Assembly (NCBI RefSeq): GCF_002127585.1
Contig: NZ_NEGZ01000052.1
Coordinates: 1 to 64,000, forward strand
DNA from: Janthinobacterium sp. GW458P
GTDB taxonomy: Bacteria; Pseudomonadota; Gammaproteobacteria; Burkholderiales; Burkholderiaceae_D
DNA: 64,000 nt
Reading direction: 5' to 3'
Made by a program: the position numbers and the translations under genes. The notes below the pieces were generated by a model. The model saw nothing but the letters and a program-made list of their open reading frames with translations. It did no database searches and was not told where the DNA came from. This document shows, one piece after another, positions 1 through 64,000 of the stretch; position 1 is the stretch's first letter, and each line of letters opens with the position of its first letter.

Positions 1-224
1 TGACCCTGATGGCCCTGAACCACTTCCCCAACAACAGCGGCCTGGCTTCGTCGATGCAGTCCTTCATCCAGATGCTGCTGTTCGCGCTGTTGTCGGGCCT
101 GGTGGCGCCGCTGCTGTTCGACAGCGCCCTGAACCTGGCGTATGGCGTGATGGCGGGATTGCTGGTGAGTTTGATTTGCTGGGTGTTTGCGCAAGGCAAT
201 TCCGCAGACACCGCAGCGAAATAA
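1..224 (+). CDS. C-terminal end of a Bcr/CflA-type MFS drug efflux transporter (partial)
   Basis: Only the last ~74 codons are inside the window; the reading frame is open from base 3 and stops at 222-224. The visible protein has two hydrophobic segments and a loop of the type NHFPNNSGLASSMQSF, which I recognise from the late membrane helices of Bcr/CflA multidrug efflux pumps of the inner membrane. The substrate cannot be judged from this fragment. The methionine at base 9 is internal, not the start. Confidence 0.7.
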   Translation, partial: TLMALNHFPNNSGLASSMQSFIQMLLFALLSGLVAPLLFDSALNLAYGVMAGLLVSLICWVFAQGNSADTAAK

Positions 225-249
225 AGTCACGCATACCAAGCCAGCAAAA

Positions 250-282
250 ACCGGTGGCAGACCCGGCGGGTCTGACCCCGGC
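250..282. repeat. Short GC-rich inverted repeat, diverged relative of the 66-bp palindromic repeat
   Basis: CAGACCC and GGGTCTG form a stem around 258-274, followed by GACCCCGG. The motif resembles the core of the repeats at 39183-39250 and 44088-44152 but is too diverged to be called a sure copy. It lies in the gap after the MFS gene, between converging genes, so it could also act as a weak terminator. Confidence 0.35.
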
Positions 283-298
283 AGCCGGCGAATCCGAC

Positions 299-595
299 CT
301 ACGGCCATGGCGCGGGAGTCACATCGACATACTGCGCGCCGCCCTGCTCCGGTTCCGCTGCATTGTTCTGCGATGGCTGGTTCAGGGAACCGGCCGGCGC
401 ACGCAAACTCAATATCTCCTTGCGCGCCTCGACGAAGTCGGCCGAACTGAGCGGATGTTGCTGGTCGGGCCAGTGCGTGATGGCCCATTCCTGCAAGGCT
501 TCGAAGCGCCGCCACAGTTCGGCGACGAATTCGCGGCGCGCGTCTTCCTGCTGCTCCGGCGTCTTTTCAATGGTTTCGCTGATATGGACTTCCAT
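299..595 (-). CDS. Small hypothetical protein
   Basis: A 98-residue soluble, acidic protein with a helical N-terminal half (MEVHISETIEKTPEQQEDAR) and a Pro/Gln-rich tail; there is no signal peptide or membrane segment. The start at 595 is chosen because a GAGGGAA ribosome binding site precedes it; the open frame continues upstream to 670 without a comparable site. I do not recognise the family. Confidence 0.55.
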   Translation of the reverse strand: MEVHISETIEKTPEQQEDARREFVAELWRRFEALQEWAITHWPDQQHPLSSADFVEARKEILSLRAPAGSLNQPSQNNAAEPEQGGAQYVDVTPAPWP

Positions 596-674
596 GGCCG
601 TGTTCCCTCGCTGACAGTATCTTGCCAGACTACGCCGGCAGCCGCCAGGCGTCTGTTCGCGAACGAACACACAG

Positions 675-1115
675 TTACTCGGGCATCTTGCGAAAGCCCA
701 CGGCCAGGCGGTTCCAGGTATTGATGGCGCCGATGGCCAGGGTCACGTTGACCATCTCGGCCGGCGTCAACTGCTGCGCCAGCGCCGCATACACGTCGTC
801 GGGCGCCTGGCTTTGCGGCAGCAGGGTCAGCGCTTCCGTCCAGGCCAGCACGGCCCGCTCGCGCGCCGTGAAGAACGGCGTTTCGCGCCAGACGGAGACG
901 GCGTACAGGCGGCGCTCCGTTTCACCGGCCTTACGCGCGTCGCTCGTGTGCATGTCCACGCAAAAAGCGCAGCCATTGATTTGCGAGGCGCGCAGGCGGA
1001 TCAGCTCGAGCAGCGAGTGTTCCACGCCCAGTTTGGCGATCGCCGCTTCCAGCGCATACATGGCCTTGACGGCGTCCGGCGAGGCCTGGGTAAAATCGAG
1101 TCGTTGCTGTGTCAT
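675..1115 (-). CDS. Carboxymuconolactone decarboxylase / AhpD-family protein
   Basis: A 146-residue all-helical protein. The AhpD-type redox motif is clear: GCAFCVDMH has the CxxC pair followed by the conserved His. Members are usually alkylhydroperoxidase-like or of unknown small-molecule function. The start at MTQQRLDF (1115) is preferred to the upstream frame. It is transcribed divergently from the MocR regulator at 1220, with about 100 bp between them, so the regulator may control it; that is inference from the arrangement. Confidence 0.85.
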   Translation of the reverse strand: MTQQRLDFTQASPDAVKAMYALEAAIAKLGVEHSLLELIRLRASQINGCAFCVDMHTSDARKAGETERRLYAVSVWRETPFFTARERAVLAWTEALTLLPQSQAPDDVYAALAQQLTPAEMVNVTLAIGAINTWNRLAVGFRKMPE

Positions 1116-1219
1116 GATGCATTCCTTGATAAAGTAGAGATGCGCCATTGTAGAAGCGCGAATAACGCGCGCGGCAGGCCAATCCCGCCGAAAAACGGCA
1201 GACCACCAGCAGATACTCC

Positions 1220-2692
1220 ATGGAATTACATATCCTGATCGACGGCACGCGCGACCTGGGCGGCCAGCTGTACCGCCAGCTCAGCGCAGCGATCCGCTCG
1301 GGCCGCCTGACGGACGGCCAGCAATTGCCCCCTTCGCGCCTGCTGGCCAGCCAGCTGGGCCTGTCGCGCAAGACGGTATCCGACGTGTATGACAAGCTCG
1401 GCTATGAAAAGTTGCTGGTAGGGAAAGTTGGCGTGGGCAGCTTCGTGCAGACGCCGCACGCCTCGCCGCAGCGCCGCCATGCGAGCGCGCCGCTGGCCAG
1501 CGCGCAGCGCATCGCCCGCTGGGAAGCGACGCCCACGCCCTTGCGCCGCGCCAGCCAGGAAACGCCGGCGCGCTACGCCTTCATCGGGGGCCGCGCCACG
1601 CCCGCGCACTTCCCGCAGGATGAATGGCGCGCCTGCATGCTGCACGCGCTGCGCCAGGGCGAGCAGGCGCGCGGCCGCTATGGCCCCGTGGAGGGCTTGC
1701 CGGCCTTGCGCGCGGCGATCGCCGGCCATGCCGCCTTCAGCCGCGGCATCCATTGCTCCGAGGAACAGGTGCTCGTCACCAGCGGCGCGCAGCAGGCGCT
1801 GCACCTGCTGGCGCTTGCCCTGCTGGAGCCGGGCGACACGGTTGCCGTGGAGGAACCCGGCTATCCGGTGGCGCGCGCCGTGTTCGCCAGCCAGGGCGCG
1901 CGCGTGGTGGGCGTCGACGTGGACGAGGATGGCCTGGTCGTCGCGCAAATTCCCGACGGCACGCGCTTGATCTATGTCACGCCCGCCCATCAATTTCCGC
2001 TCGGCATGCCGATGAGCATGGCGCGCCGCCATGCCTTGCTGGAACGGGCCCACCAGCTGGGCGCCATCATCATCGAGGACGATTACGACAGCGCCTTCCG
2101 CTACGAAGGCCGGCCCGAGGATTCCCTGCAAAGCATGGACCGCTACGGCGTCGTCGCCCACGTGGGCAGCTTTTCCAAGATCATGCTGCCGGAACTGCGC
2201 CTGGGCTATGTGGTACTGCCGCAAGCCCTCGTGGCCGCCATGCAGACGGTGAAATACCTGAGCGATTGCCACACGGCCAGCCTGGGCCAGCATGCGCTGG
2301 CCAAGTTCATCGGCGACGGCCACTTGCTGCGCCACATACGCCGCTGCCACGACATCTATGCGGGGCGGCGCGAGCGGCTGCAGCACTGGTTCAACGGTCC
2401 GCTGGCGCCGTGGTTCCGCCTGGTGCCGGCCAGCGCCGGCTTCCACGTGGCGGCGCTGGCGCAGGCGCCGCTCGATATCGCCGAATTGCTGCGCCGCGCG
2501 CGCCAGGCCGACGTCAGCCTGTATGCCCTGTCCGGCTTTTACCATGGCCCCGCCCGCCACGAAGGCCTGTTCCTCGGCTACGGCGCCATCGACAAGCTCG
2601 ATATCGACACGGCCCTGGCCAGGGTGCTGGCGATCCTGCAAGAGATGGCGCCCCTGCCCCTCAGCGGGGTTGCCAGCGATAGTGCCCCGTGA
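1220..2692 (+). CDS. MocR/PdxR-family regulator (GntR-type HTH plus aminotransferase domain)
   Basis: A 490-residue two-domain protein. Residues ~10-75 are a GntR-type winged helix (LPPSRLLASQLGLSRKTVSDVY). Residues ~110-470 form a fold-type I aminotransferase-like domain, with the PLP-binding Lys in GSFSKIMLPELRLGY and IIEDDYDSAFRY ahead of it. Such proteins sense PLP or amino compounds and control neighbouring genes. The likely target is the divergent AhpD-like gene. Its 3' end overlaps the converging DUF1287 gene by about 32 bp. Confidence 0.88.
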   Translation: MELHILIDGTRDLGGQLYRQLSAAIRSGRLTDGQQLPPSRLLASQLGLSRKTVSDVYDKLGYEKLLVGKVGVGSFVQTPHASPQRRHASAPLASAQRIARWEATPTPLRRASQETPARYAFIGGRATPAHFPQDEWRACMLHALRQGEQARGRYGPVEGLPALRAAIAGHAAFSRGIHCSEEQVLVTSGAQQALHLLALALLEPGDTVAVEEPGYPVARAVFASQGARVVGVDVDEDGLVVAQIPDGTRLIYVTPAHQFPLGMPMSMARRHALLERAHQLGAIIIEDDYDSAFRYEGRPEDSLQSMDRYGVVAHVGSFSKIMLPELRLGYVVLPQALVAAMQTVKYLSDCHTASLGQHALAKFIGDGHLLRHIRRCHDIYAGRRERLQHWFNGPLAPWFRLVPASAGFHVAALAQAPLDIAELLRRARQADVSLYALSGFYHGPARHEGLFLGYGAIDKLDIDTALARVLAILQEMAPLPLSGVASDSAP

Positions 2693-3251
2693 TCGGATAG
2701 CTGAATAAAATGTTTTCCTCGCGCGCGCCCTCGCCGATATTGTGGATGATCAGCGGCACGCCGCTCCACGACTGCCTGTCGCTGACGACGCCGATGTGGG
2801 TCAGGTTGCGCGGCAGGCGCCAGGTGACGATATCGCCCGCGCGGTAGGCCTTCGCCTCCTTGCTTGGCGACAAGCTGGTGCCGTGGCGGGCAAAGTAGGT
2901 GCCCAGGTTCGGCACGCGGCGGTGGTCGATATTGCGGTCCGGCCCCTTCATCTGCCAGCGCCCCTGCTGCTGGTACACCTGCCACGCCTTGCGCATGTCC
3001 TCGTGCACGAGCACCTGCAAGTCCTGCCCCAGCTGGCGGTAGGCGCGCACGACCACGTCCGTGCACACGCCACGCTCGAGCGGCACGTCGCCGCCCGGAT
3101 AGGCGAGCCGTTCATAGCGCGGATCGTACTGCACCGTCACGCCCACCTGCTTGCGGGCGGCGGCGACGAGGGCTTGCGGAGTGGCAGGGACAGCCGACGC
3201 CAGCATGGGCGCCAGCGCAAACACGAGGATGGAGAGCGGTTTGATTGGCAT
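2661..3251 (-). CDS. DUF1287 exported protein
   Basis: A 196-residue protein starting MPIKPLSILVFALAPMLASA, a standard Sec signal peptide, so it is probably periplasmic. The mature part has features of the DUF1287 family, which resembles NlpC/P60-like hydrolases: RGVCTDVVVRAYR with a candidate catalytic Cys, and NLTHIGVVSD with a candidate His. The longer upstream frame belongs to another gene's antisense and is not used. It converges with the MocR gene, and the two 3' ends overlap. Confidence 0.8.
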   Translation of the reverse strand: MPIKPLSILVFALAPMLASAVPATPQALVAAARKQVGVTVQYDPRYERLAYPGGDVPLERGVCTDVVVRAYRQLGQDLQVLVHEDMRKAWQVYQQQGRWQMKGPDRNIDHRRVPNLGTYFARHGTSLSPSKEAKAYRAGDIVTWRLPRNLTHIGVVSDRQSWSGVPLIIHNIGEGAREENILFSYPITGHYRWQPR

Positions 3252-3312
3252 CAACGTCGATAGTCGGATGAAAATGCCAACTGTACCGCAGCGGCAGGGA
3301 AAACGCCGTACG

Positions 3313-3648
3313 CTAGGCGCCCGCCAGCTGCGCCAGGTGGGCAGGCAAATCCACCGCCGGGCCGGCCGCATTGACGGTGTCGAAATAATCATGCCAACCC
3401 GTGGCGGCGATGCCGGCCAGCAAGGCATCGAGCGCCGCCTCGTCCGGGAAGCGCCAGACGGCATAGAATTGCCGGGCGGCCGCATGCAGCTTGCCGCCGT
3501 CGACGGCGCCCATGGCCAGCGCTTCGGCGCCGCTGCCCGACAAGGCCGCCATGCCGGCGCCCACGGTGGCGAAATACGCCTGGCGCGCGGCGCCGTCGAG
3601 GGCCAGCCAGGCCGGTTTCGGGCTGTACAGTTCTAACAGGTAATGCAT
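3313..3648 (-). CDS. Small conserved hypothetical protein (DUF6616-like)
   Basis: A 111-residue protein beginning MHYLLELYSPKPAWLAL, with a FYAVWRFPDEAALDALLAGIAATGWHDYF segment like short ferredoxin-fold (dimeric alpha-beta barrel) proteins. The start has a good Shine-Dalgarno (CTGGAGGAAAAC). It follows the DNA-repair gene by 16 bp on the same strand, so the MarR regulator, the repair protein and this gene probably form one operon. No function can be assigned. Confidence 0.65.
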   Translation of the reverse strand: MHYLLELYSPKPAWLALDGAARQAYFATVGAGMAALSGSGAEALAMGAVDGGKLHAAARQFYAVWRFPDEAALDALLAGIAATGWHDYFDTVNAAGPAVDLPAHLAQLAGA

Positions 3649-3664
3649 GTTTTCCTCCAGACAA

Positions 3665-4411
3665 TTAAGAAAGCGAACGCTGGGCGCGCTTGCAGATGCG
3701 CTGGGTCGCGGCAACGGGGCTTTCCAGCAGCCATTGCGCGCACAGGCTGCGCACCCAGTCCGGCTGGCTCTTGGCCGCATCGTTGAGCCAGTTGGCCACG
3801 GCATCCTGCACGTAGACGGCCGGATCGGCGCGCAAGGGCTGCAGCAGGGGCAAGGCCAGCTGCGGCTCTTCCTTCAACTCGGCAATGTGCGCGCACCACA
3901 CGCCGCGCGGGCGCAGCGCTTCGCAGGCAAAGCGGCGCAGGCGCTCCGACGGGTCCGCCGTCCATGGCGCCAGCAAGGCAATCGCTTCGTCCAGACGCGC
4001 CGCCAGATGGGGACGCAGCGCCAGCCAGGCCCATTCGCGCACGCCGAAGTGGCCGTCGTCGGCCAGCGGCCGCATGGCGGCCAGCTGCTGCGGCAGGCTC
4101 AAGCCAGGCTGGGCGGCGATGGCAAAGCAGACCCAGCCCCGCACCGTGTCGGAAACATGGCCTTGCAATTGCGCCAGATCAACGTTGGCCTCCAGCAGCA
4201 ACTGCGCCGCCAAGACCATGCGCCCGGTGATGCCGGTAGCGGCCTGCGCTTGCATCCGCGCCAGCCTGGCCCCGCCGATAGCGGGCACGGCCGCGGCCAG
4301 CAGTTGGGCGAAATCGATGGCCAGGCCTTCCGTCAGGGTGGCGCTGGCCACCATCCCCTGGTTCAGCAGGGCCAGGCGGGCGGGCGCGATATCGGCGACG
4401 CCGCGGCTCAT
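3665..4411 (-). CDS. HEAT-repeat DNA alkylation repair protein (AlkC/AlkD-like)
   Basis: A 248-residue protein made of helical pairs typical of the AlkC/AlkD superfamily, with the N-terminal signature NQGMVASATLTEGLAIDFAQLL seen in AlkC-type proteins and repeats such as DDGHFGVREWAWLALRPHLA. The family consists of DNA glycosylases that remove alkylated bases. The start ATG overlaps the stop of the upstream MarR gene as ATGA (4411-4408), so translation is coupled. A link between a MarR sensor and alkylation repair is inferred from this. Confidence 0.75.
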   Translation of the reverse strand: MSRGVADIAPARLALLNQGMVASATLTEGLAIDFAQLLAAAVPAIGGARLARMQAQAATGITGRMVLAAQLLLEANVDLAQLQGHVSDTVRGWVCFAIAAQPGLSLPQQLAAMRPLADDGHFGVREWAWLALRPHLAARLDEAIALLAPWTADPSERLRRFACEALRPRGVWCAHIAELKEEPQLALPLLQPLRADPAVYVQDAVANWLNDAAKSQPDWVRSLCAQWLLESPVAATQRICKRAQRSLS

Positions 4412-4920
4412 GGCGCACCCCGGTCCGTCTTGCGCCAGGCTTTCTCCAGCAGTGCACTGAATAACTGCTTTTCTTCCGGCGTGAAATCGGCAAACAGGCT
4501 GGCGATCCATTGCGCGTGCTCGTCGACGAGGGTGGCGGCGGCGGCCTCTCCCTTGGCGCTCAGGCGCACCAGCAGCTTGCGCCGGTCGAGCCGGTCCGCG
4601 TGGCGCGCCAGGAAACCGTCGCGCTCCAGGCCGTCGAGCAAGCCCGTGATGGTGCCGCGCGTGACGCCCGCCCGCTCGGCCAGCTCGTGCGGCGAGAGTC
4701 CATCAGGCACGTCGCGCAGCAGGGCCAGCAGCACAAACTTGCCTTCCGATAAGCCATGCCGGCCCAGGCGCGTGGCGCAATCGCCATCGATGGCGGACGC
4801 CAGGCCCAGCACTTCAAAGCACAGGCGCAGCTGGCCGATGAATGCCGGCGCGTCCGCGCCGGGCGCGCGGCGCTGCACGTCACCGAGCAAGGCCGTGTAT
4901 TTCTGTTCGAGTTTTATCAT
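4408..4920 (-). CDS. MarR-family transcriptional regulator
   Basis: A 170-residue winged-helix protein. The recognition region reads LSPHELAERAGVTRGTITGLLDGLERDGFLARHADRLDRRKLLV, the standard MarR wHTH and wing. The ATG at 4920 is chosen; a TTG nine bases upstream is the only alternative. There is no Shine-Dalgarno, and the start lies only a few bases after the predicted transcription start, so the mRNA may be leaderless. It heads an operon with the alkylation-repair gene. A perfect palindrome in its own promoter suggests autoregulation. Confidence 0.87.
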   Translation of the reverse strand: MIKLEQKYTALLGDVQRRAPGADAPAFIGQLRLCFEVLGLASAIDGDCATRLGRHGLSEGKFVLLALLRDVPDGLSPHELAERAGVTRGTITGLLDGLERDGFLARHADRLDRRKLLVRLSAKGEAAAATLVDEHAQWIASLFADFTPEEKQLFSALLEKAWRKTDRGAP

Positions 4921-4928
4921 ATGGCGCA

Positions 4929-4957
4929 ATATAATATGGCACCATATTAAATGTCAA
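4929..4957 (-). promoter_or_regulatory. marR promoter with embedded MarR-type operator palindrome
   Basis: Read on the minus strand: -35 TTGACA (4957-4952), a 17-bp spacer, then -10 TTATAT (4934-4929). A perfect 8+2+8 palindrome, TAATATGGCACCATATTA (4932-4949), fills the spacer and touches the -10, the usual place for a MarR operator. The predicted start of transcription (~4922) is almost at the ATG at 4920. Confidence 0.7.
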
Positions 4958-4959
4958 AT

Positions 4960-4980
4960 GGAAAACCTTGAAGGTTTTCC
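4960..4980. repeat. Perfect 10-bp inverted repeat between trxC and marR
   Basis: GGAAAACCTT and AAGGTTTTCC pair perfectly around a single central G. It lies just downstream of the trxC stop and just upstream of the marR -35. No T-run follows it on the minus strand, so it is at best an atypical terminator for trxC; a regulatory site is possible. Confidence 0.5.
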
Positions 4981-4987
4981 TATCGGA

Positions 4988-5440
4988 TCAGAAGCGCGCC
5001 TTGTCCCGCGCCCACGCGATGATGGCATTGGCATCGACGGCGCCCGGCTGGCGCGCCACTTCGACGCCGCGCAAAAACAGGGCCAGCGTGGGAATGCTGC
5101 GGATGTTAAAACGGCTGCCCAGGTCAGGCGATGCTTCCGTATTGACCTTGACGACGCGAAACGCCGGCTCCAGGGTCCTGGCGGCCTGCACATAGAATGG
5201 CGCCATGCTGCGGCACGGGCCGCACCAGGGCGCCCAAAAATCCACCAGCACGGGAATGTCGCTGCGCTCGATATGCTTGAGGAAGCGGGCGCTGGCCAGG
5301 TCCACGGGCTGGCCCGTGAACAGCTCCTTCTGGCACTTGCCGCAGGTGGGCTGCTCCGTGAGCCGGGCGGCCGGCAGGCGGTTGACGGCGTCGCAATGGG
5401 GGCACACGATGTGCAGGGAGTCTGGCGTGGTCGGGGTCAT
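4988..5440 (-). CDS. trxC: Thioredoxin 2
   Basis: A 150-residue cytoplasmic disulfide reductase. The N-terminal zinc ribbon that sets thioredoxin 2 apart from thioredoxin 1 is present as CPHC (13-16) and CGKC (33-36). The thioredoxin domain follows, with the active site WCGPC (72-76) and the cis-proline loop RSIPTLALF. Length and motif order match TrxC. It sits alone, divergent from the aldehyde dehydrogenase gene. Confidence 0.93.
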   Translation of the reverse strand: MTPTTPDSLHIVCPHCDAVNRLPAARLTEQPTCGKCQKELFTGQPVDLASARFLKHIERSDIPVLVDFWAPWCGPCRSMAPFYVQAARTLEPAFRVVKVNTEASPDLGSRFNIRSIPTLALFLRGVEVARQPGAVDANAIIAWARDKARF

Positions 5441-5621
5441 GGAATTCCTGGCTGCAAGCTGGTTGTATCGCTAAATGAGGCATTCTACGGCGATTCGCGC
5501 CGGTCATGGCGGCGCGCACGGCAGACAATTGTTGCTTGACCACAAATACTGCAGAATAGGCATCATTGCCCGATTACTGTACCCTGCCCGGAACGGCACC
5601 GTCACCCACGCGAGGAACCCC

Positions 5622-7043
5622 ATGCACATGACCGCTCCCCCGGCGCACGCCGCGCTCGACGCCACGCTGGCGCGCCAGCGCGCCGCCTGCCTGGCCCAGC
5701 CCGTGCCCACGTTTGCCGAACGCAAGCGCGACCTGCAAGCCTTGCAGCGCTACATCCGCGACCACAAGCTGGCCTTGTGCGAGGCGATCAGCGCCGACTA
5801 TGGCAACCGTTCCCACCACGAAACTTTGCTGGCAGAAATATTTCCCGCCATCGACGGCATCGATCACGTGCTGGGCCAGTTGAAAAAGTGGATGCAGCCG
5901 CAGCGGCGCAGTGTGGACTGGCGCAATTTTCCGGGCGCCCGCAACCGCGTGCTGCCCCAGCCGCTGGGCGTGGTGGGCGTCATCGTGCCGTGGAATTTCC
6001 CCGTCAACCTGAGCCTCGTGCCCTTGACCTACATCTTTGCCGCCGGCAACCGCGCCATGGTCAAGATGAGCGAAAACTCGCGCCACCTGGCCCGGCTGCT
6101 GATCGCAACCATGCCCGCCTATTTCCCGCCGGAAAAGCTGCAGTTTGTTGACGAGACGGGCGGCGTGGGCATGGCGTTTTCACAACTGCCGTTCGACCAT
6201 CTGCTGTTTACAGGGTCCGGCCAGACGGGCCGCGCCGTCATGGCGGCCGCCGCGCGCAACCTGTGCCCCGTCACCCTGGAGCTGGGCGGCAAGGCGCCCG
6301 CCATCGTCTGCGCCGATTTCGACATGCGCACGGCAGCCGAGCGCATCCTGTTCGTCAAATACCTGAACGCGGGACAGATCTGCACCAGCGTCGACCACGC
6401 CTGGCTGCCCGAGGCCGGCATTGCCGCCTTCGTCGAGCATGCGCGCCGTATCATGCCCGCGCGCTACCCGCGGCTCGACACGCCCGACTACACGTCCATC
6501 ATCGACGAGGCCGCCTTTGAGCGCCTGCTGCAGGCGCTCGACGAGGCGCGGGAACGGGGCGCGCAAGTGATTTCGCTGCTGCCGGGGCCTGCATACGACC
6601 GCGCCACGCGCAAGATCGCGCCGCATATCGTGCTCGACGCGCCCGAAGACAGCCTGCTGCTGACGCGGGAAATCTTCGGCCCCGTCCTGCCCCTGCGCGG
6701 CTATGCCGACCTGGAAACGGTGATCGCCAGCATCAACGGGGGGCCGCGTCCGCTGGCCATCTATCCCTTCAGCAACGACGCACGCACGGTGCAAACGCTC
6801 ATTGACCGGGTGATGTCGGGCGGCGTATCCGTCAACGACGCCCTGTTCCACGTGGGCCAGCACGATTTACCCTTCGGCGGCGTGGGCGAGTCCGGCATGG
6901 GCCACTACCACGGCGTCGAAGGCTTTCACACTTTCAGCAAGCTGCGCCCCGTGTTCTACCAGGCGCGCTACAGCCCCTTGGCACTGCTGCGGCCGCCGTA
7001 CGGCAGGCTGGCCAGCCGCGTATTGAACTTCCTGACCCGCTGA
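5622..7043 (+). CDS. Coniferyl aldehyde dehydrogenase (ALDH superfamily)
   Basis: A 473-residue NAD(P)-dependent aldehyde dehydrogenase. The catalytic Glu is in LELGGKAP (E220) and the catalytic Cys in GQICTS (C254); the cofactor loop FTGSGQTGR is also visible. Its length, short N-terminus and C-terminal hydrophobic tail match the coniferyl aldehyde dehydrogenase group, which oxidises phenolic and other aldehydes. The start at 5622 has a GAGGAA ribosome site; the frame is open further upstream to 5475 without one. The stop abuts that of the converging exporter gene. Confidence 0.85.
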   Translation: MHMTAPPAHAALDATLARQRAACLAQPVPTFAERKRDLQALQRYIRDHKLALCEAISADYGNRSHHETLLAEIFPAIDGIDHVLGQLKKWMQPQRRSVDWRNFPGARNRVLPQPLGVVGVIVPWNFPVNLSLVPLTYIFAAGNRAMVKMSENSRHLARLLIATMPAYFPPEKLQFVDETGGVGMAFSQLPFDHLLFTGSGQTGRAVMAAAARNLCPVTLELGGKAPAIVCADFDMRTAAERILFVKYLNAGQICTSVDHAWLPEAGIAAFVEHARRIMPARYPRLDTPDYTSIIDEAAFERLLQALDEARERGAQVISLLPGPAYDRATRKIAPHIVLDAPEDSLLLTREIFGPVLPLRGYADLETVIASINGGPRPLAIYPFSNDARTVQTLIDRVMSGGVSVNDALFHVGQHDLPFGGVGESGMGHYHGVEGFHTFSKLRPVFYQARYSPLALLRPPYGRLASRVLNFLTR

Positions 7044-7649
7044 TTACAGGAACAGCGAGGCGGCGATGGCCCACATGACGAGGGCGATAATGCCGTCGAG
7101 CACGCGCCAGGCCATGGGCTTGGCAAACACGGGCGCCAGGTAGCGGGCGCCAAAGCCCAGCAGGAAGAACCACAGGGCCGAGGCCATGATGGCGCCGCCG
7201 GCGAAGTAAAAGCGTCCCACGCCTTCATGCTGGCCGCCGATCGAGCCGAGCAGGATCACCGTGTCGAGGAAGGCGTGCGGGTTCAGCAGGCTGAACGCCA
7301 GCGCCGCGCCGATCACGGCCCAATAGCCTTCCGGCGCCTTGGCGGCCGACACCGTCAGGGCCGTCGGGCGCCAGGCCGACTTGGCGGCGCGCAAGCCGTA
7401 GGCGATCAGGAAGGTGGCGCCGCCGGCCTTGGCCCACAGCAGGAAATTGGGGTTGTCGGCAATGAAGGTGCCCATGCCTGCCACGCCGGCCGTGATCAAA
7501 ATCGCATCGCACAGCAGGCAGACGAGGATGCAGGTGAGCACGTAATGGCGCTTCAGGCCCTGTTTGAGCAGGAAGGCGTTTTGCGTGCCGATGGCCACGA
7601 TCAGGCTCGCCCCGAGCCCCATGCCTTTCAAGAAAATTGCGCTGTCCAT
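7044..7649 (-). CDS. LysE/ArgO-family amino-acid exporter
   Basis: A 201-residue inner-membrane protein with about six hydrophobic segments and the family hallmarks VAIGTQNAFLLKQGL near the N-terminus and LLNPHAFLDTVILLG in the second half. The family exports lysine or arginine. The start at 7649 has an AAGGA site six bases upstream. The divergent ArgP-type regulator at 7854 reproduces the lysE-lysG and argO-argP pairing, which supports export of basic amino acids; lysine and arginine cannot be told apart by eye. Confidence 0.88.
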   Translation of the reverse strand: MDSAIFLKGMGLGASLIVAIGTQNAFLLKQGLKRHYVLTCILVCLLCDAILITAGVAGMGTFIADNPNFLLWAKAGGATFLIAYGLRAAKSAWRPTALTVSAAKAPEGYWAVIGAALAFSLLNPHAFLDTVILLGSIGGQHEGVGRFYFAGGAIMASALWFFLLGFGARYLAPVFAKPMAWRVLDGIIALVMWAIAASLFL

Positions 7650-7853
7650 ATCGATTCCTTTCCATTGCTTTCCATCACGCGCACGGCCGCCCACGCTCTG
7701 CCGGCAATGGCAAAGTCATCAGAGGTAGGTGGAGGGTGGTGCGGAACCTGGGGGACCGCGCGGGAGAGTGGAGTTGTTACCCTATTTCAACAGTGTAAAG
7801 AAAAAGTAAATATAAGTATAATGAATGATTCTAACCATATATAAGAGAAACTT

Positions 7854-8759
7854 ATGCGCGTCGTCGATTACCGTGGATTGGCCGCACTCGACGCCGTGAT
7901 CGGCCTGGGCAGCTTTGAAAAGGCCGCGCAGGCGCTGGCCATCAGCCAGCCGGCCGTGTCGCAGCGCATCCGCACCCTGGAAAACCTGGAAGGCACTTTA
8001 TTGATCATCCGCAGCCACCCGCCCCTGCCCACGGAAGCGGGCCAGCGCCTGATCGCCCACTACCGGCAAGTCAAGCTGCTCGAAGCGGCGCTCGACGCCC
8101 AGCCCGGTCCCACCACGCAGTTGCCGGAACTGGCCATCGCCGTCAACGCCGACAGCGCCGCCACGTGGATACCGGAAGCGCTGGGACCGCTGCTGTCGCC
8201 GCCGTCCTGCCTGCTCGACATCCGCCTCGACGACCAGGACCACACCCTGAGCCAGTTGCGCGAAGGGCGCGTGTTTGCCTGCGTCACCAGCGCCAACGAC
8301 CTGGTGGCGGGCACGACGGCCACGCCGCTGGGCGGCATGCGCTACCTGTGCGTGGCCTCGCCCGCATTCGCGCGGCAATGGTTTCCCCATGGTTTTACGG
8401 TGGACGCCGTCAGCCAGGCGCCCGCCATCACCTTTGGCAGCAAGGATGCGCTGCACGAGCGCTATCTGCAGCACCGCCTCGGCTACGCGGGCCGCTATCC
8501 GCACCATGTGCTCGGTTCGGCGCGCGACTTCGTGCGCTTCATCGAAGCGGGCTATGCCTATGGCATGGTGCCCCTGCTGCAGGCGGAAACGGCGCTGGCC
8601 GCCGGCCGGCTGGTCGACGTGGCGGCGGGGCAAGCGCTCGACGTGCCCCTGACCTGGCATGCCTGGGACATCCAGACGCCCCTCACGCGCACCTTGTCGG
8701 ACGCCGTCATCGCCACGGCCCGCAAATGGCTGCTGCAAGACAACATTGTTTCTGAATAA
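7854..8759 (+). CDS. argP: LysR-type regulator of the ArgP/LysG group
   Basis: A 301-residue LysR protein. The N-terminal HTH reads GSFEKAAQALAISQPAVSQRIRTLE, and the RSHPPLPTEAGQRL stretch after the linker helix is typical of ArgP/LysG. These regulators bind lysine or arginine and activate the divergent exporter gene. The ~200-bp region between the two genes is AT-rich near this start (TATAAGTATAATG) and should hold both promoters. Confidence 0.85.
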   Translation: MRVVDYRGLAALDAVIGLGSFEKAAQALAISQPAVSQRIRTLENLEGTLLIIRSHPPLPTEAGQRLIAHYRQVKLLEAALDAQPGPTTQLPELAIAVNADSAATWIPEALGPLLSPPSCLLDIRLDDQDHTLSQLREGRVFACVTSANDLVAGTTATPLGGMRYLCVASPAFARQWFPHGFTVDAVSQAPAITFGSKDALHERYLQHRLGYAGRYPHHVLGSARDFVRFIEAGYAYGMVPLLQAETALAAGRLVDVAAGQALDVPLTWHAWDIQTPLTRTLSDAVIATARKWLLQDNIVSE

Positions 8760-8844
8760 TTTCTATGCCACTGCAACAACTGCTGCCCGCCGCGCCCCGC
8801 TTGGCCTACACTGCAACCATACTGCACAACGACAAGGAGCCGGC

Positions 8845-9846
8845 ATGACGATCGTGCGCACCACTTTGCTGGGCTTGCTGGCGGCGCTGCCCCTGGCCGC
8901 CGGCCTGATCGCCTGCTCGCCATTGACCGCCATCAATGCCCTCTCGTCCGGCAGCGCCTCGCACGTGACGCGGGGCCTGGCCTACGGCCCCCTGCCCCGG
9001 CAAAAACTCGATGTGTACGCCCCCAAAACCCGCACGGGACCCGTGCCCGTCGTGGTGTTCTTTTATGGCGGCAACTGGACTTCCGGCGAACGGGCCGACT
9101 ATGCCTTCGTCGGCCACGCGCTGGCCGCGCGCGGCTACCTGGCCGTGATCGCCGATTACCGGCTGTTTCCGGACGTGCACTATCCCGAGATTTTGCAGGA
9201 TGCGGCCCGCGCCGTGGCCTGGGCCGCGATGGAAGCGAGCCGCCATGGCGGCGACCCCACGCGTTTGTTCGTCATGGGCCATAGCGCGGGCGCCTACAAC
9301 GCGGCCATGCTGGCGCTCGACGCCAGCCTGCTGGCCCGCCACGGCATGCGCCCGCAGGATTTGCGCGGATGGATAGGCCTGGCAGGTCCCTATGATTTCC
9401 TGCCGGTCGAAAATCCCACGGCCCGGCCCGTGTTCTTTTACCCGGACACGCCCGTCTCTTCGCAGCCGATACGCCACGTGACGACTGCGGCCCCGCCCGC
9501 CCTGCTGATCGCCCCAAAGCCCGGCAAGGACAAGCTGGTCAATCCAGCGCGCAACACGGGCGGCCTGGCCGCCGCCCTGCGCGCGCTGCACCGGCCCGTG
9601 ACGGAAACGTATTTCGACCACGTGGGCCATGCCACCCTGGTCGCCACGCTGGCCGCGCCCTTGCGCGGGCTGGCGCCCACACTGGACGCCGTGGGCGCCT
9701 TCATCGATGCCAACAACGGCAGCGAGGACGCGGCCCTGCCCGCGAAAACAGTTCAAAAAGATAAGGCCCCCTTGCCGTCGCGCGCGCCTGGCGCGGCCAC
9801 GCCGGCCCCTGAGCAGCGCGCCTACGACAAAACGCCCGCCCCGTGA
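8845..9846 (+). CDS. Lipoprotein-like alpha/beta hydrolase (esterase/lipase family)
   Basis: A 333-residue protein. The N-terminus has a hydrophobic signal ending in a lipobox, LIAC, which predicts a lipid-anchored envelope protein. The hydrolase core shows the oxyanion region FFYGGNW (HGG replaced by YGG), the nucleophile elbow GHSAGAY and a late His in HVGHATL. It resembles BD-FAE/carboxylesterase-type enzymes; the substrate is unknown. The start has an ideal AAGGAG site. A Lys/Pro-rich tail of about 40 residues follows the catalytic domain. Confidence 0.8.
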   Translation: MTIVRTTLLGLLAALPLAAGLIACSPLTAINALSSGSASHVTRGLAYGPLPRQKLDVYAPKTRTGPVPVVVFFYGGNWTSGERADYAFVGHALAARGYLAVIADYRLFPDVHYPEILQDAARAVAWAAMEASRHGGDPTRLFVMGHSAGAYNAAMLALDASLLARHGMRPQDLRGWIGLAGPYDFLPVENPTARPVFFYPDTPVSSQPIRHVTTAAPPALLIAPKPGKDKLVNPARNTGGLAAALRALHRPVTETYFDHVGHATLVATLAAPLRGLAPTLDAVGAFIDANNGSEDAALPAKTVQKDKAPLPSRAPGAATPAPEQRAYDKTPAP

Positions 9847-9856
9847 AGGGCGGGCG
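9829..9856 (-). terminator. Intrinsic terminator of the phasin gene
   Basis: On the minus strand a 9-bp GC stem (CGCCCGCCC / GGGCGGGCG, six-base loop) is followed by TTTT. It overlaps the 3' end of the converging hydrolase gene. Confidence 0.65.
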
Positions 9857-9966
9857 CTCTGTGTAAGCGGAGCAGCAGTATGCAGGCATGACGCTGCCTG
9901 ACGGCGCCTGACCGCCGCCCGGAGCTCGGCCTCCGGTTGACGGCTCAGCCGCAAGCAGCCTCGTGC

Positions 9967-10605
9967 TTACTCTTTACGGCTGGCGCTGCTGCTTTTGCTT
10001 TGTGCAGCGCCCGCTTGCGAGGCGCTGCCGCTGGCCGAGCTTTCGCTGCCGGCCGATTGCTGGCTGCCCTGATGGCTGGCGCTTTGCAGGCTTTGGCCGT
10101 CACGGCTTTGCGCGCTGCGCTGCTGCTCGCGGTTGGCGCCGTTCTGGTGATAGGCCTGGAACGGTTCGGCGATGCGCTGCATGGCTTCTTGCTGCTTGCG
10201 CACGTTCTTCTCCGTTTCTTCCGATGCCGTGCGGGCCACTTCCTCGGCCAGGGCCTTGGCCGTACGGCTCGTTTCATTCACATGCTGCTCGGCGACGTTG
10301 GCCAGCTCCACCTGGGTATCGGCGGCCAGGCGCGACACCTGTTGCTGATACTTGCGCAGTTGCTCGGCTGCCGGCTGGCCCGAGGCGGCGGCGACCTGGA
10401 ACACGTCTTCCACGCGTTCGACCGTCAGCAGGTTCTGGCTGGTAATCGTGCTTTCCTCCAGCAAGCCTTGTGCCAATTGCATGTTCAGATCGTTAAATTG
10501 CTGTGCCGAATGGAACAGCGACTTCGACAGACCATTGAAGAACGCCAGTTGCGCTTCCAGGTGGTTTTTAGCGGCTGGGGTAACACTACGGGAATATGGA
10601 TACAT
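9967..10605 (-). CDS. Phasin family protein
   Basis: A 212-residue protein. Residues ~10-150 are amphipathic helix of the Phasin_2 type (AAKNHLEAQLAFFNGLSKSLFHSAQQ then NLLTVERVEDVF). The C-terminal ~60 residues are a low-complexity Ser/Gln/Ala tail. Phasins coat polyhydroxyalkanoate granules, which suggests PHA storage. The start at 10605 has GAGGAAA upstream. The 265 bp between this start and the next gene hold only its leader and no recognisable gene. Confidence 0.88.
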   Translation of the reverse strand: MYPYSRSVTPAAKNHLEAQLAFFNGLSKSLFHSAQQFNDLNMQLAQGLLEESTITSQNLLTVERVEDVFQVAAASGQPAAEQLRKYQQQVSRLAADTQVELANVAEQHVNETSRTAKALAEEVARTASEETEKNVRKQQEAMQRIAEPFQAYHQNGANREQQRSAQSRDGQSLQSASHQGSQQSAGSESSASGSASQAGAAQSKSSSASRKE

Positions 10606-10870
10606 GGAGTTTCCTCATTAAATAGCGGTTGGGTGGACAGATGGCGGCGCCACCGGCAGTCAAACCGTCAGGCAGACGTCCGGGCTACGCCACGAAACGC
10701 GAAAAAACATATCCGATCGGTGGGAAGATGCTTTGCAACGCGAGTCCCAAGGCTACGTGAGCACCGCAGGTGAGGGATGATCTGGATCAAAGGTGCGGCA
10801 GGCAATGCGAAAAGTTTTGGCTGGACGCCGCGGCCTTGCCGAGCGTCAGTATCAGGACAGGAAATCTGTG

Positions 10871-11203
10871 TCAGGCGGCATCCATGCACGGTATGACGGG
10901 CGCATAGCCATGACTGCGCAGCGAGGCTTCCAGCCAGCGGTTGCCATACCAGCCCCGCGCCAGCAGATAGCTGAGCTCCGCGCTCATCATCAGCAGCATC
11001 AGCGGGCCGATGCGCAGGCCCGTCGCGTACTGGCTGCCGAACCACAGGCACAGCTCCATGGCCAGCATGGGCAGCAGCAGCCACCAGCGGCGCTTGGCCA
11101 CGGCCCACAGGGGGCCGAAGAAAAACGCGGGCCAGGAAAAGCCGTCGCTCACGTAGGCGTAGCGGCCGGCAGCGTCGGCAAACAGGGTGGCGCCAGGCTT
11201 CAT
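10871..11203 (-). CDS. DUF2628 small membrane protein
   Basis: A 110-residue protein with the DUF2628 pattern: SDGFSWPAFFFGPLWAVAKRRWW, then two to three hydrophobic helices, then LARGWYGNRWLEASLRSHGY. Family members are inner-membrane proteins of unknown function. It lies 27 bp downstream of the VOC gene on the same strand, so the two may be co-transcribed. Confidence 0.8.
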   Translation of the reverse strand: MKPGATLFADAAGRYAYVSDGFSWPAFFFGPLWAVAKRRWWLLLPMLAMELCLWFGSQYATGLRIGPLMLLMMSAELSYLLARGWYGNRWLEASLRSHGYAPVIPCMDAA

Positions 11204-11230
11204 GCGCTGCTTTTCAGAAAATGCTTGATG

Positions 11231-11602
11231 TCAATCCTCGGCGGCATGGCAGACGGCTTCGACATTGTGGCCGTCCGGCCCCAGCACGAAGGCGCCGTAG
11301 TAATTCGGGTGATAGATGGCGCGGATGCCGGGCGCGCCGTTATCCTTGCCGCCCGCCGCCAGCGCGGCCTGGTAAAACGCATCGACCTGGGCGCGGTTGT
11401 CCGCCGCGAAGGCGAGATGCATGCCCGCATGCGGCGCGGCGCCCGCGCCGAACCAGAAATCGGGCTTGCCATCCTTGCCCATGCCGATCCAGCCCTGCGC
11501 TTCCATCACCACCGACACGCCCAGGGGCGCCAGGGCGGCGGAAAAGAAAGCCTTGCTGGCCTGTGCATCGCTGACAGTCAAACCGATGTGATCAAGAATC
11601 AT
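11231..11602 (-). CDS. VOC-family (glyoxalase/bleomycin resistance) protein
   Basis: A 123-residue protein beginning MILDHIGLTVSD, the usual first strand of vicinal-oxygen-chelate proteins with a metal-ligand His. A second half contains HLAFAAD and ends DGHNVEAVCH, again with His/Glu ligand positions. The start at 11602 is preferred over the extension to 11653 because the VOC fold starts there. The substrate is unknown. Confidence 0.82.
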   Translation of the reverse strand: MILDHIGLTVSDAQASKAFFSAALAPLGVSVVMEAQGWIGMGKDGKPDFWFGAGAAPHAGMHLAFAADNRAQVDAFYQAALAAGGKDNGAPGIRAIYHPNYYGAFVLGPDGHNVEAVCHAAED

Positions 11603-11724
11603 GATGGCGCTCCGTGCAGGTAGTGGGAAAGGAAGCGCAGTATGCGCCAACATTGCCTTTTAGGCAAGCATAACCAGCGCTCCGGCACAGTTGCTCCGCG
11701 ATGATGGCCATGCGCCTGCCCTGC

Positions 11725-12996
11725 CTAGCGCAGGTTGCCCGTATGGCCCAGCGAATAGCGGCCCGGCTGCGGCCACACGGTCAGGCCGTGCGGCTCCTGC
11801 CCGACTTTCACCTTCGACACGTCGCCACTGTTCGTGTCGATGCGGTAGACCACGTCGTCGAAACGGCCGGACAGCCACAGATACTTGCCGTCGGCGCTCA
11901 CATTGCCCATGTCGGGGCTGCCGCCGCCGGGAATCGGCCACTGCGACACGACTTTTTCCGTGGCGAAATCGATCACGCTGACGCTGCCCTTGCCCTTCGG
12001 CTTGCCGTGGATGCGGTGCGTGCCGCGGTTGGCCACGTACAGCTTTTTGCCGTCGCGGCTCGGGTATAGGCCATGCGCGCCCACGCCCGTCTGGATGAAG
12101 CCGATTTCCTTCAGGGTGGCGCCATCGACGATGTGCACGCCGTCGGCGTCCATGTCGGCGATATAGAACTTCTTGCCGTCCGGCGAGATGCGTATGTCTT
12201 GCGGCATGCCCTTCTTGACGCTGCAGATTTCATTTGCCGGGCCGCCCACGGGGCCGGATTCGGCAAAGCGCTTGGCGGGCATCTGCAGTTTCAGATAGCC
12301 GTCGACCTTGCGGCCCACCAGGTCGATCTTGGCGATGGTGCCGTCGAACTCGCAGGTGAACATGGCGTAGCGGCCGTCATTCGAGAAATCCGCATGGTTG
12401 ATGCCGCCGCACTGGGGCGTATCGATCGAATACTGCACGGCCATGGTCTTCGGATCGCGGAAATCGAGGCGGTGGCGCGCTTCGGCCACGACGATGGCCG
12501 ACTTGCCGTCCGGCGTAAAGTACATATTGTAGGGATCATCGACGGGCACTTCCTTGCCCGGCTTGCCCGTCAAGGGGTCGACCGGCGTCAGGCTGCCCTT
12601 GTCCGTGCGCTCGGCATTGTTCGCCACCCACAGGGTGCGCAAGTCCCACGACGGCACCACGTGCTGCGGGCCGCTGCCGACCTTGAACTTGTCGACCACT
12701 TTCAGGCTGTCCTGGTCAATCACGTAGACGTCGTTCGAGCGCAGATTGGGCACATAGACCCGGCGCAAGTGATCCTTGACGACAGGGCTCATATTGCTGC
12801 TGCCGATGCTGCCGTACACGTTTTTCGGGTCCACCAGCGGCGGCATGCCCGGCAGCGGCGAATAGGCGGGAGCCGGCGCTACGGCGGCGGGAGCCGGTGT
12901 GCTGGCGCCGGTGACCTGGCTGGCCACGCCCAGGCCGGCCAGTGCGGCAGCCAGGGCGGACAAGGTGACGATGGTGCGTCGTTGAGGTTTTTTCAT
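11725..12996 (-). CDS. Exported YVTN/YncE-like beta-propeller protein
   Basis: A 423-residue protein with a Sec-type signal (basic start KKPQRR, hydrophobic core, Ala-rich segment to ~45). The rest is a beta-propeller with repeated blades such as RRVYVPNLRSNDVYVIDQDSL, KFYIADMDADGVHIVDGA and KKLYVANRGTHRI, and a repeated SxDG turn. Such proteins are periplasmic; some have partner enzymes. The upstream creatininase-like gene is on the same strand, but a terminator separates them. Confidence 0.8.
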   Translation of the reverse strand: MKKPQRRTIVTLSALAAALAGLGVASQVTGASTPAPAAVAPAPAYSPLPGMPPLVDPKNVYGSIGSSNMSPVVKDHLRRVYVPNLRSNDVYVIDQDSLKVVDKFKVGSGPQHVVPSWDLRTLWVANNAERTDKGSLTPVDPLTGKPGKEVPVDDPYNMYFTPDGKSAIVVAEARHRLDFRDPKTMAVQYSIDTPQCGGINHADFSNDGRYAMFTCEFDGTIAKIDLVGRKVDGYLKLQMPAKRFAESGPVGGPANEICSVKKGMPQDIRISPDGKKFYIADMDADGVHIVDGATLKEIGFIQTGVGAHGLYPSRDGKKLYVANRGTHRIHGKPKGKGSVSVIDFATEKVVSQWPIPGGGSPDMGNVSADGKYLWLSGRFDDVVYRIDTNSGDVSKVKVGQEPHGLTVWPQPGRYSLGHTGNLR

Positions 12997-13019
12997 GTGA
13001 TTTCGCGTCTTTTCGTTGC

Positions 13020-13045
13020 AAAAACCGGAAGTTCAGCACTTCCGG
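13020..13045 (-). terminator. Intrinsic terminator after the creatininase-like gene
   Basis: On the minus strand CCGGAAGT and ACTTCCGG form an 8-bp stem with a five-base loop, followed directly by TTTTT. It lies 10 bp after the stop at 13055 and before the beta-propeller gene, which therefore probably has its own promoter. Confidence 0.75.
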
Positions 13046-13054
13046 CGGAGAATT

Positions 13055-13948
13055 TTATTTGTTACGTTGCAGCAACTTCCGGATGGCGGCCACCGACGCG
13101 TCCACCTGCAGCTTGACGCCGATCTGGCCCAACTCGGCCGTCGCCCGCGTGGCGTCGCCGCGCACGCCGTCGGCCACGCCCGGTTTCGGTCCGTGCGCCA
13201 TGGCTTCGCTGCGCACGAGCGACGGGTCCGCCGCCAGCATCAGCGCCGCATCCGCCAAGCCCCCGTGCAGGCCGATCTCGGCGCTGCTGTAGCCGCGCTT
13301 TTGCAGCTCGGCAATATATTGCGATTGCGTGATGTCATAGTAGTCGAGCAAGGCGTGGGCGCGCGCGTCTTTCGCCGTGGCGGCTTTCCCCCAGGCCTGG
13401 TTGAGCTTGTTGGCCACATTCTGTTCGCTCTTCTGATAACCGCCGTGATCACCAAGGAAAATGATGTCGCGGAAACCATGCTGGCGCAGACTGGCCGCCG
13501 CCCCTTCCAGCACCGCCTCGAAGGCGGCCGGCGGTATCGAGATCGTGCCGGCAAAGCGCATGTGGCCGGCCGGCGGGGAAATCGCGCCTTCCGGCACGTA
13601 GGAAACGACGGGCGCGACGATGGTGTTGCCCAGCTTTTGCGCGATCTGGCGCGCCAGCAGCCCGGCGCGCACATTGTGCTTGCCCAGCGCGATATACGGC
13701 CCGCTCTGCTCCACGCCGCCGATGGGCACCAGCACGGTAGTCGCGCCGTGGTCTATGCGGCTGCGCAACTCCGTGCTGGTCAGCTCTTCGAGCATGACGC
13801 TGCTGCTGGCAGACGCGGCCGCCAGGGCGGGCGCCGCAGGCATCAGGCAGAACAGGGTCAGGGCAAACAGGGAGCCGAACGGCTTGGACAGCCTGGATGG
13901 CGCGCCTGGCGCAAGGGGCACATCCAGCAGGGGGAACTGCAGAGTCAT
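13055..13948 (-). CDS. Exported creatininase-family protein
   Basis: A 297-residue protein. The N-terminus carries a hydrophobic signal segment (SLFALTLFCLMPAAPALA), unusual because creatininase-type amidohydrolases are mostly cytoplasmic. Family motifs are visible: LVPIGGVEQSGPYIALGKHN, SPPAGHMRFAGTISI and FLGDHGGYQ. In the first motif the family norm is EQHGPH or EQNGPH; here the metal-region His is Tyr (EQSGPY), while later His/Asp residues remain. The ATG at 13948 is chosen; a TTG nine codons upstream is the alternative. Confidence 0.75.
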   Translation of the reverse strand: MTLQFPLLDVPLAPGAPSRLSKPFGSLFALTLFCLMPAAPALAAASASSSVMLEELTSTELRSRIDHGATTVLVPIGGVEQSGPYIALGKHNVRAGLLARQIAQKLGNTIVAPVVSYVPEGAISPPAGHMRFAGTISIPPAAFEAVLEGAAASLRQHGFRDIIFLGDHGGYQKSEQNVANKLNQAWGKAATAKDARAHALLDYYDITQSQYIAELQKRGYSSAEIGLHGGLADAALMLAADPSLVRSEAMAHGPKPGVADGVRGDATRATAELGQIGVKLQVDASVAAIRKLLQRNK

Positions 13949-14179
13949 AGGCAAACATCTTTCCGTGGTCGTCAAGCGTGACGCCGTACCCGGCCTGGCC
14001 AGGCAAGCTGGCTGCCACGCAGGAATTGTATTCCATCATGACGGGAACGGCACGTTAATTTGACGCGCTGCCTTGCCTGGAATTGACGATGGGAAACTAA
14101 CTATAAAATGCTGCCTCAACAAGCAGCACACCTGCGCGCTTCGCGGCGCGCGTGGCGAACGATGAGGACTGGCCGGCAG

Positions 14180-14608
14180 TCATGGAAGAGTCCCGTGGCG
14201 TTTCTCGGCGTAGGCCTTGAGTGAGCGCATGGTTGCAGGCAGCCCCTCCCGGACCTGCCTGGCAACGCCTGGCCCGAACAGAAAAGCCAGCGCGCCGGTA
14301 AACCACACGCGGTGAGCGACTTCCGATCCGCCATCCACGGCGCAAACCGTGTGCTCGAAGTGTATGCGGAACAGCGGGATATAAGCCTCTACGGTAAACG
14401 AGCGACCTGCGGTGCGCTCCGTGAGCAGCATCGGCATGCCCATCCCCTTGCCGGGAACGATCCTGCCCTTGCTTCCCACCGCGAATGGCCCATTGAACCG
14501 GGCTTGCCGGGTGTCAGGATCCCACAGGTGCCATCGGTCGACCTCGCTCCAAATCTGGTCGACGACAGTGGCAGGGACGGCAATGTGAATGCTTTCTCTG
14601 ATTTGCAT
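14180..14608 (-). CDS. SRPBCC (START-like) family protein
   Basis: A 142-residue protein with the polyketide-cyclase/START-like pattern: IRESIHIAVPATVVDQIWSEVDRWHLWDPDT at the N-terminus, beta-rich middle, and a long C-terminal helix LPATMRSLKAYAEK. The family binds hydrophobic ligands; no specific role is evident. Its start has GGAG upstream. The ~200 bp between its stop and the creatininase start hold no gene that I can support. Confidence 0.75.
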   Translation of the reverse strand: MQIRESIHIAVPATVVDQIWSEVDRWHLWDPDTRQARFNGPFAVGSKGRIVPGKGMGMPMLLTERTAGRSFTVEAYIPLFRIHFEHTVCAVDGGSEVAHRVWFTGALAFLFGPGVARQVREGLPATMRSLKAYAEKRHGTLP

Positions 14609-14836
14609 CAATTGGAATCTCCATATCATTTACCCATGGTGCAGTCTTACCAGCGCACGAACGCCCGGCACCGCGGATTTTCCCTTGCACCGGCCAAAAG
14701 ATACTTGCAGGGATAGCCGGACACGCCACAGTTCGCTGTTTCTTTAAATGTAACACCATCGGGATTGGATTGCCGCAGGCTGGGCCTTGACCGGCCGCCC
14801 CCTGTCAGTCCGGGCCCGTTTCCGGTATCATTCGGC

Positions 14837-15478
14837 ATGAATAATATTCCTTTCCAACCATTTGTCATTGGTGTCGCTGGCGGAAGCGGCAGCGGCAAGT
14901 CTACAGTTTCCCAGCAAGTGCTCGCGTCGTTTGGCGCCGACATGGTCTCGGTCGTGATGCAGGACGACTACTACCGCGACCAGACCCACCTTTCCCCGGA
15001 AGTGCGCCGCCAGCAGAATTACGACCATCCGCAGGCTTTCGAGTGGCCCTTGCTGGTGCAGCACGTCCAGGCCCTGCGCAACGGCGAAACGATCGAGATG
15101 CCGGTGTACGACTTCACGCTGCATAACCGCTCCAGCAAGACCATCTCCGTCAAGCCTGCCCCCGTGATCGTGATCGAAGGCCTGTTTGCCCTGTATGACG
15201 CGGACCTGCGCGACATGATGTCGCTGAAGATCTTTGTCGACACCGCCTCGGACGTGCGCTTCATCCGCCGCATGCAGCGCGATATTACCGAACGCGGCCG
15301 CTCGGTGGACAGCGTCATCGAGCAGTATCTGGAAACGGTACGCCCGATGCACAAGCAATTCATCGAGCCGACCAAGCGCAATGCCGATGTCATCCTGCCG
15401 CATGGCGCCAATGGTCCGGCGGTCGACATGATCACCGCCAAGGTGGCCAGCGTGATCGGCCAGCTGCAGCGCCCCTGA
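14837..15478 (+). CDS. udk: Uridine kinase
   Basis: A 213-residue cytoplasmic kinase of pyrimidine salvage (uridine or cytidine to UMP or CMP). The P-loop GVAGGSGSGKST is at the N-terminus, followed by VVMQDDYYRDQ, YDHPQAFEWPLL and VIVIEGLFALYD, all in the order and spacing of bacterial Udk. The start after TTCGGC at 14837 is where the family begins; a longer in-frame extension to 14765 has no support. Confidence 0.93.
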   Translation: MNNIPFQPFVIGVAGGSGSGKSTVSQQVLASFGADMVSVVMQDDYYRDQTHLSPEVRRQQNYDHPQAFEWPLLVQHVQALRNGETIEMPVYDFTLHNRSSKTISVKPAPVIVIEGLFALYDADLRDMMSLKIFVDTASDVRFIRRMQRDITERGRSVDSVIEQYLETVRPMHKQFIEPTKRNADVILPHGANGPAVDMITAKVASVIGQLQRP

Positions 15479-15479
15479 A

Positions 15480-15504
15480 AAGAAAAACCCCGGCATGCCG
15501 GGGT
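15480..15504 (-). terminator. Intrinsic terminator of the chemoreceptor gene
   Basis: A perfect palindrome ACCCCGGCATGCCGGGGT (15487-15504) is followed on the minus strand by TTTTTCTTTT. The T-run exists only on this side, so it serves the minus-strand gene ending at 15516; udk converges on it. Confidence 0.8.
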
Positions 15505-15515
15505 AGTCTCACGCC

Positions 15516-17156
15516 TTAAGCGCGGACGCTGCGTCCTGGCAGCGCCAGGCGCCGGCCGGCAACTGCCGGGGCCGGCAAGCCGCCCGCCACTTTCAACGAT
15601 TTTCCATTCGCATCGCCACGCAGGCGGAACACGGCCACCACGTCGACCAGCTCCACGGCGCGGTCTTGCAGCGAGGACGCCGCGGCGGCCGCCTCTTCCA
15701 CCAGGGCCGCATTTTGCTGGGTCACCTGGTCCATCTGGGAAATGGCCTGGTTGACCTGCTCGATGCCGGCGCTCTGTTCGTGGCTGGCATTGGCGATCTC
15801 GCCCATGATGTCCGTCACGCGCAGGATGCTGGCGACGATTTCTTCCATCGTCGCGCCCGCCTGGTCGACCAGCACGCTGCCCGTGTTGACTTTATCCACC
15901 GAATCCTCGATCAAGCCCTTGATTTCCCTGGCCGCCGCCGCCGAGCGCTGCGCCAGGTTGCGCACCTCGGTGGCCACCACGGCAAAGCCACGGCCCTGCT
16001 CGCCGGCACGGGCCGCTTCCACGGCGGCATTCAGCGCCAAAATATTGGTTTGGAAGGCAATGCCGTCGATCACGCCGATAATGTCGGCGATCTTCTTCGC
16101 CGATTCATTGATCGAACCCATCGTGCCCACCACCTGCGCCACCACGGCGCCGCCCTTGCGCGCCACGTCGGAGGCGGACACGGCCAGGGCATTCGCCTGG
16201 CGCGCATTGTCCGTATTCTGGCGCACGGCCGAGGTCAGCTCTTCCAGGCTGGAGGCTGTTTCCTCCAGGGAAGACGCCTGCTGTTCCGTGCGCACGGAGA
16301 GGTCCGCATTGCCGGCGGAAATCTGCGCGGCGGCCACGCTGACCGTATCGGCCGACGTGCGCACGGTGGCGATCACGCCGACTATGCGTTCGAGAAACTT
16401 GTTGAAGGCCGTGGCCGTACGGCCCACCTCATCCATGCGCTCGACGGGCATGGGCGCGGACAGGTCCAGCGAGGCGCTGACCCGCTCCAGCGTGTGCTCG
16501 ATATCGCCCAGGCCGCCGCTGATGGTGCGGTAGATATGCCATGCCAGCGCGCCCGTCAGCAGCACGGCCACGCCCAGCACGGCCAGCATGGTGTTAAACG
16601 CCGTGTCGTAGGCGGCCAGGCTCTCGGCCTTCACGTCGTCGACCAGCTTGTTGTTGTAGGCGATATGGTCATCCATGCTCTTTTTCGCGGCGGCGGCCGT
16701 GATGGCCAGTGGCGTGCCAGCAAGCAAGGTGGCGCGCACGCCATCCATGTCGCCCGCGTAGGCGGCGGCAAAGAACGGCACGAGCGCGCGGCGGTAGGCC
16801 TCCATGGCGGCCTGGTCGGCATCGAGCATCTTGCTGTCCGTGGCGTCGTACAGGCGCTCGGCGCGGTAGGTGGCGATGACCTTGTCGAAATTCGTGTTGG
16901 CGTCGGCCACGGCCTTGTCCAGCGCCGTCTTGTCGGCCAGGTTGGAGAACACGGACAGGCGGTAGCCGGCCAGGCGAGAATCCGCCAGGAAACCCTTGGC
17001 CGCATTCAAGCCCTGGATGCTGGGGATGATGCGGTTTTGCACGGTATCAAAACGTTCCTGGGCGCGCTGCAGCTGGATGGCGCCGCCGGCGCCCAGCAAT
17101 AGCAGGGCCAGCAAGGCGATGGTGAGGGTCAGAATTAGTTGCTTGGTGATATTCAT
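15516..17156 (-). CDS. Methyl-accepting chemotaxis protein
   Basis: A 546-residue chemoreceptor. One membrane helix at the N-terminus and another near residue ~195 bracket a helical periplasmic sensor (four-helix-bundle type, [18 protein letters not shown]). A HAMP domain (~215-270) follows, then the signalling domain with the hairpin tip around [31 protein letters not shown]. The ligand cannot be told. The C-terminus has no CheR-binding pentapeptide. Confidence 0.92.
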
Positions 17157-17172
17157 GGTGTTTCACAGTAAA

Positions 17173-17195
17173 AAGGGGGCCTGGCAAGGCCAGGC
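17173..17195 (-). terminator. Probable terminator of the patatin-like gene
   Basis: On the minus strand GCCTGGC and GCCAGGC pair with a three-base loop (17179-17195), followed by CCCC and TTTTT. It separates the patatin gene from the downstream chemoreceptor gene. Confidence 0.55.
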
Positions 17196-17248
17196 AGGAT
17201 GAGTAGCTGCCGATCAGGTGGCCGGGATCGGTTGCGGGCGGCGCGAGC

Positions 17249-18364
17249 TTAGGCCGCCAGCGGGGAGGTTTCTGGCGTGCGGCGCAGCAAGTCGCCATGC
17301 TGGCGGCAGAACGCCAGGCCCGCCTTGTGGCCCACGTCGAACAGCAGCTGCATGTTCGAACTGGACCAGTCCAGGGTATCGGGCCAGTGCTGCTCGGGAA
17401 TGCCGTCCATCAGGTCGAGCTTGAGCAAACGCCGCTTGGGCTGGCCCGTGCGCGCATCCGTGTTGTGCTCGAGTTCGAACAGGCGCAGCTCGCTCCTGGA
17501 AATCTTCACCAGCGGCGTGATGATGGAGCGCACCCAGGCGTCATACAGGTTGCGCGGCTTGCGCAGCAAGCGCTCGTCGCCGAGGATGTCGAGGATGACC
17601 AGGGTATCGGCGTCATGGTGCTCGCCCTTGCCTTCGATAAACGGGTCGAAATTGAGCGTATCGAGGGCCGCGCCTTCGATGTAGTCGTTGCCGTCGATGG
17701 TCGTGGGCGCGTACAGGAAGGGAAACGACAGGGCCGCCCGCACGTGGATGGGCTCGATTTCATGCTTGCCCCAGATTTGCATGCGGTGCTCGCTGAGGTT
17801 GTAGGCATTGATGTAGAAATCGGGGCGCATGCGGGCCACGCCGGAAAAATCCACGGCTTTTTCCAGGAAGGGCAAATGCGCGCACAGGCCCAGGCTTTTC
17901 GCCGACAGGTCCGATGGCGACAGCGACGACACCATCAGCTTGCCCCAGTCCGACCAGGCCGTGGGCATGCCCGCAAACGTTTGCTTGAACGCCTGGAAAA
18001 AGGGATTGTTGGCCGGTGGCTGGAAGGCGTCGCGGAAAGTGCTCGCCTGCATGCCCGGCTTCTGGAACACCTTGTAGTTGATCGGAATCATCTTGTAGAT
18101 GCTGTCCGCCACACCCGTGTCGGCCCAGCTTTGCAGCGCCTGGCGCGGCGTGGCCTCGTGCGGCGTGGTGTAAAGCAAACCCATCAGCACACCGGCGCCC
18201 GAGGCCGAAATGACGTCGAATTCGATGCCTTCGTCGAGAAACGCGGCCAGGGCGCCCGCGATCAATGTGGAATTGGGTGCACCGCCACCAAGCAGCAAGC
18301 CCGTCTTGCGGGCAGGCGTCGCGGCTGGCGCCGGATGTGGCGGCGTCGTGCTTACTGTCTTCAT
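17249..18364 (-). CDS. Patatin-like phospholipase family protein, altered active-site motifs
   Basis: A 371-residue protein. The patatin oxyanion loop is visible as GLLLGGGAPNSTL (~22-34). The nucleophile region is VISASGAG (S55): the expected GxSxG reads SASGA. The Asp-Gly-Gly/Ala motif is represented by DYIEGAALD, with Glu in place of Asp. It may belong to a divergent subfamily or have lost lipase activity. The ATG at 18364 with GGGAG upstream is preferred to a GTG at 18370. No signal peptide is seen. Confidence 0.75.
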   Translation of the reverse strand: MKTVSTTPPHPAPAATPARKTGLLLGGGAPNSTLIAGALAAFLDEGIEFDVISASGAGVLMGLLYTTPHEATPRQALQSWADTGVADSIYKMIPINYKVFQKPGMQASTFRDAFQPPANNPFFQAFKQTFAGMPTAWSDWGKLMVSSLSPSDLSAKSLGLCAHLPFLEKAVDFSGVARMRPDFYINAYNLSEHRMQIWGKHEIEPIHVRAALSFPFLYAPTTIDGNDYIEGAALDTLNFDPFIEGKGEHHDADTLVILDILGDERLLRKPRNLYDAWVRSIITPLVKISRSELRLFELEHNTDARTGQPKRRLLKLDLMDGIPEQHWPDTLDWSSSNMQLLFDVGHKAGLAFCRQHGDLLRRTPETSPLAA

Positions 18365-18370
18365 GCGCAC

Positions 18371-18676
18371 TCCCTGAACGAAACGGGGTGATTACCCCTA
18401 ATTGTTGGTTACTACACGCTTATTGCGCTTCATCTTGCACTTATCTTCACAACCATGAAATTGATGCAATATTGCGGAAACAGATATGAAATTAACATAA
18501 ATAAATTCCTTATGGCAATTTAATTAACGCATGATGGGTATTCAGAAAGGATATAAGCTGACGCTGCGCGGCGTAGCGTGGTGCATCGCAGCAAATAAAT
18601 ATTCTGCGATGTTAGGAAAAATCTCTTTGGGGTAGGAATATTCCTCAACTGGCCGCCATGGCGGCTGCCAGGCCGT
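18371..18676. other. AT-rich intergenic region with several small palindromes
   Basis: About 300 bp without a supportable gene, clearly richer in A+T than its surroundings. It contains an 8-bp stem CATCGCAG/CTGCGATG around a 12-base loop (18584-18611), the palindrome AGGAATATTCCT (18634-18645) and GCCGCCATGGCGGC (18652-18665). It should hold the promoter of the patatin gene and the 3' end of the LysR transcript. Confidence 0.5.
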
Positions 18677-19591
18677 TCAGGGGGCCGGAGGGGGCGCGGA
18701 AAAATGCAGGTGGGTACACAGATGGTCAACAAAGACGCGGATTTTCGGCGACAGATGGCGGCTCGATGGCCACAGCACCCAGAACTTGCTCGCGTATTCC
18801 AGGTACTCGTCCAGCACGGCTTGCAATTCGCCCCGTCCGATGGCGTCGCGCACGATAAAGTCGGGTAAATAGGCCAGGCCCACGCCCTGCGCGGCGGCAC
18901 CGATCAAGGCTTCGATATTGTTGCAGGTCAAGGCCGTCGGCAGGCGCAGTTCGCCGCCGCTGTCGCCCTCGGCGCGCCGCAGGGCCCATTCCTGCAGCTT
19001 GCCCGTGGTGGGGAATTTATAGCGCACGCAGGCGTGACCTTCCAGCGCGCGCGGCGTGGCCGGCACGCCGTGGCGGGCGAAATACGCGGGAGAGCCGACG
19101 ATGGCAAACGCAAACGGCCCCAGCTCGCGCGCCATCAGGCGCGAATCGGTGAGCGTGCCGCTGCGCACGGCCACGTCGATGCCTTCGGCCACCACGTCGA
19201 CCAGGCGGTCGTTGAAATCGAGGTCGAGCTCGATCTCGGGATACTCGCGCGTAAAGGCGGCCAGCAGGGGCAGGATGATGCGGTAGCCGATCACGGGCAG
19301 GCTGACGCGCAGCTTGCCGCGCGGCGCCTCGGCCAGGTGCGACAATTCCGCCTCGGCATCGTCCAGGTCGGCCAGGATGCGCTGGCAGCGCTCGTAGAAC
19401 AGCGCGCCCTCGTTGCTCAGGCTGATGCGCCGCGTGCTGCGGTTGAGCAGGCGCACGCCCAGCTTTTCTTCCAGCCGCGCCACGCTCTTGCCCACGGCCG
19501 AGGCCGACACCCCGAGCAGCCGCCCGGCCGCCACATAGCTGCAAGTTTCCGCCGCGCGCACGAAGGCGACGATGCCGTTCAGATTATCCAT
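18677..19591 (-). CDS. LysR-family transcriptional regulator
   Basis: A 304-residue regulator. The HTH reads CSYVAAGRLLGVSASAVGKSVARLEEKLGVRLLNRSTRRISL, followed by the periplasmic-binding-like effector domain (KLRVSLPVIGYRIILPLLAAF...). It resembles the CrgA-like LysR subgroup. It is divergent from the MFS transporter at 19698 with ~105 bp between starts, so it probably controls that pump. Confidence 0.9.
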   Translation of the reverse strand: MDNLNGIVAFVRAAETCSYVAAGRLLGVSASAVGKSVARLEEKLGVRLLNRSTRRISLSNEGALFYERCQRILADLDDAEAELSHLAEAPRGKLRVSLPVIGYRIILPLLAAFTREYPEIELDLDFNDRLVDVVAEGIDVAVRSGTLTDSRLMARELGPFAFAIVGSPAYFARHGVPATPRALEGHACVRYKFPTTGKLQEWALRRAEGDSGGELRLPTALTCNNIEALIGAAAQGVGLAYLPDFIVRDAIGRGELQAVLDEYLEYASKFWVLWPSSRHLSPKIRVFVDHLCTHLHFSAPPPAP

Positions 19592-19697
19592 ATCTTCTCA
19601 CTAGGGAAAATTTGTCCGTTATGAGCGGATTTTCAGCCACTTTCTCATGGATTGCATCCATATTATCATCGAATTCCCTTTTTCTGGAATCATTCCC

Positions 19698-21257
19698 ATG
19701 GATACGAATCTTCCCGCGCATGCCCCGGACCAAGCGACTGCACGGCGTATGCAGGTGCTGGCCGCCGTCTGCCTGGCCGCGCTGTGCATGCCGCTCAGTT
19801 TTACGGGGCCGGCCATCGCCATTCCCGCCATCGCCGCCGAACTGCGCGGCACGCCGCTGGCGCTGGCCTGGATCACGAATGCCTTCATGCTCAGCTTTGG
19901 CGGCTGCCTGATGGCGGCCGGCGCGCTGGCCGACCGCTATGGCCGCAAGCGCCTGTTCATGGCGGGCATGAGCTTGTTCTTCCTCGCCGCGCTGGCCCTG
20001 GCGGCCGCGCCCGGCATGCTTGCGCTGGACTTGCTGCGCGCCGTGCAGGGCCTGGCCTGCGCCATGGCCCTGTCGAGCGGACTGGCGGCGCTGGCGCAGG
20101 AATTCGACGGCCCCGCCCGCGCGCGCGCCTTCAGCCTGATCGGCACGGCCTTCGGCGTAGGCCTGGCCTTCGGCCCCTTCCTCGCAGGCCTGCTCATTGC
20201 CCGCACGGGCTGGCGCGCCATCTTCATTGCCACGGCCGCTGCCGCACTGGCCGCCCTGCTGGCCGCTGCGCGCACCATGCGCGAAACGCGCGACCCGCAG
20301 GCGCAAGGCGTGGACTGGCCCGGCGCGCTGACGTTTACGGGCGCCTTGTCGCTGTTTACCTATGGCTTGCTGCAGGCGCCGCACAAAGGCTGGGGCAGCG
20401 CCGCCAGCCTGGGGCTGTTCGGCGGCGCGGCCCTGCTGCTGGCCGCGTTCATCGGCGCGGAGCGGCGCGCCGCGCGGCCCATGCTCGATTTATCGCTGTT
20501 CCGCCTGCCCGCTTTTGCCGGCGTGCAATTGCTGGCCGCCGCACCCGCGTTTTCCTTTGTCGTGCTGCTGGTGCTGCTGCCGGCCCGCTTCATCGGCATC
20601 GAGGGTTACAGCGCCTTTGACGCGGGGCGCATGATGATCGCCCTGTCGGCGCCCATGCTGGTGCTGCCGATCCTGGCCGGCATGGCGGCGCAGCGCATCG
20701 CCGCCGCGCATATCTGCGCCTGCGGCTTGCTGCTGGCGGCGGGCGGCCTGCTGTGGCTGTCGACGTGCGCGCCGGGCCAGCCATCCTTGAGTTTGCTGGC
20801 ACCGCTGCTGCTGATCGGCTGCGGCATCAGCCTGCCCTGGGGCTTGATGGACGGCCTGGCCATCAGCGTCGTGCCCGTCGAGCGGGCCGGCATGGCGGCC
20901 GGCATCTTCAACACGACGAGGGTGGCGGGCGAAGGCCTGGCGCTGGCCATCGTCAGCGCGTTGCTGGGCACGTTTACTGTCGCAGCGCTGGGCGGCACTG
21001 CCGGCATCGGCGCGCAACAGGCGGCGCAGGCGGGCCCCTTCCTGGCGCTGGGCGAACTGCGCCACGCGGCGACCCTGCTGCCGCAGGCGGGCGCCGCCGA
21101 ACTAGCGCAAGCATACGGCATCGCATTCCGCCACTTGCTGTATGTGCTGGCGAGCATCACGACGGCCTCGGCCCTGCTGATCCTGGCATTTTTGCGCCAT
21201 CCGGCCCCAGCTGCAGCGGACTCGGCCACCCTGCCTGCCTGCAAGGCGCACAACTAA
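19698..21257 (+). CDS. MFS transporter, 14-helix DHA2-type
   Basis: A 519-residue inner-membrane protein with about 14 hydrophobic helices. The MFS signature between helices 2 and 3 is GALADRYGRKRLFMAG, and the antiporter-type motif C region appears as GLAFGPFLAGLLIARTGWRAIF. Length and helix number fit the DHA2 drug:proton antiporters (EmrB/QacA-like). The divergent LysR gene suggests inducible efflux. The ATG at 19698 is chosen because the protein starts hydrophilic there and enters helix 1 by residue 20. Confidence 0.87.
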   Translation: MDTNLPAHAPDQATARRMQVLAAVCLAALCMPLSFTGPAIAIPAIAAELRGTPLALAWITNAFMLSFGGCLMAAGALADRYGRKRLFMAGMSLFFLAALALAAAPGMLALDLLRAVQGLACAMALSSGLAALAQEFDGPARARAFSLIGTAFGVGLAFGPFLAGLLIARTGWRAIFIATAAAALAALLAAARTMRETRDPQAQGVDWPGALTFTGALSLFTYGLLQAPHKGWGSAASLGLFGGAALLLAAFIGAERRAARPMLDLSLFRLPAFAGVQLLAAAPAFSFVVLLVLLPARFIGIEGYSAFDAGRMMIALSAPMLVLPILAGMAAQRIAAAHICACGLLLAAGGLLWLSTCAPGQPSLSLLAPLLLIGCGISLPWGLMDGLAISVVPVERAGMAAGIFNTTRVAGEGLALAIVSALLGTFTVAALGGTAGIGAQQAAQAGPFLALGELRHAATLLPQAGAAELAQAYGIAFRHLLYVLASITTASALLILAFLRHPAPAAADSATLPACKAHN

Positions 21258-21374
21258 GCCGCCCAGTTAGCAATAGCAGCCATTCCCCCTCCAGCAATAT
21301 CCGGCGGCGCCCACGCGCCGCCCCTTCCTGATGTTTCTCCGCAACACCTCAAAAGTTTTCAAGAATAAAACCAG

Positions 21375-21404
21375 TTTACTGATCAAAGCGCTTTGAACTA
21401 TACT
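21375..21404 (+). promoter_or_regulatory. lamB promoter with operator in the spacer
   Basis: TTTACT (21375-21380) and TATACT (21399-21404) are 18 bp apart. The palindrome TCAAAGCGCTTTGA (21383-21396) fills the spacer. The same arrangement, with identical -35, -10 and spacing, recurs at 24367-24396 before the maltose operon. Confidence 0.75.
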
Positions 21405-21438
21405 CAAAGCGCTTTGAAACAGAATTAAAGCGCTTTGG
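21383..21438. promoter_or_regulatory. Three phased LacI-type operators upstream of lamB
   Basis: TCAAAGCGCTTTGA occurs at 21383-21396 and 21404-21417, and a weaker third copy, TTAAAGCGCTTTGG, at 21425-21438. Each is offset by exactly 21 bp, two helical turns. A LacI-family regulator gene lies 1.7 kb downstream and is the obvious candidate to bind them. Confidence 0.8.
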
Positions 21439-21490
21439 CTACGCAAGTGATATGCGACCATCCCACACCTATAAAAACACTGGAGACACA

Positions 21491-22711
21491 ATGAACACAT
21501 TTTTCCTGAAGGCGATGCCAGCGGCAGTCGTCATGGCCTTGAGCGCGTCGGCTGCCCAGGCCGCCCTGCCCATCGATTTCGGCGGCTACATCCGCTCGGG
21601 CTTCGGCACCAGCAGCGAAGGCGGCAAGGAAGCCTGTTTCGGCCTGGCCGGCGCCTCGTCCAAGTATCGCCTGGGCAATGAGTGCGAAACCTACGGCGAG
21701 CTGAAATTCGGCGGCGAAGCGTTCAAGGCAGCCAACGGCACCACTTTCCGCATCAATACCCTGGTGGCGTTCTCCGTCAACCAGAACCAGGACTGGGAGC
21801 AATCGGACCCGTCGTGGCGCGAAATGAACGTGGTGGCCGACAAGATCGGCACGGGCGCCTTCGCCGAAGCGCGCGCCTGGGTCGGCAAGCGTTACTACGA
21901 CCGCCAGGACGTGCACATCACCGATTACTACTTCTGGAATAACAGCGGCCCCGGCGCCGGCCTGGAAAACATCGACCTGGGCGCGGCCAAGCTGGCCTAC
22001 GCCATCGTGCGCACGGCTGACGACAAGGACAGCAAGCGCATGGGCCTGTCCCACGACCTGCGCTTTTCCGGCATCAAGGTCAACCCGGACGGCGAACTGA
22101 CCCTGGGCCTGCAATTCAACCAGAAACGCAACGCGCAAGGCGCGGCCCCCATCGCCAGCGGCCACTTGCTGACCATCATGCATACGCAAGGCAATCTGCT
22201 GGGCGGCTTCAACAAGGTGGCCTTGCAGTTCGGCAAGGGCAGCGCCGCCAACACGGGCGGCTTCAGCCTAGGCGCCGACAAGGACGACAAGGTCACGCGC
22301 CTGACGGAACAGATCATGATCCAGCCCAAGGGGGCCTGGTCGGGCATGGGCACCTTCGTCTACGAAGACAAGCAAACGGCGGGCGTGAGCAGCAAGTGGA
22401 CCTCGATCGGCGCGCGCCCCGTCTACCACTTCACGGACAACTACAGCCTGGCCGTGGAACTGGGCCACGACATCGTCAAGCCGGAAGGCGGCGAAAGCCG
22501 CAACCTGACCAAGCTGACGTTTGCGCCGCAATTGTCGGCCGGCAACAGTTTCTGGTCGCGCCCCGTGCTGCGCGCCTTCTACACCTACGCCAAATGGAAC
22601 AAGGCGGCCCAGTCGGCCGCCGCGGCGGAATCGGCGCTGTCCTCGACGGGCGTGTTCGGCGGCAAGACCAACGGCAGCTCCATGGGTTTCCAAGTCGAAT
22701 CCTGGTGGTAA
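21491..22711 (+). CDS. lamB: Maltoporin (LamB-type outer-membrane sugar porin)
   Basis: A 406-residue outer-membrane protein with a clean signal peptide (residues 1-~25, ASAAQA-A). It shows LamB signatures: IDFGGYIRSGFGTS at the mature N-terminus, RLGNECETYGELKFG, RYYDRQDVHITDYYFWNNSGPGAGLENI, and a C-terminal aromatic residue (ESWW). It admits maltodextrins to the periplasm for MalE/MalFGK and MalS. The start has CTGGAG upstream. Control by the three operators before it is inferred. Confidence 0.93.
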   Translation: MNTFFLKAMPAAVVMALSASAAQAALPIDFGGYIRSGFGTSSEGGKEACFGLAGASSKYRLGNECETYGELKFGGEAFKAANGTTFRINTLVAFSVNQNQDWEQSDPSWREMNVVADKIGTGAFAEARAWVGKRYYDRQDVHITDYYFWNNSGPGAGLENIDLGAAKLAYAIVRTADDKDSKRMGLSHDLRFSGIKVNPDGELTLGLQFNQKRNAQGAAPIASGHLLTIMHTQGNLLGGFNKVALQFGKGSAANTGGFSLGADKDDKVTRLTEQIMIQPKGAWSGMGTFVYEDKQTAGVSSKWTSIGARPVYHFTDNYSLAVELGHDIVKPEGGESRNLTKLTFAPQLSAGNSFWSRPVLRAFYTYAKWNKAAQSAAAAESALSSTGVFGGKTNGSSMGFQVESWW

Positions 22712-22811
22712 GAGCATCTGAAAAACGTCCATGGCGGCGTTGCAAGGGCTAGCCGTACTAGCGTACTGTCTTCGCCCTTGCGCCTGGCCCTGAACGTTTT
22801 ATCAGACGCTC
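22712..22811. repeat. 100-bp imperfect inverted repeat after lamB
   Basis: The ends GAGCATCTGAAAAACGT and ACGTTTTATCAGACGCTC pair with few mismatches. The arms continue through GGCG..GCAAGGGC against GCCCTTGCGCC, and the apex carries GTACTAGCGTAC. It starts right after the lamB stop. It looks like a small non-coding repeat element or a large terminator-like hairpin. Confidence 0.6.
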
Positions 22812-23159
22812 TCTATTAAGAGAGGCATCCCACACTGGCTGATGCCGCAAGGCGCCAGCCTCTGGCAGCAACACCGCCCGCTTTCACTGGGGCATGCATT
22901 ATCCGGATCCACCATCTCGCCGCTGCACGCGATGGCCGGCAGCTTCATGTAGTGATTCAGCAGTATCCTCTTTTAGCGCGGGCGCCCCTGGTTTGCCCGC
23001 GTATTTTTTTTGGGCGCTGGCGCCGCAGCTCATTACCCATGATTGCCATGGCATTTATCAGATAAACTACCCCCCATCGCATTGCACTGCAGCGCCCCGC
23101 CCACCGGCAGGACGCAGGCAGGCAAGACCCACCCTGGATAGACCCCGACTGCAGCATCC
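22812..23159. other. Intergenic region before the LacI-type regulator
   Basis: About 350 bp with a small hairpin at its start (CTCTCTATTAAGAGAG, 22810-22825) and no convincing gene. No copy of the AAAGCGCTTT operator is present, so the regulator gene does not appear to be controlled by the same operator. A clear promoter for the regulator is not visible to me. Confidence 0.5.
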
Positions 23160-24170
23160 ATGAACCTCAAAAATCTCGCCAAAACGCTAGGAATATCCGA
23201 AACCACCGTCAGCCGCGCCTTGAATGGCTATCCGGAAGTGAGCGAACGCACGCGCGAACGGGTGCTGGCCGCCGCGCAGGCGGCCGGCTACCGGCCCAAT
23301 CCCATGGCGCGCAGCCTGGCCGTGGGGCGCACGAACATCGTCGGCATCATCTACCCGCTGATGCCGAACGACCTGGCCGACCCCATGTTCATCGAGATCG
23401 TGGGCGGCATGTCCGAAGCGCTGGAAGCGCAGCAGATGGACATGATCATCGCGCCCGCCTCGGCCAGCAAGGAATTTTCCACCTATGAACGCATGGTCAA
23501 GGGCCGCCGCATCGACGGCCTGATCGTCGGACGGACAAAACCGTTCGACGAACGCATCGCCTACCTGGCGCAGCAGGGCATGCCCTTCGTCGCGCACGGC
23601 CGCACGCAGCTGAACCAGCCGCACGCGTGGTTCGACTACGACAACGAGGCGGGCATGCGCCTGGCCGTCGAGCGCCTCGCGCAGCTGGGCCACCAGCGCA
23701 TCGGCCTGATCAGCGCCACGCCGGACCTGAACTTCGTGCGCCAGCGCGTCGACAGCTTCCAGCATGCCATGCAGGCGGGCGGCCTGGCCGTCGATCCCGA
23801 CAACCTGGTCGACAATGCGCACGACCGCCGCGCCGGCTACCAGGCCATGCAGCGCCTGCTGGCCCGCTCGCCCCGCCCCACGGCCGTCATCGTCGACAAC
23901 CACATGTCGGGCGTGGGCGCCGTGCGCGCCCTGCTCGACGCGGGCATCGCCATCGGGCGCGAGATGTCGCTGATCGTCTGGGGCGTGATGGAAGATTCCC
24001 TGGCCGGCCACAACGTCACCACCGTCGTCCAGCCCGACCCGCGCGGCGCCGGCGCGAAGATGATCCAGATGCTGCTGGCCCTGATGGACGGCACGCCCGC
24101 CACCGACCTGCAGGAACTGTGGCCGTGCGAACTGCTGCCGGGCGAGTCGGCGGGGCCTGTCATTATGTAG
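23160..24170 (+). CDS. LacI-family regulator of the maltose regulon
   Basis: A 336-residue protein with the LacI HTH at the extreme N-terminus (MNLKNLAKTLGISETTVSRALNGYPEVSERTRERV) and hinge NPMARSLAVGRTNIVGII. A periplasmic-binding-like sugar domain follows. It resembles AglR/MalR regulators of alpha-glucoside genes. It lies between the two operator-bearing promoters (lamB upstream, alpha-glucosidase operon downstream). That it binds TCAAAGCGCTTTGA is inference, but that palindrome has the CG-centred form typical of LacI/GalR sites. Confidence 0.88.
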   Translation: MNLKNLAKTLGISETTVSRALNGYPEVSERTRERVLAAAQAAGYRPNPMARSLAVGRTNIVGIIYPLMPNDLADPMFIEIVGGMSEALEAQQMDMIIAPASASKEFSTYERMVKGRRIDGLIVGRTKPFDERIAYLAQQGMPFVAHGRTQLNQPHAWFDYDNEAGMRLAVERLAQLGHQRIGLISATPDLNFVRQRVDSFQHAMQAGGLAVDPDNLVDNAHDRRAGYQAMQRLLARSPRPTAVIVDNHMSGVGAVRALLDAGIAIGREMSLIVWGVMEDSLAGHNVTTVVQPDPRGAGAKMIQMLLALMDGTPATDLQELWPCELLPGESAGPVIM

Positions 24171-24199
24171 CTCAATAGTGCATTGGCCCGCAGCAGAAA

Positions 24200-24286
24200 G
24201 CTGGGGGCAGTCACTGTGTGATCGGGATGCGTCCCATTGCGACGCATTCCCCCTCAGGGTCCGCCCCCAGCCTCCGCTTGGGGTTT
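24200..24286. repeat. Intergenic palindromic repeat, third member of the GGTCCGACC family
   Basis: GCTGGGGGC and GCCCCCAGC close a stem that contains a second hairpin, GATGCGTC/GACGCAT. Its right part, CCCTCAGGGTCCGCCCCC followed by AGC, TCCGCTT and GGGGTTT, closely matches the right half of the element at 44088-44152. Confidence 0.6.
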
Positions 24287-24366
24287 CGTAAAACGCCCTC
24301 TTCCGCTCTGTTTTTCCCTCCTGAATCACCCTCATAAAAAAATCGTATGTCTGGCGCGCGTATCGC

Positions 24367-24396
24367 TTTACTTTTCAAAGCGCTTTGAACTATACT
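24367..24396 (+). promoter_or_regulatory. Maltose operon promoter with operator in the spacer
   Basis: TTTACT (24367-24372), 18-bp spacer, TATACT (24391-24396), with TCAAAGCGCTTTGA (24375-24388) between them. A second operator, CCAAAGCGCTTTGA, lies at 24407-24420, 32 bp (three helical turns) downstream. Confidence 0.77.
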
Positions 24397-24505
24397 CATT
24401 TCATACCCAAAGCGCTTTGAATTTTAAAATAAGACGTTTGCCTACCAACCAGCAGCGCTCGCCCTGATAGCTGAAGCTACAGGCGACTTTTTTAAGAAAT
24501 CATTC

Positions 24506-26143
24506 ATGCCGACCATCCAGAACAATCTCGCCCACCTGCCCGCCGACTGGTGGCGCAGCGCCGTCATCTACCAGGTCTATCCACGCAGCTTCCTCGACAG
24601 CAATGGCGACGGCATCGGCGACTTGCCCGGCATTACCTCCAAGCTCGATTACATCGCCGCCCTGGGCGCCGACATCGTGTGGATCTCGCCCTTCTTCACG
24701 TCGCCAATGAAAGACTTCGGCTACGACGTGGCCGATTTCTGCGACGTCGACCCCATGTTCGGCACCCTGGCCGATTTCGACCGCCTGGTGGCGCGCGCCC
24801 ATGAACTGGGCCTGAAAGTGATGATCGACCAGGTGCTGTCGCACTCGTCCGACGTCCACCCTTGGTTCGTGGAAAGCCGCTCCAGCCGCGACAATCCCAA
24901 GGCCGACTGGTATGTGTGGGCCGACCAGAAGCCGGACGGCACGGCGCCGAACAACTGGCTGTCCGTGTTCGGCGGTTCCGCCTGGCAATGGGAGCCGCGC
25001 CGCGGCCAGTACTACCTGCATGATTTCCTCGCCAGCCAGCCCGACCTGAACTTCCATAATCCGGCCGTGCAGCAGGCGCAGCTGGACAACCTGCGTTTCT
25101 GGCTCGAGCGCGGCGTCGACGGTTTCCGTTTCGATTCCTGCAATTTCCCGTATCACGACCAGTTGCTGCGCGACAATCCGCCCGCCGCCCAGCGCGACGC
25201 GAGCAGCGTGTCGGCCATCAACCCCTACGGCATGCAGGCGCACGTGTACGACAAGACGCAGCCGGAAAACATCGCTTATTTGCAGCGCGTGCGCGCCATC
25301 CTTGACGAATATCAAGCCATTTCCATCGGTGAAGTGGGCGACGACAATGCGCTGGCCACCATGGCCGCCTACACGGGCGCCGACAAGCTGCACATGGCTT
25401 ACAGTTTCAACTTGCTGACGGCGGAGTTTTCCGCCGCGCACATCCGCACCCAGGTGGAAGAATTCGAAGCGCAAGTGGCCGATGGCTGGGCTTCCTGGTC
25501 CGTGGGCAACCACGACAGCGTGCGCGTCATGACGCGCTGGGGCGGCGAGAACCCGTCGCCTTCGCTGGCCAAGGTGGTGCTGGCCGTGCAGGCGGCGCTG
25601 AAAGGCACGCCGTGCCTGTACCAGGGCGACGAACTGGCGCTGACGGAGGCGGACATTGCTTTCGAGGCGCTGCAAGATCCGTACGGCATCCCGTTCTGGC
25701 CCCAGTTCAAGGGCCGCGACGGCTGCCGCACGCCGATGCCATGGGTGGCCGATGCGCCGCATGGCGGCTTCAGTAATGCCAAACCTTGGCTGCCCGTGCC
25801 GCCGGAACACCTGGCGCGCGCCGTGGATGTCGAAGAAAACGATGCTGCTTCACCCTTGCAGTTCGCGCAAAATATCCTCGCCTGGCGCCGTACCCTGCCG
25901 CAATTGCTGCGCGGCGATATCGTCTTCTTCGATGCGCCGGAACCCGTGCTGGCCCTGCGCCGCGACCTGGCCGGTGAACCGTCCGTGCTGGCCGCCTTCA
26001 ACCTGGGCACGCAAGCCGTCACGTTCGACTGGCCGGCCGCCGCGGCGGCAGCCGACCTGGCCGGCCATGGCTTGCCTGGCGACAAGCAAGGCAGCCGAAT
26101 CACCCTGCCCCCGCATGGCGCCTGGTTCGGCATCCTGGCGTAA
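24506..26143 (+). CDS. Alpha-glucosidase, GH13 family
   Basis: A 545-residue cytoplasmic enzyme without signal peptide. GH13 regions in order: DVADFCDVDPMFGT, LKVMIDQVLSHSSD, GVDGFRFDSCNF (nucleophile Asp), AISIGEVGDDN (acid/base Glu) and SVGNHDSVR. The SRSSRDNPKADWYVW stretch is typical of alpha-glucosidases acting on maltose and short oligosaccharides. It is the first gene of the operon and would split imported maltodextrins into glucose. malK starts 84 bp downstream. Confidence 0.9.
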   Translation: MPTIQNNLAHLPADWWRSAVIYQVYPRSFLDSNGDGIGDLPGITSKLDYIAALGADIVWISPFFTSPMKDFGYDVADFCDVDPMFGTLADFDRLVARAHELGLKVMIDQVLSHSSDVHPWFVESRSSRDNPKADWYVWADQKPDGTAPNNWLSVFGGSAWQWEPRRGQYYLHDFLASQPDLNFHNPAVQQAQLDNLRFWLERGVDGFRFDSCNFPYHDQLLRDNPPAAQRDASSVSAINPYGMQAHVYDKTQPENIAYLQRVRAILDEYQAISIGEVGDDNALATMAAYTGADKLHMAYSFNLLTAEFSAAHIRTQVEEFEAQVADGWASWSVGNHDSVRVMTRWGGENPSPSLAKVVLAVQAALKGTPCLYQGDELALTEADIAFEALQDPYGIPFWPQFKGRDGCRTPMPWVADAPHGGFSNAKPWLPVPPEHLARAVDVEENDAASPLQFAQNILAWRRTLPQLLRGDIVFFDAPEPVLALRRDLAGEPSVLAAFNLGTQAVTFDWPAAAAAADLAGHGLPGDKQGSRITLPPHGAWFGILA

Positions 26144-26227
26144 ATCGCAGGCTTGGGCGGCCATGCCGCCAATTACAATAACGAGCCCCGCGCATCAGCG
26201 GGGACGGATAGACACAGTGAGGACGAC

Positions 26228-27313
<1,086 letters not shown>

Positions 27314-27329
27314 AGCCTTCCCTTTTGCG

Positions 27330-27357
27330 GGCCAGGCGCTACAGGCGCCGCCTGGCC
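27330..27357. repeat. Hairpin between malK and malE
   Basis: GGCCAGGCG and CGCCTGGCC form a 9-bp perfect stem with a ten-base loop. No T-run follows, so it is more likely an mRNA processing or stabilising structure in the intercistronic gap than a terminator. Confidence 0.5.
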
Positions 27358-27418
27358 TGGTTGCATCGGTTCAGCCTTGAAACTTAATCAACATAAAAAA
27401 AGACAACTGGAGATTGAC

Positions 27419-28639
27419 ATGTCCTTCACGCACCCGAAACGCAGCTTCATCAAAACCACCTTGATCGCCGCCGCCCTGGCCGGCATCGGCAACCTGGCCG
27501 CCGTCAGCCTGGCCAATGCGGCCGAAGCGGGCACCTTGTTGATCTGGATCAATGGCGACAAAGGCTACAAGGGCCTGGCCAAGGTCGGCGAGGAATTTAC
27601 CAAAAAGACGGGCGTCAAGGTCGTCGTCGAGCATCCGGAAGATGCACCCAACAAATTCCAGCAGGCCGCCGCCGCCGGCAAGGGCCCGGACATCTGGATC
27701 TGGCCGCACGACCGCATCGGCGGCTGGATCGATGCCGGCCTGCTGCAACCATTGACGCCAAGCAAGGAAGCGCGCGCCGCCATCCTGCCGCTGGCGTGGA
27801 ACGCCTTCACCGTGGGCGGCAAGACCTGGGGCTACCCGATGTCCATCGAAGCCGTCGCCCTCGTCTACAACAAGGACCTGGTGCCGAATCCGCCGAAGAC
27901 CTTCGAGGAAATCGCCGCGCTGGACAAGAAACTGTCGGCGCAAGGCAAGAAAGCCATCCTGTGGGACTACACGAACACCTATTTCACGTGGCCCCTGCTG
28001 GGCGCCGGCGGCGGCTTCCCGTTTGAAGTCAAGTCCGACGGCCGCTACGACGCGACGAAAACCGGCGTGAACAATGCCGGTGCCGTGGCCGGCGTGAACG
28101 CCGTCATGACCTTGATCAACAGTGGCGCCATGGCCAAGGGCGCCGGCTACGCGGAAATGGAAGCCGGCTTCAACCAGGGCAAGATCGCCATGATGATCAA
28201 CGGCCCTTGGTCGTGGGATAACGCGCGCAAGTCGAAGATCAATTTCGGCGTGGCGACCATCCCTACCGTGGCCGGCAAGACGGCCACCCCGTTCGTCGGC
28301 GTGCTGGGCGCGATGATTTCAAAAGCCAGCCCGAACAAGGACCTGGCAACGGAATTCCTGGAAAACCAGATGCTGCAGATCAATGGCTTGAAAACCATCA
28401 ATGCCGACGTTCCACTGGGCACGCCAGCGAACAAGGTGCTGTTTGCCGAGCTGAAATCGAATCCGAACATCCAGGCGACGATGGAAAGCGCGCAAGCGGG
28501 CCGCCCGATGCCGAACAACCCGGAAATGGGCCGTTTCTGGTCGTCGATGCAATCGGCGCTGGAAAACATCACGCAAGGCCGCCAGAGCACCAAGGAAGGT
28601 CTGGATGCGGCGGCGAAGCGGATCACGACGGCAAACTAA
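27419..28639 (+). CDS. malE: Maltose/maltodextrin-binding protein
   Basis: A 406-residue periplasmic protein with a signal peptide ending near ANAAEA. The mature part starts [37 protein letters not shown], the MalE N-terminal lobe. [15 protein letters not shown] and a late [14 protein letters not shown] segment also match MalE. It delivers maltodextrins to MalFGK. The start at 27419 has CTGGAG seven bases upstream; 14 codons of open frame before it lack such a site. Confidence 0.93.
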
Positions 28640-28647
28640 GTCACTCA

Positions 28648-28696
28648 AGGGGCTAGCCCCTCCGGGGCCGGCATGCGCGCCACCGGCGCGCATGCC
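28648..28696. repeat. Two tandem perfect hairpins between malE and malF
   Basis: The first is the palindrome AGGGGCTAGCCCCT (28648-28661). The second is GGCATGCGCGCC and GGCGCGCATGCC around a three-base loop (28670-28696). No poly-T follows. They occupy the position where the E. coli malE-malF gap carries mRNA-stabilising REP hairpins. Confidence 0.75.
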
Positions 28697-28731
28697 CCCC
28701 GGGTCTTTCACCATCTTCACAGGTATCCATC

Positions 28732-30243
28732 GTGCGCAAGTTTATCGGCCCTACGGTATTGACCATCAGCATGGCGCTGGGTCTGTATCTGCTCTTCATG
28801 TTGTACATTTCCGGCCAGACCATGCTGGCCGCCGTCTTCCTCGGCTTGCTGACCCTGACGACGTTTGTCTTCACGTCGCCGCGCGCCTATGCCTACCGCT
28901 ACCTGTTTCCCGGCATTACGGCCGTCATCGTCTTCGTGCTGTTGCCGCTCGTGTACACGGTGTCGATCGGTTTTACCAATTTCAGTTCGCGCAACCTGCT
29001 CACCTACGAGCGCGCCACGCAGTACCTGCTCGACGAGACGCAGCGCGTGGAAAGCGCCGGCTATGCGATGACCGTGCACCCGGACAACAAGGAATACCGC
29101 TTGCGCCTGGAAAGCCCGGACACGGGCGAAATCCTGCTGACGGCACCGCTGGCCCTGAAGCGCGCCGTGCCGCTGAACGTGGAGGTGGCGCCGCCGGACC
29201 CCGTGCAGGCGCCCGTGCTGGCCCCCGCCCTGCCCATCAAGGACATCATCGCCCTGCAAAAGGACTTGAAGCTGCTCACCCTGGTCCTGCCGAACAGGAT
29301 AGAGCTGCGCATGGTGGGCTTGCGCGAATTCGGCCCCGTCGCGCATGTCTACAAGCAACTCCCTGACCACACCCTCAAAAAAGTCGCCACGGGCGAACTC
29401 GTGACACCGAACTTCAAGACGGGCTTTTATGAAATGCCGGATGGCACGAAACTGGAACCGGGCTTCAAGGTCAACGTCGGCTTCGCCAACTTCGTCAAGA
29501 TTTTCTCCGACGAAGCATTCCGCGGCCCCTTCCTGCGTATTTTTGTGTGGACCATCGTTTTCGCCCTGATCAGCGTGGCCACCACGACTGGCCTGGGCAT
29601 GATGCTGGCCGTACTGCTGAACTGGGATGCGCTGCGCTTCCGCGGCCTGTACCGCACCCTGCTGTTCCTGCCGTATGCCGTACCGGGCTTCATTTCCATC
29701 CTGGTCTTCAAGGGGCTGTTCAACAACAACTTCGGCGAAATCAACCTCGTGCTCGACGCCCTGTTCGGCATCAAGCCCGCCTGGTTCTCGGACACCACCC
29801 TGGCCAAGGCCATGATCCTGATCGTCAACACCTGGCTCGGCTACCCCTACATGATGGTCGTGTGCATGGGCCTGATCAAGGCGATTCCGTCGGACCTGTA
29901 CGAAGCGTCGGCCCTGGCCGGCGCGGGCCCGCTGACGAATTTCTTCAAGATAACGTTACCGTTGATCATCAAGCCGCTGACACCGCTGATGGTGGCCAGC
30001 CTGGGTTTCAATTTTAATAATTTCGTACTGATCAGCTTGCTGACGGGCGGGCGTCCCGATTTCCTCGACACAACCTTACCGGCCGGCACCACGGACTTGC
30101 TCGTGTCCTACACCTACCGCATCGCATTCGAGGATTCCGGCCAGAACTTCGGCCTGGCCGCCGCCATCTCGACCCTGATCTTCTTCCTCGTGGCCGCGAT
30201 TTCGCTGGTCAACATGCGCCTGACGCGCATGAACAAAGCATAA
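28732..30243 (+). CDS. malF: Maltose ABC transporter permease MalF
   Basis: A 503-residue inner-membrane permease, close to the length of E. coli MalF. Three N-terminal helices are followed by a long periplasmic insertion (~90-255), the P2 loop that contacts MalE, then the transport helices. The EAA loop that contacts MalK reads [22 protein letters not shown]. Translation starts at GTG (28732) with only a weak AGG upstream, which may keep it well below MalE. Confidence 0.92.
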
Positions 30244-30253
30244 AGGACAGACC

Positions 30254-31144
30254 ATGGCTATCGTTGTCGACCGTTCCAACCGCTGGCGCATCCTGGCGGC
30301 CCACGTCGCCGTGATCGCGCTGATCGCGCTGGTGATGTTTCCCTTCCTGATGATCCTGTCGATTTCATTACGCCCAGGCAACTTTGCCTCGGGCAGCTTG
30401 ATACCGCCCGAAATCAGCTTCGAGCACTGGCGCCTGGCCCTGGGCATGTCCTACCAGGCCGCCAACGGCGCCCTCGTCGAGCCGGACTTTCCCGTGCTGC
30501 TGTGGCTGTGGAATTCCATCAAGGTGGCCACCATGAGCGCCACCGTCACCGTGCTGCTGTCGACCACCTGCGCGTATGCGTTCGCGCGCATGCAGTTCCG
30601 CTTCAAGTCGCAGACGCTGTCCGCCCTGATGCTGCTGCAGATGTTCCCCGCCGTGCTGGCCCTGGTGGCCATCTACGCCATCTTCGACCTGCTGGGCAGC
30701 TACGTGCCATGGCTGGGCATCGACCACCACGGCAGCCTGGTACTGGCCTACACGGGCGGCATCGCCATGCACATCTGGACCATCAAGGGCTACTATCAAA
30801 CCATCCCCATCGAGATCGAGGAAGCGGCCAAGGTCGACGGCGCCACGCAGTGGCAGGCGTTTGTCTACGTGCTGCTGCCGATGACGGTACCCATTTTGAT
30901 GGTGGTGTTCCTGCTGTCGTTCATCGGCGCCATCATCGAATACCCGATCGCTTCCGTGCTGCTGCATGAGCAGAACAACCTGACCCTGGCCGTCGGCTCG
31001 AAACTATTCCTGTACGAGCAAAAATACCTGTGGGGCGACTTCGCCGCGGCGGCCATTTTGTCCGGCCTGCCCATCACGGCCGTGTTCCTGCTGGCGCAGA
31101 AGTGGATGATCTCCGGCCTGACGGCTGGCGGCGTGAAGGGCTGA
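30254..31144 (+). CDS. malG: Maltose ABC transporter permease MalG
   Basis: A 296-residue permease with six predicted helices and the EAA loop [22 protein letters not shown]. The C-terminal [15 protein letters not shown] is typical of MalG. It pairs with MalF in the membrane. It begins 10 bp after malF with an AAGGA site. Confidence 0.93.
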
Positions 31145-31146
31145 CC

Positions 31147-32793
31147 ATGCGCCGCGCCCTGACTGCGCTGGCCGCCCTCTTGCTCAGCGCTTCGGCGCAG
31201 GCAGGCAGCCTCAGCTTTGCCGACAACCCCATCGTCTACTTTGCCGTGACGGACCGCTTCGCCAACGGCAATCCCGGCAACGACAATTCCTATGGCCGCG
31301 CCGCCGACCCGCAAGGCGGCGACGTCGGCAGCTTTCACGGCGGCGACCTCGCCGGCATCACGCAGCAGCTCAAAGCCGGCTATTTCAAGGACCTGGGCGT
31401 CAACGCCCTGTGGATCACGGCGCCGTACGAGCAGATCCACGGCTGGGTGGTGGGCGGCAAGCAGCAATTCCGGCATTACGCCTACCACGGCTACTGGGCG
31501 CTCGACTACACGACCATGGACGCCAACATGGGCACGCGCGAGGAACTGCGCGAGATGATCAACACCGCCCACGCGCAAGGCATCCGCGTGCTGTTCGACG
31601 TGGTGCTGAACCACCCCGGCTACGCGGACTTGCGCACCCTGGCCGAATACAAGGTGCCCGTGCTGTGGCCCGGCCATGAAAAAGCCACGCTGCGCGACTA
31701 TCACAGCTTCATCGACTACAACAACTTTGATTTCGCACAATGGTGGGGCCCGGACTGGGTGCGCGCCGGCTTGCCCGGCTACCCCGACGGCGGCAAGGAC
31801 GACTACACGATGCAGCTGGCGTATCTGCCCGACTTCCGCACGGAGAGCGCCAAGGCCGTGGGTTTGCCGCCGATTTTGCAGCGCAAGGCGGACACGCGCG
31901 CCGTCACCCTGCCCGGCACCACCGTGCGCGGCTACCTGGTAAGTTGGCTGGCCGACTGGGTGCGCGAATTCGGCGTCGACGGTTTCAGGGCCGACACCGT
32001 CAAGCACGTGGAACCGAGCAGCTGGCTGGCCCTGCGCGCGGCCGCCACAGAGGCATTACAAGACTGGAAAACGCGCCATCCCGAACAAAAGATCGATGAC
32101 GCACCCTTCTGGATGACGGGCGAAGCGTGGGGCCATGGCCCCGAGCGCAGCGGCTGGCATGACGCCGGCTTCGACTCGATGATCAATTTCGATTTTCAAG
32201 GCCGCGCCGGCGGCGACTGGAAAAGCATCGATGGCGTCTACCGCCAGTACGCGGGCTTGCTCGGTAAACGCATTGGCAATGAGCCCCGCTACGACATCCT
32301 GTCGTATATCTCCTCGCACGACACCAGCCTGTTCCCGCGCGAGCGGCTGAAACATGGCTTGAGCGCCCTGCTGCTGGCGCCGGGCGGCGTGCAGCTGTTC
32401 TATGGCGACGAAAGCGCGCGCCAGCCTGGCGCGGCGCCCGTCGGCGACGAACAGCAGGCCACACGCTCCGACATGAACTGGGACTCGCTCGATGCGGCCA
32501 CCCTCGCGCATGCGCGCAAGCTGGGCCAGTTCCGCCTGCGCCACCCCGCCCTGGCGCGCGGCGCGCATCGGTTGATCCAGGACAAACCGTATGCATTCGC
32601 CCGCGTGACGCAGGATGACGCCGTCATCGCCGTGCCCGAGGCGCAGGGGGCGCTCGAACTGAAAGTCCACGGCGTCTTTGCCGATGGCGCCCTGCTGCGC
32701 GACGCCTACACGCATCAAACATACCTGGTAAAAGATGGCGCCGTCGCCGTGAACGCGGCCGGCACCGTCCTGTTGGAAAAGGCGGCACCATGA
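31147..32793 (+). CDS. malS: Exported alpha-amylase (MalS-like, GH13)
   Basis: A 548-residue enzyme with a signal peptide (LTALAALLLSASAQA), so probably periplasmic. GH13 regions: GVNALWITAPYE, GIRVLFDVVLNH, GVDGFRADTVKH (nucleophile Asp), FWMTGEAWGHG (acid/base Glu) and LSYISSHDTSLF. It would shorten long maltodextrins before uptake. It starts 2 bp after the malG stop, so it is part of the operon. Confidence 0.88.
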   Translation: MRRALTALAALLLSASAQAGSLSFADNPIVYFAVTDRFANGNPGNDNSYGRAADPQGGDVGSFHGGDLAGITQQLKAGYFKDLGVNALWITAPYEQIHGWVVGGKQQFRHYAYHGYWALDYTTMDANMGTREELREMINTAHAQGIRVLFDVVLNHPGYADLRTLAEYKVPVLWPGHEKATLRDYHSFIDYNNFDFAQWWGPDWVRAGLPGYPDGGKDDYTMQLAYLPDFRTESAKAVGLPPILQRKADTRAVTLPGTTVRGYLVSWLADWVREFGVDGFRADTVKHVEPSSWLALRAAATEALQDWKTRHPEQKIDDAPFWMTGEAWGHGPERSGWHDAGFDSMINFDFQGRAGGDWKSIDGVYRQYAGLLGKRIGNEPRYDILSYISSHDTSLFPRERLKHGLSALLLAPGGVQLFYGDESARQPGAAPVGDEQQATRSDMNWDSLDAATLAHARKLGQFRLRHPALARGAHRLIQDKPYAFARVTQDDAVIAVPEAQGALELKVHGVFADGALLRDAYTHQTYLVKDGAVAVNAAGTVLLEKAAP

Positions 32794-33701
32794 GTACCTA
32801 TGACATTTTAGTGGTCGGCGGCGCCGGCATCGACACCATCGTGCGCGTCCCCGGCCTGCAACTGCCCGTGGCCGATTCGCTGCACGTGCCGCCCATCCGC
32901 GACTACGTGGCGCACACGGGCAATGGCGTGGCGCTCGGCTGCCACGCGCTGGGCCTGCGCTGCAAGTTCATCGACTTCATCGGCGACGATGCGCAGGGCG
33001 CGGCCATCCTGCAGCGCTATAAAGAGACCAAGCTCGATTTTTCGCATCTCGTCGAACCGTCGGGCACGCGGCGCAGCGTCAACCTGGTCGACCCGCAAGG
33101 GCGCCGGCTGTCGCTGTACGACGGCCGCCATCCGGAAGACGTGCGCATGCCCGCCGCTTTCTATCTTCCCTACCTGGGGCCGGCGCGCCACGCGCACTTT
33201 TCCATCATGGGCTGGGTGGCCGCGCTGTTTGACGACGCGCAAGCGTGCGGCACCACGGTGTCGACCGATTTGCATGACTGGGATGGCGTCAACCCGCACC
33301 ACAAGGTGTTTGCGCTGCGCGCCGACCTGGTATTCCTCAGCACGGCCGCGCTGGGCGAGCGCAGAGAGTCCGTCATGCGCGCAATTCTTTCGGAAGGCCG
33401 CGCGCAGCTTGTCATCGCCATGGCCGGCGCGCACGGCGCCTATCTGCTGGAACGGGGCAGCGAGCAGGTCCGCCACTTCCCGTGCGCGCCACTCGACCTG
33501 CCCGTGGTGGACAGCAACGGCGCGGGCGACTCGTTCGTGGCCGCGTTTTTGCACGCCTGGCTCGGTGGCGCAGGCCTGGACACCGCCATGCGCCGCGGCG
33601 CCATCGGCGGCGCGTTTGCCTGCGCCCAGCATGGCACGCATGAACGGTTCATCGGCCAGGCGGAGCTGCATGACTTATATCAAGACAGCACTAGCTTATG
33701 A
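32790..33701 (+). CDS. PfkB/ribokinase-family sugar kinase
   Basis: A 303-residue kinase. The N-terminal VVGGAGIDTIVRV and the C-terminal catalytic signature VDSNGAGDSFVAAFLHAWL (anion hole and Asp base) mark the PfkB family. It overlaps the malS stop as ATGA, so it is translated with the maltose operon. Glucose released by the alpha-glucosidase needs phosphorylation, so a glucokinase role is attractive, but the substrate is not shown by the sequence. Confidence 0.85.
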   Translation: MSTYDILVVGGAGIDTIVRVPGLQLPVADSLHVPPIRDYVAHTGNGVALGCHALGLRCKFIDFIGDDAQGAAILQRYKETKLDFSHLVEPSGTRRSVNLVDPQGRRLSLYDGRHPEDVRMPAAFYLPYLGPARHAHFSIMGWVAALFDDAQACGTTVSTDLHDWDGVNPHHKVFALRADLVFLSTAALGERRESVMRAILSEGRAQLVIAMAGAHGAYLLERGSEQVRHFPCAPLDLPVVDSNGAGDSFVAAFLHAWLGGAGLDTAMRRGAIGGAFACAQHGTHERFIGQAELHDLYQDSTSL

Positions 33702-33804
33702 CTTAATATTCTATCAAGCGTAGCATCGAGCTAACGGGCGCATGGCACAATGGCTGCGAATTTCAAACGCTTCACCCTCGCAGACCATTCGAACCGGAGA
33801 CCAC

Positions 33805-35091
33805 ATGAGAATCGAAACCCTGGCCGTGCACGCCGGCTACACCCCCGACCCGACCACCAAGGCCGCCGCCGTCCCCATCTACCAGACGGTGGCCTACGCA
33901 TTCGACAATGCCCAGCATGGCGCCGACCTGTTCGACCTCAAGGTGGCCGGCAATATCTACACGCGCATCATGAATCCCACGCAGGACGTGCTGGAAAAGC
34001 GCGTGGCGGCGCTCGAAGGCGGCGTGGCCGCGCTGGCCGTGGCCTCGGGCATGGCGGCGATTACCTACGCGATCCAGACCATCGCGGAGGCGGGCGACAA
34101 TTTCATCTCCGCCAGCCAGCTGTATGGCGGCACCTACAACCTGTTTGCCCACACCCTGCCGCAGATCGGCATCGAAGTGCGCTTCGCCGATGCGCGCCAG
34201 CCCGAAACCTTCGCCGCCCTCATCGACTCCCGCACCAAGGCCATCTTCTGCGAATCGATCGGCAACCCGCTGGGCAATGTGACGGACGTGGCCAAGCTGG
34301 CCGAAATCGCGCACGCGCACGGCATCCCGCTGATCGTCGATAACACGGTACCGAGCCCCTATCTGTTCCGCCCCATCGAGCATGGCGCCGACATCGTCGT
34401 CCATTCGCTGACCAAATACCTGGGCGGCCACGGCACCACCGTGGGCGGCGCCATCGTCGACAGCGGCAAGTTCCCCTGGGCCGAGCACAAGCAGCGCTTC
34501 AAGCGCCTGAACGAGCCGGACGTGTCCTACCACGGCGTGGTCTACACGGAAGCGTTCGGTCCCGCCGCCTTCATCGGCCGCGCGCGCGTCGTCCCGCTGC
34601 GCAACATGGGTGCGGCCATTTCGCCGCTCTCCGCCTTCCAGCTGATCCAGGGCATCGAAACCCTGGCCCTGCGCATGGACCGCATCTGCGACAACACGCT
34701 GGCCCTGGCCAGACACCTGAAAAACCATCCGAAAGTCGCGTGGGTCAATTACGCGGGCCTGGAAGACCACCCGGACCACGCGCTGGTGAAAAAATACATG
34801 CATGGCCGCGCCTCGGGCATTTTGTCCTTCGGCCTGAAGCTGGCGGCAGGCGAAGACCCGCGCGCGGCCGGCGCCCGCGTGCTCGACGCCCTGCAGCTGT
34901 TTACGCGCCTGGTCAACATCGGCGACGCCAAGTCGCTGGCCACGCATCCGGCCTCCACCACGCACCGCCAGCTCAACCCAGAAGAACTGGCCAAGGCGGG
35001 CGTGTCCGAAGACATGCTGCGCCTGTCCGTGGGCATCGAGCATATCGACGACTTGCGCGAAGACCTGGAACAGGCATTGAACGCGGCCTGA
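33805..35091 (+). CDS. metY: O-acetylhomoserine aminocarboxypropyltransferase / sulfhydrylase
   Basis: A 428-residue PLP enzyme of methionine synthesis that makes homocysteine from O-acetylhomoserine and sulfide. The Cys/Met-metabolism fold is clear: TLAVHAGYTPDPTT, YTRIMNPTQDVLEKRVAALEGG, PLIVDNTVPSPYL and the PLP Lys in VVHSLTKYLGGHGT. The length fits MetY rather than the shorter MetZ or MetB. The ATG at 33805 follows GGAGACC; 21 upstream codons in frame are not used. Confidence 0.9.
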   Translation: MRIETLAVHAGYTPDPTTKAAAVPIYQTVAYAFDNAQHGADLFDLKVAGNIYTRIMNPTQDVLEKRVAALEGGVAALAVASGMAAITYAIQTIAEAGDNFISASQLYGGTYNLFAHTLPQIGIEVRFADARQPETFAALIDSRTKAIFCESIGNPLGNVTDVAKLAEIAHAHGIPLIVDNTVPSPYLFRPIEHGADIVVHSLTKYLGGHGTTVGGAIVDSGKFPWAEHKQRFKRLNEPDVSYHGVVYTEAFGPAAFIGRARVVPLRNMGAAISPLSAFQLIQGIETLALRMDRICDNTLALARHLKNHPKVAWVNYAGLEDHPDHALVKKYMHGRASGILSFGLKLAAGEDPRAAGARVLDALQLFTRLVNIGDAKSLATHPASTTHRQLNPEELAKAGVSEDMLRLSVGIEHIDDLREDLEQALNAA

Positions 35092-35134
35092 GGCACACGC
35101 CCCCCGGAGGGGACTTCATGCCATAATCGGTGCC

Positions 35135-36127
35135 ATGTCTTCCCCTCCTATTCCCCCTGAACAGCCGGCATCCGGCCTGTTCCGCGCCGAATATGCGCGC
35201 CGCATGAACGCCGTGCTCGACCACATCGACCGCCACCTCGACACGCCGCTGGACCTGGCGCAGCTGGCCGACGTCGCGCATTTTTCACGTTTCCACTTTC
35301 ACCGCGTGTTCGCCGCCTGGATGGGCGAAACCTTGGGCGATTATGCGCGCCGCCGGCGCCTGGAAACGGCCGCCTTGCGGCTGGCCGCCCGCCCCGGCGA
35401 AGCGATACTCGACATTGCGCTGGCGACGGGCTTCGGTTCCGGCGAAGCGTTTGCGCGCGCCTTCAAGCTGAAATTCGGCTGCACGCCGACAGCCTGGCGC
35501 GCCGGCGTCGCCGCAAAGAACGCCGCCATGCTCACGGCCATGCGCCTGCGCCGGCAAGATAGCAATCCGGATCAGGCCATGCGCAATGGCGATCAGGAAA
35601 ACGGGCCGAACTTCCCGCACCATGGGCACTCCCATCCACTTGATAGAGAGAGTCCCATGCAAGTCACCATCCTCGACCTGCCGCCCGCCACCGTCGCTTG
35701 CCAGCGCCACATCGGCCCTTACGGCCCCGCCATCAGCGCCTTCTGGCGCGACACCGTCGCGCCATGGATGCAGTCGCACGGCCTGGGCGACGCCACCTGC
35801 TACGGCATCGGCCACGACGATCCCAGTATCACGCCGCCGGACAAATGCCGCTACGACGCCTGCGTTGCCGTGCCGGACTCGTTCCAGTCAGCGGGACGGG
35901 CCAGCCTCACCACCCTGCCGGGCGGGCGCTATGCGGTGGCGCAATTCAAGGGGCCGGCCAGTGCCATCTCCGACGCGTGGACGCGCATGACGCGCGAATG
36001 GCTGCCGTCCAGCGGCCTGCAATGGGACGAACGCCCCTGCTTCGAGCGCTTTTCCGCCGCCACGGCGATGGACCCGGCCACCGGCGAATTTTCCTGCGAA
36101 ATCTGCATCCCCGTGCGGCCGCTGTAG
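35135..36127 (+). CDS. AraC-family regulator with GyrI-like effector domain
   Basis: A 330-residue fusion. Residues ~20-125 are an AraC-type double HTH (LDLAQLADVAHFSRFHFHRVFAAWMGETLGDYARRRR; DIALATGFGSGEAFARAFKLKFGCTPTAW). Residues ~175-330 are a GyrI/Rob-like small-molecule domain (VTILDLPPATVACQRHIGPYG). This HTH-plus-GyrI order is typical of multidrug-responsive regulators. A low-complexity linker joins the two. No obvious target lies next to it. Confidence 0.88.
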   Translation: MSSPPIPPEQPASGLFRAEYARRMNAVLDHIDRHLDTPLDLAQLADVAHFSRFHFHRVFAAWMGETLGDYARRRRLETAALRLAARPGEAILDIALATGFGSGEAFARAFKLKFGCTPTAWRAGVAAKNAAMLTAMRLRRQDSNPDQAMRNGDQENGPNFPHHGHSHPLDRESPMQVTILDLPPATVACQRHIGPYGPAISAFWRDTVAPWMQSHGLGDATCYGIGHDDPSITPPDKCRYDACVAVPDSFQSAGRASLTTLPGGRYAVAQFKGPASAISDAWTRMTREWLPSSGLQWDERPCFERFSAATAMDPATGEFSCEICIPVRPL

Positions 36128-36164
36128 CAGCAGACGGTATCCCGGCCCGCTGCAGCGGCTCGGC

Positions 36165-37199
36165 TCAGTGCCGCTGCAGCAGCCCGGCCACCGCCGCGAT
36201 CCTTTGCCGCACGCTGCCGCCGAGGATAGCAAAGGCGATCCCCCGCCGCGCCAGCTCCGCCTGGTACCAGGCGTGCTGGCGCGCGCGGAAATCCTCGTCG
36301 CGGCGCGTACCGTCCTGGATGAAGGGGAAATCGGGCGCGCACAGCACGACCAGATCGTAATGGTGTTCGGCCAGCCGGGCCAGTTCCGGCTCGGCCTTGC
36401 CGAACATCTCGACGCAGTAAAAGTACGTGGTCAGCGGCGAGGTGTCGCAAAACAGCCAGCGCCGCGCTGTCATGGCCGCCTGCGCCTCGCGTTTGAGCTG
36501 TTCGCGGCCTATCCTGAGCAGATCGTCATAGTGCAGTACGCCATCCTGACTTTCCCACAGCTCGCGGCCATATTCGGCCACCCAGCAAGTATCGAAATGC
36601 GCCGCCAGCGCTTGCGCCAGGGTGCTCTTGCCGCTCGATTCGCCGCCCAGCACGCACACGCGCGTCACAAAATCGGCGCGCACGACGGGCGACAGGAAAG
36701 CTCCGTGCGCCTGCGGGTCTTGCCGCACGAGGGTGCCGGACACGGGCACCAGGGTTCGCGCCTGGTCCACGCTCACGTGCGCCACCGGCCCGCTTGCGTA
36801 ATGCCGCTCCAGCACCTGCGCAAAGCCGGGGCCATAGTCTTCGCTGGTGAAGACGGCATCGACGGGCAAGCCCAGCACCGTCCAGCACAGCCAGCCCATG
36901 AAGTGGCGATGGTCGTCGCCATCGGCGTCGTTGTGCGGCAGCGCGCGCGCCGGCACGCCGCGCGCCGCGCACAGGGCGGCCAGGCGCGCATCGTCGAGCG
37001 CCACGATGTGCGCCTGCGGGAAGCGCGCGCGCAGCCACCGTTCCCGGCGCGCCGGTTCCAGGCCGGGAAATTCGGGCTTGGTGTAGCTGACCAGCAGCAG
37101 TTCTTCGCAGGCGTCCGTGGCGCGCTGTATCAATAGTTCATGGCCCAGGTGCAGCGGACAGAATTTGCCCACCACGAGGCCGCGTTTATAAAGATTCAT
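36165..37199 (-). CDS. NadR-like bifunctional NMN adenylyltransferase / ribosylnicotinamide kinase
   Basis: A 344-residue protein. Residues 1-~165 are a nucleotidyltransferase with GKFCPLHLGH (17-20 HxGH) and SGTLVRQDP, the ISGT-like motif. Residues ~180-340 are a P-loop kinase with GGESSGKST (185-193). This is the NadR layout without the N-terminal repressor HTH of E. coli. No PnuC gene is adjacent. The start overlaps the AMP-ligase stop as ATGA, which ties it to that gene rather than to NAD salvage neighbours. Confidence 0.82.
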   Translation of the reverse strand: MNLYKRGLVVGKFCPLHLGHELLIQRATDACEELLLVSYTKPEFPGLEPARRERWLRARFPQAHIVALDDARLAALCAARGVPARALPHNDADGDDHRHFMGWLCWTVLGLPVDAVFTSEDYGPGFAQVLERHYASGPVAHVSVDQARTLVPVSGTLVRQDPQAHGAFLSPVVRADFVTRVCVLGGESSGKSTLAQALAAHFDTCWVAEYGRELWESQDGVLHYDDLLRIGREQLKREAQAAMTARRWLFCDTSPLTTYFYCVEMFGKAEPELARLAEHHYDLVVLCAPDFPFIQDGTRRDEDFRARQHAWYQAELARRGIAFAILGGSVRQRIAAVAGLLQRH

Positions 37200-38575
37200 G
37201 CCACTGCTTCCTGTAAATCCGAGGTGTATTGAATGATCTTGTCTTCCGCCAGCAGGGTCTCGACCGAGATGGCGCCGAAAAAGGGCGCCAGCAAGGCCCG
37301 CGCCCGGCCGGCCAGCGGCATGGCGTTCGGCACCAGGCGCAGCACGACGGCGCCGTCGCCATGCTGGTGCACGCCGAACAGGGCGATGGCCAGCGGTTTC
37401 AGGGCGTGCGTGATGTCGATATTGTTGATCCACTCGCCCTTGAGCGTCCTGTAGCGCAGGGGACTGCGGCCTGCCAGGCCCACCAGCACGGGGCCGTCGG
37501 GGCCATGCGCGAGCGAGGCGTAGTCGCCCGTGCGGTAACGCACGAGGGGCAGGCAAAAGTTAAAACCGCCCGTCACGGTAATTTCGCCGCGCGCGCCCTC
37601 TGGCACGGGCCGGCCGTCCGCGTCGAGGATTTCCACGTACAGCCGGTGCTGCAGCAGCACGTGGCCGCCCGCCCGCTCGTCGTAGACGGCCACCGGCCCC
37701 ACTTCATTGAGCGAATAAATGTCGAGCACGGGGCAGCCGAAACGCTGTTCCAGGCGCGCGCGCATGCCGGGCAACAGCATCATGGAGACGGACAGCAGCG
37801 CGGCCGGACGGTGCGCCATGGGCAGGGTCAGGAGTTCCGCGAACGAGATCGGGTCGCCCGCGACCAGTTCGGGCGCCATCGCGTCCAGGTAGCGCGCGCG
37901 GTCGTCCGGGTCACGCCAGTCGTCCGTATGCAGGTTGATCTTCGCCAGCCCCGATTCGTGCATGGTCGGCGTGACGGAGACATAGGTGAAGCAGCGGCGC
38001 TGGTGCCCCAGCAGCATCACGCCCACCTGTCCCGCGCCATGGCGCAGGGTGACGCCGAAGCGGCGCAGCGCTCGCTTGTGGAAGGCCAGGTAGCGCCCCG
38101 CCACCAGCGGGTGCGAGGCGATCATCAGCGGGTGGCCCGTGGTGCCCGTGGTCTGGAAATTGATCATGCGCGCCAGGTCCGCATCGTCGGGCACGAAGGC
38201 GGCGATATCGTGCGCCAGCTCGGCGCGGCTGACGGGCGCCACATCGGCAAGATGCGCGGGGGGCGAACCGCAGGCGCGGTAATACGGCACGCCAGCGTAA
38301 ACGTCCCTGAGAAAAGCCGGCAGCCAGGATGGCGGCGCAGCGGCGCTCCAGCGTATGGCCGCGTCCATGACCTCGCGCTCATACGCGTGCAAGGCCGCCA
38401 CTTCCCCGGCCTGCAGCTTGTTGCCGCTGCGGTTGCGGTAACGGGGGGCTGCGGGATGGCTGCGCAGCTTTTCCAGCATGCGCGCTCCCGCCGGCGTCAG
38501 GGTGGGACAGTAATCGCGGTCCGATTCCCAGGCGCCGCCCGGCAGGTTGGCGTCAGGTTTGCCAGCGAGCGTCAT
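37196..38575 (-). CDS. Phenylacetate-CoA-ligase-like AMP-forming enzyme
   Basis: A 459-residue member of the adenylate-forming superfamily of the PaaK type. The phosphate loop is FQTTGTTGHPL, the central motif YSLNEVGPVAVYDE and the ribose-binding YRTGDYASL. The C-terminal subdomain is short (NNIDITHALKPLAIALFGVHQ) and I do not see the usual A10 lysine. The substrate acid and acceptor are unknown. ATGA overlaps join it to both neighbours in a three-gene translationally coupled unit. Confidence 0.75.
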   Translation of the reverse strand: MTLAGKPDANLPGGAWESDRDYCPTLTPAGARMLEKLRSHPAAPRYRNRSGNKLQAGEVAALHAYEREVMDAAIRWSAAAPPSWLPAFLRDVYAGVPYYRACGSPPAHLADVAPVSRAELAHDIAAFVPDDADLARMINFQTTGTTGHPLMIASHPLVAGRYLAFHKRALRRFGVTLRHGAGQVGVMLLGHQRRCFTYVSVTPTMHESGLAKINLHTDDWRDPDDRARYLDAMAPELVAGDPISFAELLTLPMAHRPAALLSVSMMLLPGMRARLEQRFGCPVLDIYSLNEVGPVAVYDERAGGHVLLQHRLYVEILDADGRPVPEGARGEITVTGGFNFCLPLVRYRTGDYASLAHGPDGPVLVGLAGRSPLRYRTLKGEWINNIDITHALKPLAIALFGVHQHGDGAVVLRLVPNAMPLAGRARALLAPFFGAISVETLLAEDKIIQYTSDLQEAVA

Positions 38576-39168
38576 TCGCGCGACCACTTGTCGGCCGATT
38601 CCTCGGCCGCCTTCTTCGCCAGCGCCTCGCGGATTTCCCGCGCGCGCTGCTCGGCCAGGCGGCTCGCTTCGAGCAGGCGCCGGCGCTCCGTGCCGCTGAT
38701 GGCGGACAATCTGTCCGTGGCCTGCGCCACGCTTTCGTCGCGCGGACGAAAGCCCAGGCGCGCCAGCACGATGCGCGCCAGTTCCTCGCGCCGCTCCGGG
38801 TCTTGCGTGAACTGGTGCGCCGGCGTACTGGCGGCCAGTTCGCGCGCCGCCTCGCCCAGCACTTGCAGCAAGTCCTGCTGCGGCAGCTGCTGGCTGATGA
38901 ACCAGTCGTCGGCCAGCAGCCAGCACAGGATCATGGCCAGCGCCAGCCGGTTGCGGTCGGCCTTGACCTGCGCGCCGAGAAAGCCCTGCAGCGACGCGGC
39001 CGGCGCGCGCGCGCCATGCAGCAGCACAATGTCGTTGACCAGCGCGGCAACCGCCACGGCCTGCGCATTGGCGACGCCGGCGATGCGGGGCTCGGCGAGG
39101 AATTCGACGGGCGTGTCGGCCAGGCGGTGGGTCAAGGTTTCGAGCAATGGACCAGAAGTGTTCATCAT
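38572..39168 (-). CDS. 198-aa helical protein of unknown function, first gene of the AMP-ligase/NadR unit
   Basis: I do not recognise a characterised family. The protein is almost all helical. The middle is hydrophobic and aromatic (LALAMILCWLLADDWFISQQLPQQ), and the C-terminal ~50 residues form a charged, possibly coiled-coil helix (ISGTERRRLLEASRLAEQRAREIREALAKKAAEESADK). Two adjacent ATGs (39168, 39165) are possible starts with no clear ribosome site. Its stop overlaps the AMP-ligase start. The size and tail suggest an adaptor or scaffold; that is inference. Confidence 0.65.
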   Translation of the reverse strand: MMNTSGPLLETLTHRLADTPVEFLAEPRIAGVANAQAVAVAALVNDIVLLHGARAPAASLQGFLGAQVKADRNRLALAMILCWLLADDWFISQQLPQQDLLQVLGEAARELAASTPAHQFTQDPERREELARIVLARLGFRPRDESVAQATDRLSAISGTERRRLLEASRLAEQRAREIREALAKKAAEESADKWSRE

Positions 39169-39182
39169 TTTACTTTGAATGC

Positions 39183-39250
39183 AAACCCCAGAATGCAACT
39201 GCCGGGGTCGGACCCTCAGGGTCCGACCCACGGTGTAGCCGTTGGGGTAA
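39183..39250. repeat. 68-bp palindromic repeat, copy A (downstream of the MoxR-vWA block)
   Basis: It begins AAACCCC and ends GGGGTAA. The centre is a 12-bp perfect stem, GGGTCGGACCCT / AGGGTCCGACCC, with one unpaired base (39205-39229). It fills the gap between the vWA gene and the 198-aa gene. Copy B is at 44088-44152. Confidence 0.75.
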
Positions 39251-39251
39251 T

Positions 39252-41033
39252 TTAAACATAGTGGCGCCGGCTGAACGCCCGCGCAAATTCCAGCAAGTCC
39301 TCGTAGCGCTCGACGGCGTGGATATCCCAGCCCTGCTCGCGGCGCGCGCGTTTCAGGTCGTCATAGGTCTGCTGCAGCCACTTGTGGCTCGCCGCTCCCT
39401 CCCATTCGTGCTCCAGGTTCAGGGCCATGGTGCCGCCCGCGCCGCCCCGGGCCAGCGCTTTCGCCGAGATATCCCAGCCGCTGTTGCCCAGTTCATCCTT
39501 GTCGAACATGGTGGTGATGCCGTCGTCGGAAATCATCAGGATGTGCGCGGGCCGTTCGCGCTTGCCCGCATAGGTCTGGCGCAGGCAGTGGATGGGGAAA
39601 CAGGTGCCGCCGCCAAAAAATTCCGTCAGCACGCCCAGGATCATGTCTTCGTCGCGCACGAAACCGGGCGTCTGCATCACCTCGTTCTTGCCGCTCCACA
39701 GGGTCACCTGCACTTTCGCGCCGGCGCGCAGGGCGGACAGGGCGATGACGGCGCCGGCCAGGGTCAGGAAGGAAGTGTGCGCCTGCGGGTTCGGCATGGA
39801 GCCGGAACTGTCCACGTACATGTCCAGGTCGACGGGCACGGCATCGAGTGCGCGCGCCGGTTCGCGGCCATAGACCCTGCGCACGGTGCTCACGCCGGGC
39901 ACGGGGCGCGGCGACTGCATCACGGACTGCAGCCAGTCGATTTCCTCCAGCGGATCGCCGACTTCCCACGCTTCCAGCCCTTCCATCTGCGGCTCCTGCG
40001 ACTCGGGCGCGGGGCGGCTGGGAAACGCCACCAGGTGCGGCAAGGCCCGTTCGCGGTAATAGCGGATGGCGATTTCATGGTCGCTCAGGTCGATGCCCGA
40101 GGCCTTTAAAATATCGCCCAGCTCGAACGGTTCGCGCAGCTGGCCGCCGCCCGGCCTGGCCGGCGCCTCGCCTTGCGGTTCCTCGCCATCGAGGCCCGAG
40201 ATGCGCTTGTCGTGCACGGGGTGGATGGCGCCGCCCTCCTCGTCATCCTCGATCTGCTGCGCGCCATACGTCTGGCAGCCCCGGGCCGCGTCGCGCGTGT
40301 CCTGCAGATAGCGGCTGGGGCCCAGGGCGTCCGTATCGTCGACCAGATAAGGCAGCAGCAAGGTGGCGAAGCGGCCAGCCGCCAGCATCCAGTCGTTCGC
40401 ATACACGCGTATCAGGCGCGCGCCCAGCCAGGCATCCGTGTCCAGGCGCTCGTCGGCCTCGTTCTCAGCTCCTGCTCCGCCCAGCTCTCCCTTTTTCAGC
40501 TGCCACAGGTTTTCATAGATGCGCATGTACAGGGTCCATACGCCGCCGCTGGACTTGGCCTGGCCATCGGGCGCCGGCTCGCGCCCCTGCTGCAGCTTGC
40601 GGTAGATGTCGGCCATGCGCAGATTCGCCTGGCGCTGCAGGCGGTCGTTGATGAACAGGTCCGTGTACAGATTGGCCACCATGGGCGCATGCTGTTCCAG
40701 GGTCGGCAAGGCGCGGCGCATGCGCGCCAGCAGGCGAAACTGGTCGCCGGCGCTGCCCGGCGCGAGGATGTGGTGGCCGATTTCATGGGCGAGGATTTCC
40801 AGCGCATAGTCGTCCAGCCCCAGCTCCGTCACCAGCGGCAAGTCCACCACCACGCTCTGGTCCAGCAAACGGATCATGGCGAAGCTGCCGGACAGGCCCT
40901 GCTTGCTGGCCTGGACATGGCTGGCGCACAGGCTGGGGTCGCGCAGGCGCGTAAATTTGCTCCACACGGCCAGGGCCTCGGGCCAGGCGGCGCGCCAGGC
41001 ATCGATCAGGGCGGGGGCGGCGTCCGTCTTCAT
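39252..41033 (-). CDS. Metallopeptidase-like plus vWA domain protein (DUF2201/COG3864-like)
   Basis: A 593-residue protein. The N-terminal domain has a zinc-peptidase motif EILAHEIGHHILAP (HEIGH at 83-87), followed by a helical region and a charged linker (~260-300). The C-terminal ~200 residues are a von Willebrand A domain with the MIDAS motif DSSGS (408-412) and later FFGGGTCF and MISDDG. This pairing is known in DUF2201-type proteins, which sit beside MoxR ATPases. The ATG overlaps the upstream gene as ATGA. It probably acts with the MoxR ATPase; the target is unknown. Confidence 0.8.
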   Translation of the reverse strand: MKTDAAPALIDAWRAAWPEALAVWSKFTRLRDPSLCASHVQASKQGLSGSFAMIRLLDQSVVVDLPLVTELGLDDYALEILAHEIGHHILAPGSAGDQFRLLARMRRALPTLEQHAPMVANLYTDLFINDRLQRQANLRMADIYRKLQQGREPAPDGQAKSSGGVWTLYMRIYENLWQLKKGELGGAGAENEADERLDTDAWLGARLIRVYANDWMLAAGRFATLLLPYLVDDTDALGPSRYLQDTRDAARGCQTYGAQQIEDDEEGGAIHPVHDKRISGLDGEEPQGEAPARPGGGQLREPFELGDILKASGIDLSDHEIAIRYYRERALPHLVAFPSRPAPESQEPQMEGLEAWEVGDPLEEIDWLQSVMQSPRPVPGVSTVRRVYGREPARALDAVPVDLDMYVDSSGSMPNPQAHTSFLTLAGAVIALSALRAGAKVQVTLWSGKNEVMQTPGFVRDEDMILGVLTEFFGGGTCFPIHCLRQTYAGKRERPAHILMISDDGITTMFDKDELGNSGWDISAKALARGGAGGTMALNLEHEWEGAASHKWLQQTYDDLKRARREQGWDIHAVERYEDLLEFARAFSRRHYV

Positions 41034-42001
41034 GCGAGCGGCAGCAGGCGGATCGCATGCGTCCAGGGCGAGGTGACGGCCAGCGTATGCGCATTGGCGG
41101 CGATGGCGATGTCGCCGGCCGGTACATCGAGCGCAATGCGGCGCGCGCCGATATGCAGGGTCGCCCCATCGAGGCGCACGGATGCCGGTGCGCCCGTTTG
41201 CGCCTGATCAAACTCCTGCGCCGTGGCGCTGTGCAGCACGGCGCCATAGGCGTCGGTCACCAGCAGGAAATAGCGTTCGGCGCTGCGCACGATGAAACCG
41301 TCATCCGTGGCGCGCACCAGCGGCGGCGTGGCGAAGTCGCCACCGAGGCCGCTGAAGCTGCCGAATTCCCTGCCATCCACATTGCCGCGCCACGGATAGT
41401 CCAGCAACTGCGCACGCACCTGCGGCCATTGCGCGCCGGGCTCGCCGAAGGCGGCCAGCGCCAGCGCGGGCGGCAAGGTGTCGGCGGCGGCCAGCGCGCC
41501 CTGGCGGAAATGCGCGACGCCCGCGCGCCAGGCCAGCACCTGGCCCACGGCGCGCAGCTGCGCCACCGTGGCGATCTGCGCTGCCAGGGCAGCCAGCTCG
41601 CGCTGCCACTGCGCTGGACGCGCGCCCGCCACCGCGGCGATGTGGATGGCGGCGTTGCTGAGCATGCCCAGCACGTCGACGGGCGCCGTCGCCAGCAGCG
41701 GCGCAAACTGCGGCGCCAGCTCGCGCCAGACGGTGTTCAGGAACGGGTTTTTCGCCGCCGGCCCCGCCAGGCCGTGGCCCACCAGCGCCAAAGCCGTGTC
41801 GTAGGCGGCCAGGGTCGCGCCGCCCGCGCGCTCGGGCGCGGCGGCGGACACGGCGACCACCAGCGGATCGACGCCGTCGCGCAAAAAGGCGCCGAAGGCA
41901 GCCATGTCGAGCGAGGGAAAGCGCCGGCGCGCTTCCGCCGCACGCGCATTGAACTGGGCGCGGCCGCCGGCAAGGATCGAAGCAAAGGCAGGAGAAATCA
42001 T
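41030..42001 (-). CDS. 323-aa unknown protein in the MoxR-vWA block
   Basis: No family recognised. The N-terminal ~200 residues look alpha-helical and Ala-rich (AAFGAFLRDGVDPLVVAVSAAAPERAG). The C-terminal ~120 residues look beta-rich, with strand-turn patterns such as DDGFIVRSAERYFLLVTDAYGAVLHS and ALDVPAGDIAIAANAHTLAV. In related MoxR-vWA loci the third protein is often variable and may carry beta-propeller-like domains; whether this C-terminus belongs there needs profile searches. GAGGTG precedes the start. The stop overlaps the vWA start. Confidence 0.7.
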   Translation of the reverse strand: MISPAFASILAGGRAQFNARAAEARRRFPSLDMAAFGAFLRDGVDPLVVAVSAAAPERAGGATLAAYDTALALVGHGLAGPAAKNPFLNTVWRELAPQFAPLLATAPVDVLGMLSNAAIHIAAVAGARPAQWQRELAALAAQIATVAQLRAVGQVLAWRAGVAHFRQGALAAADTLPPALALAAFGEPGAQWPQVRAQLLDYPWRGNVDGREFGSFSGLGGDFATPPLVRATDDGFIVRSAERYFLLVTDAYGAVLHSATAQEFDQAQTGAPASVRLDGATLHIGARRIALDVPAGDIAIAANAHTLAVTSPWTHAIRLLPLA

Positions 42002-42010
42002 CGTTGCACC

Positions 42011-42484
42011 TCAGTCGCTGTGCGAAAAATGCAGCAGATAGCGCTCGCCATCGCGCTCGAACGCGATCTCGTCCCAGTGGATGGCGTACCAGAAACCGGC
42101 GGGCGGCGTCATCGTCACGGCGTGCAGGGAAAAACCGCCCAGCGCCTCGTCGAGCGATTCGAGGAAGGCGGCCACCAGCTGCGCGCGGAAACGCCCGGGT
42201 GGCGCCGCCTGCATGTGCTGCGACGAGAAAAACCAGCGCTGGCACACCTGTTGCAGATGGGCGCGCGCGCACGGCGCGGCCTTGATATGCCACAAGGGGG
42301 CCGGCAAGTCGCGCGCGGGCTCGATGACGTGCAAGGCATGATCTTCCACGCGCAGGCCCAGCGCCGCGGTCATCTCCGGCGCATCGGGCAGGCGCAGCAA
42401 TTCGTAGCTGGCGCACAGGTCACTGGCTTCACTATTCAGTAGAGCCAGCGCTTCCAGGAAGCCTAGACAATGATGGATACTCAT
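42011..42484 (-). CDS. 157-aa unknown protein in the MoxR-vWA block
   Basis: No family recognised. It is a soluble mixed alpha/beta protein with a Trp/Phe-rich C-terminal half (CQRWFFSSQHMQ, GFWYAIHWDEIAFERDGERYLLHF). There is no signal peptide. Its ATG overlaps the MoxR stop (ATGA, 42484-42481) and the 323-aa gene starts 9 bp after its stop, so it is a fixed member of the operon. It may be a specificity or adaptor subunit; that is inference. Confidence 0.68.
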   Translation of the reverse strand: MSIHHCLGFLEALALLNSEASDLCASYELLRLPDAPEMTAALGLRVEDHALHVIEPARDLPAPLWHIKAAPCARAHLQQVCQRWFFSSQHMQAAPPGRFRAQLVAAFLESLDEALGGFSLHAVTMTPPAGFWYAIHWDEIAFERDGERYLLHFSHSD

Positions 42485-44061
42485 TGCGAACGCAGCCAGC
42501 CGCGGTAGTTGGTATAGCGCTGGTGCAGGTATTTCAATTTCAGCAGGTCGTCGTACAGGGGGCCGTACAGCTTGCGCCCTTTCGTGCGTTCGCCGATCAG
42601 CTTTTCGATGCGGTTCAGGCGCGCCAGGGTTTCGCGTTCGCTGACGCCGTCGAGGCCCAGGTCGAATTCGGCCGACAGCACGCCCACGGGATCGTCGCGG
42701 TCCAGGTCCAGGCGGTTGAATTCATCGTTGGACAAATCGAACAGGCGGCGCAGCCAGCCCAGCCTGTCGCTGCGGTAAGCGGCGTTTTCCGGCAGCGCGA
42801 AAAACGGCGCGTCCGGGTCCGGCTGCAGCTTGTTATGCAGCACAAACGGCAGCACCTGGCGCAGGTCTTCCAGCTCCACCTCGCCATTGCCGCGAAAATA
42901 AGCCATGGCCTTGGCGTAGATCAAGAGCGCCATCAGGGTGCGCACGGAAATGCCGTTCAGGGTCTGGCAGCCGAGGTCCTTCAGGCGGTCGCGCCCGTTG
43001 TCGGCCGCCTGCGCGGCGCCCCGGTCGGCGCCGGCCAAACGGGCCGTATCCTTGGTCATGTATTCGAACTGGCCGCCGGCCGTCTCGAACAGCTCGAACT
43101 GGCTGGCAAAAAACTCCAGGCGGCGGCGCACGGCGTCGGGCACGCCCACCTGGCGGATCGCTACGCCGATCTGGTCCACCTCCCCTTCCGTGAAAATGAT
43201 ATCGGGCGGCACCAGCTCTTCGGGGCGCACGTTTTCTTCGACGCGCAGCAGCAGCTCGTTCAGGAAGCGGGGATTGAAGGCCAGCGCCTGCACCGTCACG
43301 TCGACCCGGTCGCGCAGCGCCTCGATCACCTGATACGTGCCGCCGCCCTGATCGTCGTTGGCCGTCAGGTACCAGGCCGCTTCCGGGCATTCATAGATAT
43401 GGTTCAGCACTTCCGCGTAATTGTCGCCCATGACGGTGAGCAGCGCGCTTTGCGTGCGCGTGGGGATGCGGTTGTATTCATCGACGATCTTCACGCGCAT
43501 GCCCAGCCAGGCGCGCCAGGCGATGCGGATATCGTCCATGCTTTGCGCGTTGACCAGGTCCGCCGGCAGCGGATTGCCCAGCAGGTCGGCTACCGTCATC
43601 TGCGGGTGGCCATGCTGCATGGCGCGTTTCACCTCTTTCACCGTCGAACCGGCCAGCACGCCCATCAGCAGGGCGCTGGCCGTCTTGCCCCGCCCCGGTC
43701 CGCCGACGAACAGGCATTTGCGGCGCGTGGCGAACGTCAGCAGGGGCAGCAAGATAAAACTCGAATAGCTTTGCGCCGACGGCAAATTCAGGGTACGGCG
43801 GCTGTCGCCCACGGAATAGGTCTGCGACGGGCCGTCGTTGTATTCGATATCGTAATGGGGGCTGATGATGGCGTGGTTGACGATCCAGAAATAGGCCTGG
43901 CGCAGCTTTTCATCGAAGGGCCGCGCTTGCGTCTCGCCTTCGGCGCCCAGCGCGATGGGCCCCTGGTACAGGTCCGCCACGTCGAACTGCCGCGCGGCGG
44001 GCGCGGCCTTGGGCTTGGTGGGGGCTTGGGACAGGCGCTGGAACAAATTGAATGCAGACAT
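42481..44061 (-). CDS. MoxR-type AAA+ ATPase
   Basis: A 526-residue ATPase, larger than the ~330 residues of simple MoxR proteins because of an N-terminal ~85-residue and a C-terminal ~120-residue extension. Walker A GGPGRGKT (120-127), Walker B VKIVDE (190-195), sensor-1 LTAND (232-236) and the arginine region EALRDRVDV are in the right order. MoxR ATPases remodel or load client proteins together with vWA partners, and a vWA gene lies three genes down. The start is uncertain (ATG 44061 or 44070); none has a clear ribosome site. Confidence 0.82.
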   Translation of the reverse strand: MSAFNLFQRLSQAPTKPKAAPAARQFDVADLYQGPIALGAEGETQARPFDEKLRQAYFWIVNHAIISPHYDIEYNDGPSQTYSVGDSRRTLNLPSAQSYSSFILLPLLTFATRRKCLFVGGPGRGKTASALLMGVLAGSTVKEVKRAMQHGHPQMTVADLLGNPLPADLVNAQSMDDIRIAWRAWLGMRVKIVDEYNRIPTRTQSALLTVMGDNYAEVLNHIYECPEAAWYLTANDDQGGGTYQVIEALRDRVDVTVQALAFNPRFLNELLLRVEENVRPEELVPPDIIFTEGEVDQIGVAIRQVGVPDAVRRRLEFFASQFELFETAGGQFEYMTKDTARLAGADRGAAQAADNGRDRLKDLGCQTLNGISVRTLMALLIYAKAMAYFRGNGEVELEDLRQVLPFVLHNKLQPDPDAPFFALPENAAYRSDRLGWLRRLFDLSNDEFNRLDLDRDDPVGVLSAEFDLGLDGVSERETLARLNRIEKLIGERTKGRKLYGPLYDDLLKLKYLHQRYTNYRGWLRSQ

Positions 44062-44087
44062 AGAAATCATCAAAAAGGCATCGAATC

Positions 44088-44152
44088 AACCCCTAAAGCC
44101 AAGGACCGGGGTCGGACCCTCAAGGTCCGACCCCAGCATTTCGCTGGGGTTA
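44088..44152. repeat. 65-bp palindromic repeat, copy B (upstream of the MoxR-vWA block)
   Basis: It begins AACCCCT and ends GGGGTTA. The core GGGGTCGGACC / GGTCCGACCCC (44108-44134) is followed by a second hairpin CCCCAGC / GCTGGGG (44131-44149). It shares ends, core and size with copy A at 39183-39250. Confidence 0.75.
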
Positions 44153-44182
44153 CGGAAATGAAATTATTGCATATCGTTCCCA

Positions 44183-45334
44183 TTACGCCTTGTTCAAATC
44201 AACAACGGTTTCCTCCAGCTTGCGCCAGCGCCGCCAGCCCAGCGCCACGCAGGCCAGCAGCAAGGCCAGCAGGCCCGCCACTTCATGGCGGATCTCATAC
44301 AGCGAGGCGCCCATTTGATTTAGCGCAACAAAGCCCTGGATGCCGGCCGTGGACGGCAGCAGCCAGCGCAGCCATTGCAGCACGACGGGCATGGACGACA
44401 CGGGCCAGGTCAGGCCCGCCAGGAACAGCACGGGCATCGAGGTGGCGATCATCAGCTGCGTGCCCCGCTCGCGCGTGCGGAACAGCATGCCCAGCAGCAT
44501 GCCGAACGCCGCTTCCGCCAGCGAAAACAGCACCAGCAGCAAGAGCATGCCGCCAAAGTTGCCGCCTCGGGGGTAGTCCTGGAACCAGAAGACGAAACCA
44601 AAGAAATAGCAGCAGTTGAGGAAAGCCACGCAGGCAAATGCCAGCAGCATGCCCGCGTAGCCGCCCGCCGTGCGTCGGCCTGCCAGGGGAAAGCTCTTGC
44701 GCTGATACCAGGTGCCGAACAGCATGGTCATGCCGATCAGCAAGGTCTGCTGCACGATCAAGGTGGCCACGCCCGGCACGACATAGGCGCCATAGCCTTC
44801 CTTGACGTTAAACAAGGGTACGGCGTCAAAGGCAATGGGCGCGCGCTGCTGGCTGGCCTGCACGGTCGATGGCGTGCCCGCGCCCAGGCGTTTCAACTCG
44901 ATGCCGGCCGACACCGTGCCCACCACTTCGGCCAGGCCGTTCAAGGCCACCTTGTTCAACATCAAATACAAACCATTGCCCGCCACCTGCGCATGGGCGG
45001 CGCGGCCGGCCAGCACGTCCGTCTGCAAGCCGTCGGGAAGGATCAGCACGCCCATGACCTGGTCGCGCCACAGCAAATCCTGTGCGACGGGCAAGTCCGG
45101 CGTGACGGCGATCACCTGCAATGAGGGATGGGCCATGGCAAAGCGCGTCAGCTGGCGCGACATGGCGCTGCGGTCCTGGTCGACGACGGCCACGGGCACG
45201 CGCTGGACGATTTCCGTCGAGTACGGCAGCGGATAGAAGAACGAGTAAATGATGCCGCCGATAAACAGCAAGGTCAGCGCTCCCTTGTCCGTCAGCATGG
45301 CGCGCCAGGTGGCGATAAAAGCCGGCCAGATCAT
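44183..45334 (-). CDS. ABC-2 type exporter permease (second of two)
   Basis: A 383-residue inner-membrane protein of the YbhR/YhhJ type: one N-terminal helix (LLFIGGIIYSFFYPLPY), a large periplasmic region (VPVAVVDQDRSAMSRQLTRF...), then five helices with FLAGLTWPVSSMPVVLQWLRWLLPST near the end. Its ATG overlaps the upstream permease stop (ATGA). It would form the channel with that permease and pass substrate to the HlyD/TolC partners; the substrate is unknown. Confidence 0.85.
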   Translation of the reverse strand: MIWPAFIATWRAMLTDKGALTLLFIGGIIYSFFYPLPYSTEIVQRVPVAVVDQDRSAMSRQLTRFAMAHPSLQVIAVTPDLPVAQDLLWRDQVMGVLILPDGLQTDVLAGRAAHAQVAGNGLYLMLNKVALNGLAEVVGTVSAGIELKRLGAGTPSTVQASQQRAPIAFDAVPLFNVKEGYGAYVVPGVATLIVQQTLLIGMTMLFGTWYQRKSFPLAGRRTAGGYAGMLLAFACVAFLNCCYFFGFVFWFQDYPRGGNFGGMLLLLVLFSLAEAAFGMLLGMLFRTRERGTQLMIATSMPVLFLAGLTWPVSSMPVVLQWLRWLLPSTAGIQGFVALNQMGASLYEIRHEVAGLLALLLACVALGWRRWRKLEETVVDLNKA

Positions 45335-46512
45335 GTACGTCCCCAGGCGGCCGGCGCATGCGCGCGGCGCGCCAGCAGGAATACGCCCACGGCGCCGCAG
45401 CCGATGGCAAAGCCGGCCAACATCAGCATTTCCTGCACGCCATAGCGCCACGGCGCGCCGGCCAGCCAGTATTTCGTTTGCAATTGCAGATAGTGCGTGA
45501 GCGGCAAGGCTTCCGCCCAGGCGCGCGCGGGCGCCGGCATGGCCATCAGGGGAAAAGCCTGGCCCGCGAAGGCGAAGGCCGGCGCCGTAATAAATGCCGC
45601 GCCCGACAGGGCCAGGCGCAGGGACAGCGTGGCGGCGATGAGCAGGGTCGCCAGGCCGCAATACGCGAGCACCAGCAGCAGCATGCTCAGCAGCAAGGCC
45701 GGCAGGCTGCCCGCCACGGCCCAGCCACGCGCCAGGCTGAAGAACAGCAGATACAGCAGCGCCAGCGCGCAGTAGGCGATCACGGGAAACAGCAGCTTGG
45801 CAAGCACGGCGCGCAGCCAGCTGCCACGGGCCGAGGCCAGCCATTGCGGCACCGTGCCGTCGCGCAACTCGCGTCCGATGCTCGTGACGACGGCGACGAC
45901 GATGAAAATCTGCAGCATGGCCGGCATCAGGGCCAGGGTCAGAAATGCTTCATAGCTGGTGTTTTCATTGTATAAACTGTTCAGCGTCGTGCGTATCGGT
46001 TCGAAGTGGGCCGCCGCCTGCACGCCCGACATGCCCTTCTTGGCACGCGCCGTCATCTCGATGCCGGCCGACAAGGTCGTGCTCACCGTGCGCACGTCGC
46101 GCAGCAGGGCGCCCGCGTGCGAGGAAAACTGCGCGTTGTACAGCCATTGCACGGTGGCTTGCCGGCCGCCCAGCAGTTTCTGTTCGAAATCGTTCGGGAT
46201 CAGCAGATAGCCGAACGCCGTGCGCTCGCGCAAGCGATGCAGCGCTTCGTCGCTGGACGCCACTTTCGCCGCCACTTCGATGCCGGGCGAGGCGTCGAGC
46301 CAGCGCGTGAGCTGGCGCGACAGGGTGGAGTTATCATTATCGATGACGACGATGGGCAAGTCGCGCGCGATGCCGGCGGAAAACACCAGCCACAACATGC
46401 CGCACAGCACGACGGGAATCCAGCTGAGCATGCCCAAGTCCCAGACATCGCCGCGCAGCCGCCGCCACTCGCGCGCCAGCGCCGACACCGGCCCTTTATC
46501 CGCTTCGTTCAT
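45331..46512 (-). CDS. ABC-2 type exporter permease (first of two)
   Basis: A 393-residue paralogue of the downstream permease with the same plan: a first helix (MLSWIPVVLCGMLWLVFSAGI), a periplasmic domain beginning LPIVVIDNDNSTLSRQLTRWLD, and a C-terminal block of about five helices with FAGQAFPLMAMPAPARAWAEALPLTHYL. It starts 6 bp after the HlyD-family gene. Neither permease carries a fused nucleotide-binding domain. Confidence 0.85.
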   Translation of the reverse strand: MNEADKGPVSALAREWRRLRGDVWDLGMLSWIPVVLCGMLWLVFSAGIARDLPIVVIDNDNSTLSRQLTRWLDASPGIEVAAKVASSDEALHRLRERTAFGYLLIPNDFEQKLLGGRQATVQWLYNAQFSSHAGALLRDVRTVSTTLSAGIEMTARAKKGMSGVQAAAHFEPIRTTLNSLYNENTSYEAFLTLALMPAMLQIFIVVAVVTSIGRELRDGTVPQWLASARGSWLRAVLAKLLFPVIAYCALALLYLLFFSLARGWAVAGSLPALLLSMLLLVLAYCGLATLLIAATLSLRLALSGAAFITAPAFAFAGQAFPLMAMPAPARAWAEALPLTHYLQLQTKYWLAGAPWRYGVQEMLMLAGFAIGCGAVGVFLLARRAHAPAAWGRT

Positions 46513-46518
46513 CGCGTA

Positions 46519-47493
46519 TCAGAGCGGTGGAAACACGACCGACATGCCCGGACGCAAGCCCTCGACCTTGATGGCGGGACGCAGCCGGATTTCAAACGTG
46601 CGCAAGTCCGTGCCGCCCGGGCGCGCCGCGCGCCACGTGGCGAAATCGGGCAGCACGGCCACGGAACTGACCTTGAAGCTCACTTGCTGTTTCAAAGCCG
46701 GCACATTCGCCGTGTGCGTGCTGCCCATGGCAAACGCGGCCATTTCATCTTCGCGCACCTGCAGCACGGCCCAGGCGTCGTCGAGGTTCACCAAGGTAAT
46801 TACGGGAAAGCCTTGCGGCGCCAGTTCGCCCGGCTGTATCTGGATCTTGCTGACCTGCCCGGTCACGGGCGCAGCGATCTTCGTTTCCACCAGGGCGATC
46901 TGCGCTTCCGTCAGCACGGCGCCCACCTGGCGCGCCTGGGCGGCGGCGGCCGTCTTGTCTTCCGGACGGGCGCCCTTTTGCGCCATATCAAACTGGGCGC
47001 GAGCCGCTTGCGCCAGCTGGTCGGCGGCGCGCCACTGCGCTTGCGCCTCGTCGCGTTTCTGCTGGGCAATCACGCCTTGCTCGTACATATTGTTGACGCG
47101 GGTGTACGTAGTCTTGGCGATATTCGCGCCCGTTTGCGCCCGCTCCCAGTTGGCTTTCGCGGCGGCAATTTCTTCCGGACGCGCGCCCGCTTGCGCCTTT
47201 TGCGCCACGGCGTCGGCTGCCTGCGTGGCCGCCGTCGCTTGGGCGATCTTCGCGTCCACTTCCGGGCTCGTCAGCTGGAACAGCACTTGCCCCTTTTGCA
47301 CGTTCTGGCCCAGCCTGATGTACAGCTCGCCCACCCTGCCCGGCACTTTCGACGAGACATTGACTTCCTGCGCATCCATCTGCCCCTGCAAAGGCAGGCG
47401 CTGCGGCTGGAATGCCTGGTACAAGCCCCAGCCCACGAAGGCCAGGACGATGATCGCGGCGACTATGGCCAAGGGTTTTTTGGAGGTGCTCAT
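46519..47493 (-). CDS. HlyD-family membrane fusion protein
   Basis: A 324-residue periplasmic adaptor anchored by one N-terminal helix (IVAAIIVLAFVGWGLY). The lipoyl/barrel-sandwich halves are seen in VSSKVPGRVGELYIRLGQNVQKGQVLFQL and ETKIAAPVTGQVSKIQIQPGE, with a long coiled-coil hairpin between them containing two GARPE repeats. It bridges the permeases to the TolC-type channel encoded 2 bp upstream. Confidence 0.9.
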   Translation of the reverse strand: MSTSKKPLAIVAAIIVLAFVGWGLYQAFQPQRLPLQGQMDAQEVNVSSKVPGRVGELYIRLGQNVQKGQVLFQLTSPEVDAKIAQATAATQAADAVAQKAQAGARPEEIAAAKANWERAQTGANIAKTTYTRVNNMYEQGVIAQQKRDEAQAQWRAADQLAQAARAQFDMAQKGARPEDKTAAAAQARQVGAVLTEAQIALVETKIAAPVTGQVSKIQIQPGELAPQGFPVITLVNLDDAWAVLQVREDEMAAFAMGSTHTANVPALKQQVSFKVSSVAVLPDFATWRAARPGGTDLRTFEIRLRPAIKVEGLRPGMSVVFPPL

Positions 47494-47495
47494 TA

Positions 47496-48923
47496 TTATT
47501 TGTCCACAGGTAATTGGATGTCGGCCGCGGCCGCCAGACTGCCCAGGCGCTGCGTCTCGCCCGTCGCTTCCAGCAATTGCGCCAGCCCCATCACATAGTT
47601 ATAGGCCGTTTGCGCGCGCTGGGTCTCGACCTTGGCCAGGTTCAGGCGCGCGTCGACCACTTCCAGCGACGTCACTTGCCCTTGCTGGAAAGCAACCGTT
47701 TGCAAACGGATATTTTCGCGCGCCAGCTCCACCGACGAGGCCGTGGACAGGTACTGGATGCGGGCGTTTTCCAGCGCGCGCCAGTTCTTTTCGATCAGGG
47801 TGGGAATGTCGCGCTCGGCCTGGCGCGCCACCACTTCCACGCGTTCCTGGTCCAGCTTGGCTGCGGCGATCATCTTGCCCGCGTTGATGCGGTGCACGAG
47901 CGGTACTGCCACGACGAGGCCGATGGCCCAGTTCGAGCGCACGAGTTTTTCGTTGCCGCGATTCAAATTGTAGTTACCGATGGCAAAGACGGTGGGCGCG
48001 TATTCCTTGCCATGCAGCTTCAAGGCTTGCTCGGCCTGCACGCGCTTGCTGTCGATCTTTTTCCAGTTCGCATTTTCCCGCATGCCCGTGCTGATGAACG
48101 ACTGCAAGGTGCCTACCGGCAAGCTGTTGACGAACAGGGGCGTGCTGGGCCGCACTTGCGTATTGACGGCGAGCAAGCGGTCGAGCGCCACTTGCGCGAT
48201 TTCCTCGTCGCTGCGCGCCTGCGCCTCGTCGCTGCGCGCGCTGTCGAGGGCCACGTCGGCGCGCAGGCGTTCCGCGCGCGAAATCAGGCCGCCCTTTTCC
48301 AGCCTGGCCGCGTCGCGCTGGTGCTGCGTCACGCCGGCCGTCACGTCGGCCCGCACGGCCACCACCCGCTTGGCCAGCAGCAACTGGAAATAGCGCTGCG
48401 CCACCAGGGTGGCCAGCTGCTCTTCCGCTTCCGTGCGCTCGGCCTGCGCGGCCAGGGTCAGGCTCGACGCGAGGCCCTTGACGGCGTCCAGGCGCCCGCC
48501 CGTGTAGATGGGCCACATGCCCAGCAAGCCGAACGAGGTCAGGTCCGTCACCACTTCGCGGTTCAGGGAATTGGGAATGTGCGGCGTGGGCAAGCCGGGA
48601 ATCGGCGGCAGCACGGATTCGATGCCGCCCACCACGCCGGACAAGCCGCTCGTATCGATGTTCAGGTCGGTCGACAGGCGGCCGCGAAACGCCGTCAAGT
48701 CCACGGAGGGGCCGTCGATATTCGACAGCGCCTCGGCTTTGAGGGTTTTGGCGCGCACGTCGAGGGCCGCGCCCTGCACGGCGCCCGAAGCCGCGGCCGC
48801 CTGCTGCAACGCTTCGTTGAAACTCAAAGGCGCGCCGGCCGGCAACTGCGCCTGGGCCTGCAGCGCCGGCAGTAATACAGCCAGCGCGCCAGCCAAAAAT
48901 AAATGTCCTTGCAATCTGCCCAT
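47496..48923 (-). CDS. TolC-family outer-membrane efflux protein
   Basis: A 475-residue outer-membrane channel protein with a signal peptide (LFLAGALAVLLPALQAQAQ). Two repeated helical halves contain the typical LSFNEALQQA and RYFQLLLAKR ... NVRLQTVAFQQGQVTSLEVVDARLNLAKVETQRAQTAYNYV patterns, the last kept here as separate pieces of one stretch. It is the first gene of the exporter operon. The ATG at 48923 is taken; a GTG at 48956 would add 11 residues before the signal peptide. Confidence 0.88.
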   Translation of the reverse strand: MGRLQGHLFLAGALAVLLPALQAQAQLPAGAPLSFNEALQQAAAASGAVQGAALDVRAKTLKAEALSNIDGPSVDLTAFRGRLSTDLNIDTSGLSGVVGGIESVLPPIPGLPTPHIPNSLNREVVTDLTSFGLLGMWPIYTGGRLDAVKGLASSLTLAAQAERTEAEEQLATLVAQRYFQLLLAKRVVAVRADVTAGVTQHQRDAARLEKGGLISRAERLRADVALDSARSDEAQARSDEEIAQVALDRLLAVNTQVRPSTPLFVNSLPVGTLQSFISTGMRENANWKKIDSKRVQAEQALKLHGKEYAPTVFAIGNYNLNRGNEKLVRSNWAIGLVVAVPLVHRINAGKMIAAAKLDQERVEVVARQAERDIPTLIEKNWRALENARIQYLSTASSVELARENIRLQTVAFQQGQVTSLEVVDARLNLAKVETQRAQTAYNYVMGLAQLLEATGETQRLGSLAAAADIQLPVDK

Positions 48924-49045
48924 GTAGCGTCCAGTCAATGAATGAGGGGAAAGCACGGGGTTGCCATGTTTATACTTTCACAATAGCAATTATATCTACG
49001 AATGTCTATTCCAGCCTGCACTATTGGTTACTGCGGCCGGCACGC

Positions 49046-49079
49046 AAAAACGGGCGCCGCTTGCGGGGCGCCCGTTTTC
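49046..49079. terminator. Bidirectional intrinsic terminator
   Basis: ACGGGCGCC and GGCGCCCGT form a 9-bp stem with an eight-base loop (49050-49075). An A-run precedes it and TTTT follows it, so it can work on both strands. It lies just after the stop of the 67-aa gene on the minus strand. Confidence 0.75.
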
Positions 49080-49100
49080 CTCAGGGAAACGGCTGGCGAC

Positions 49101-49304
49101 TTACTTCTTGGCCTTCTTACCGCCCTTCTCCTTTTCCTTTTCAAACACGGCAAAGAACTCGGACGCCCTATTGCGGATGGCGCGGCCGATATTCGCGTAA
49201 TCGTATTCGTTCAGCCTGGCCAGCGACACGCGGCCCGACGGATGCGTGGTACCGAAGCCCCGGCCAGGTGTTCTGTTGAGTTCGCCTTGCGTTTCATCAA
49301 CCAT
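49101..49304 (-). CDS. Small basic hypothetical protein
   Basis: A 67-residue protein with an RVSLARLNEYDYANIGRAIRNRASEFFAVFEKEKEK region and a Lys-rich end (GGKKAKK). No family recognised. The start is taken at the ATG at 49304; a TTG at 49313 is possible. The start codon lies inside an 18-bp perfect palindrome. A strong terminator follows 22 bp downstream, which supports a real transcript. Nucleic-acid binding would fit the charge but is not shown. Confidence 0.5.
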   Translation of the reverse strand: MVDETQGELNRTPGRGFGTTHPSGRVSLARLNEYDYANIGRAIRNRASEFFAVFEKEKEKGGKKAKK

Positions 49305-49318
49305 CTTGCGCAAGATGG
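49301..49318. promoter_or_regulatory. 18-bp perfect palindrome over the start of the 67-aa gene
   Basis: CCATCTTGCGCAAGATGG is its own reverse complement and includes the start codon of the minus-strand gene. As RNA it would hide the start in a hairpin; as DNA it could be an operator. Confidence 0.5.
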
Positions 49319-49350
49319 AAGTGATGCTTTGACACCGATCAACAAAACCA

Positions 49351-50214
49351 TTAGTAATGATTTGAACGATACCAAAGCGCCTTGCGCGCCAGCGGCGTTT
49401 CCTCCGGCAAGTCGGGATTGGCCAGGTCCAGCACGTGCCGATGGGGCAAGCTCAAGCCATCGGCCAGGCGGCCGAAATGGCGCTGGAACAGTTGCGCGAA
49501 GCTGCCATCGGCCAGCATGGTTTCCAGTCCGGTCTCGATATGCCGGGCCAGTTCCGGCCGGTGCTTGCCGACAAAAAAGTACAGGGCCGCCGGATAGCGG
49601 ATGACCAGGTGGGCGTCGAGCGCCAGCGGCAGCCGCGCATGGCTGGCCAGCTCGCTTTGCGCCTCGATCACGGAACGGGGGAAGTAATCGATGCGGCCCG
49701 CCGCCAGCTGCTGGAACAGGCCTTCGTAGGTACTCGAAGTATCGAGGCGCAAACCGTTCGCCTGCAGGATGGCGGAGTCGGGCCAGTCGCGCATCTGCCC
49801 GGCAGACAGCCGCGCCAGGCCGGCGATGCTGCGCACGCCGCGCAGCAGGTCCGGCTGGCGCGCCTGGATCAGGGCCACGCGCCAGCCGATCAGGCCACGG
49901 TCGATGGGTATGCGTACCGGCAACAATTGCCTTTCGCGCGCGCGGCTCGTCATGGCCCAGACCACATCGACGCTGCCCGACGCCGCGGCGATTTCCTGCA
50001 TGGCGCGCGTCTGCACCATGCGCAGCGCGGAGCGGCGCAAGGCATAAGAGTGGCCCGACCGTGCCAGCGCCTGTTGCAGCAAGGCCGTCACATAGGCTTG
50101 CTGCGGATCATCGAGCGCCTGGTGGCGCGGATACACGAGCGGCAGCAAAGAAGCGCCGGCGGCCGCGCCAAACGGCCACAGACAGGCAAGCATGAGCACG
50201 GGACGGCGCCGCAT
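49351..50214 (-). CDS. Periplasmic solute-binding-like protein (SBP family 3 type)
   Basis: A 287-residue protein with a short signal peptide (MLACLWPFGAAAGA). The mature protein has the two-lobe layout of amino-acid-type binding proteins, with YVTALLQQALARSGHSY at the start and ETGLETMLADGSFAQLFQRHFG near the end. No permease or ATPase genes are adjacent, so it is an orphan binding protein or sensor-type protein. The ligand is unknown. Confidence 0.75.
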   Translation of the reverse strand: MRRRPVLMLACLWPFGAAAGASLLPLVYPRHQALDDPQQAYVTALLQQALARSGHSYALRRSALRMVQTRAMQEIAAASGSVDVVWAMTSRARERQLLPVRIPIDRGLIGWRVALIQARQPDLLRGVRSIAGLARLSAGQMRDWPDSAILQANGLRLDTSSTYEGLFQQLAAGRIDYFPRSVIEAQSELASHARLPLALDAHLVIRYPAALYFFVGKHRPELARHIETGLETMLADGSFAQLFQRHFGRLADGLSLPHRHVLDLANPDLPEETPLARKALWYRSNHY

Positions 50215-50351
50215 GGCCCCTCCTTTCCAGCGCGTTCATCAGCGTTCTTATCAGAATGACAGTATCACGCAGCAGACTACGCTTGTCGACTGGAATGTGG
50301 AAACTGTATGCAAAACAACACTGGTTTCAGGCTGGCCAGATGGGACGGGAA

Positions 50352-50365
50352 TTAATCCAGATCAA
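50352..50365. promoter_or_regulatory. Candidate FNR box upstream of the HMA-like gene
   Basis: TTAATCCAGATCAA differs from the FNR consensus TTGAT-N4-ATCAA at a single position. It is centred ~105 bp before the ATG at 50464, in an AT-rich segment that should carry the promoter. Confidence 0.6.
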
Positions 50366-50463
50366 TAAAACCGCAAATAAAAAATAAATCTTGCGTGCTG
50401 CTCTGGACGACATGCGCGGCCCTCGCCTACGCTGTTTTTTTATCTGAAAAACAAGAGGACCCC

Positions 50464-50727
50464 ATGCAGACAGCGCGCTTGAATATTATTGGAATGGATC
50501 ACGAAGGCTGCGCCGACAGATTGACGGGCGCGCTCGAAGCCGTCACCGGCGTGGCCACCGTCTGCGTCTCGCTGGCCCGCCACGGCGCCACGGTGCAATT
50601 TGACGAGCGGCTGGCCAGCCAGGCGCGTTTGCTGGCAGCCGTCAACGACGCCGGCTTCATGGGCGAAGCGTCCGACGAGGAACAACTGCCCTCGTGCAGC
50701 GGCGCCTGCGGCCACTGCCGCCACTGA
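50464..50727 (+). CDS. Small HMA-fold protein with altered metal motif
   Basis: An 87-residue cytoplasmic protein of the heavy-metal-associated (ferredoxin-like) fold: LNIIGMDHEGCADRLTGALEAVTGVATVCVSLARHGATVQFDERLA. The usual GMxCxxC is here GMDHEGC, so the first Cys is replaced by His. A Cys/His-rich tail (CSGACGHCRH) may supply other ligands. The start has AGAGGA upstream. The metal, if any, is unknown. It converges with ubiT. Confidence 0.75.
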   Translation: MQTARLNIIGMDHEGCADRLTGALEAVTGVATVCVSLARHGATVQFDERLASQARLLAAVNDAGFMGEASDEEQLPSCSGACGHCRH

Positions 50728-50750
50728 GCGCGCTGCCGGCAACTCCCCGC

Positions 50751-51290
50751 TCAGCCTCCGCGCGCGCCCCGGTCGCGCAGATGCGCCAGCACCCGGCGCG
50801 GTCCCAGCGCCTGCAGGTCGAACGGCGGCAGCTCGATGGCGTCGAGCGTGTTCTTGAACAGCAGACCCAGTTCCGTATCGCCTTCCAGGCTCAGACGGCG
50901 GCTGAAAAACAGGGTGTCGGGATCTTCCTGGCGCCGCGCCAGCAGCATCAGATCATGCACGCTGGCGGCGATGCACAGGTCGGGCACGTCGACATAGCGC
51001 TCGGCCACGAACACCGTGCCCTGCCACTCGAAATCGAAGGCGATCCCCGCGTCCAGCAGGCGCAAACGCAAGGTGCGTCCTTCCAGGCTGCAGCGCACGT
51101 CATCGGGCAATTGCGGCGCCAGCAGGCGGTTCAAGCCCTGCACGAACAGCCACGAGGCGGGATATGGCGGCAGCTTGGACAGCAGTTCGGCCAGCGGTTC
51201 GGGCAGCCGGTACGACACGGCGGGCTTGCTCATGCCGGGTTTGGCCGGAACCGGGGACGGGACGGGCAATCTTTCCAGTTGATCTTGCAT
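50751..51290 (-). CDS. ubiT: UbiT, SCP2-domain lipid-carrier protein for anaerobic ubiquinone synthesis
   Basis: A 179-residue protein with an SCP2-like lipid-binding domain (LLAPQLPDDVRCSLEGRTLRLRLLDAGIAFDFEW, then DLCIAASVHDLMLLARRQEDPDTLFFSRRLSLEGDTELG). It is the third gene of ubiU-ubiV-ubiT, where UbiT is thought to carry ubiquinone precursors for the O2-independent hydroxylation steps. The start at 51290 begins the family-length protein; the longer upstream frame overlaps ubiV and is not used. Confidence 0.9.
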   Translation of the reverse strand: MQDQLERLPVPSPVPAKPGMSKPAVSYRLPEPLAELLSKLPPYPASWLFVQGLNRLLAPQLPDDVRCSLEGRTLRLRLLDAGIAFDFEWQGTVFVAERYVDVPDLCIAASVHDLMLLARRQEDPDTLFFSRRLSLEGDTELGLLFKNTLDAIELPPFDLQALGPRRVLAHLRDRGARGG

Positions 51291-51310
51291 GGTGCTTCCT
51301 TTCGAGGCAT

Positions 51311-52207
51311 TCAATGGGCGGCGTGCTGTTCCATGCCAGGCTGGCCATGCCAGTAGCCGTCGCAGGCGCCGGCAGGCTGGCAGGCTGCCAGCTGGGCCTG
51401 GGCACCCACGCCGCTGACCTGGCCGCGCCGGGCGCGGTCGAAGATGGCGATGACTTGTTCCGTGTGCATGGCCTGCGGGCTGATGCGCGCCACCGCCACG
51501 CCCATGTCGCGCATGGCGTCGAGTTCGCGCACCAGGTTGTAGACGAGCGCCGACTGCGTCTGCGTGCCGTTGAGCACAAGGAACGGCACTTCGTCGCGCG
51601 TGCGCAGCAGCAGGCCGTCCGGCTCTTCCAGGCAACTGTAGCCGCAATCGTCCTTCGGCAGGTTGCGGTTGCGCGCCGTGAAGCAGCGCGCGGAAAACGC
51701 CAGCGGCATGCGTCCATAGGCGAACACTTCCGTCTCCAGCCCTTCCGGCTTCTGGCGCTGCATCTCGGCCAGCGCTTCCTGCCCCATTTCCAGCGGCATC
51801 ACCCAGCGCCGGGCGCCCAGGCGCGCCATCAGTTGCAGGCTGGGGCCATTGAACAGGTTCAGATGGGGGCCGGCGACGAAGGGCGCGCCCTTTTCCATGC
51901 AGTGCACGGCGCCCATGTCATTGGCCTCGACGACATAGCGGCCATTGCCCGTGATGCGGCGCAAGGTGGCCAGTTCGGCGCCCGCCTCGATCAGCGCCTG
52001 CGTCGACAGCACCACTTCCTTGCCGGCGGCGGCCAGCATGTCGGCGATATCGAGCCAGTCGGCCAGGCGCAGTTCATGCCGGCGCGAACACACGGTTTCG
52101 CCCAGGTACACGATATCGACGGCGGTGGCCGCGATCTGCTGGTAAAACTCGAAGACGGTGGCGCGCGGCCAGTAGTACAGCAAGGGGCCCAAAGATAGTT
52201 TTAGCAT
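51311..52207 (-). CDS. ubiV: UbiV, U32-peptidase-like Fe-S protein for anaerobic ubiquinone synthesis
   Basis: A 298-residue U32-family protein. Four cysteines match the [4Fe-4S] ligands known for E. coli UbiV: C40 in YLGETVC, and [18 protein letters not shown] with spacings of 13 and 4. It forms a complex with UbiU and hydroxylates ubiquinone precursors without oxygen. It lies between ubiU and ubiT. Confidence 0.92.
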
Positions 52208-52284
52208 GCCTTTTCCAGTATTTTTCAAGTTACAAAACCGTAGCGAGCGGCTCGCGGCGAGGCCGGGAGGCGCAGCAGGTTTTG

Positions 52285-53322
52285 CTATTTCCAGGAGCGA
52301 TGGTAGGCGCCGAGTGTGTGCTGCTGCCCCTCGGCCAGCTTGTCCATGGCCGCCATCCATCCCGGCTTGACGGCGTAGCGCGTATTGCCTTCGCGGCAGG
52401 CGTCGATCGCTTCGCGCCACACGCGCGTCACCTGGGCCACGTAGGCGGGGCTGCGCTGGCGCCCTTCGATCTTCACGGCGCGCACGCCCATGGCGATCAA
52501 TTGCGGCAGCAGCGCCAGCGTATTCAGGCTGGCCGGCTCCTCAATGGCGTAATACTCTTCGTCGTTGACTTCGAAGCGCCCCTTGCACAGGGTGGGATAG
52601 CTGGCGTTCTCGCCAGGCGCGTAGCGGTCGATCAGCACGCCGTTCAGGCGCGATTCGAGGCCGTTCGGCGTCTCCAGCCAGCGCACGGATTTCGCCGGCG
52701 AGCATACGCCATGGGTATTCGGCGCCTCGCCAGTCGCATACGACGACAGCGCGCAGCGTCCCTCGACCATCACGCACAGGCTGCCGAAGCCGAAGACCTC
52801 GATCTCGACTTCCGTCTTGCTGATCAATTGCTCGACCTGCGCCATGGACAGCACGCGCGGCAGCACGGCGCGGGCGATGCCGAAATGTTCATGGTAAAAA
52901 TTGATGGCTTCGTAGTTGGTGGCCGAGCCTTGCACGGACAGGTGCAGGCGCAGTTGCGGCTGGTGCTGGGCCGCATACGCCATCAGGCCCGGGTCGGCGA
53001 CGATCATGGCGTCGATGCCGGCCTGCGCGGCGCGGTCGATGGCGCTGCGCCACACGGCCCAGTTGTGCGGCTGCGGATAGGTGTTCAGCGCCAGCAGCAC
53101 CTTGCGTCCATACTGATGGGCGTAGCGCACGCCCTCCGCGATGGCCTTTTCGTCGAAATTGAGGCCGGCGAAATTGCGCGCATTGGTGGCGTCGCGAAAG
53201 CCCAGGTAAACGGTGTCGGCGCCATTGTCGACGGCCGCTTTCAGGGCAGGCAGGCTGCCGGCGGGACAGACCAGTTCCAGCGGTCCGGCCACGCGGGTGG
53301 CGGTGGTTGATTCAAGCATCAT
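52285..53322 (-). CDS. ubiU: UbiU, U32-peptidase-like Fe-S protein for anaerobic ubiquinone synthesis
   Basis: A 345-residue U32-family protein starting [27 protein letters not shown]. Four cysteines in [18 protein letters not shown] and TLCKGRF are spaced 7, 17 and 39, exactly the spacing of the UbiU Fe-S ligands in E. coli. It is the first gene of ubiUVT. An FNR-like box lies about 70 bp upstream. Adjacent ATGs at 53322 and 53319 are alternative starts. Confidence 0.93.
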
Positions 53323-53383
53323 GGTGTTCTCAGTCCTGTGTCGGCTCAGGGTGCAGACTATAGCCCCGCCCGTGCCGCCCAGT

Positions 53384-53400
53384 CCTTGACGCAGGTGAAG
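53384..53400 (-). promoter_or_regulatory. FNR-like box upstream of ubiU
   Basis: Read on the minus strand it is TTCACCTGCGTCAAGGA, i.e. TTCAC-N4-GTCAA, a near match to FNR-type sites. The identical 17-mer, in the same orientation to its gene, precedes nrdD at 53909. Confidence 0.6.
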
Positions 53401-53482
53401 GAATGCATGCATGGCTGGCGCGCGTTCAACTTGCTTGACCTGGCTGTAAAATGCCCCACTTTTCCCCCTTCGATTGCCCGCC

Positions 53483-53899
53483 ATGACCCGCAAACCGCTG
53501 CTGATCTTCCTGCTTACCCTGTTCCTCACCGCGCTGCAGGTGCAGTGGGCCGGCCCGTCCGATGGCTATGACGCAGGGACCGTCTCCATGCTGTCGCCCG
53601 AAGTGCTGGGCGCGTATCCAGGCGTGCTGCTGCTGTTCCTGCTGGCCGTGTTCGCGCGCCGCCAACTGCCGCTACTGCGCCAGGCCGCCATCTGCACGGG
53701 CCTGCTGGCCGTCTACTGGCTGCTGGCGAACTACGTCACTTTCGACGCGCGCGTGGCCAGCTGGAGTACCTACTCGCCGCTGGAAATCTGGGCCCACGTG
53801 CTGCCCGCCTCCGTCGCCAGCGTCGCCGCCTGCGGCGCCGCATTCTTTTTCGCGAGCTGGCTGATCCTGCGCGAAACGCGCTGGAACAAAACCGGCTGA
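53483..53899 (+). CDS. Small integral membrane protein of unknown function
   Basis: A 138-residue protein with about four hydrophobic segments (LLIFLLTLFLTALQVQWAG; VLLLFLLAVFA; AAICTGLLAVYWLLANYVTF; SVASVAACGAAFFFASWLIL). No family recognised. It sits between the divergent ubiU and the downstream nrdD, flanked on both sides by the same FNR-like 17-mer, which hints at a low-oxygen role, but this is only positional evidence. Confidence 0.7.
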   Translation: MTRKPLLIFLLTLFLTALQVQWAGPSDGYDAGTVSMLSPEVLGAYPGVLLLFLLAVFARRQLPLLRQAAICTGLLAVYWLLANYVTFDARVASWSTYSPLEIWAHVLPASVASVAACGAAFFFASWLILRETRWNKTG

Positions 53900-53908
53900 G
53901 GTGGTTTT

Positions 53909-53925
53909 TTCACCTGCGTCAAGGA
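53909..53925 (+). promoter_or_regulatory. FNR-like box upstream of nrdD
   Basis: TTCACCTGCGTCAAGGA, the same 17-mer as before ubiU. Its centre is about 100 bp before the nrdD ATG at 54018. Confidence 0.6.
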
Positions 53926-54017
53926 TTCGTCACGCAACTGCACGCGCCCTTTGACGCCACTATATTTAGTGATTAACCTCCATGAAAACACCGCATGTTG
54001 TGTTTACTGGAGGTTTC

Positions 54018-55766
54018 ATGACGACAAATGCAGTTCCATCCACGCGCGGCCAGGTCGATGTCGCCGCGTCCATCAATGAATACCTGGAGCGGCGCGACTG
54101 GCGCGTCAACGCCAACGCCAACCAGGGTTACTCGCTGGGCGGCCTGATACTCAACGTGTCGGGCAAGGTCATCGCCAACTACTGGCTGGACCAGGTCTAT
54201 CCGCCGGAAGTGGGCGCGGCGCACCGCGAAGCGGCGCTGCACATCCACGACCTCGACATGCTGGCCGGCTATTGCGCCGGCTGGTCGCTGCGCACCCTGC
54301 TGCACGAAGGCTTGAACGGCGTGCCGGGCAAGATCGAATCGGGCCCGCCCAAGCACATGTCGAGCGCCATCGGCCAGATCGTCAATTTCCTCGGCACCCT
54401 GCAAAACGAGTGGGCCGGCGCGCAGGCCTTCAGTTCGTTCGACACCTACATGGCGCCCTACATCCGCAAGGACAGCCTGCGCTACGAAGACGTGCGCCAG
54501 TACATGCAGGAGCTGATCTTCAACCTCAACGTGCCGTCGCGCTGGGGCACGCAGACGCCGTTCACCAACCTGACTTTCGACTGGGTCTGCCCGGACGACC
54601 TGCGCGAACAGATTCCCGTCATCGCCGGCCGGGAAATGGACTTCAGCTATGGCGAGCTGCAGGCGGAAATGGACATGATCAACCGCGCCTACATCGAGAT
54701 CATGATGGCGGGCGACGCCAAGGGCAGGGTCTTCACCTTCCCCATCCCCACCTATAACATCACCGAGGATTTCGACTGGCATAGCGAAAACGCGGAACGC
54801 CTGTTCGAGATGACGGCCCGCTACGGCCTGCCCTACTTCCAGAACTTCATCAATTCGGAACTCAAGCCGAACATGATCCGCTCCATGTGCTGCCGCTTGC
54901 AGCTGGACTTGCGCGAGCTGCTGAAAAGGGGCAATGGCCTGTTCGGTTCCGCCGAGCAGACGGGCTCCCTGGGCGTGGTGACGATTAACTGCGCGCGCCT
55001 GGGCCATTTGTGGCGCGGCGACGAGCCAGCCTTGATGGCGGACCTGGACCGCCTGCTGGAACTGGGCAAGACCAGCCTGGAAATCAAGCGCCGCACCATC
55101 GAGGAACTGATGCAGCAAGGCCTGTTCCCGTACACGAAACGCTACCTGGGCACCCTGCGCAACCACTTTTCCACCCTGGGCGTGAACGGCATCAACGAGA
55201 TGATCCGCAATTTCAGCGGCGACGCCCATGACATCACGAGTCCGGAAGGCCATGCGCTGGCCGTGCGCCTGCTCGACCACGTGCGCGAGCGCATGGTGCA
55301 ATTCCAGGAAGAGACGGGCCATATGTACAACCTGGAAGCGACGCCGGCCGAAGGCACGACATACCGCTTCGCCCGCGAAGACCGCAAGCGCTATCCCGCC
55401 ATCCTGCAGGCGGGCACGCCGGACAATCCGTATTACACGAACTCGTCGCAACTGCCCGTCGGCCACACGGACGACCCGTTCGAGGCGCTGGAATTACAGG
55501 ATGCGCTGCAGCGCAAGTACACGGGCGGCACGGTGCTGCACCTGTACATGACGGAAGCGCTGTCGGACGCGAACGCCTGCCGCGAGCTGGTGAAACGCGC
55601 CCTGAGCCGCTTCTCGCTGCCCTATATCACCGTCACGCCCACGTTTTCCATCTGCCCGCGCCATGGCTACCTGGCCGGCAAGCACGAATTCTGCCCCACC
55701 TGCGACGCGGAGCTGATCGCCCGCAAGCAGGCCCACATTGCTCCATCACTTGAGGAAACGCCATGA
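54018..55766 (+). CDS. nrdD: Anaerobic ribonucleoside-triphosphate reductase, catalytic part (split NrdD)
   Basis: A 582-residue class III reductase making dNTPs without oxygen. It has the ten-stranded-barrel sequence (HIHDLDMLAGYCAGWSL, TQTPFTNLTFDW, TFPIPTYNI, CARLGHLW) and the zinc site CPRHGYLAGKHEFCPTC (546-562). It then ends, about 20 residues later, without the glycyl-radical motif that a full NrdD needs. That motif is in the next, overlapping small gene. The start at 54018 has GGAGG six bases upstream; 12 codons of open frame before it are not used. Confidence 0.9.
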   Translation: MTTNAVPSTRGQVDVAASINEYLERRDWRVNANANQGYSLGGLILNVSGKVIANYWLDQVYPPEVGAAHREAALHIHDLDMLAGYCAGWSLRTLLHEGLNGVPGKIESGPPKHMSSAIGQIVNFLGTLQNEWAGAQAFSSFDTYMAPYIRKDSLRYEDVRQYMQELIFNLNVPSRWGTQTPFTNLTFDWVCPDDLREQIPVIAGREMDFSYGELQAEMDMINRAYIEIMMAGDAKGRVFTFPIPTYNITEDFDWHSENAERLFEMTARYGLPYFQNFINSELKPNMIRSMCCRLQLDLRELLKRGNGLFGSAEQTGSLGVVTINCARLGHLWRGDEPALMADLDRLLELGKTSLEIKRRTIEELMQQGLFPYTKRYLGTLRNHFSTLGVNGINEMIRNFSGDAHDITSPEGHALAVRLLDHVRERMVQFQEETGHMYNLEATPAEGTTYRFAREDRKRYPAILQAGTPDNPYYTNSSQLPVGHTDDPFEALELQDALQRKYTGGTVLHLYMTEALSDANACRELVKRALSRFSLPYITVTPTFSICPRHGYLAGKHEFCPTCDAELIARKQAHIAPSLEETP

Positions 55767-55960
55767 ACGCACGTCCCGACTTCACTCCCGCCATCACCCT
55801 GCTCGATACCGAACGCCAGCGCTGCGAAATATGGACGCGCGTGATGGGCTACCACCGCCCCGTCGCCTCGTTCAACATCGGCAAGCAGGGCGAATTCCAC
55901 GAGCGCCAGTATTTTACGGAAGCGAGCGCCCGGGTAGGCCAGCCCGCCTGTCATGGCTGA
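55763..55960 (+). CDS. Separate glycyl-radical domain of NrdD (65 aa)
   Basis: The sequence CEIWTRVMGYHRPVASFNIG and the following KQGEFHERQYF are the C-terminal glycyl-radical segment of NrdD, with Gly29 as the predicted radical site. It starts inside the nrdD stop (ATGA) in the -1 frame and has its own GAGGAA ribosome site, so it looks like a deliberate two-protein arrangement rather than a sequencing slip. It also overlaps the nrdG start by 8 bp. It would dock on the larger NrdD part and be activated by NrdG. Confidence 0.85.
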   Translation: MNARPDFTPAITLLDTERQRCEIWTRVMGYHRPVASFNIGKQGEFHERQYFTEASARVGQPACHG

Positions 55961-56657
55961 GTTGAAAGTGGGCGGCCTGACGCCCTTTTCCGCCACCGAC
56001 TACCCGGGCAAGCTGGCGGCCGTGGTGTTCGTGCAGGGCTGCCCCTGGCGTTGCGGCTATTGCCACAATCCGCACTTGCAGGCGCGCACGCCGGAAGGCG
56101 CCATGCCATGGCAGGACGTCCTGACCTGGCTGCGCCGCCGCGTGGGCCTGGTCGACGCCGTCGTCTTCAGCGGCGGCGAGGCGTGCATGGACCCGGCGCT
56201 GGCGCGCGCCATGCAGGACGTCAGGGCGCTGGGTTTCGGCATCGGCCTGCACACGGCCTGCATCTATCCGCAGCGCCTGCAGGAAGTGCTGTCCCTCGTC
56301 GACTGGGTGGGTTTCGACATCAAGGCGCCGTTTGCCGACTATCGTCATGTGACCCGGGTGGCCGGCAGCGGCGACCCGGCGCGCGCCTGCCTGGACGCCA
56401 TCCTCGCCAGCGGCGTCGCCTACGAGTGCCGCACCACCACCCATCCGGATCTGCTGCCGGATGAACAGCTGCTGGCCCTGGCCGCCGCCCTGGCCGCCAA
56501 AGGCGTCGACAACTACGTGCTGCAGCAGTTTCGCGCCGAAGGCTGCGCGGATGCGGCGCTGACCAGCCGGCCCCTGCACGGCTATCCGGCGGCGGCAACT
56601 TTGGCGCAAATCGGCGCCATGTTTCCCCGTTTTACATTCCGTAATCACGGCAGTTGA
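55953..56657 (+). CDS. nrdG: Anaerobic ribonucleotide reductase activating protein
   Basis: A 234-residue radical SAM enzyme. The cluster motif is CPWRCGYC (C30, C34, C37) followed by HNP, with VVFSGGEACMDP as the SAM-binding GGE segment. It makes the glycyl radical on NrdD. It overlaps the glycyl-radical gene, so all three are coupled. Confidence 0.92.
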   Translation: MAELKVGGLTPFSATDYPGKLAAVVFVQGCPWRCGYCHNPHLQARTPEGAMPWQDVLTWLRRRVGLVDAVVFSGGEACMDPALARAMQDVRALGFGIGLHTACIYPQRLQEVLSLVDWVGFDIKAPFADYRHVTRVAGSGDPARACLDAILASGVAYECRTTTHPDLLPDEQLLALAAALAAKGVDNYVLQQFRAEGCADAALTSRPLHGYPAAATLAQIGAMFPRFTFRNHGS

Positions 56658-56805
56658 TCCTGCAGCCACATAATTATTGAAAGTCCCACAAAATTCCCCG
56701 TTCTGCAACGCTGAAATGTCTTGCGTGCTGTAATGTATCAACTGTGCCGCGCACCATGCGCAGCCCCTTAGAATCCTCCTACAGCATTACAGATAAGCGT
56801 CATCC

Positions 56806-59800
56806 ATGAACGATTTCACCGCAGTCAGCCCAGACACCCCTTCCACCCACGCCGACATCCTGTACGGCCCGCCGCGACCGGATCTGCTGCGCGAGGAAGT
56901 GCTGGCCGACCTGCTGGAAGCGACGGCGCGCCGCTGCCCGCAGCAAATCGCCCTGATCGACGGCGAACGCCGCATCAGCTATGCCGAACTCGATGCGCAG
57001 GCGGGCCTGGCGGCGTCGCGCCTGGTGGCGGCCGGCGTCAAGCCCGGCGACATCGTGGGCCTGTGGCTGCCGCGCGGCGCACATCTGCTGCTGATGCAGG
57101 CGGCCATCGCCAAGGCGGGCGCCGCCTGGCTGCCGGTCGATGAAGACACGCCCGTCGAGCGCCTGCAGGTGTGCCTCGACGACGCCAATGGCGCTGGCGT
57201 CGTCAGCTGCGCGCAGTTCGCGCCGCGCCTGGAGCAGGCTGGCGTCCAGCGTCCCGTGTGGACGGCGGAAAGCCTGCTGGCGCCCGCCGCGCCGGGCGAA
57301 CACCTGCCGGCGCGCGGCGCCGTCTTGCCCGAACACCCGGCATACGTGATCTACACCTCCGGCTCCACGGGCAAGCCGAAAGGCATATTGATCAATCAGC
57401 GCAGCATCTGCCACTTCCTGCGCAGCGAAAACGCCGTGCTGGAAGTGACGCAAAGCGACACCGTCTACCAGGGCTTTTCCGTCGCCTTCGACATGTCGTT
57501 CGAGGAAATCTGGATCGCCTATCTGGTGGGCGCCACCCTGTGGCTGGGGCCCAAGGAGATTTCGGGCGACCCGGAAGCCTTGCCGCGCGCCTTGGGCGCC
57601 AACCACGTCACCGTGCTGCATGCCGTGCCGACCCTGCTGGCCCTGTTCGCCGAGGAGGTACCGAGCTTGCGCTTGATCAACCTTGGCGGCGAGATGTGTC
57701 CCGAGTCCCTCGTCGAGCGCTGGTCGCGCCCGGGCCGCGCCATGTTCAATACCTACGGCCCCACGGAGGCGACCGTCTCGTGCAGCCTGGCGCGCCTGCG
57801 GCCCGGCGTGCCCGTCACCATCGGCACGCCGCTGCCCAACTATGGCTTGCTGGTGCTGCAGGTGGCCGAACCGGGCGAAAACCGTCCACTGACCTTGCTG
57901 CCGCGCGGCGAAACGGGGGAATTGTGCATCATCGGCCCCGGCCTGGCCGAAGGCTACCTGGGCCGGCCCGACCTGACGCAGGAAAAATTCCTGCCCAATC
58001 CCTGGGCGAGCAGCGAGGACGATGCGCGCCTGTACCGTACGGGCGACCTGGCCCGCATCGATGCCGACGGCCAGGTGCAGTGCCTGGGCCGCGCCGACGA
58101 CCAGGTCAAGATACGCGGCTTCCGCGTGGAGCTGGGCGAGATCGAAGCCGTGCTGGCGCAGCAGGCGGGCGTGGGCACGGTGGCCGTGCTGCTGCGCAAG
58201 GATGACGGCTTCGACCAATTGGTGGCCTACATCGTCGGCAGCGACGAGGCGCCCGATGACGCCCTGGCGGCAAAAACCCTGCGCGCGGCGCTGAACCTGC
58301 ACCTGCCGCCCTACATGGTGCCGGGCCGCTTTGAATTGCTGCCGCTGATGCCGCGCCTGACCTCGGGGAAAATCGACAGGAAAGCCTTGAAAGCCATGCC
58401 CCTGTCCGCGCCGCCTGCCGGCGAGGCGGGTGTATCGGACGTGCCGGAAACGCCGGCCGAAGCGGCACTGTTCGCGGCCCTGGCCAAGCTGTTCCCCGGC
58501 CAGGCCATTTTGCGCCGGCTGGACTTCTTCAGCGACCTCGGTGGCCACTCCTTCCTGGCCGCGCGCCTGGCATCAAGCCTGCGCGCCGACCCGGCCTACG
58601 CCCACATGACGGTGCGCGACATTTACCAGAACCGGCAGATCGGCAAGATCGCCGCCGTGCTGAACGAAGCGCCCGCGCTGGCCACGCCGGAAGCGGAATG
58701 GACGCCGCCGTCCACCCTGAAACGCTGGATCTGCGGCGCGGCCCAGGCGGCGGCCGTGCCGGGTCTCGTCACCCTGCGCATGGCGCAGTGGATGGCACCG
58801 TTCTTCACCTACCACTTCTTCACGGGCGATGCGGGAGATACCGTGCCGCGCGCCATCGCCGCCTCGATCGGCGTGTTCTTGCTCGCGACCCTGGCCGAAT
58901 TTGCCATTGCAATTGCCGGCAAGTGGCTGATCGCCGGGCGTCTGAAACCGGGCAGCTATCCGCTCTGGGGCGCCACCTATTACCGCTGGTGGCTGGCCGA
59001 CCGCCTGGTTGAATCGGCGCCCGCCTATCTGCTCAGCGGCTCGTCCCTGAACAGCTGGTGGCTGCGCGCGCTGGGCGCGAAAGTGGGCAAGGAAGTCGTC
59101 ATCGGCTCGATGACCCTGCGCGCGCCCGACTTGCTGTCCATCGGCGACAACGTCAGCGTGGGCAACGCCGTCAACTTTGAAAACGCCCGCGTAGAGCGGG
59201 GCCGTTTGCTGCTGGGGCAGATCAGCATCGGCGACGATGCCTGCATCAGCTCTTACGCGATTTTGGAAGGCAATACCGAGGTGGGCGCGTTTGGCCACCT
59301 GGAGGGACAATCGGCGCTGGCCGACGGCGCTTCGGTGCCGGCCGGACGCGTCTACACGGGTTCGCCCGCGCGCGACATCGGCGCGTTTGACGCGGCCAGC
59401 CAGCCGCCGCGTCCCGCCGTCTCGCGCCTGCGCCTGACGGGCGAAACCCTGTTCTTCTGCTTCGGCATGGTCCTCATCGCCGTGCTGTTCTTCATGCCCG
59501 TCTTCCCCAGCTTCGTGCTGATCGACTGGTTCGACGAGCGCGAAATGATGCCGTGGCTGCAGGGGCGCGACGTGACGACCCAGCTGGCCCGCTACTTCCT
59601 GCTGGCCTTCCCCGCCAGCGCCGTGTTGATCGTGCTCACGGCCCTGCTGTCGGCCGCCATCCGCTGGGGCGCGCTGCCCCGCCTGAAGCCGGGCAGCTCA
59701 CCCGTGCACAGCAATATCTATTGCGCCAAGTGGCTGGTCAGCCATATCCAGGAATCGAGCCTGAACGTCCTGCACGGCATCTACGCCACCGTGTACGCGC

Positions 59801-60861
59801 CGTACTGGTACCGCCTGCTGGGCGCCAAGGTGGGCAAGGGCGCCGAGATTTCCACGGCACTGGGCGTCGTGCCCGACATGCTGACCCTGGGCGACGACAC
59901 CTTCATCGCCGACGCCGTCATGCTGGGCGACGAGCAGATCGACGGCGGCTGGATGACCATGCGCCCCACCGTCGTCTCGCACCGCAGCTTCGTCGGCAAC
60001 GGCAGCTACATCCCGGACGGCACCGTGCTGCCGGAACACGTGCTGATCGGCGTGCACACGCACGCGCCGCGCAATGAGCAGATGCACAGCGGCGACACCT
60101 GGCTGGGCTCTCCGCCCATGCACCTGCCCGCGCGCGAACAGGTCAGCGGCTTTGCCGAGCACCTGACGTTCAAGCCGTCGCTGCTGCGCCGCCTGGGCCG
60201 CAGCCTGATCGAAGCGTTCCGCATCGTCGCGCCGCACGCCGTGGTGATCGCCGTCGGCTACACGCTGGTGCTGGACGTGATGCCGATCGCGGGCGCCGGG
60301 CGCTGGGGCGAAGTGGTGGGCGACCTGGCCATTGCCGGCCTGGCCTACGGTATCGGCAATTTTTTAGTGGTGGTACTGTTCAAGTGGCTGCTGCTGGGAC
60401 GCTACCGCAAGCACGCGGCGCCCATGTGGACGCCGTTCGTGTGGATTTCGGAAGGCGTCACCAACCTGTACGAGGGCATCGCCGTGCCCAACTTCATGCG
60501 CTACCTGCGCGGCACGCCATGGCTGCCGCTGGCCTTCCGCCTGATGGGCTGCAAGATCGGCCGCGGCGTCTACATGGACACGACGGACATCACGGAATTC
60601 GACTGCGTGCACATCGGCGACTACAGCGAATTGAACGCCCTGACCTGCCCGCAAACGCATCTGTTCGAGGACCGCGTGATGAAGATCGACCACGTGGAGA
60701 TCGGCCAGCGCGTCTACATGGGCCCGCGCAGCTCCGTGCTGTACAGCGCCAGGGTGGGCGACAATGCGCGCCTGGGGCCATTGACCCTGGTGATGAAGGG
60801 CGAGCACATCCCCGCCGGCAGCAACTGGGCAGGCTGCCCGGCCGCGCCTTTGCGTAGCTGA
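56806..60861 (+). CDS. Pls/PosA-type membrane non-ribosomal peptide synthetase
   Basis: A 1351-residue protein. Residues ~20-520 are an adenylation domain with YTSGSTGKPKG, NTYGPTEATVS, YRTGDLARID and LTSGKIDRKAL. A carrier domain follows with the phosphopantetheine Ser582 in DLGGHSFLAARL. The C-terminal half alternates membrane helices with three left-handed beta-helix (hexapeptide) domains, e.g. GAKVGKEVVIGSMTLRAPDL, GAKVGKGAEISTALGVVPDM and GCKIGRGVYMDTTDITEFDC. This A-PCP-membrane layout is that of epsilon-polylysine-type synthetases, which make amino-acid polymers without a condensation domain. Substrate unknown. A phosphopantetheinyl transferase gene follows directly. Confidence 0.87.
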   Translation: MNDFTAVSPDTPSTHADILYGPPRPDLLREEVLADLLEATARRCPQQIALIDGERRISYAELDAQAGLAASRLVAAGVKPGDIVGLWLPRGAHLLLMQAAIAKAGAAWLPVDEDTPVERLQVCLDDANGAGVVSCAQFAPRLEQAGVQRPVWTAESLLAPAAPGEHLPARGAVLPEHPAYVIYTSGSTGKPKGILINQRSICHFLRSENAVLEVTQSDTVYQGFSVAFDMSFEEIWIAYLVGATLWLGPKEISGDPEALPRALGANHVTVLHAVPTLLALFAEEVPSLRLINLGGEMCPESLVERWSRPGRAMFNTYGPTEATVSCSLARLRPGVPVTIGTPLPNYGLLVLQVAEPGENRPLTLLPRGETGELCIIGPGLAEGYLGRPDLTQEKFLPNPWASSEDDARLYRTGDLARIDADGQVQCLGRADDQVKIRGFRVELGEIEAVLAQQAGVGTVAVLLRKDDGFDQLVAYIVGSDEAPDDALAAKTLRAALNLHLPPYMVPGRFELLPLMPRLTSGKIDRKALKAMPLSAPPAGEAGVSDVPETPAEAALFAALAKLFPGQAILRRLDFFSDLGGHSFLAARLASSLRADPAYAHMTVRDIYQNRQIGKIAAVLNEAPALATPEAEWTPPSTLKRWICGAAQAAAVPGLVTLRMAQWMAPFFTYHFFTGDAGDTVPRAIAASIGVFLLATLAEFAIAIAGKWLIAGRLKPGSYPLWGATYYRWWLADRLVESAPAYLLSGSSLNSWWLRALGAKVGKEVVIGSMTLRAPDLLSIGDNVSVGNAVNFENARVERGRLLLGQISIGDDACISSYAILEGNTEVGAFGHLEGQSALADGASVPAGRVYTGSPARDIGAFDAASQPPRPAVSRLRLTGETLFFCFGMVLIAVLFFMPVFPSFVLIDWFDEREMMPWLQGRDVTTQLARYFLLAFPASAVLIVLTALLSAAIRWGALPRLKPGSSPVHSNIYCAKWLVSHIQESSLNVLHGIYATVYAPYWYRLLGAKVGKGAEISTALGVVPDMLTLGDDTFIADAVMLGDEQIDGGWMTMRPTVVSHRSFVGNGSYIPDGTVLPEHVLIGVHTHAPRNEQMHSGDTWLGSPPMHLPAREQVSGFAEHLTFKPSLLRRLGRSLIEAFRIVAPHAVVIAVGYTLVLDVMPIAGAGRWGEVVGDLAIAGLAYGIGNFLVVVLFKWLLLGRYRKHAAPMWTPFVWISEGVTNLYEGIAVPNFMRYLRGTPWLPLAFRLMGCKIGRGVYMDTTDITEFDCVHIGDYSELNALTCPQTHLFEDRVMKIDHVEIGQRVYMGPRSSVLYSARVGDNARLGPLTLVMKGEHIPAGSNWAGCPAAPLRS

Positions 60862-60870
60862 TTGCAGCTG

Positions 60871-61398
60871 ATGGACTTTACGGTGCTCTTGTCAAGAGAC
60901 AGCGTGCTGGTGATCGGCATCGTGCCGCCGCCGTCACGCACGGAAGCGCGCGCGCACCTGCGCCAGGCCGTGCGCGAAGCGGCGGCGCAGTGGCAAAACC
61001 TGGACATCGAGGCTGTTTCAGTCGAATCGACGCCGGGCGCCCCTCCCCGCATGCTGCTGCCAGCCGGCGTTGCGGGCCTGTCGTTCAGCCATGACGAGGG
61101 ACTGTCGCTGGCCGCCATCGGCCTGCATGGCGCCGTCGGCATCGACGTGATGCGGGTGCAGGACATTGCCGACTGGTTCAATCTGGCGCGCGATTACCTG
61201 GGGCCGCGGGTGGCAGCTGAGCTGGCCGACTGCCCTGCCGACCAGCGCCCGCGGCGCCTGGCGCAGGCGTGGACGGCGCGCGAAGCGGCGCTCAAGTGCG
61301 CGGGACTGGCGCTGGCCGAGTGGAATGGGGCCGCACCGGCCTGCCGCCTGAAAACGCTGGCGTTGCCGGCACCGTATGTGGCGACGCTCGCATATTAG
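60871..61398 (+). CDS. Sfp-type 4'-phosphopantetheinyl transferase
   Basis: A 175-residue protein with the PPTase motifs LSFSHDEGLSLAAIG, VGIDVMRV (Mg-binding Asp) and WTAREAALKCAGLAL (catalytic Glu/Lys). It would load the carrier domain of the synthetase, whose stop is 9 bp upstream. The ATG at 60871 is chosen; a TTG at 60862 is in frame. It is somewhat shorter than typical Sfp proteins. Confidence 0.85.
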   Translation: MDFTVLLSRDSVLVIGIVPPPSRTEARAHLRQAVREAAAQWQNLDIEAVSVESTPGAPPRMLLPAGVAGLSFSHDEGLSLAAIGLHGAVGIDVMRVQDIADWFNLARDYLGPRVAAELADCPADQRPRRLAQAWTAREAALKCAGLALAEWNGAAPACRLKTLALPAPYVATLAY

Positions 61399-61493
61399 TC
61401 CTCCTTGTCCTCGGCCGCGCCTCCGACCTGGACGAAAATCAGTTTTACGATAATACTGACGAGCAGCCCCAGCACCCCGAGCAATTCCAGCAT
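61395..61493 (-). CDS. Possible 32-aa membrane peptide
   Basis: A short frame starting MLELLGVLGLLVSIIVKLIF and ending in an acidic tail (AAEDKED). It predicts one membrane helix with a charged C-terminus. AAAGGA precedes the ATG at a good distance. It converges with the PPTase gene and overlaps its stop by a few bases. The hydrophobic-then-acidic pattern and ribosome site argue for a real small protein; expression evidence is lacking. Confidence 0.4.
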   Translation of the reverse strand: MLELLGVLGLLVSIIVKLIFVQVGGAAEDKED

Positions 61494-61596
61494 GGCCTTT
61501 CCTTTGCAGTGACAACAGACCAATCCACTGTATCGTGAACCCCGGGGCAAGGCTAATATCAAATCAGGCAGTCACCGATCTCGAAAAGGCATACGA

Positions 61597-62505
61597 TTGA
61601 TTTCCATCAAACAGTTCCGCTACTTTGTCGAAGTCGTCGATGCGGGCAGCTACTCGCGCGCGGCGGAAAAATTATATATCGCGCAGTCGGCCCTGAGCCG
61701 GCAAATCAAGGAACTCGAGGGCGAGGTGCAGGCCCTGCTGCTCACGCGCGACGCGCGCCATATCGAACTGACACCGGCCGGACAGGTCTTTTATGAACGG
61801 GCCAAACGCATCCTCGATGACATTGAGGAAACCGTGCGCCAGACGCGCCACGTTGGGCAAGGGGCGCAAGGCATCATCCGCCTGCTGCATTCGAGTTCCG
61901 TCACCCTCACGCCCGCCATCGGCGCCGTGCTGAACCGGCTGCTGGCGCAGTTCCCCGGCGTTTCGCTCGATGTGTCGAAAGGTTCGTCGGAAAACCAGGC
62001 AGCTGATATCGAGGAAGGCCGCGCCGACCTGGGCCTGGTGCGCCTGCCGACCCTGCGCAAGCACGCCAACATCGTCGTACGCGAACTGTTTGCGGAAAAG
62101 CTGGTGGTGGCCGTGTCGGCAGACTCGCCGCTGGCCGCGCTGGAGCGCACGACGATTGCAGCCCTGCGCGACGAAGCGTTCGTCTCGATCCCGCACAAGG
62201 ACCGGGGAGGCCTGAGCTACCTGGTGGCGGGCCTGTGCCTGGCGCAGGGATTTTTTCCGAAGGCGGCGCGCGCCCTGTCGCGCAAGACCTCGCAGCTGAA
62301 CCTGATCGAGGCCAACATGGGCATCGCCATCGTCCCCGACAGCATGCGCCTGGTGGCGCCGCCCGGCGTGCGTTTTATCGCCCTGCCGGACGAGGAATCG
62401 CATTCTGTCGTCGGCCTGATCTCGCCGCGTGCGGCCAGCGGCATGGTGGCCGCGTTTACGGAAGCGTTCGTGCGCGAGATGAATGTGTCGGCAACGGCGG
62501 CTTAA
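61597..62505 (+). CDS. LysR-family transcriptional regulator (TTG start)
   Basis: A 302-residue regulator beginning MISIKQFRYFVEVVDAGSYSRAAEKLYIAQSALSRQIKELE. The effector domain includes LLHSSSVTLTPAIGAVL and KGSSENQAADIEEGRADLGLVR, and resembles LysR regulators of aromatic catabolism. Translation starts at TTG (61597) with AAAGG upstream; no in-frame ATG fits the fold. Its 3' end overlaps the converging TrpF-like gene by 4 bp. The target is unknown. Confidence 0.88.
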   Translation: MISIKQFRYFVEVVDAGSYSRAAEKLYIAQSALSRQIKELEGEVQALLLTRDARHIELTPAGQVFYERAKRILDDIEETVRQTRHVGQGAQGIIRLLHSSSVTLTPAIGAVLNRLLAQFPGVSLDVSKGSSENQAADIEEGRADLGLVRLPTLRKHANIVVRELFAEKLVVAVSADSPLAALERTTIAALRDEAFVSIPHKDRGGLSYLVAGLCLAQGFFPKAARALSRKTSQLNLIEANMGIAIVPDSMRLVAPPGVRFIALPDEESHSVVGLISPRAASGMVAAFTEAFVREMNVSATAA

Positions 62506-63179
62506 CCTTCCGCATACAGCGCCGCATCCACGTCGCGCACGGCCGCCATCAGCAAGGCCAGCTTCATGACATCGAGCTGGCCGTCCGTGCGCACGCGCGA
62601 GCACAGGTCGATGCCGTAGGGGCGCACCTGGCGCAGTGCGTCGGCCACGTTGGTATCGTCCAGCCCGCCGGCCAGGAAGACGGGACGGGGGCTGGCGCGT
62701 ACGAAGCGCGCGCTGACGGACCAGTCGTGCGTGCGGCCCGTGCCGCCCAGTTCCGGAACCAAGGCGCCAGGGCGGCCAGAATCGAGCAAAAAGGCATGTA
62801 CGTGGGGCGCGTAGGCGGGGATCAGCTCCAGCGCCTGCGGCCCTTCCACGTGGATCACCTGCACGCGCCGCACGTGCGGCAGCAGGCGCGCCAGCTGCGC
62901 CACTTCGCCGGGATCGACATGGCCCACGATCTGCACGGTGGACGGCTGCGTGGCGCGCACGTGTTCGGCGATGGCTTGCGCCGTCGTCTCGGACGTCAGC
63001 AGGAACGTGGCCACGGGCGGCGGCGTCCAGGCGGCGATCTGCGCGATGCGCGCGTCGGGGATGGGGCCGGGGCCGGACGGCATGGCCGCCACCAGGCCCA
63101 GCGCGTCGGCGCCGGCGGCAATGGCCAGTTGCGCTTCGTCGATGGAAGCGATGCAGCAGATCTTGATGCGGGTTCTCAT
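62502..63179 (-). CDS. TrpF-like (phosphoribosylanthranilate isomerase family) protein
   Basis: A 225-residue beta/alpha barrel. The start RIKICCIASIDEA matches the KICG motif with the catalytic Cys (C8), although the next Gly is Cys here. AFLLDSGRPG supplies the catalytic Asp, and PVFLAGGLDDTNVADALRQVRPYGIDLCSRVR is the C-terminal phosphate site (usually GVDVSSGVE). It is not near other trp genes, so it is either a second isomerase or a paralogue with another substrate. Confidence 0.78.
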   Translation of the reverse strand: MRTRIKICCIASIDEAQLAIAAGADALGLVAAMPSGPGPIPDARIAQIAAWTPPPVATFLLTSETTAQAIAEHVRATQPSTVQIVGHVDPGEVAQLARLLPHVRRVQVIHVEGPQALELIPAYAPHVHAFLLDSGRPGALVPELGGTGRTHDWSVSARFVRASPRPVFLAGGLDDTNVADALRQVRPYGIDLCSRVRTDGQLDVMKLALLMAAVRDVDAALYAEG

Positions 63180-63305
63180 GGCCTTGCGTGCTCAGTCAAA
63201 ATGATCAACATTACAACACAGGGCGGCGCGCGCGCCAAGACACGCGGTCAAGGCCGCGCACGATTGTGTGCCAGAATGGGGACCTGCCCACTTTCCGAGG
63301 AATTC

Positions 63306-63533
63306 ATGGCCGACTATAAAAACCCCAGCTACGTGGCCCGCTCCATGCACCCGCGCTTCGATGAGCTGACCTCGCCCGGCGAAGCCGTGCCGTATTCGGG
63401 CATCTACCGCTGCGACGGCTGCGCGCACGAGATCGTGTCGACGGAAGGCCACGTCATGCCGCCGCAAAACCACCACCAGCACAGCAGCGGACAGGGCCCC
63501 ATCCTCTGGCGCCTGATCGTCAGTCCGCGCTGA
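63306..63533 (+). CDS. Small Cys/His-rich conserved protein
   Basis: A 75-residue protein with YRCDGCAHEIVSTEGHVMPPQNHHQH: a single CxxC followed by several His residues, which suggests a small metal site. A good GAGGAATTC site precedes the ATG. No function is known to me. It is divergent from the TrpF-like gene. Confidence 0.7.
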   Translation: MADYKNPSYVARSMHPRFDELTSPGEAVPYSGIYRCDGCAHEIVSTEGHVMPPQNHHQHSSGQGPILWRLIVSPR

Positions 63534-63609
63534 TGCTGCGGCGCAGATTGACAGTCGCCAGGCGCCGGCCGATACTGGATTCATCCTGGACCGCCACTGG
63601 AATGCCCGC

Positions 63610-64000
63610 ATGCGCATCGTCGATTTTGAAGTCCGCAAGGAGTGTCCGCCGCAGCTATGCGACTGCGAGCGCGAGCGGCTGCTCGCCGATCCGCAGGCGG
63701 ACATTTCCATCCTGCGCCTGAACCTGACGGAAGAAAAGCGCCTGCTGGCGCACATCGAGGGCATCGCCACCTATGCGCAGCTGCGCAAGCTGCAACTGCT
63801 GTTGAAGAACAACCTGGGGGTGGAATTGCAGATCGCCCCCGGCAGCGGCGAGGTGCGCACCGTGCGCGGCTTTCAGATCCGCCTGCTGGAGCGGCCCGGC
63901 CTGTGCCGCAAGACGCGCGCCGCCATCCCGGCCGCTGTGCGCCGCTGCCTGGCCGCGCATCCCGACATCGCGTTTGCGATCCTGAATGAAAACGATTTGC
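63610..64000 (+). CDS. Unknown protein, truncated by the window end
   Basis: Open from the ATG at 63610 to the end of the window (130 codons, no stop). It starts MRIVDFEVRKECPPQLCDCE and later reads LTEEKRLLAHIEGIATYAQLRKLQLLLKNNLGVELQIAPG. Codon-position GC and the charged-residue pattern look like a real gene. The CPPQLCDC cluster could bind metal. No family recognised; the ribosome site is weak (TGGA). Confidence 0.6.
   Translation, partial: MRIVDFEVRKECPPQLCDCERERLLADPQADISILRLNLTEEKRLLAHIEGIATYAQLRKLQLLLKNNLGVELQIAPGSGEVRTVRGFQIRLLERPGLCRKTRAAIPAAVRRCLAAHPDIAFAILNENDL

Follow-up and report, generated by a model that had tools for sequence, protein, structure and literature searches.

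Seven closely packed genes, here called A to G, lie on the minus strand of the window (the whole 64,000-nucleotide stretch of Janthinobacterium DNA that was analysed). Gene A (42481..44061) encodes a MoxR-type AAA+ ATPase of 526 aa. It is followed by B (42011..42484), encoding a 157-aa protein without a family match, an accessory that is found only in Janthinobacterium and is inserted between A and C, and by C (41030..42001), the gene of a 323-aa core protein with an all-helical N-half and a beta-rich C-half. D (39252..41033) specifies a 593-aa protein joining a HEIGHH metallopeptidase-like N-terminal region to a C-terminal vWA domain, and E (38572..39168) a core protein of 198 aa, to which no family has been assigned. 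F (37196..38575; 459 aa) is an adenylate-forming (AMP-binding) enzyme of the PaaK/DVU_1553 type, and G (36165..37199; 344 aa) is of the NadR type, with NMN adenylyltransferase (NMNAT) and ribosylnicotinamide kinase domains and no HTH. The cassette, which thus combines an ATP-driven remodelling ring, a metalloprotease-like adaptor, an acid-activating enzyme and a vitamin-B3 salvage enzyme, is undescribed.

Start and stop codons overlap at most of the A-to-G junctions: A/B and C/D are 4-nt ATGA overlaps, E/F and F/G are also ATGA-overlapped (F/G by 4 nt), and B and C are separated by 9 nt. Across loci the general layout is A-(B)-C-D-(radical SAM)-E-F-(PnuC)-G, the bracketed genes being optional. 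The original prediction, made from the letters of this DNA, had singled out A to D as a four-gene block composed of a MoxR AAA+ ATPase with N- and C-terminal extensions, two unknown proteins, the larger with a helical N-half and a beta-rich C-half, and a HEIGH plus vWA (DSSGS) protein. All four ORFs, on the minus strand, lie where it placed them and have the junctions that it gave, and its descriptions of A, C and D stand. The block was nevertheless cut too short, since the evolutionary unit continues through E, F and G to position 36165. These overlooked genes, together with the PnuC and radical SAM genes of other loci, point to metabolism or maturation.

Motifs and folds of the encoded proteins

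A scores above the Pfam gathering cut-offs for both AAA_3 (32.1 bits) and AAA_lid_2 (30.2 bits), and its Walker A (GPGRGKT) and Walker B (KIVDEYNR) motifs are intact, and invariant in its relatives, which places it among the MoxR AAA+ ATPases. An N-terminal region of ~115 aa and a C-terminal one are family-specific extensions, both strongly conserved. Identity of A across phyla is 56-99%; 2r44 is a distant relative in the PDB.

The HEIGHH motif of D occupies residues 83-88 and its DSSGS motif residues 408-412; both are kept across several phyla. The vWA domain has a complete MIDAS (D408xS410xS412...T477...D503), and H83, E84, G86, H87, H88, D408, S410, S412, T477 and D503 are invariant in 23 D sequences. 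In Foldseek its closest match is NorD, a component of NorQD (E 1e-4), and integrin I-domains match as well. With a vWA fold and the DxSxS-T-D pattern D qualifies as a vWA co-chaperone, even though Pfam VWA_2 is weak in 17 of 23 D relatives and below cut-off in D itself. The sequence ends with the vWA domain; no relative has a domain after it or shows domain swapping. At the other end of the protein, where HEIGHH is conserved and D125, a possible third metal ligand, is invariant, an MA clan-like zinc metallopeptidase is a candidate assignment. The HEIGH domain matches no peptidase family above cut-off, Peptidase_M48 coming only to E 0.08-0.2. An HExxH region followed by vWA is also the general layout of COG3864/DUF2201, and that assignment was tried for D. 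It was rejected: the DUF2201_N model (PF13203) misses D, finding nothing at E<=0.001 in D's own genome, and gives no Pfam match across the 23 D proteins. A single weak DUF2201_N match elsewhere is to an unrelated HExxH protein.

C and E are two protein families recognised by no library. The AlphaFold2 model of C is a confident one (pLDDT 92.9, pTM 0.88), but the predicted fold finds no match at E<=0.001 in the PDB and viral structure libraries, nor does C match Pfam. Its centre is conserved as PW...GxFxGxGGxFxxPP, and it evolves fastest (37% mean identity). E has no PDB match and all of its Pfam matches are sub-cut-off, including those of five members to DUF4158, which was therefore rejected. 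Its C-terminal ~38 residues, ending Arg-Glu, are its best conserved part (0.81, against 0.55-0.71 elsewhere in E); a search for this tail elsewhere in the genome gave only a chance-level match (E 0.11). An apparent in-frame E-F fusion, the 645-aa ORF of L060, was rejected on translation: E is recognisable to residue 87 only and is out of frame beyond it, so that the ORF passes through a broken E into F.

F is above the Pfam cut-off for AMP-binding (PF00501) and matches PaaK structures at E 6e-17, with AjiA1 and PaaK-like ligases among its PDB relatives. T142/G144, E291, R346/D351 and K446 are invariant, and domain, motifs and catalytic lysine (K446) make F an adenylate-forming PaaK-like enzyme. 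It shares domain and adenylation motifs with the PaaK, coenzyme F390 synthetase-like and DVU_1553 ligases but scores far under their equivalog cut-offs (DVU1553_fam_AMP, E 9e-23, 80.8 vs 300 bits). G, similarly, matches TIGR01526 at E 2e-51 while falling short of the equivalog cut-off for NadR (174.9 vs 341 bits); its AAA_28 match (E 2e-36) is above cut-off. With NMNAT (GKFCPLHLGH...VSGT) and ribosylnicotinamide kinase (P-loop GGESSGKST) domains, whose HxGH, ISxxT/R-like and kinase P-loop motifs are conserved, it is a NadR without HTH, and it differs from NadR/PnuC salvage as otherwise found in its MoxR-vWA operon setting. G is present in most cassette relatives; in L060 and L072 it measures just 159 aa. 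PnuC often sits between F and G in relatives (that of L067 passes the NCBIfam cut-off); the Janthinobacterium cassette, unlike these, is without it.

Distribution and co-evolution

The A-C-D-E-F order recurs in Janthinobacterium, Massilia, Duganella, Undibacterium and Paucimonas and, outside the Oxalobacteraceae, in Hahella, Verrucomicrobiia, Chloroflexi and Spirochaetes MAGs. Orthologues of A, C and D follow one another in this way in dozens of genomes, which marks them as real genes. Of 196 genomes in the family, exactly the same 18, spread over 4 of its 44 genera, hold C, D and E. Full-length D is found in 3 of 398 phylum genomes. The matrices of pairwise distance for C, D and E, and for A and F, correlate with one another at 0.92-0.97. 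The distribution is patchy, with no known housekeeping role, which agrees with the original prediction. Within one genus the cassette is fixed in most members, 32 of 37 good genomes having it. D is absent from two Janthinobacterium genomes, where unrelated genes occupy the site. No cassette copy was found in scans of plasmid, phage and viral sequence. In composition, order, linkage, intact motifs and phyletic pattern the anatomy of the cassette is firm.

B is different. It occurs in 11 of 196 family genomes, all Janthinobacterium, is absent from some Janthinobacterium operons, being missing from L043, L044, L046 and L048, and matches nothing in Pfam, NCBIfam, PADLOC or PHROG. B is dispensable and was rejected as a conserved partner; of the two unknowns that had been expected to co-occur with MoxR-vWA, it is C that is strictly tied to D.

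Outside the cassette the phyla have no flanking gene in common, and a client enzyme gene shared by the loci was not found. In Janthinobacterium an ABC2/HlyD/TolC exporter operon lies directly upstream; it is also present in cassette-less Janthinobacterium genomes and is not beside the cassette in other genera.

Conflict, metabolism or maturation

In the MoxR-vWA ternary conflict systems the third component is VMAP, iSTAND, FtsH or a beta-propeller (eLife 2020, PMC7159879). The cassette resembles them in that its operon pairs a MoxR ATPase with a vWA protein and adds a conserved third component, and to that extent the original prediction, a MoxR-vWA system with unrecognised partners, was sound. 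The likeness does not extend to any of the four third components, to VMAP-type motifs or to a post-vWA effector, and the P-loop is normal and the architecture invariant. The N-terminus of A carries motifs other than the VMAP-type WxhapG and PsWRxa, and B, C and D have no Pfam match beyond weak VWA_2 and chance matches; in Pfam neither B nor C matches VMAP or bpX. As to bpX, D has no domain past its vWA and the P-loop of A is GPGRGKT, not GxxxTAKS. Among B, C, E, F and G none has an iSTAND or FtsH domain above cut-off, C matches beta-propellers no better than E >= 0.17 with a TM-score of about 0.12, and a PADLOC search of A to G returned no defence match. Since Pfam, NCBIfam, PADLOC, PHROGs and the phage, plasmid and viral scans all give no support, membership of the defence or conflict systems was rejected, and the proposal that the two unknowns are sensor or effector of a defence module, lacking any of these signatures and having a rigid core, fails these tests.

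A ternary defence could still be imagined in which C is the sensor, D the protease effector, and NadR and PnuC restore NAD+ after attack. The MoxR and vWA core of the published systems (PMC7159879), the spread across phyla, the replacement of the site by unrelated genes in two Janthinobacterium genomes and the rapid divergence of C would suit it; the missing signatures, effector, domain swapping and mobile copies, the constant gene order and the near-fixation in one genus make it rather improbable. Unlikely as well, though somewhat less so, is a small gene cluster that makes a diffusible compound, with the MoxR-vWA pair merely assembling an enzyme complex: F would load an acid, aromatic or otherwise, G with PnuC would give a pyridine-nucleotide building block, radical SAM would tailor it and the neighbouring Janthinobacterium exporter would secrete it. 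The patchy spread, the upstream exporter and the nearest relatives of F, which are PaaK-type ligases that include the natural-product and pigment cluster enzymes FlxY and BagE/FevW, with AjiA1 in the PDB, argue for this. Against it, the exporter does not follow the cassette, and the loci share neither a carrier protein nor a synthase or tailoring set. Moreover, A is far more conserved than F (mean identity 71% vs 50%), suggesting that protein remodelling is the core.

The cassette might instead be two neighbouring units, a MoxR-C-vWA chaperone and a ligase grouped with NAD salvage (NadR, PnuC), transferred together but mechanistically unrelated. NadR-PnuC pairs also occur apart from this cassette, and in some loci G and PnuC are absent or reduced; yet the overlapping junctions, the locking of E to C and D in 18 of 18 genomes, the way in which A, C, D, E and F diverge in step and an order kept across phyla leave this a shade less probable than defence. 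Most improbable of all is general quality control, a MoxR-vWA-HEIGH chaperone-protease clearing stress-damaged proteins. An AAA+ ring with a peptidase-like domain in its partner would fit, as would the stress protection ascribed to some MoxR proteins (PMC11432383), but 3 of 398 phylum genomes is too rare for housekeeping and E, F and G are left unexplained.

The cassette resembles a system for maturing an enzyme or cofactor more than it does a phage defence. Few clients of MoxR-vWA machines are known (NOR, Mo-Cu CO dehydrogenase, Rubisco and Mg-chelatase). In general such pairs mature enzymes (PMC7159879), and NorQD inserts iron into cNOR through ATP-driven remodelling (PMC13036017). Like NorQD, the cassette has a MoxR AAA+ ATPase and a full-MIDAS vWA partner, nearest to NorD by fold. 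It departs from NorQD in the N-terminal HEIGHH region of D, which does not match the NorD N-domain, and in the long extra regions at both ends of A; NorQD has nothing corresponding to C, E, F and G, and no NOR genes lie near the cassette. A literature search for MoxR with NadR, PnuC, radical SAM or an AMP-binding enzyme found no relevant precedent.

We tentatively prefer, at a probability of roughly 0.4, a horizontally spread, chromosomal MoxR-vWA maturation or remodelling machine linked with carboxylate adenylation and NAD salvage; we infer that a complex forms, as we do a client and a product. A would assemble as a MoxR AAA+ ring on which D, by homology with NorD/NorQ, might dock through its vWA domain, the MIDAS holding an acidic client peptide. 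ATP turnover would twist or open the client, recruited by C and perhaps E, and the zinc-peptidase-like HEIGHH domain may trim the client or the conserved tail of E at the end of maturation. F, judging by its motifs, would make an acyl-adenylate from a carboxylic acid for transfer, with E as partner; G, with PnuC where present, would supply NMN/NAD+ from nicotinamide riboside. The cassette would thus build and install something, either on a client or made from one, and would provide its own precursors. It is this working scheme of ring, D, F and G that suggests a maturation rather than a conflict system, and the catalytic or ligand motifs kept by F, G, A and D speak for it, as do the conserved order, the shared occurrence of C, D and E, the correlated distance matrices, the likeness of D to NorD, the position of PnuC and radical SAM genes inside the cassette in other loci and the doubling of the E-F pair in L063 and L072. 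Against it count the want of a client enzyme gene common to the loci, a HEIGH domain that matches no peptidase family above cut-off and the lack of a precedent, in the literature found, for tying NadR and F to a chaperone. The patchy spread would also be expected of defence or of a secondary-metabolite cluster, and C and E being without recognisable fold or family, the roles given them are guesses. Cross-phylum gene order ties a MoxR-vWA machine to acid-activating and NAD-salvage enzymes. Should this tie prove genuine, Janthinobacterium would give genetically tractable access to a new pathway of enzyme maturation or cofactor synthesis, and a MoxR-vWA operon with unknown partners need not be a conflict system.

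A more specific version of maturation, which we hold to be quite improbable, has the cassette make and install a new pyridine-nucleotide- or adenylate-derived cofactor. G would supply NMN/NAD, F would activate a carboxylate, radical SAM would tailor in some lineages, the A-D ring would insert cofactor or metal into a client delivered by C or E, and the HEIGH domain of D would do the final step. The logic resembles that of the nickel-pincer nucleotide combined with NorQD-type insertion, the parts being unrelated. As a core step radical SAM was rejected: a search of the Janthinobacterium genome finds none, and both it and PnuC, being optional, are not essential steps. Where it does occur, in some relatives, the radical SAM gene lies between D and E and matches the PADLOC viperin models weakly (55 bits, against an NCBIfam viperin cut-off of 180).

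The extent of the conserved unit

Four minus-strand genes make up the block first noted: A (42481-44061; 526 aa), a MoxR AAA+ ATPase for which the Pfam models AAA_3 and AAA_lid_2 both exceed cut-off, B (42011-42484; 157 aa), C (41030-42001; 323 aa) and D (39252-41033; 593 aa), in which a HEIGHH motif at residues 83-88 accompanies a vWA domain with a complete MIDAS (D408xS410xS412, T477, D503); these residues do not vary among 23 relatives. These genes are present as described, with ATGA overlaps at A/B and C/D and a 9-nt B/C gap, but comparison of all ORFs of the window with distant loci shows that the conserved unit runs on, past the block, through three more minus-strand genes: E (38572-39168; 198 aa), F (37196-38575; 459 aa) and G (36165-37199; 344 aa), with ATGA overlaps at E/F and F/G.

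Wherever contigs extend far enough, the order A-C-D-E-F-G is held nearly everywhere. The exceptions, among homologous loci of other genomes, are L054 (A not within reach, radical SAM-E-F shifted ~6 kb), L062 (neither A nor C) and L060 (G and the radical SAM gene rearranged next to a second E-F). Two Chloroflexi loci, L063 and L072, have a second E-F pair, and G is shortened to its 159-aa NMNAT half in L060 and L072. An E-F fusion in L060 is only apparent: its second E copy (13333-13938) is frameshifted after residue 87 and the ORF continues into F. A PnuC transporter gene lies between F and G in other genomes, and in about a third of distant cassettes D and E are separated by a radical SAM/SPASM-like gene (L059, 9758-10750; L049, 9788-10756; L078, 10144-11109), with CxxxCxxC and four C-terminal Cys. 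This family gives weak matches, all under cut-off, to many maturase models and to viperin; a search of the window's own genome found no relative of it.

D is found in 32 of 37 good-quality Janthinobacterium genomes, its nearest relatives, in 18 of 196 sampled family genomes (4 of 44 genera) and, full-length, in three of 398 phylum-sample genomes, query included. Remoter copies occur in Hahella, in MAGs of Verrucomicrobiia, Chloroflexi and Spirochaetes, and on a 6-kb, possibly mis-binned, Acidobacteria MAG contig. No copy of D was found in phage records or viral contigs, and none of A in a plasmid collection. Of the two unrecognized proteins of the block, C, like E, occurs in the identical 18 family genomes as D, but B is confined to Janthinobacterium (11 of 196) and missing even there from four loci (L043, L044, L046 and L048). 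In two Janthinobacterium genomes lacking D both flanks of the site remain, the left-hand neighbour at 90-92% identity and the right-hand exporter at about 64-70%, with unrelated genes between; at this site the cassette is thus either there or missing as a whole.

The component proteins

B and C match no family in Pfam, NCBIfam, PADLOC or PHROG. The predicted structure of C is confident (pLDDT 92.9, pTM 0.88), eleven helices preceding a beta-rich half, but no PDB entry or viral model matches its fold significantly. For E, a sequence search found no structural relative; its last 38 residues, ending Arg-Glu, are its most conserved part (0.81 versus 0.55-0.71), as might be expected of a bound or processed tail. 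C and E represent two unrecognized protein families within a MoxR-vWA-type system. F, in which T142, E291, D351 and K446 are invariant, belongs to the AMP-binding adenylate-forming enzymes and is PaaK/DVU_1553-like. G is NadR-type, combining an NMN adenylyltransferase domain with a ribosylnicotinamide kinase domain and lacking an HTH. The predicted structure of D is of moderate quality (pLDDT 82.2); its modelled vWA domain is best matched by NorD of the NorQD complex (E 1e-4). Cryo-EM of NorQD led to the proposal that ATP-driven remodelling of NorD allows iron insertion into NO reductase; docking was suggested to take place at the MIDAS motif (PMC13036017).

Maturation, conflict and other readings

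Three features define the published MoxR-vWA conflict systems: a VMAP, iSTAND, FtsH or beta-propeller component, swapping of effector domains, and an architecture that varies (PMC7159879). That eLife 2020 survey is the nearest match in the open-access papers searched, but its systems differ from the cassette, which has none of these features, and the defence role originally suggested is accordingly improbable. The AAA+ ring and the vWA domain with MIDAS are, in contrast, shared with maturation chaperones; F would contribute carboxylate activation and G pyridine-nucleotide supply. Taken together, these considerations favour a maturation or cofactor-installation machine, at a probability of about 0.4. 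Beyond that survey, the same papers contain no description of NadR, PnuC, an AMP-binding ligase or radical SAM encoded together with a MoxR-vWA pair in one operon, an absence that is no proof, since subscription literature lay mostly outside the search.

The chief weakness of the maturation reading is that no client gene travelling with the cassette was found in the flanks of the compared loci. A small-molecule cluster, which would also accommodate the enzymes F and G, is rather unlikely; general quality control, the other role originally suggested for the block, is very unlikely. That the genes are merely unrelated neighbours is quite doubtful: across 15 loci, comparing the pairwise-distance matrices of A, C, D, E and F with one another gives correlations between 0.92 and 0.97, and their gene trees are broadly similar, with mean pairwise identities of 71% (A), 57% (D), 51% (E), 50% (F) and 37% (C), although correlated distances are expected of co-inherited genes and do not alone prove interaction.

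Neighbouring genes and a repeat

Upstream of the cassette lies an ABC2-permease/HlyD/TolC-type exporter operon (44183-48956, minus strand), also retained by two cassette-free Janthinobacterium genomes. At the other end, an AraC-like regulator with a C-terminal part that reads as GyrI-like (35135-36127, plus strand) runs convergently towards G, whose end lies 38 nt away. A palindrome, GGGTCGGACC...GGTCCGACCC, occurs in the D-E gap (39205-39229) and just upstream of A (44109-44133), with four half-sites observed against 0.15 expected by chance. The same palindrome is found at one or other of these positions in some other Janthinobacterium loci, which gives it the appearance of a genus repeat of the REP-like or terminator-like kind.
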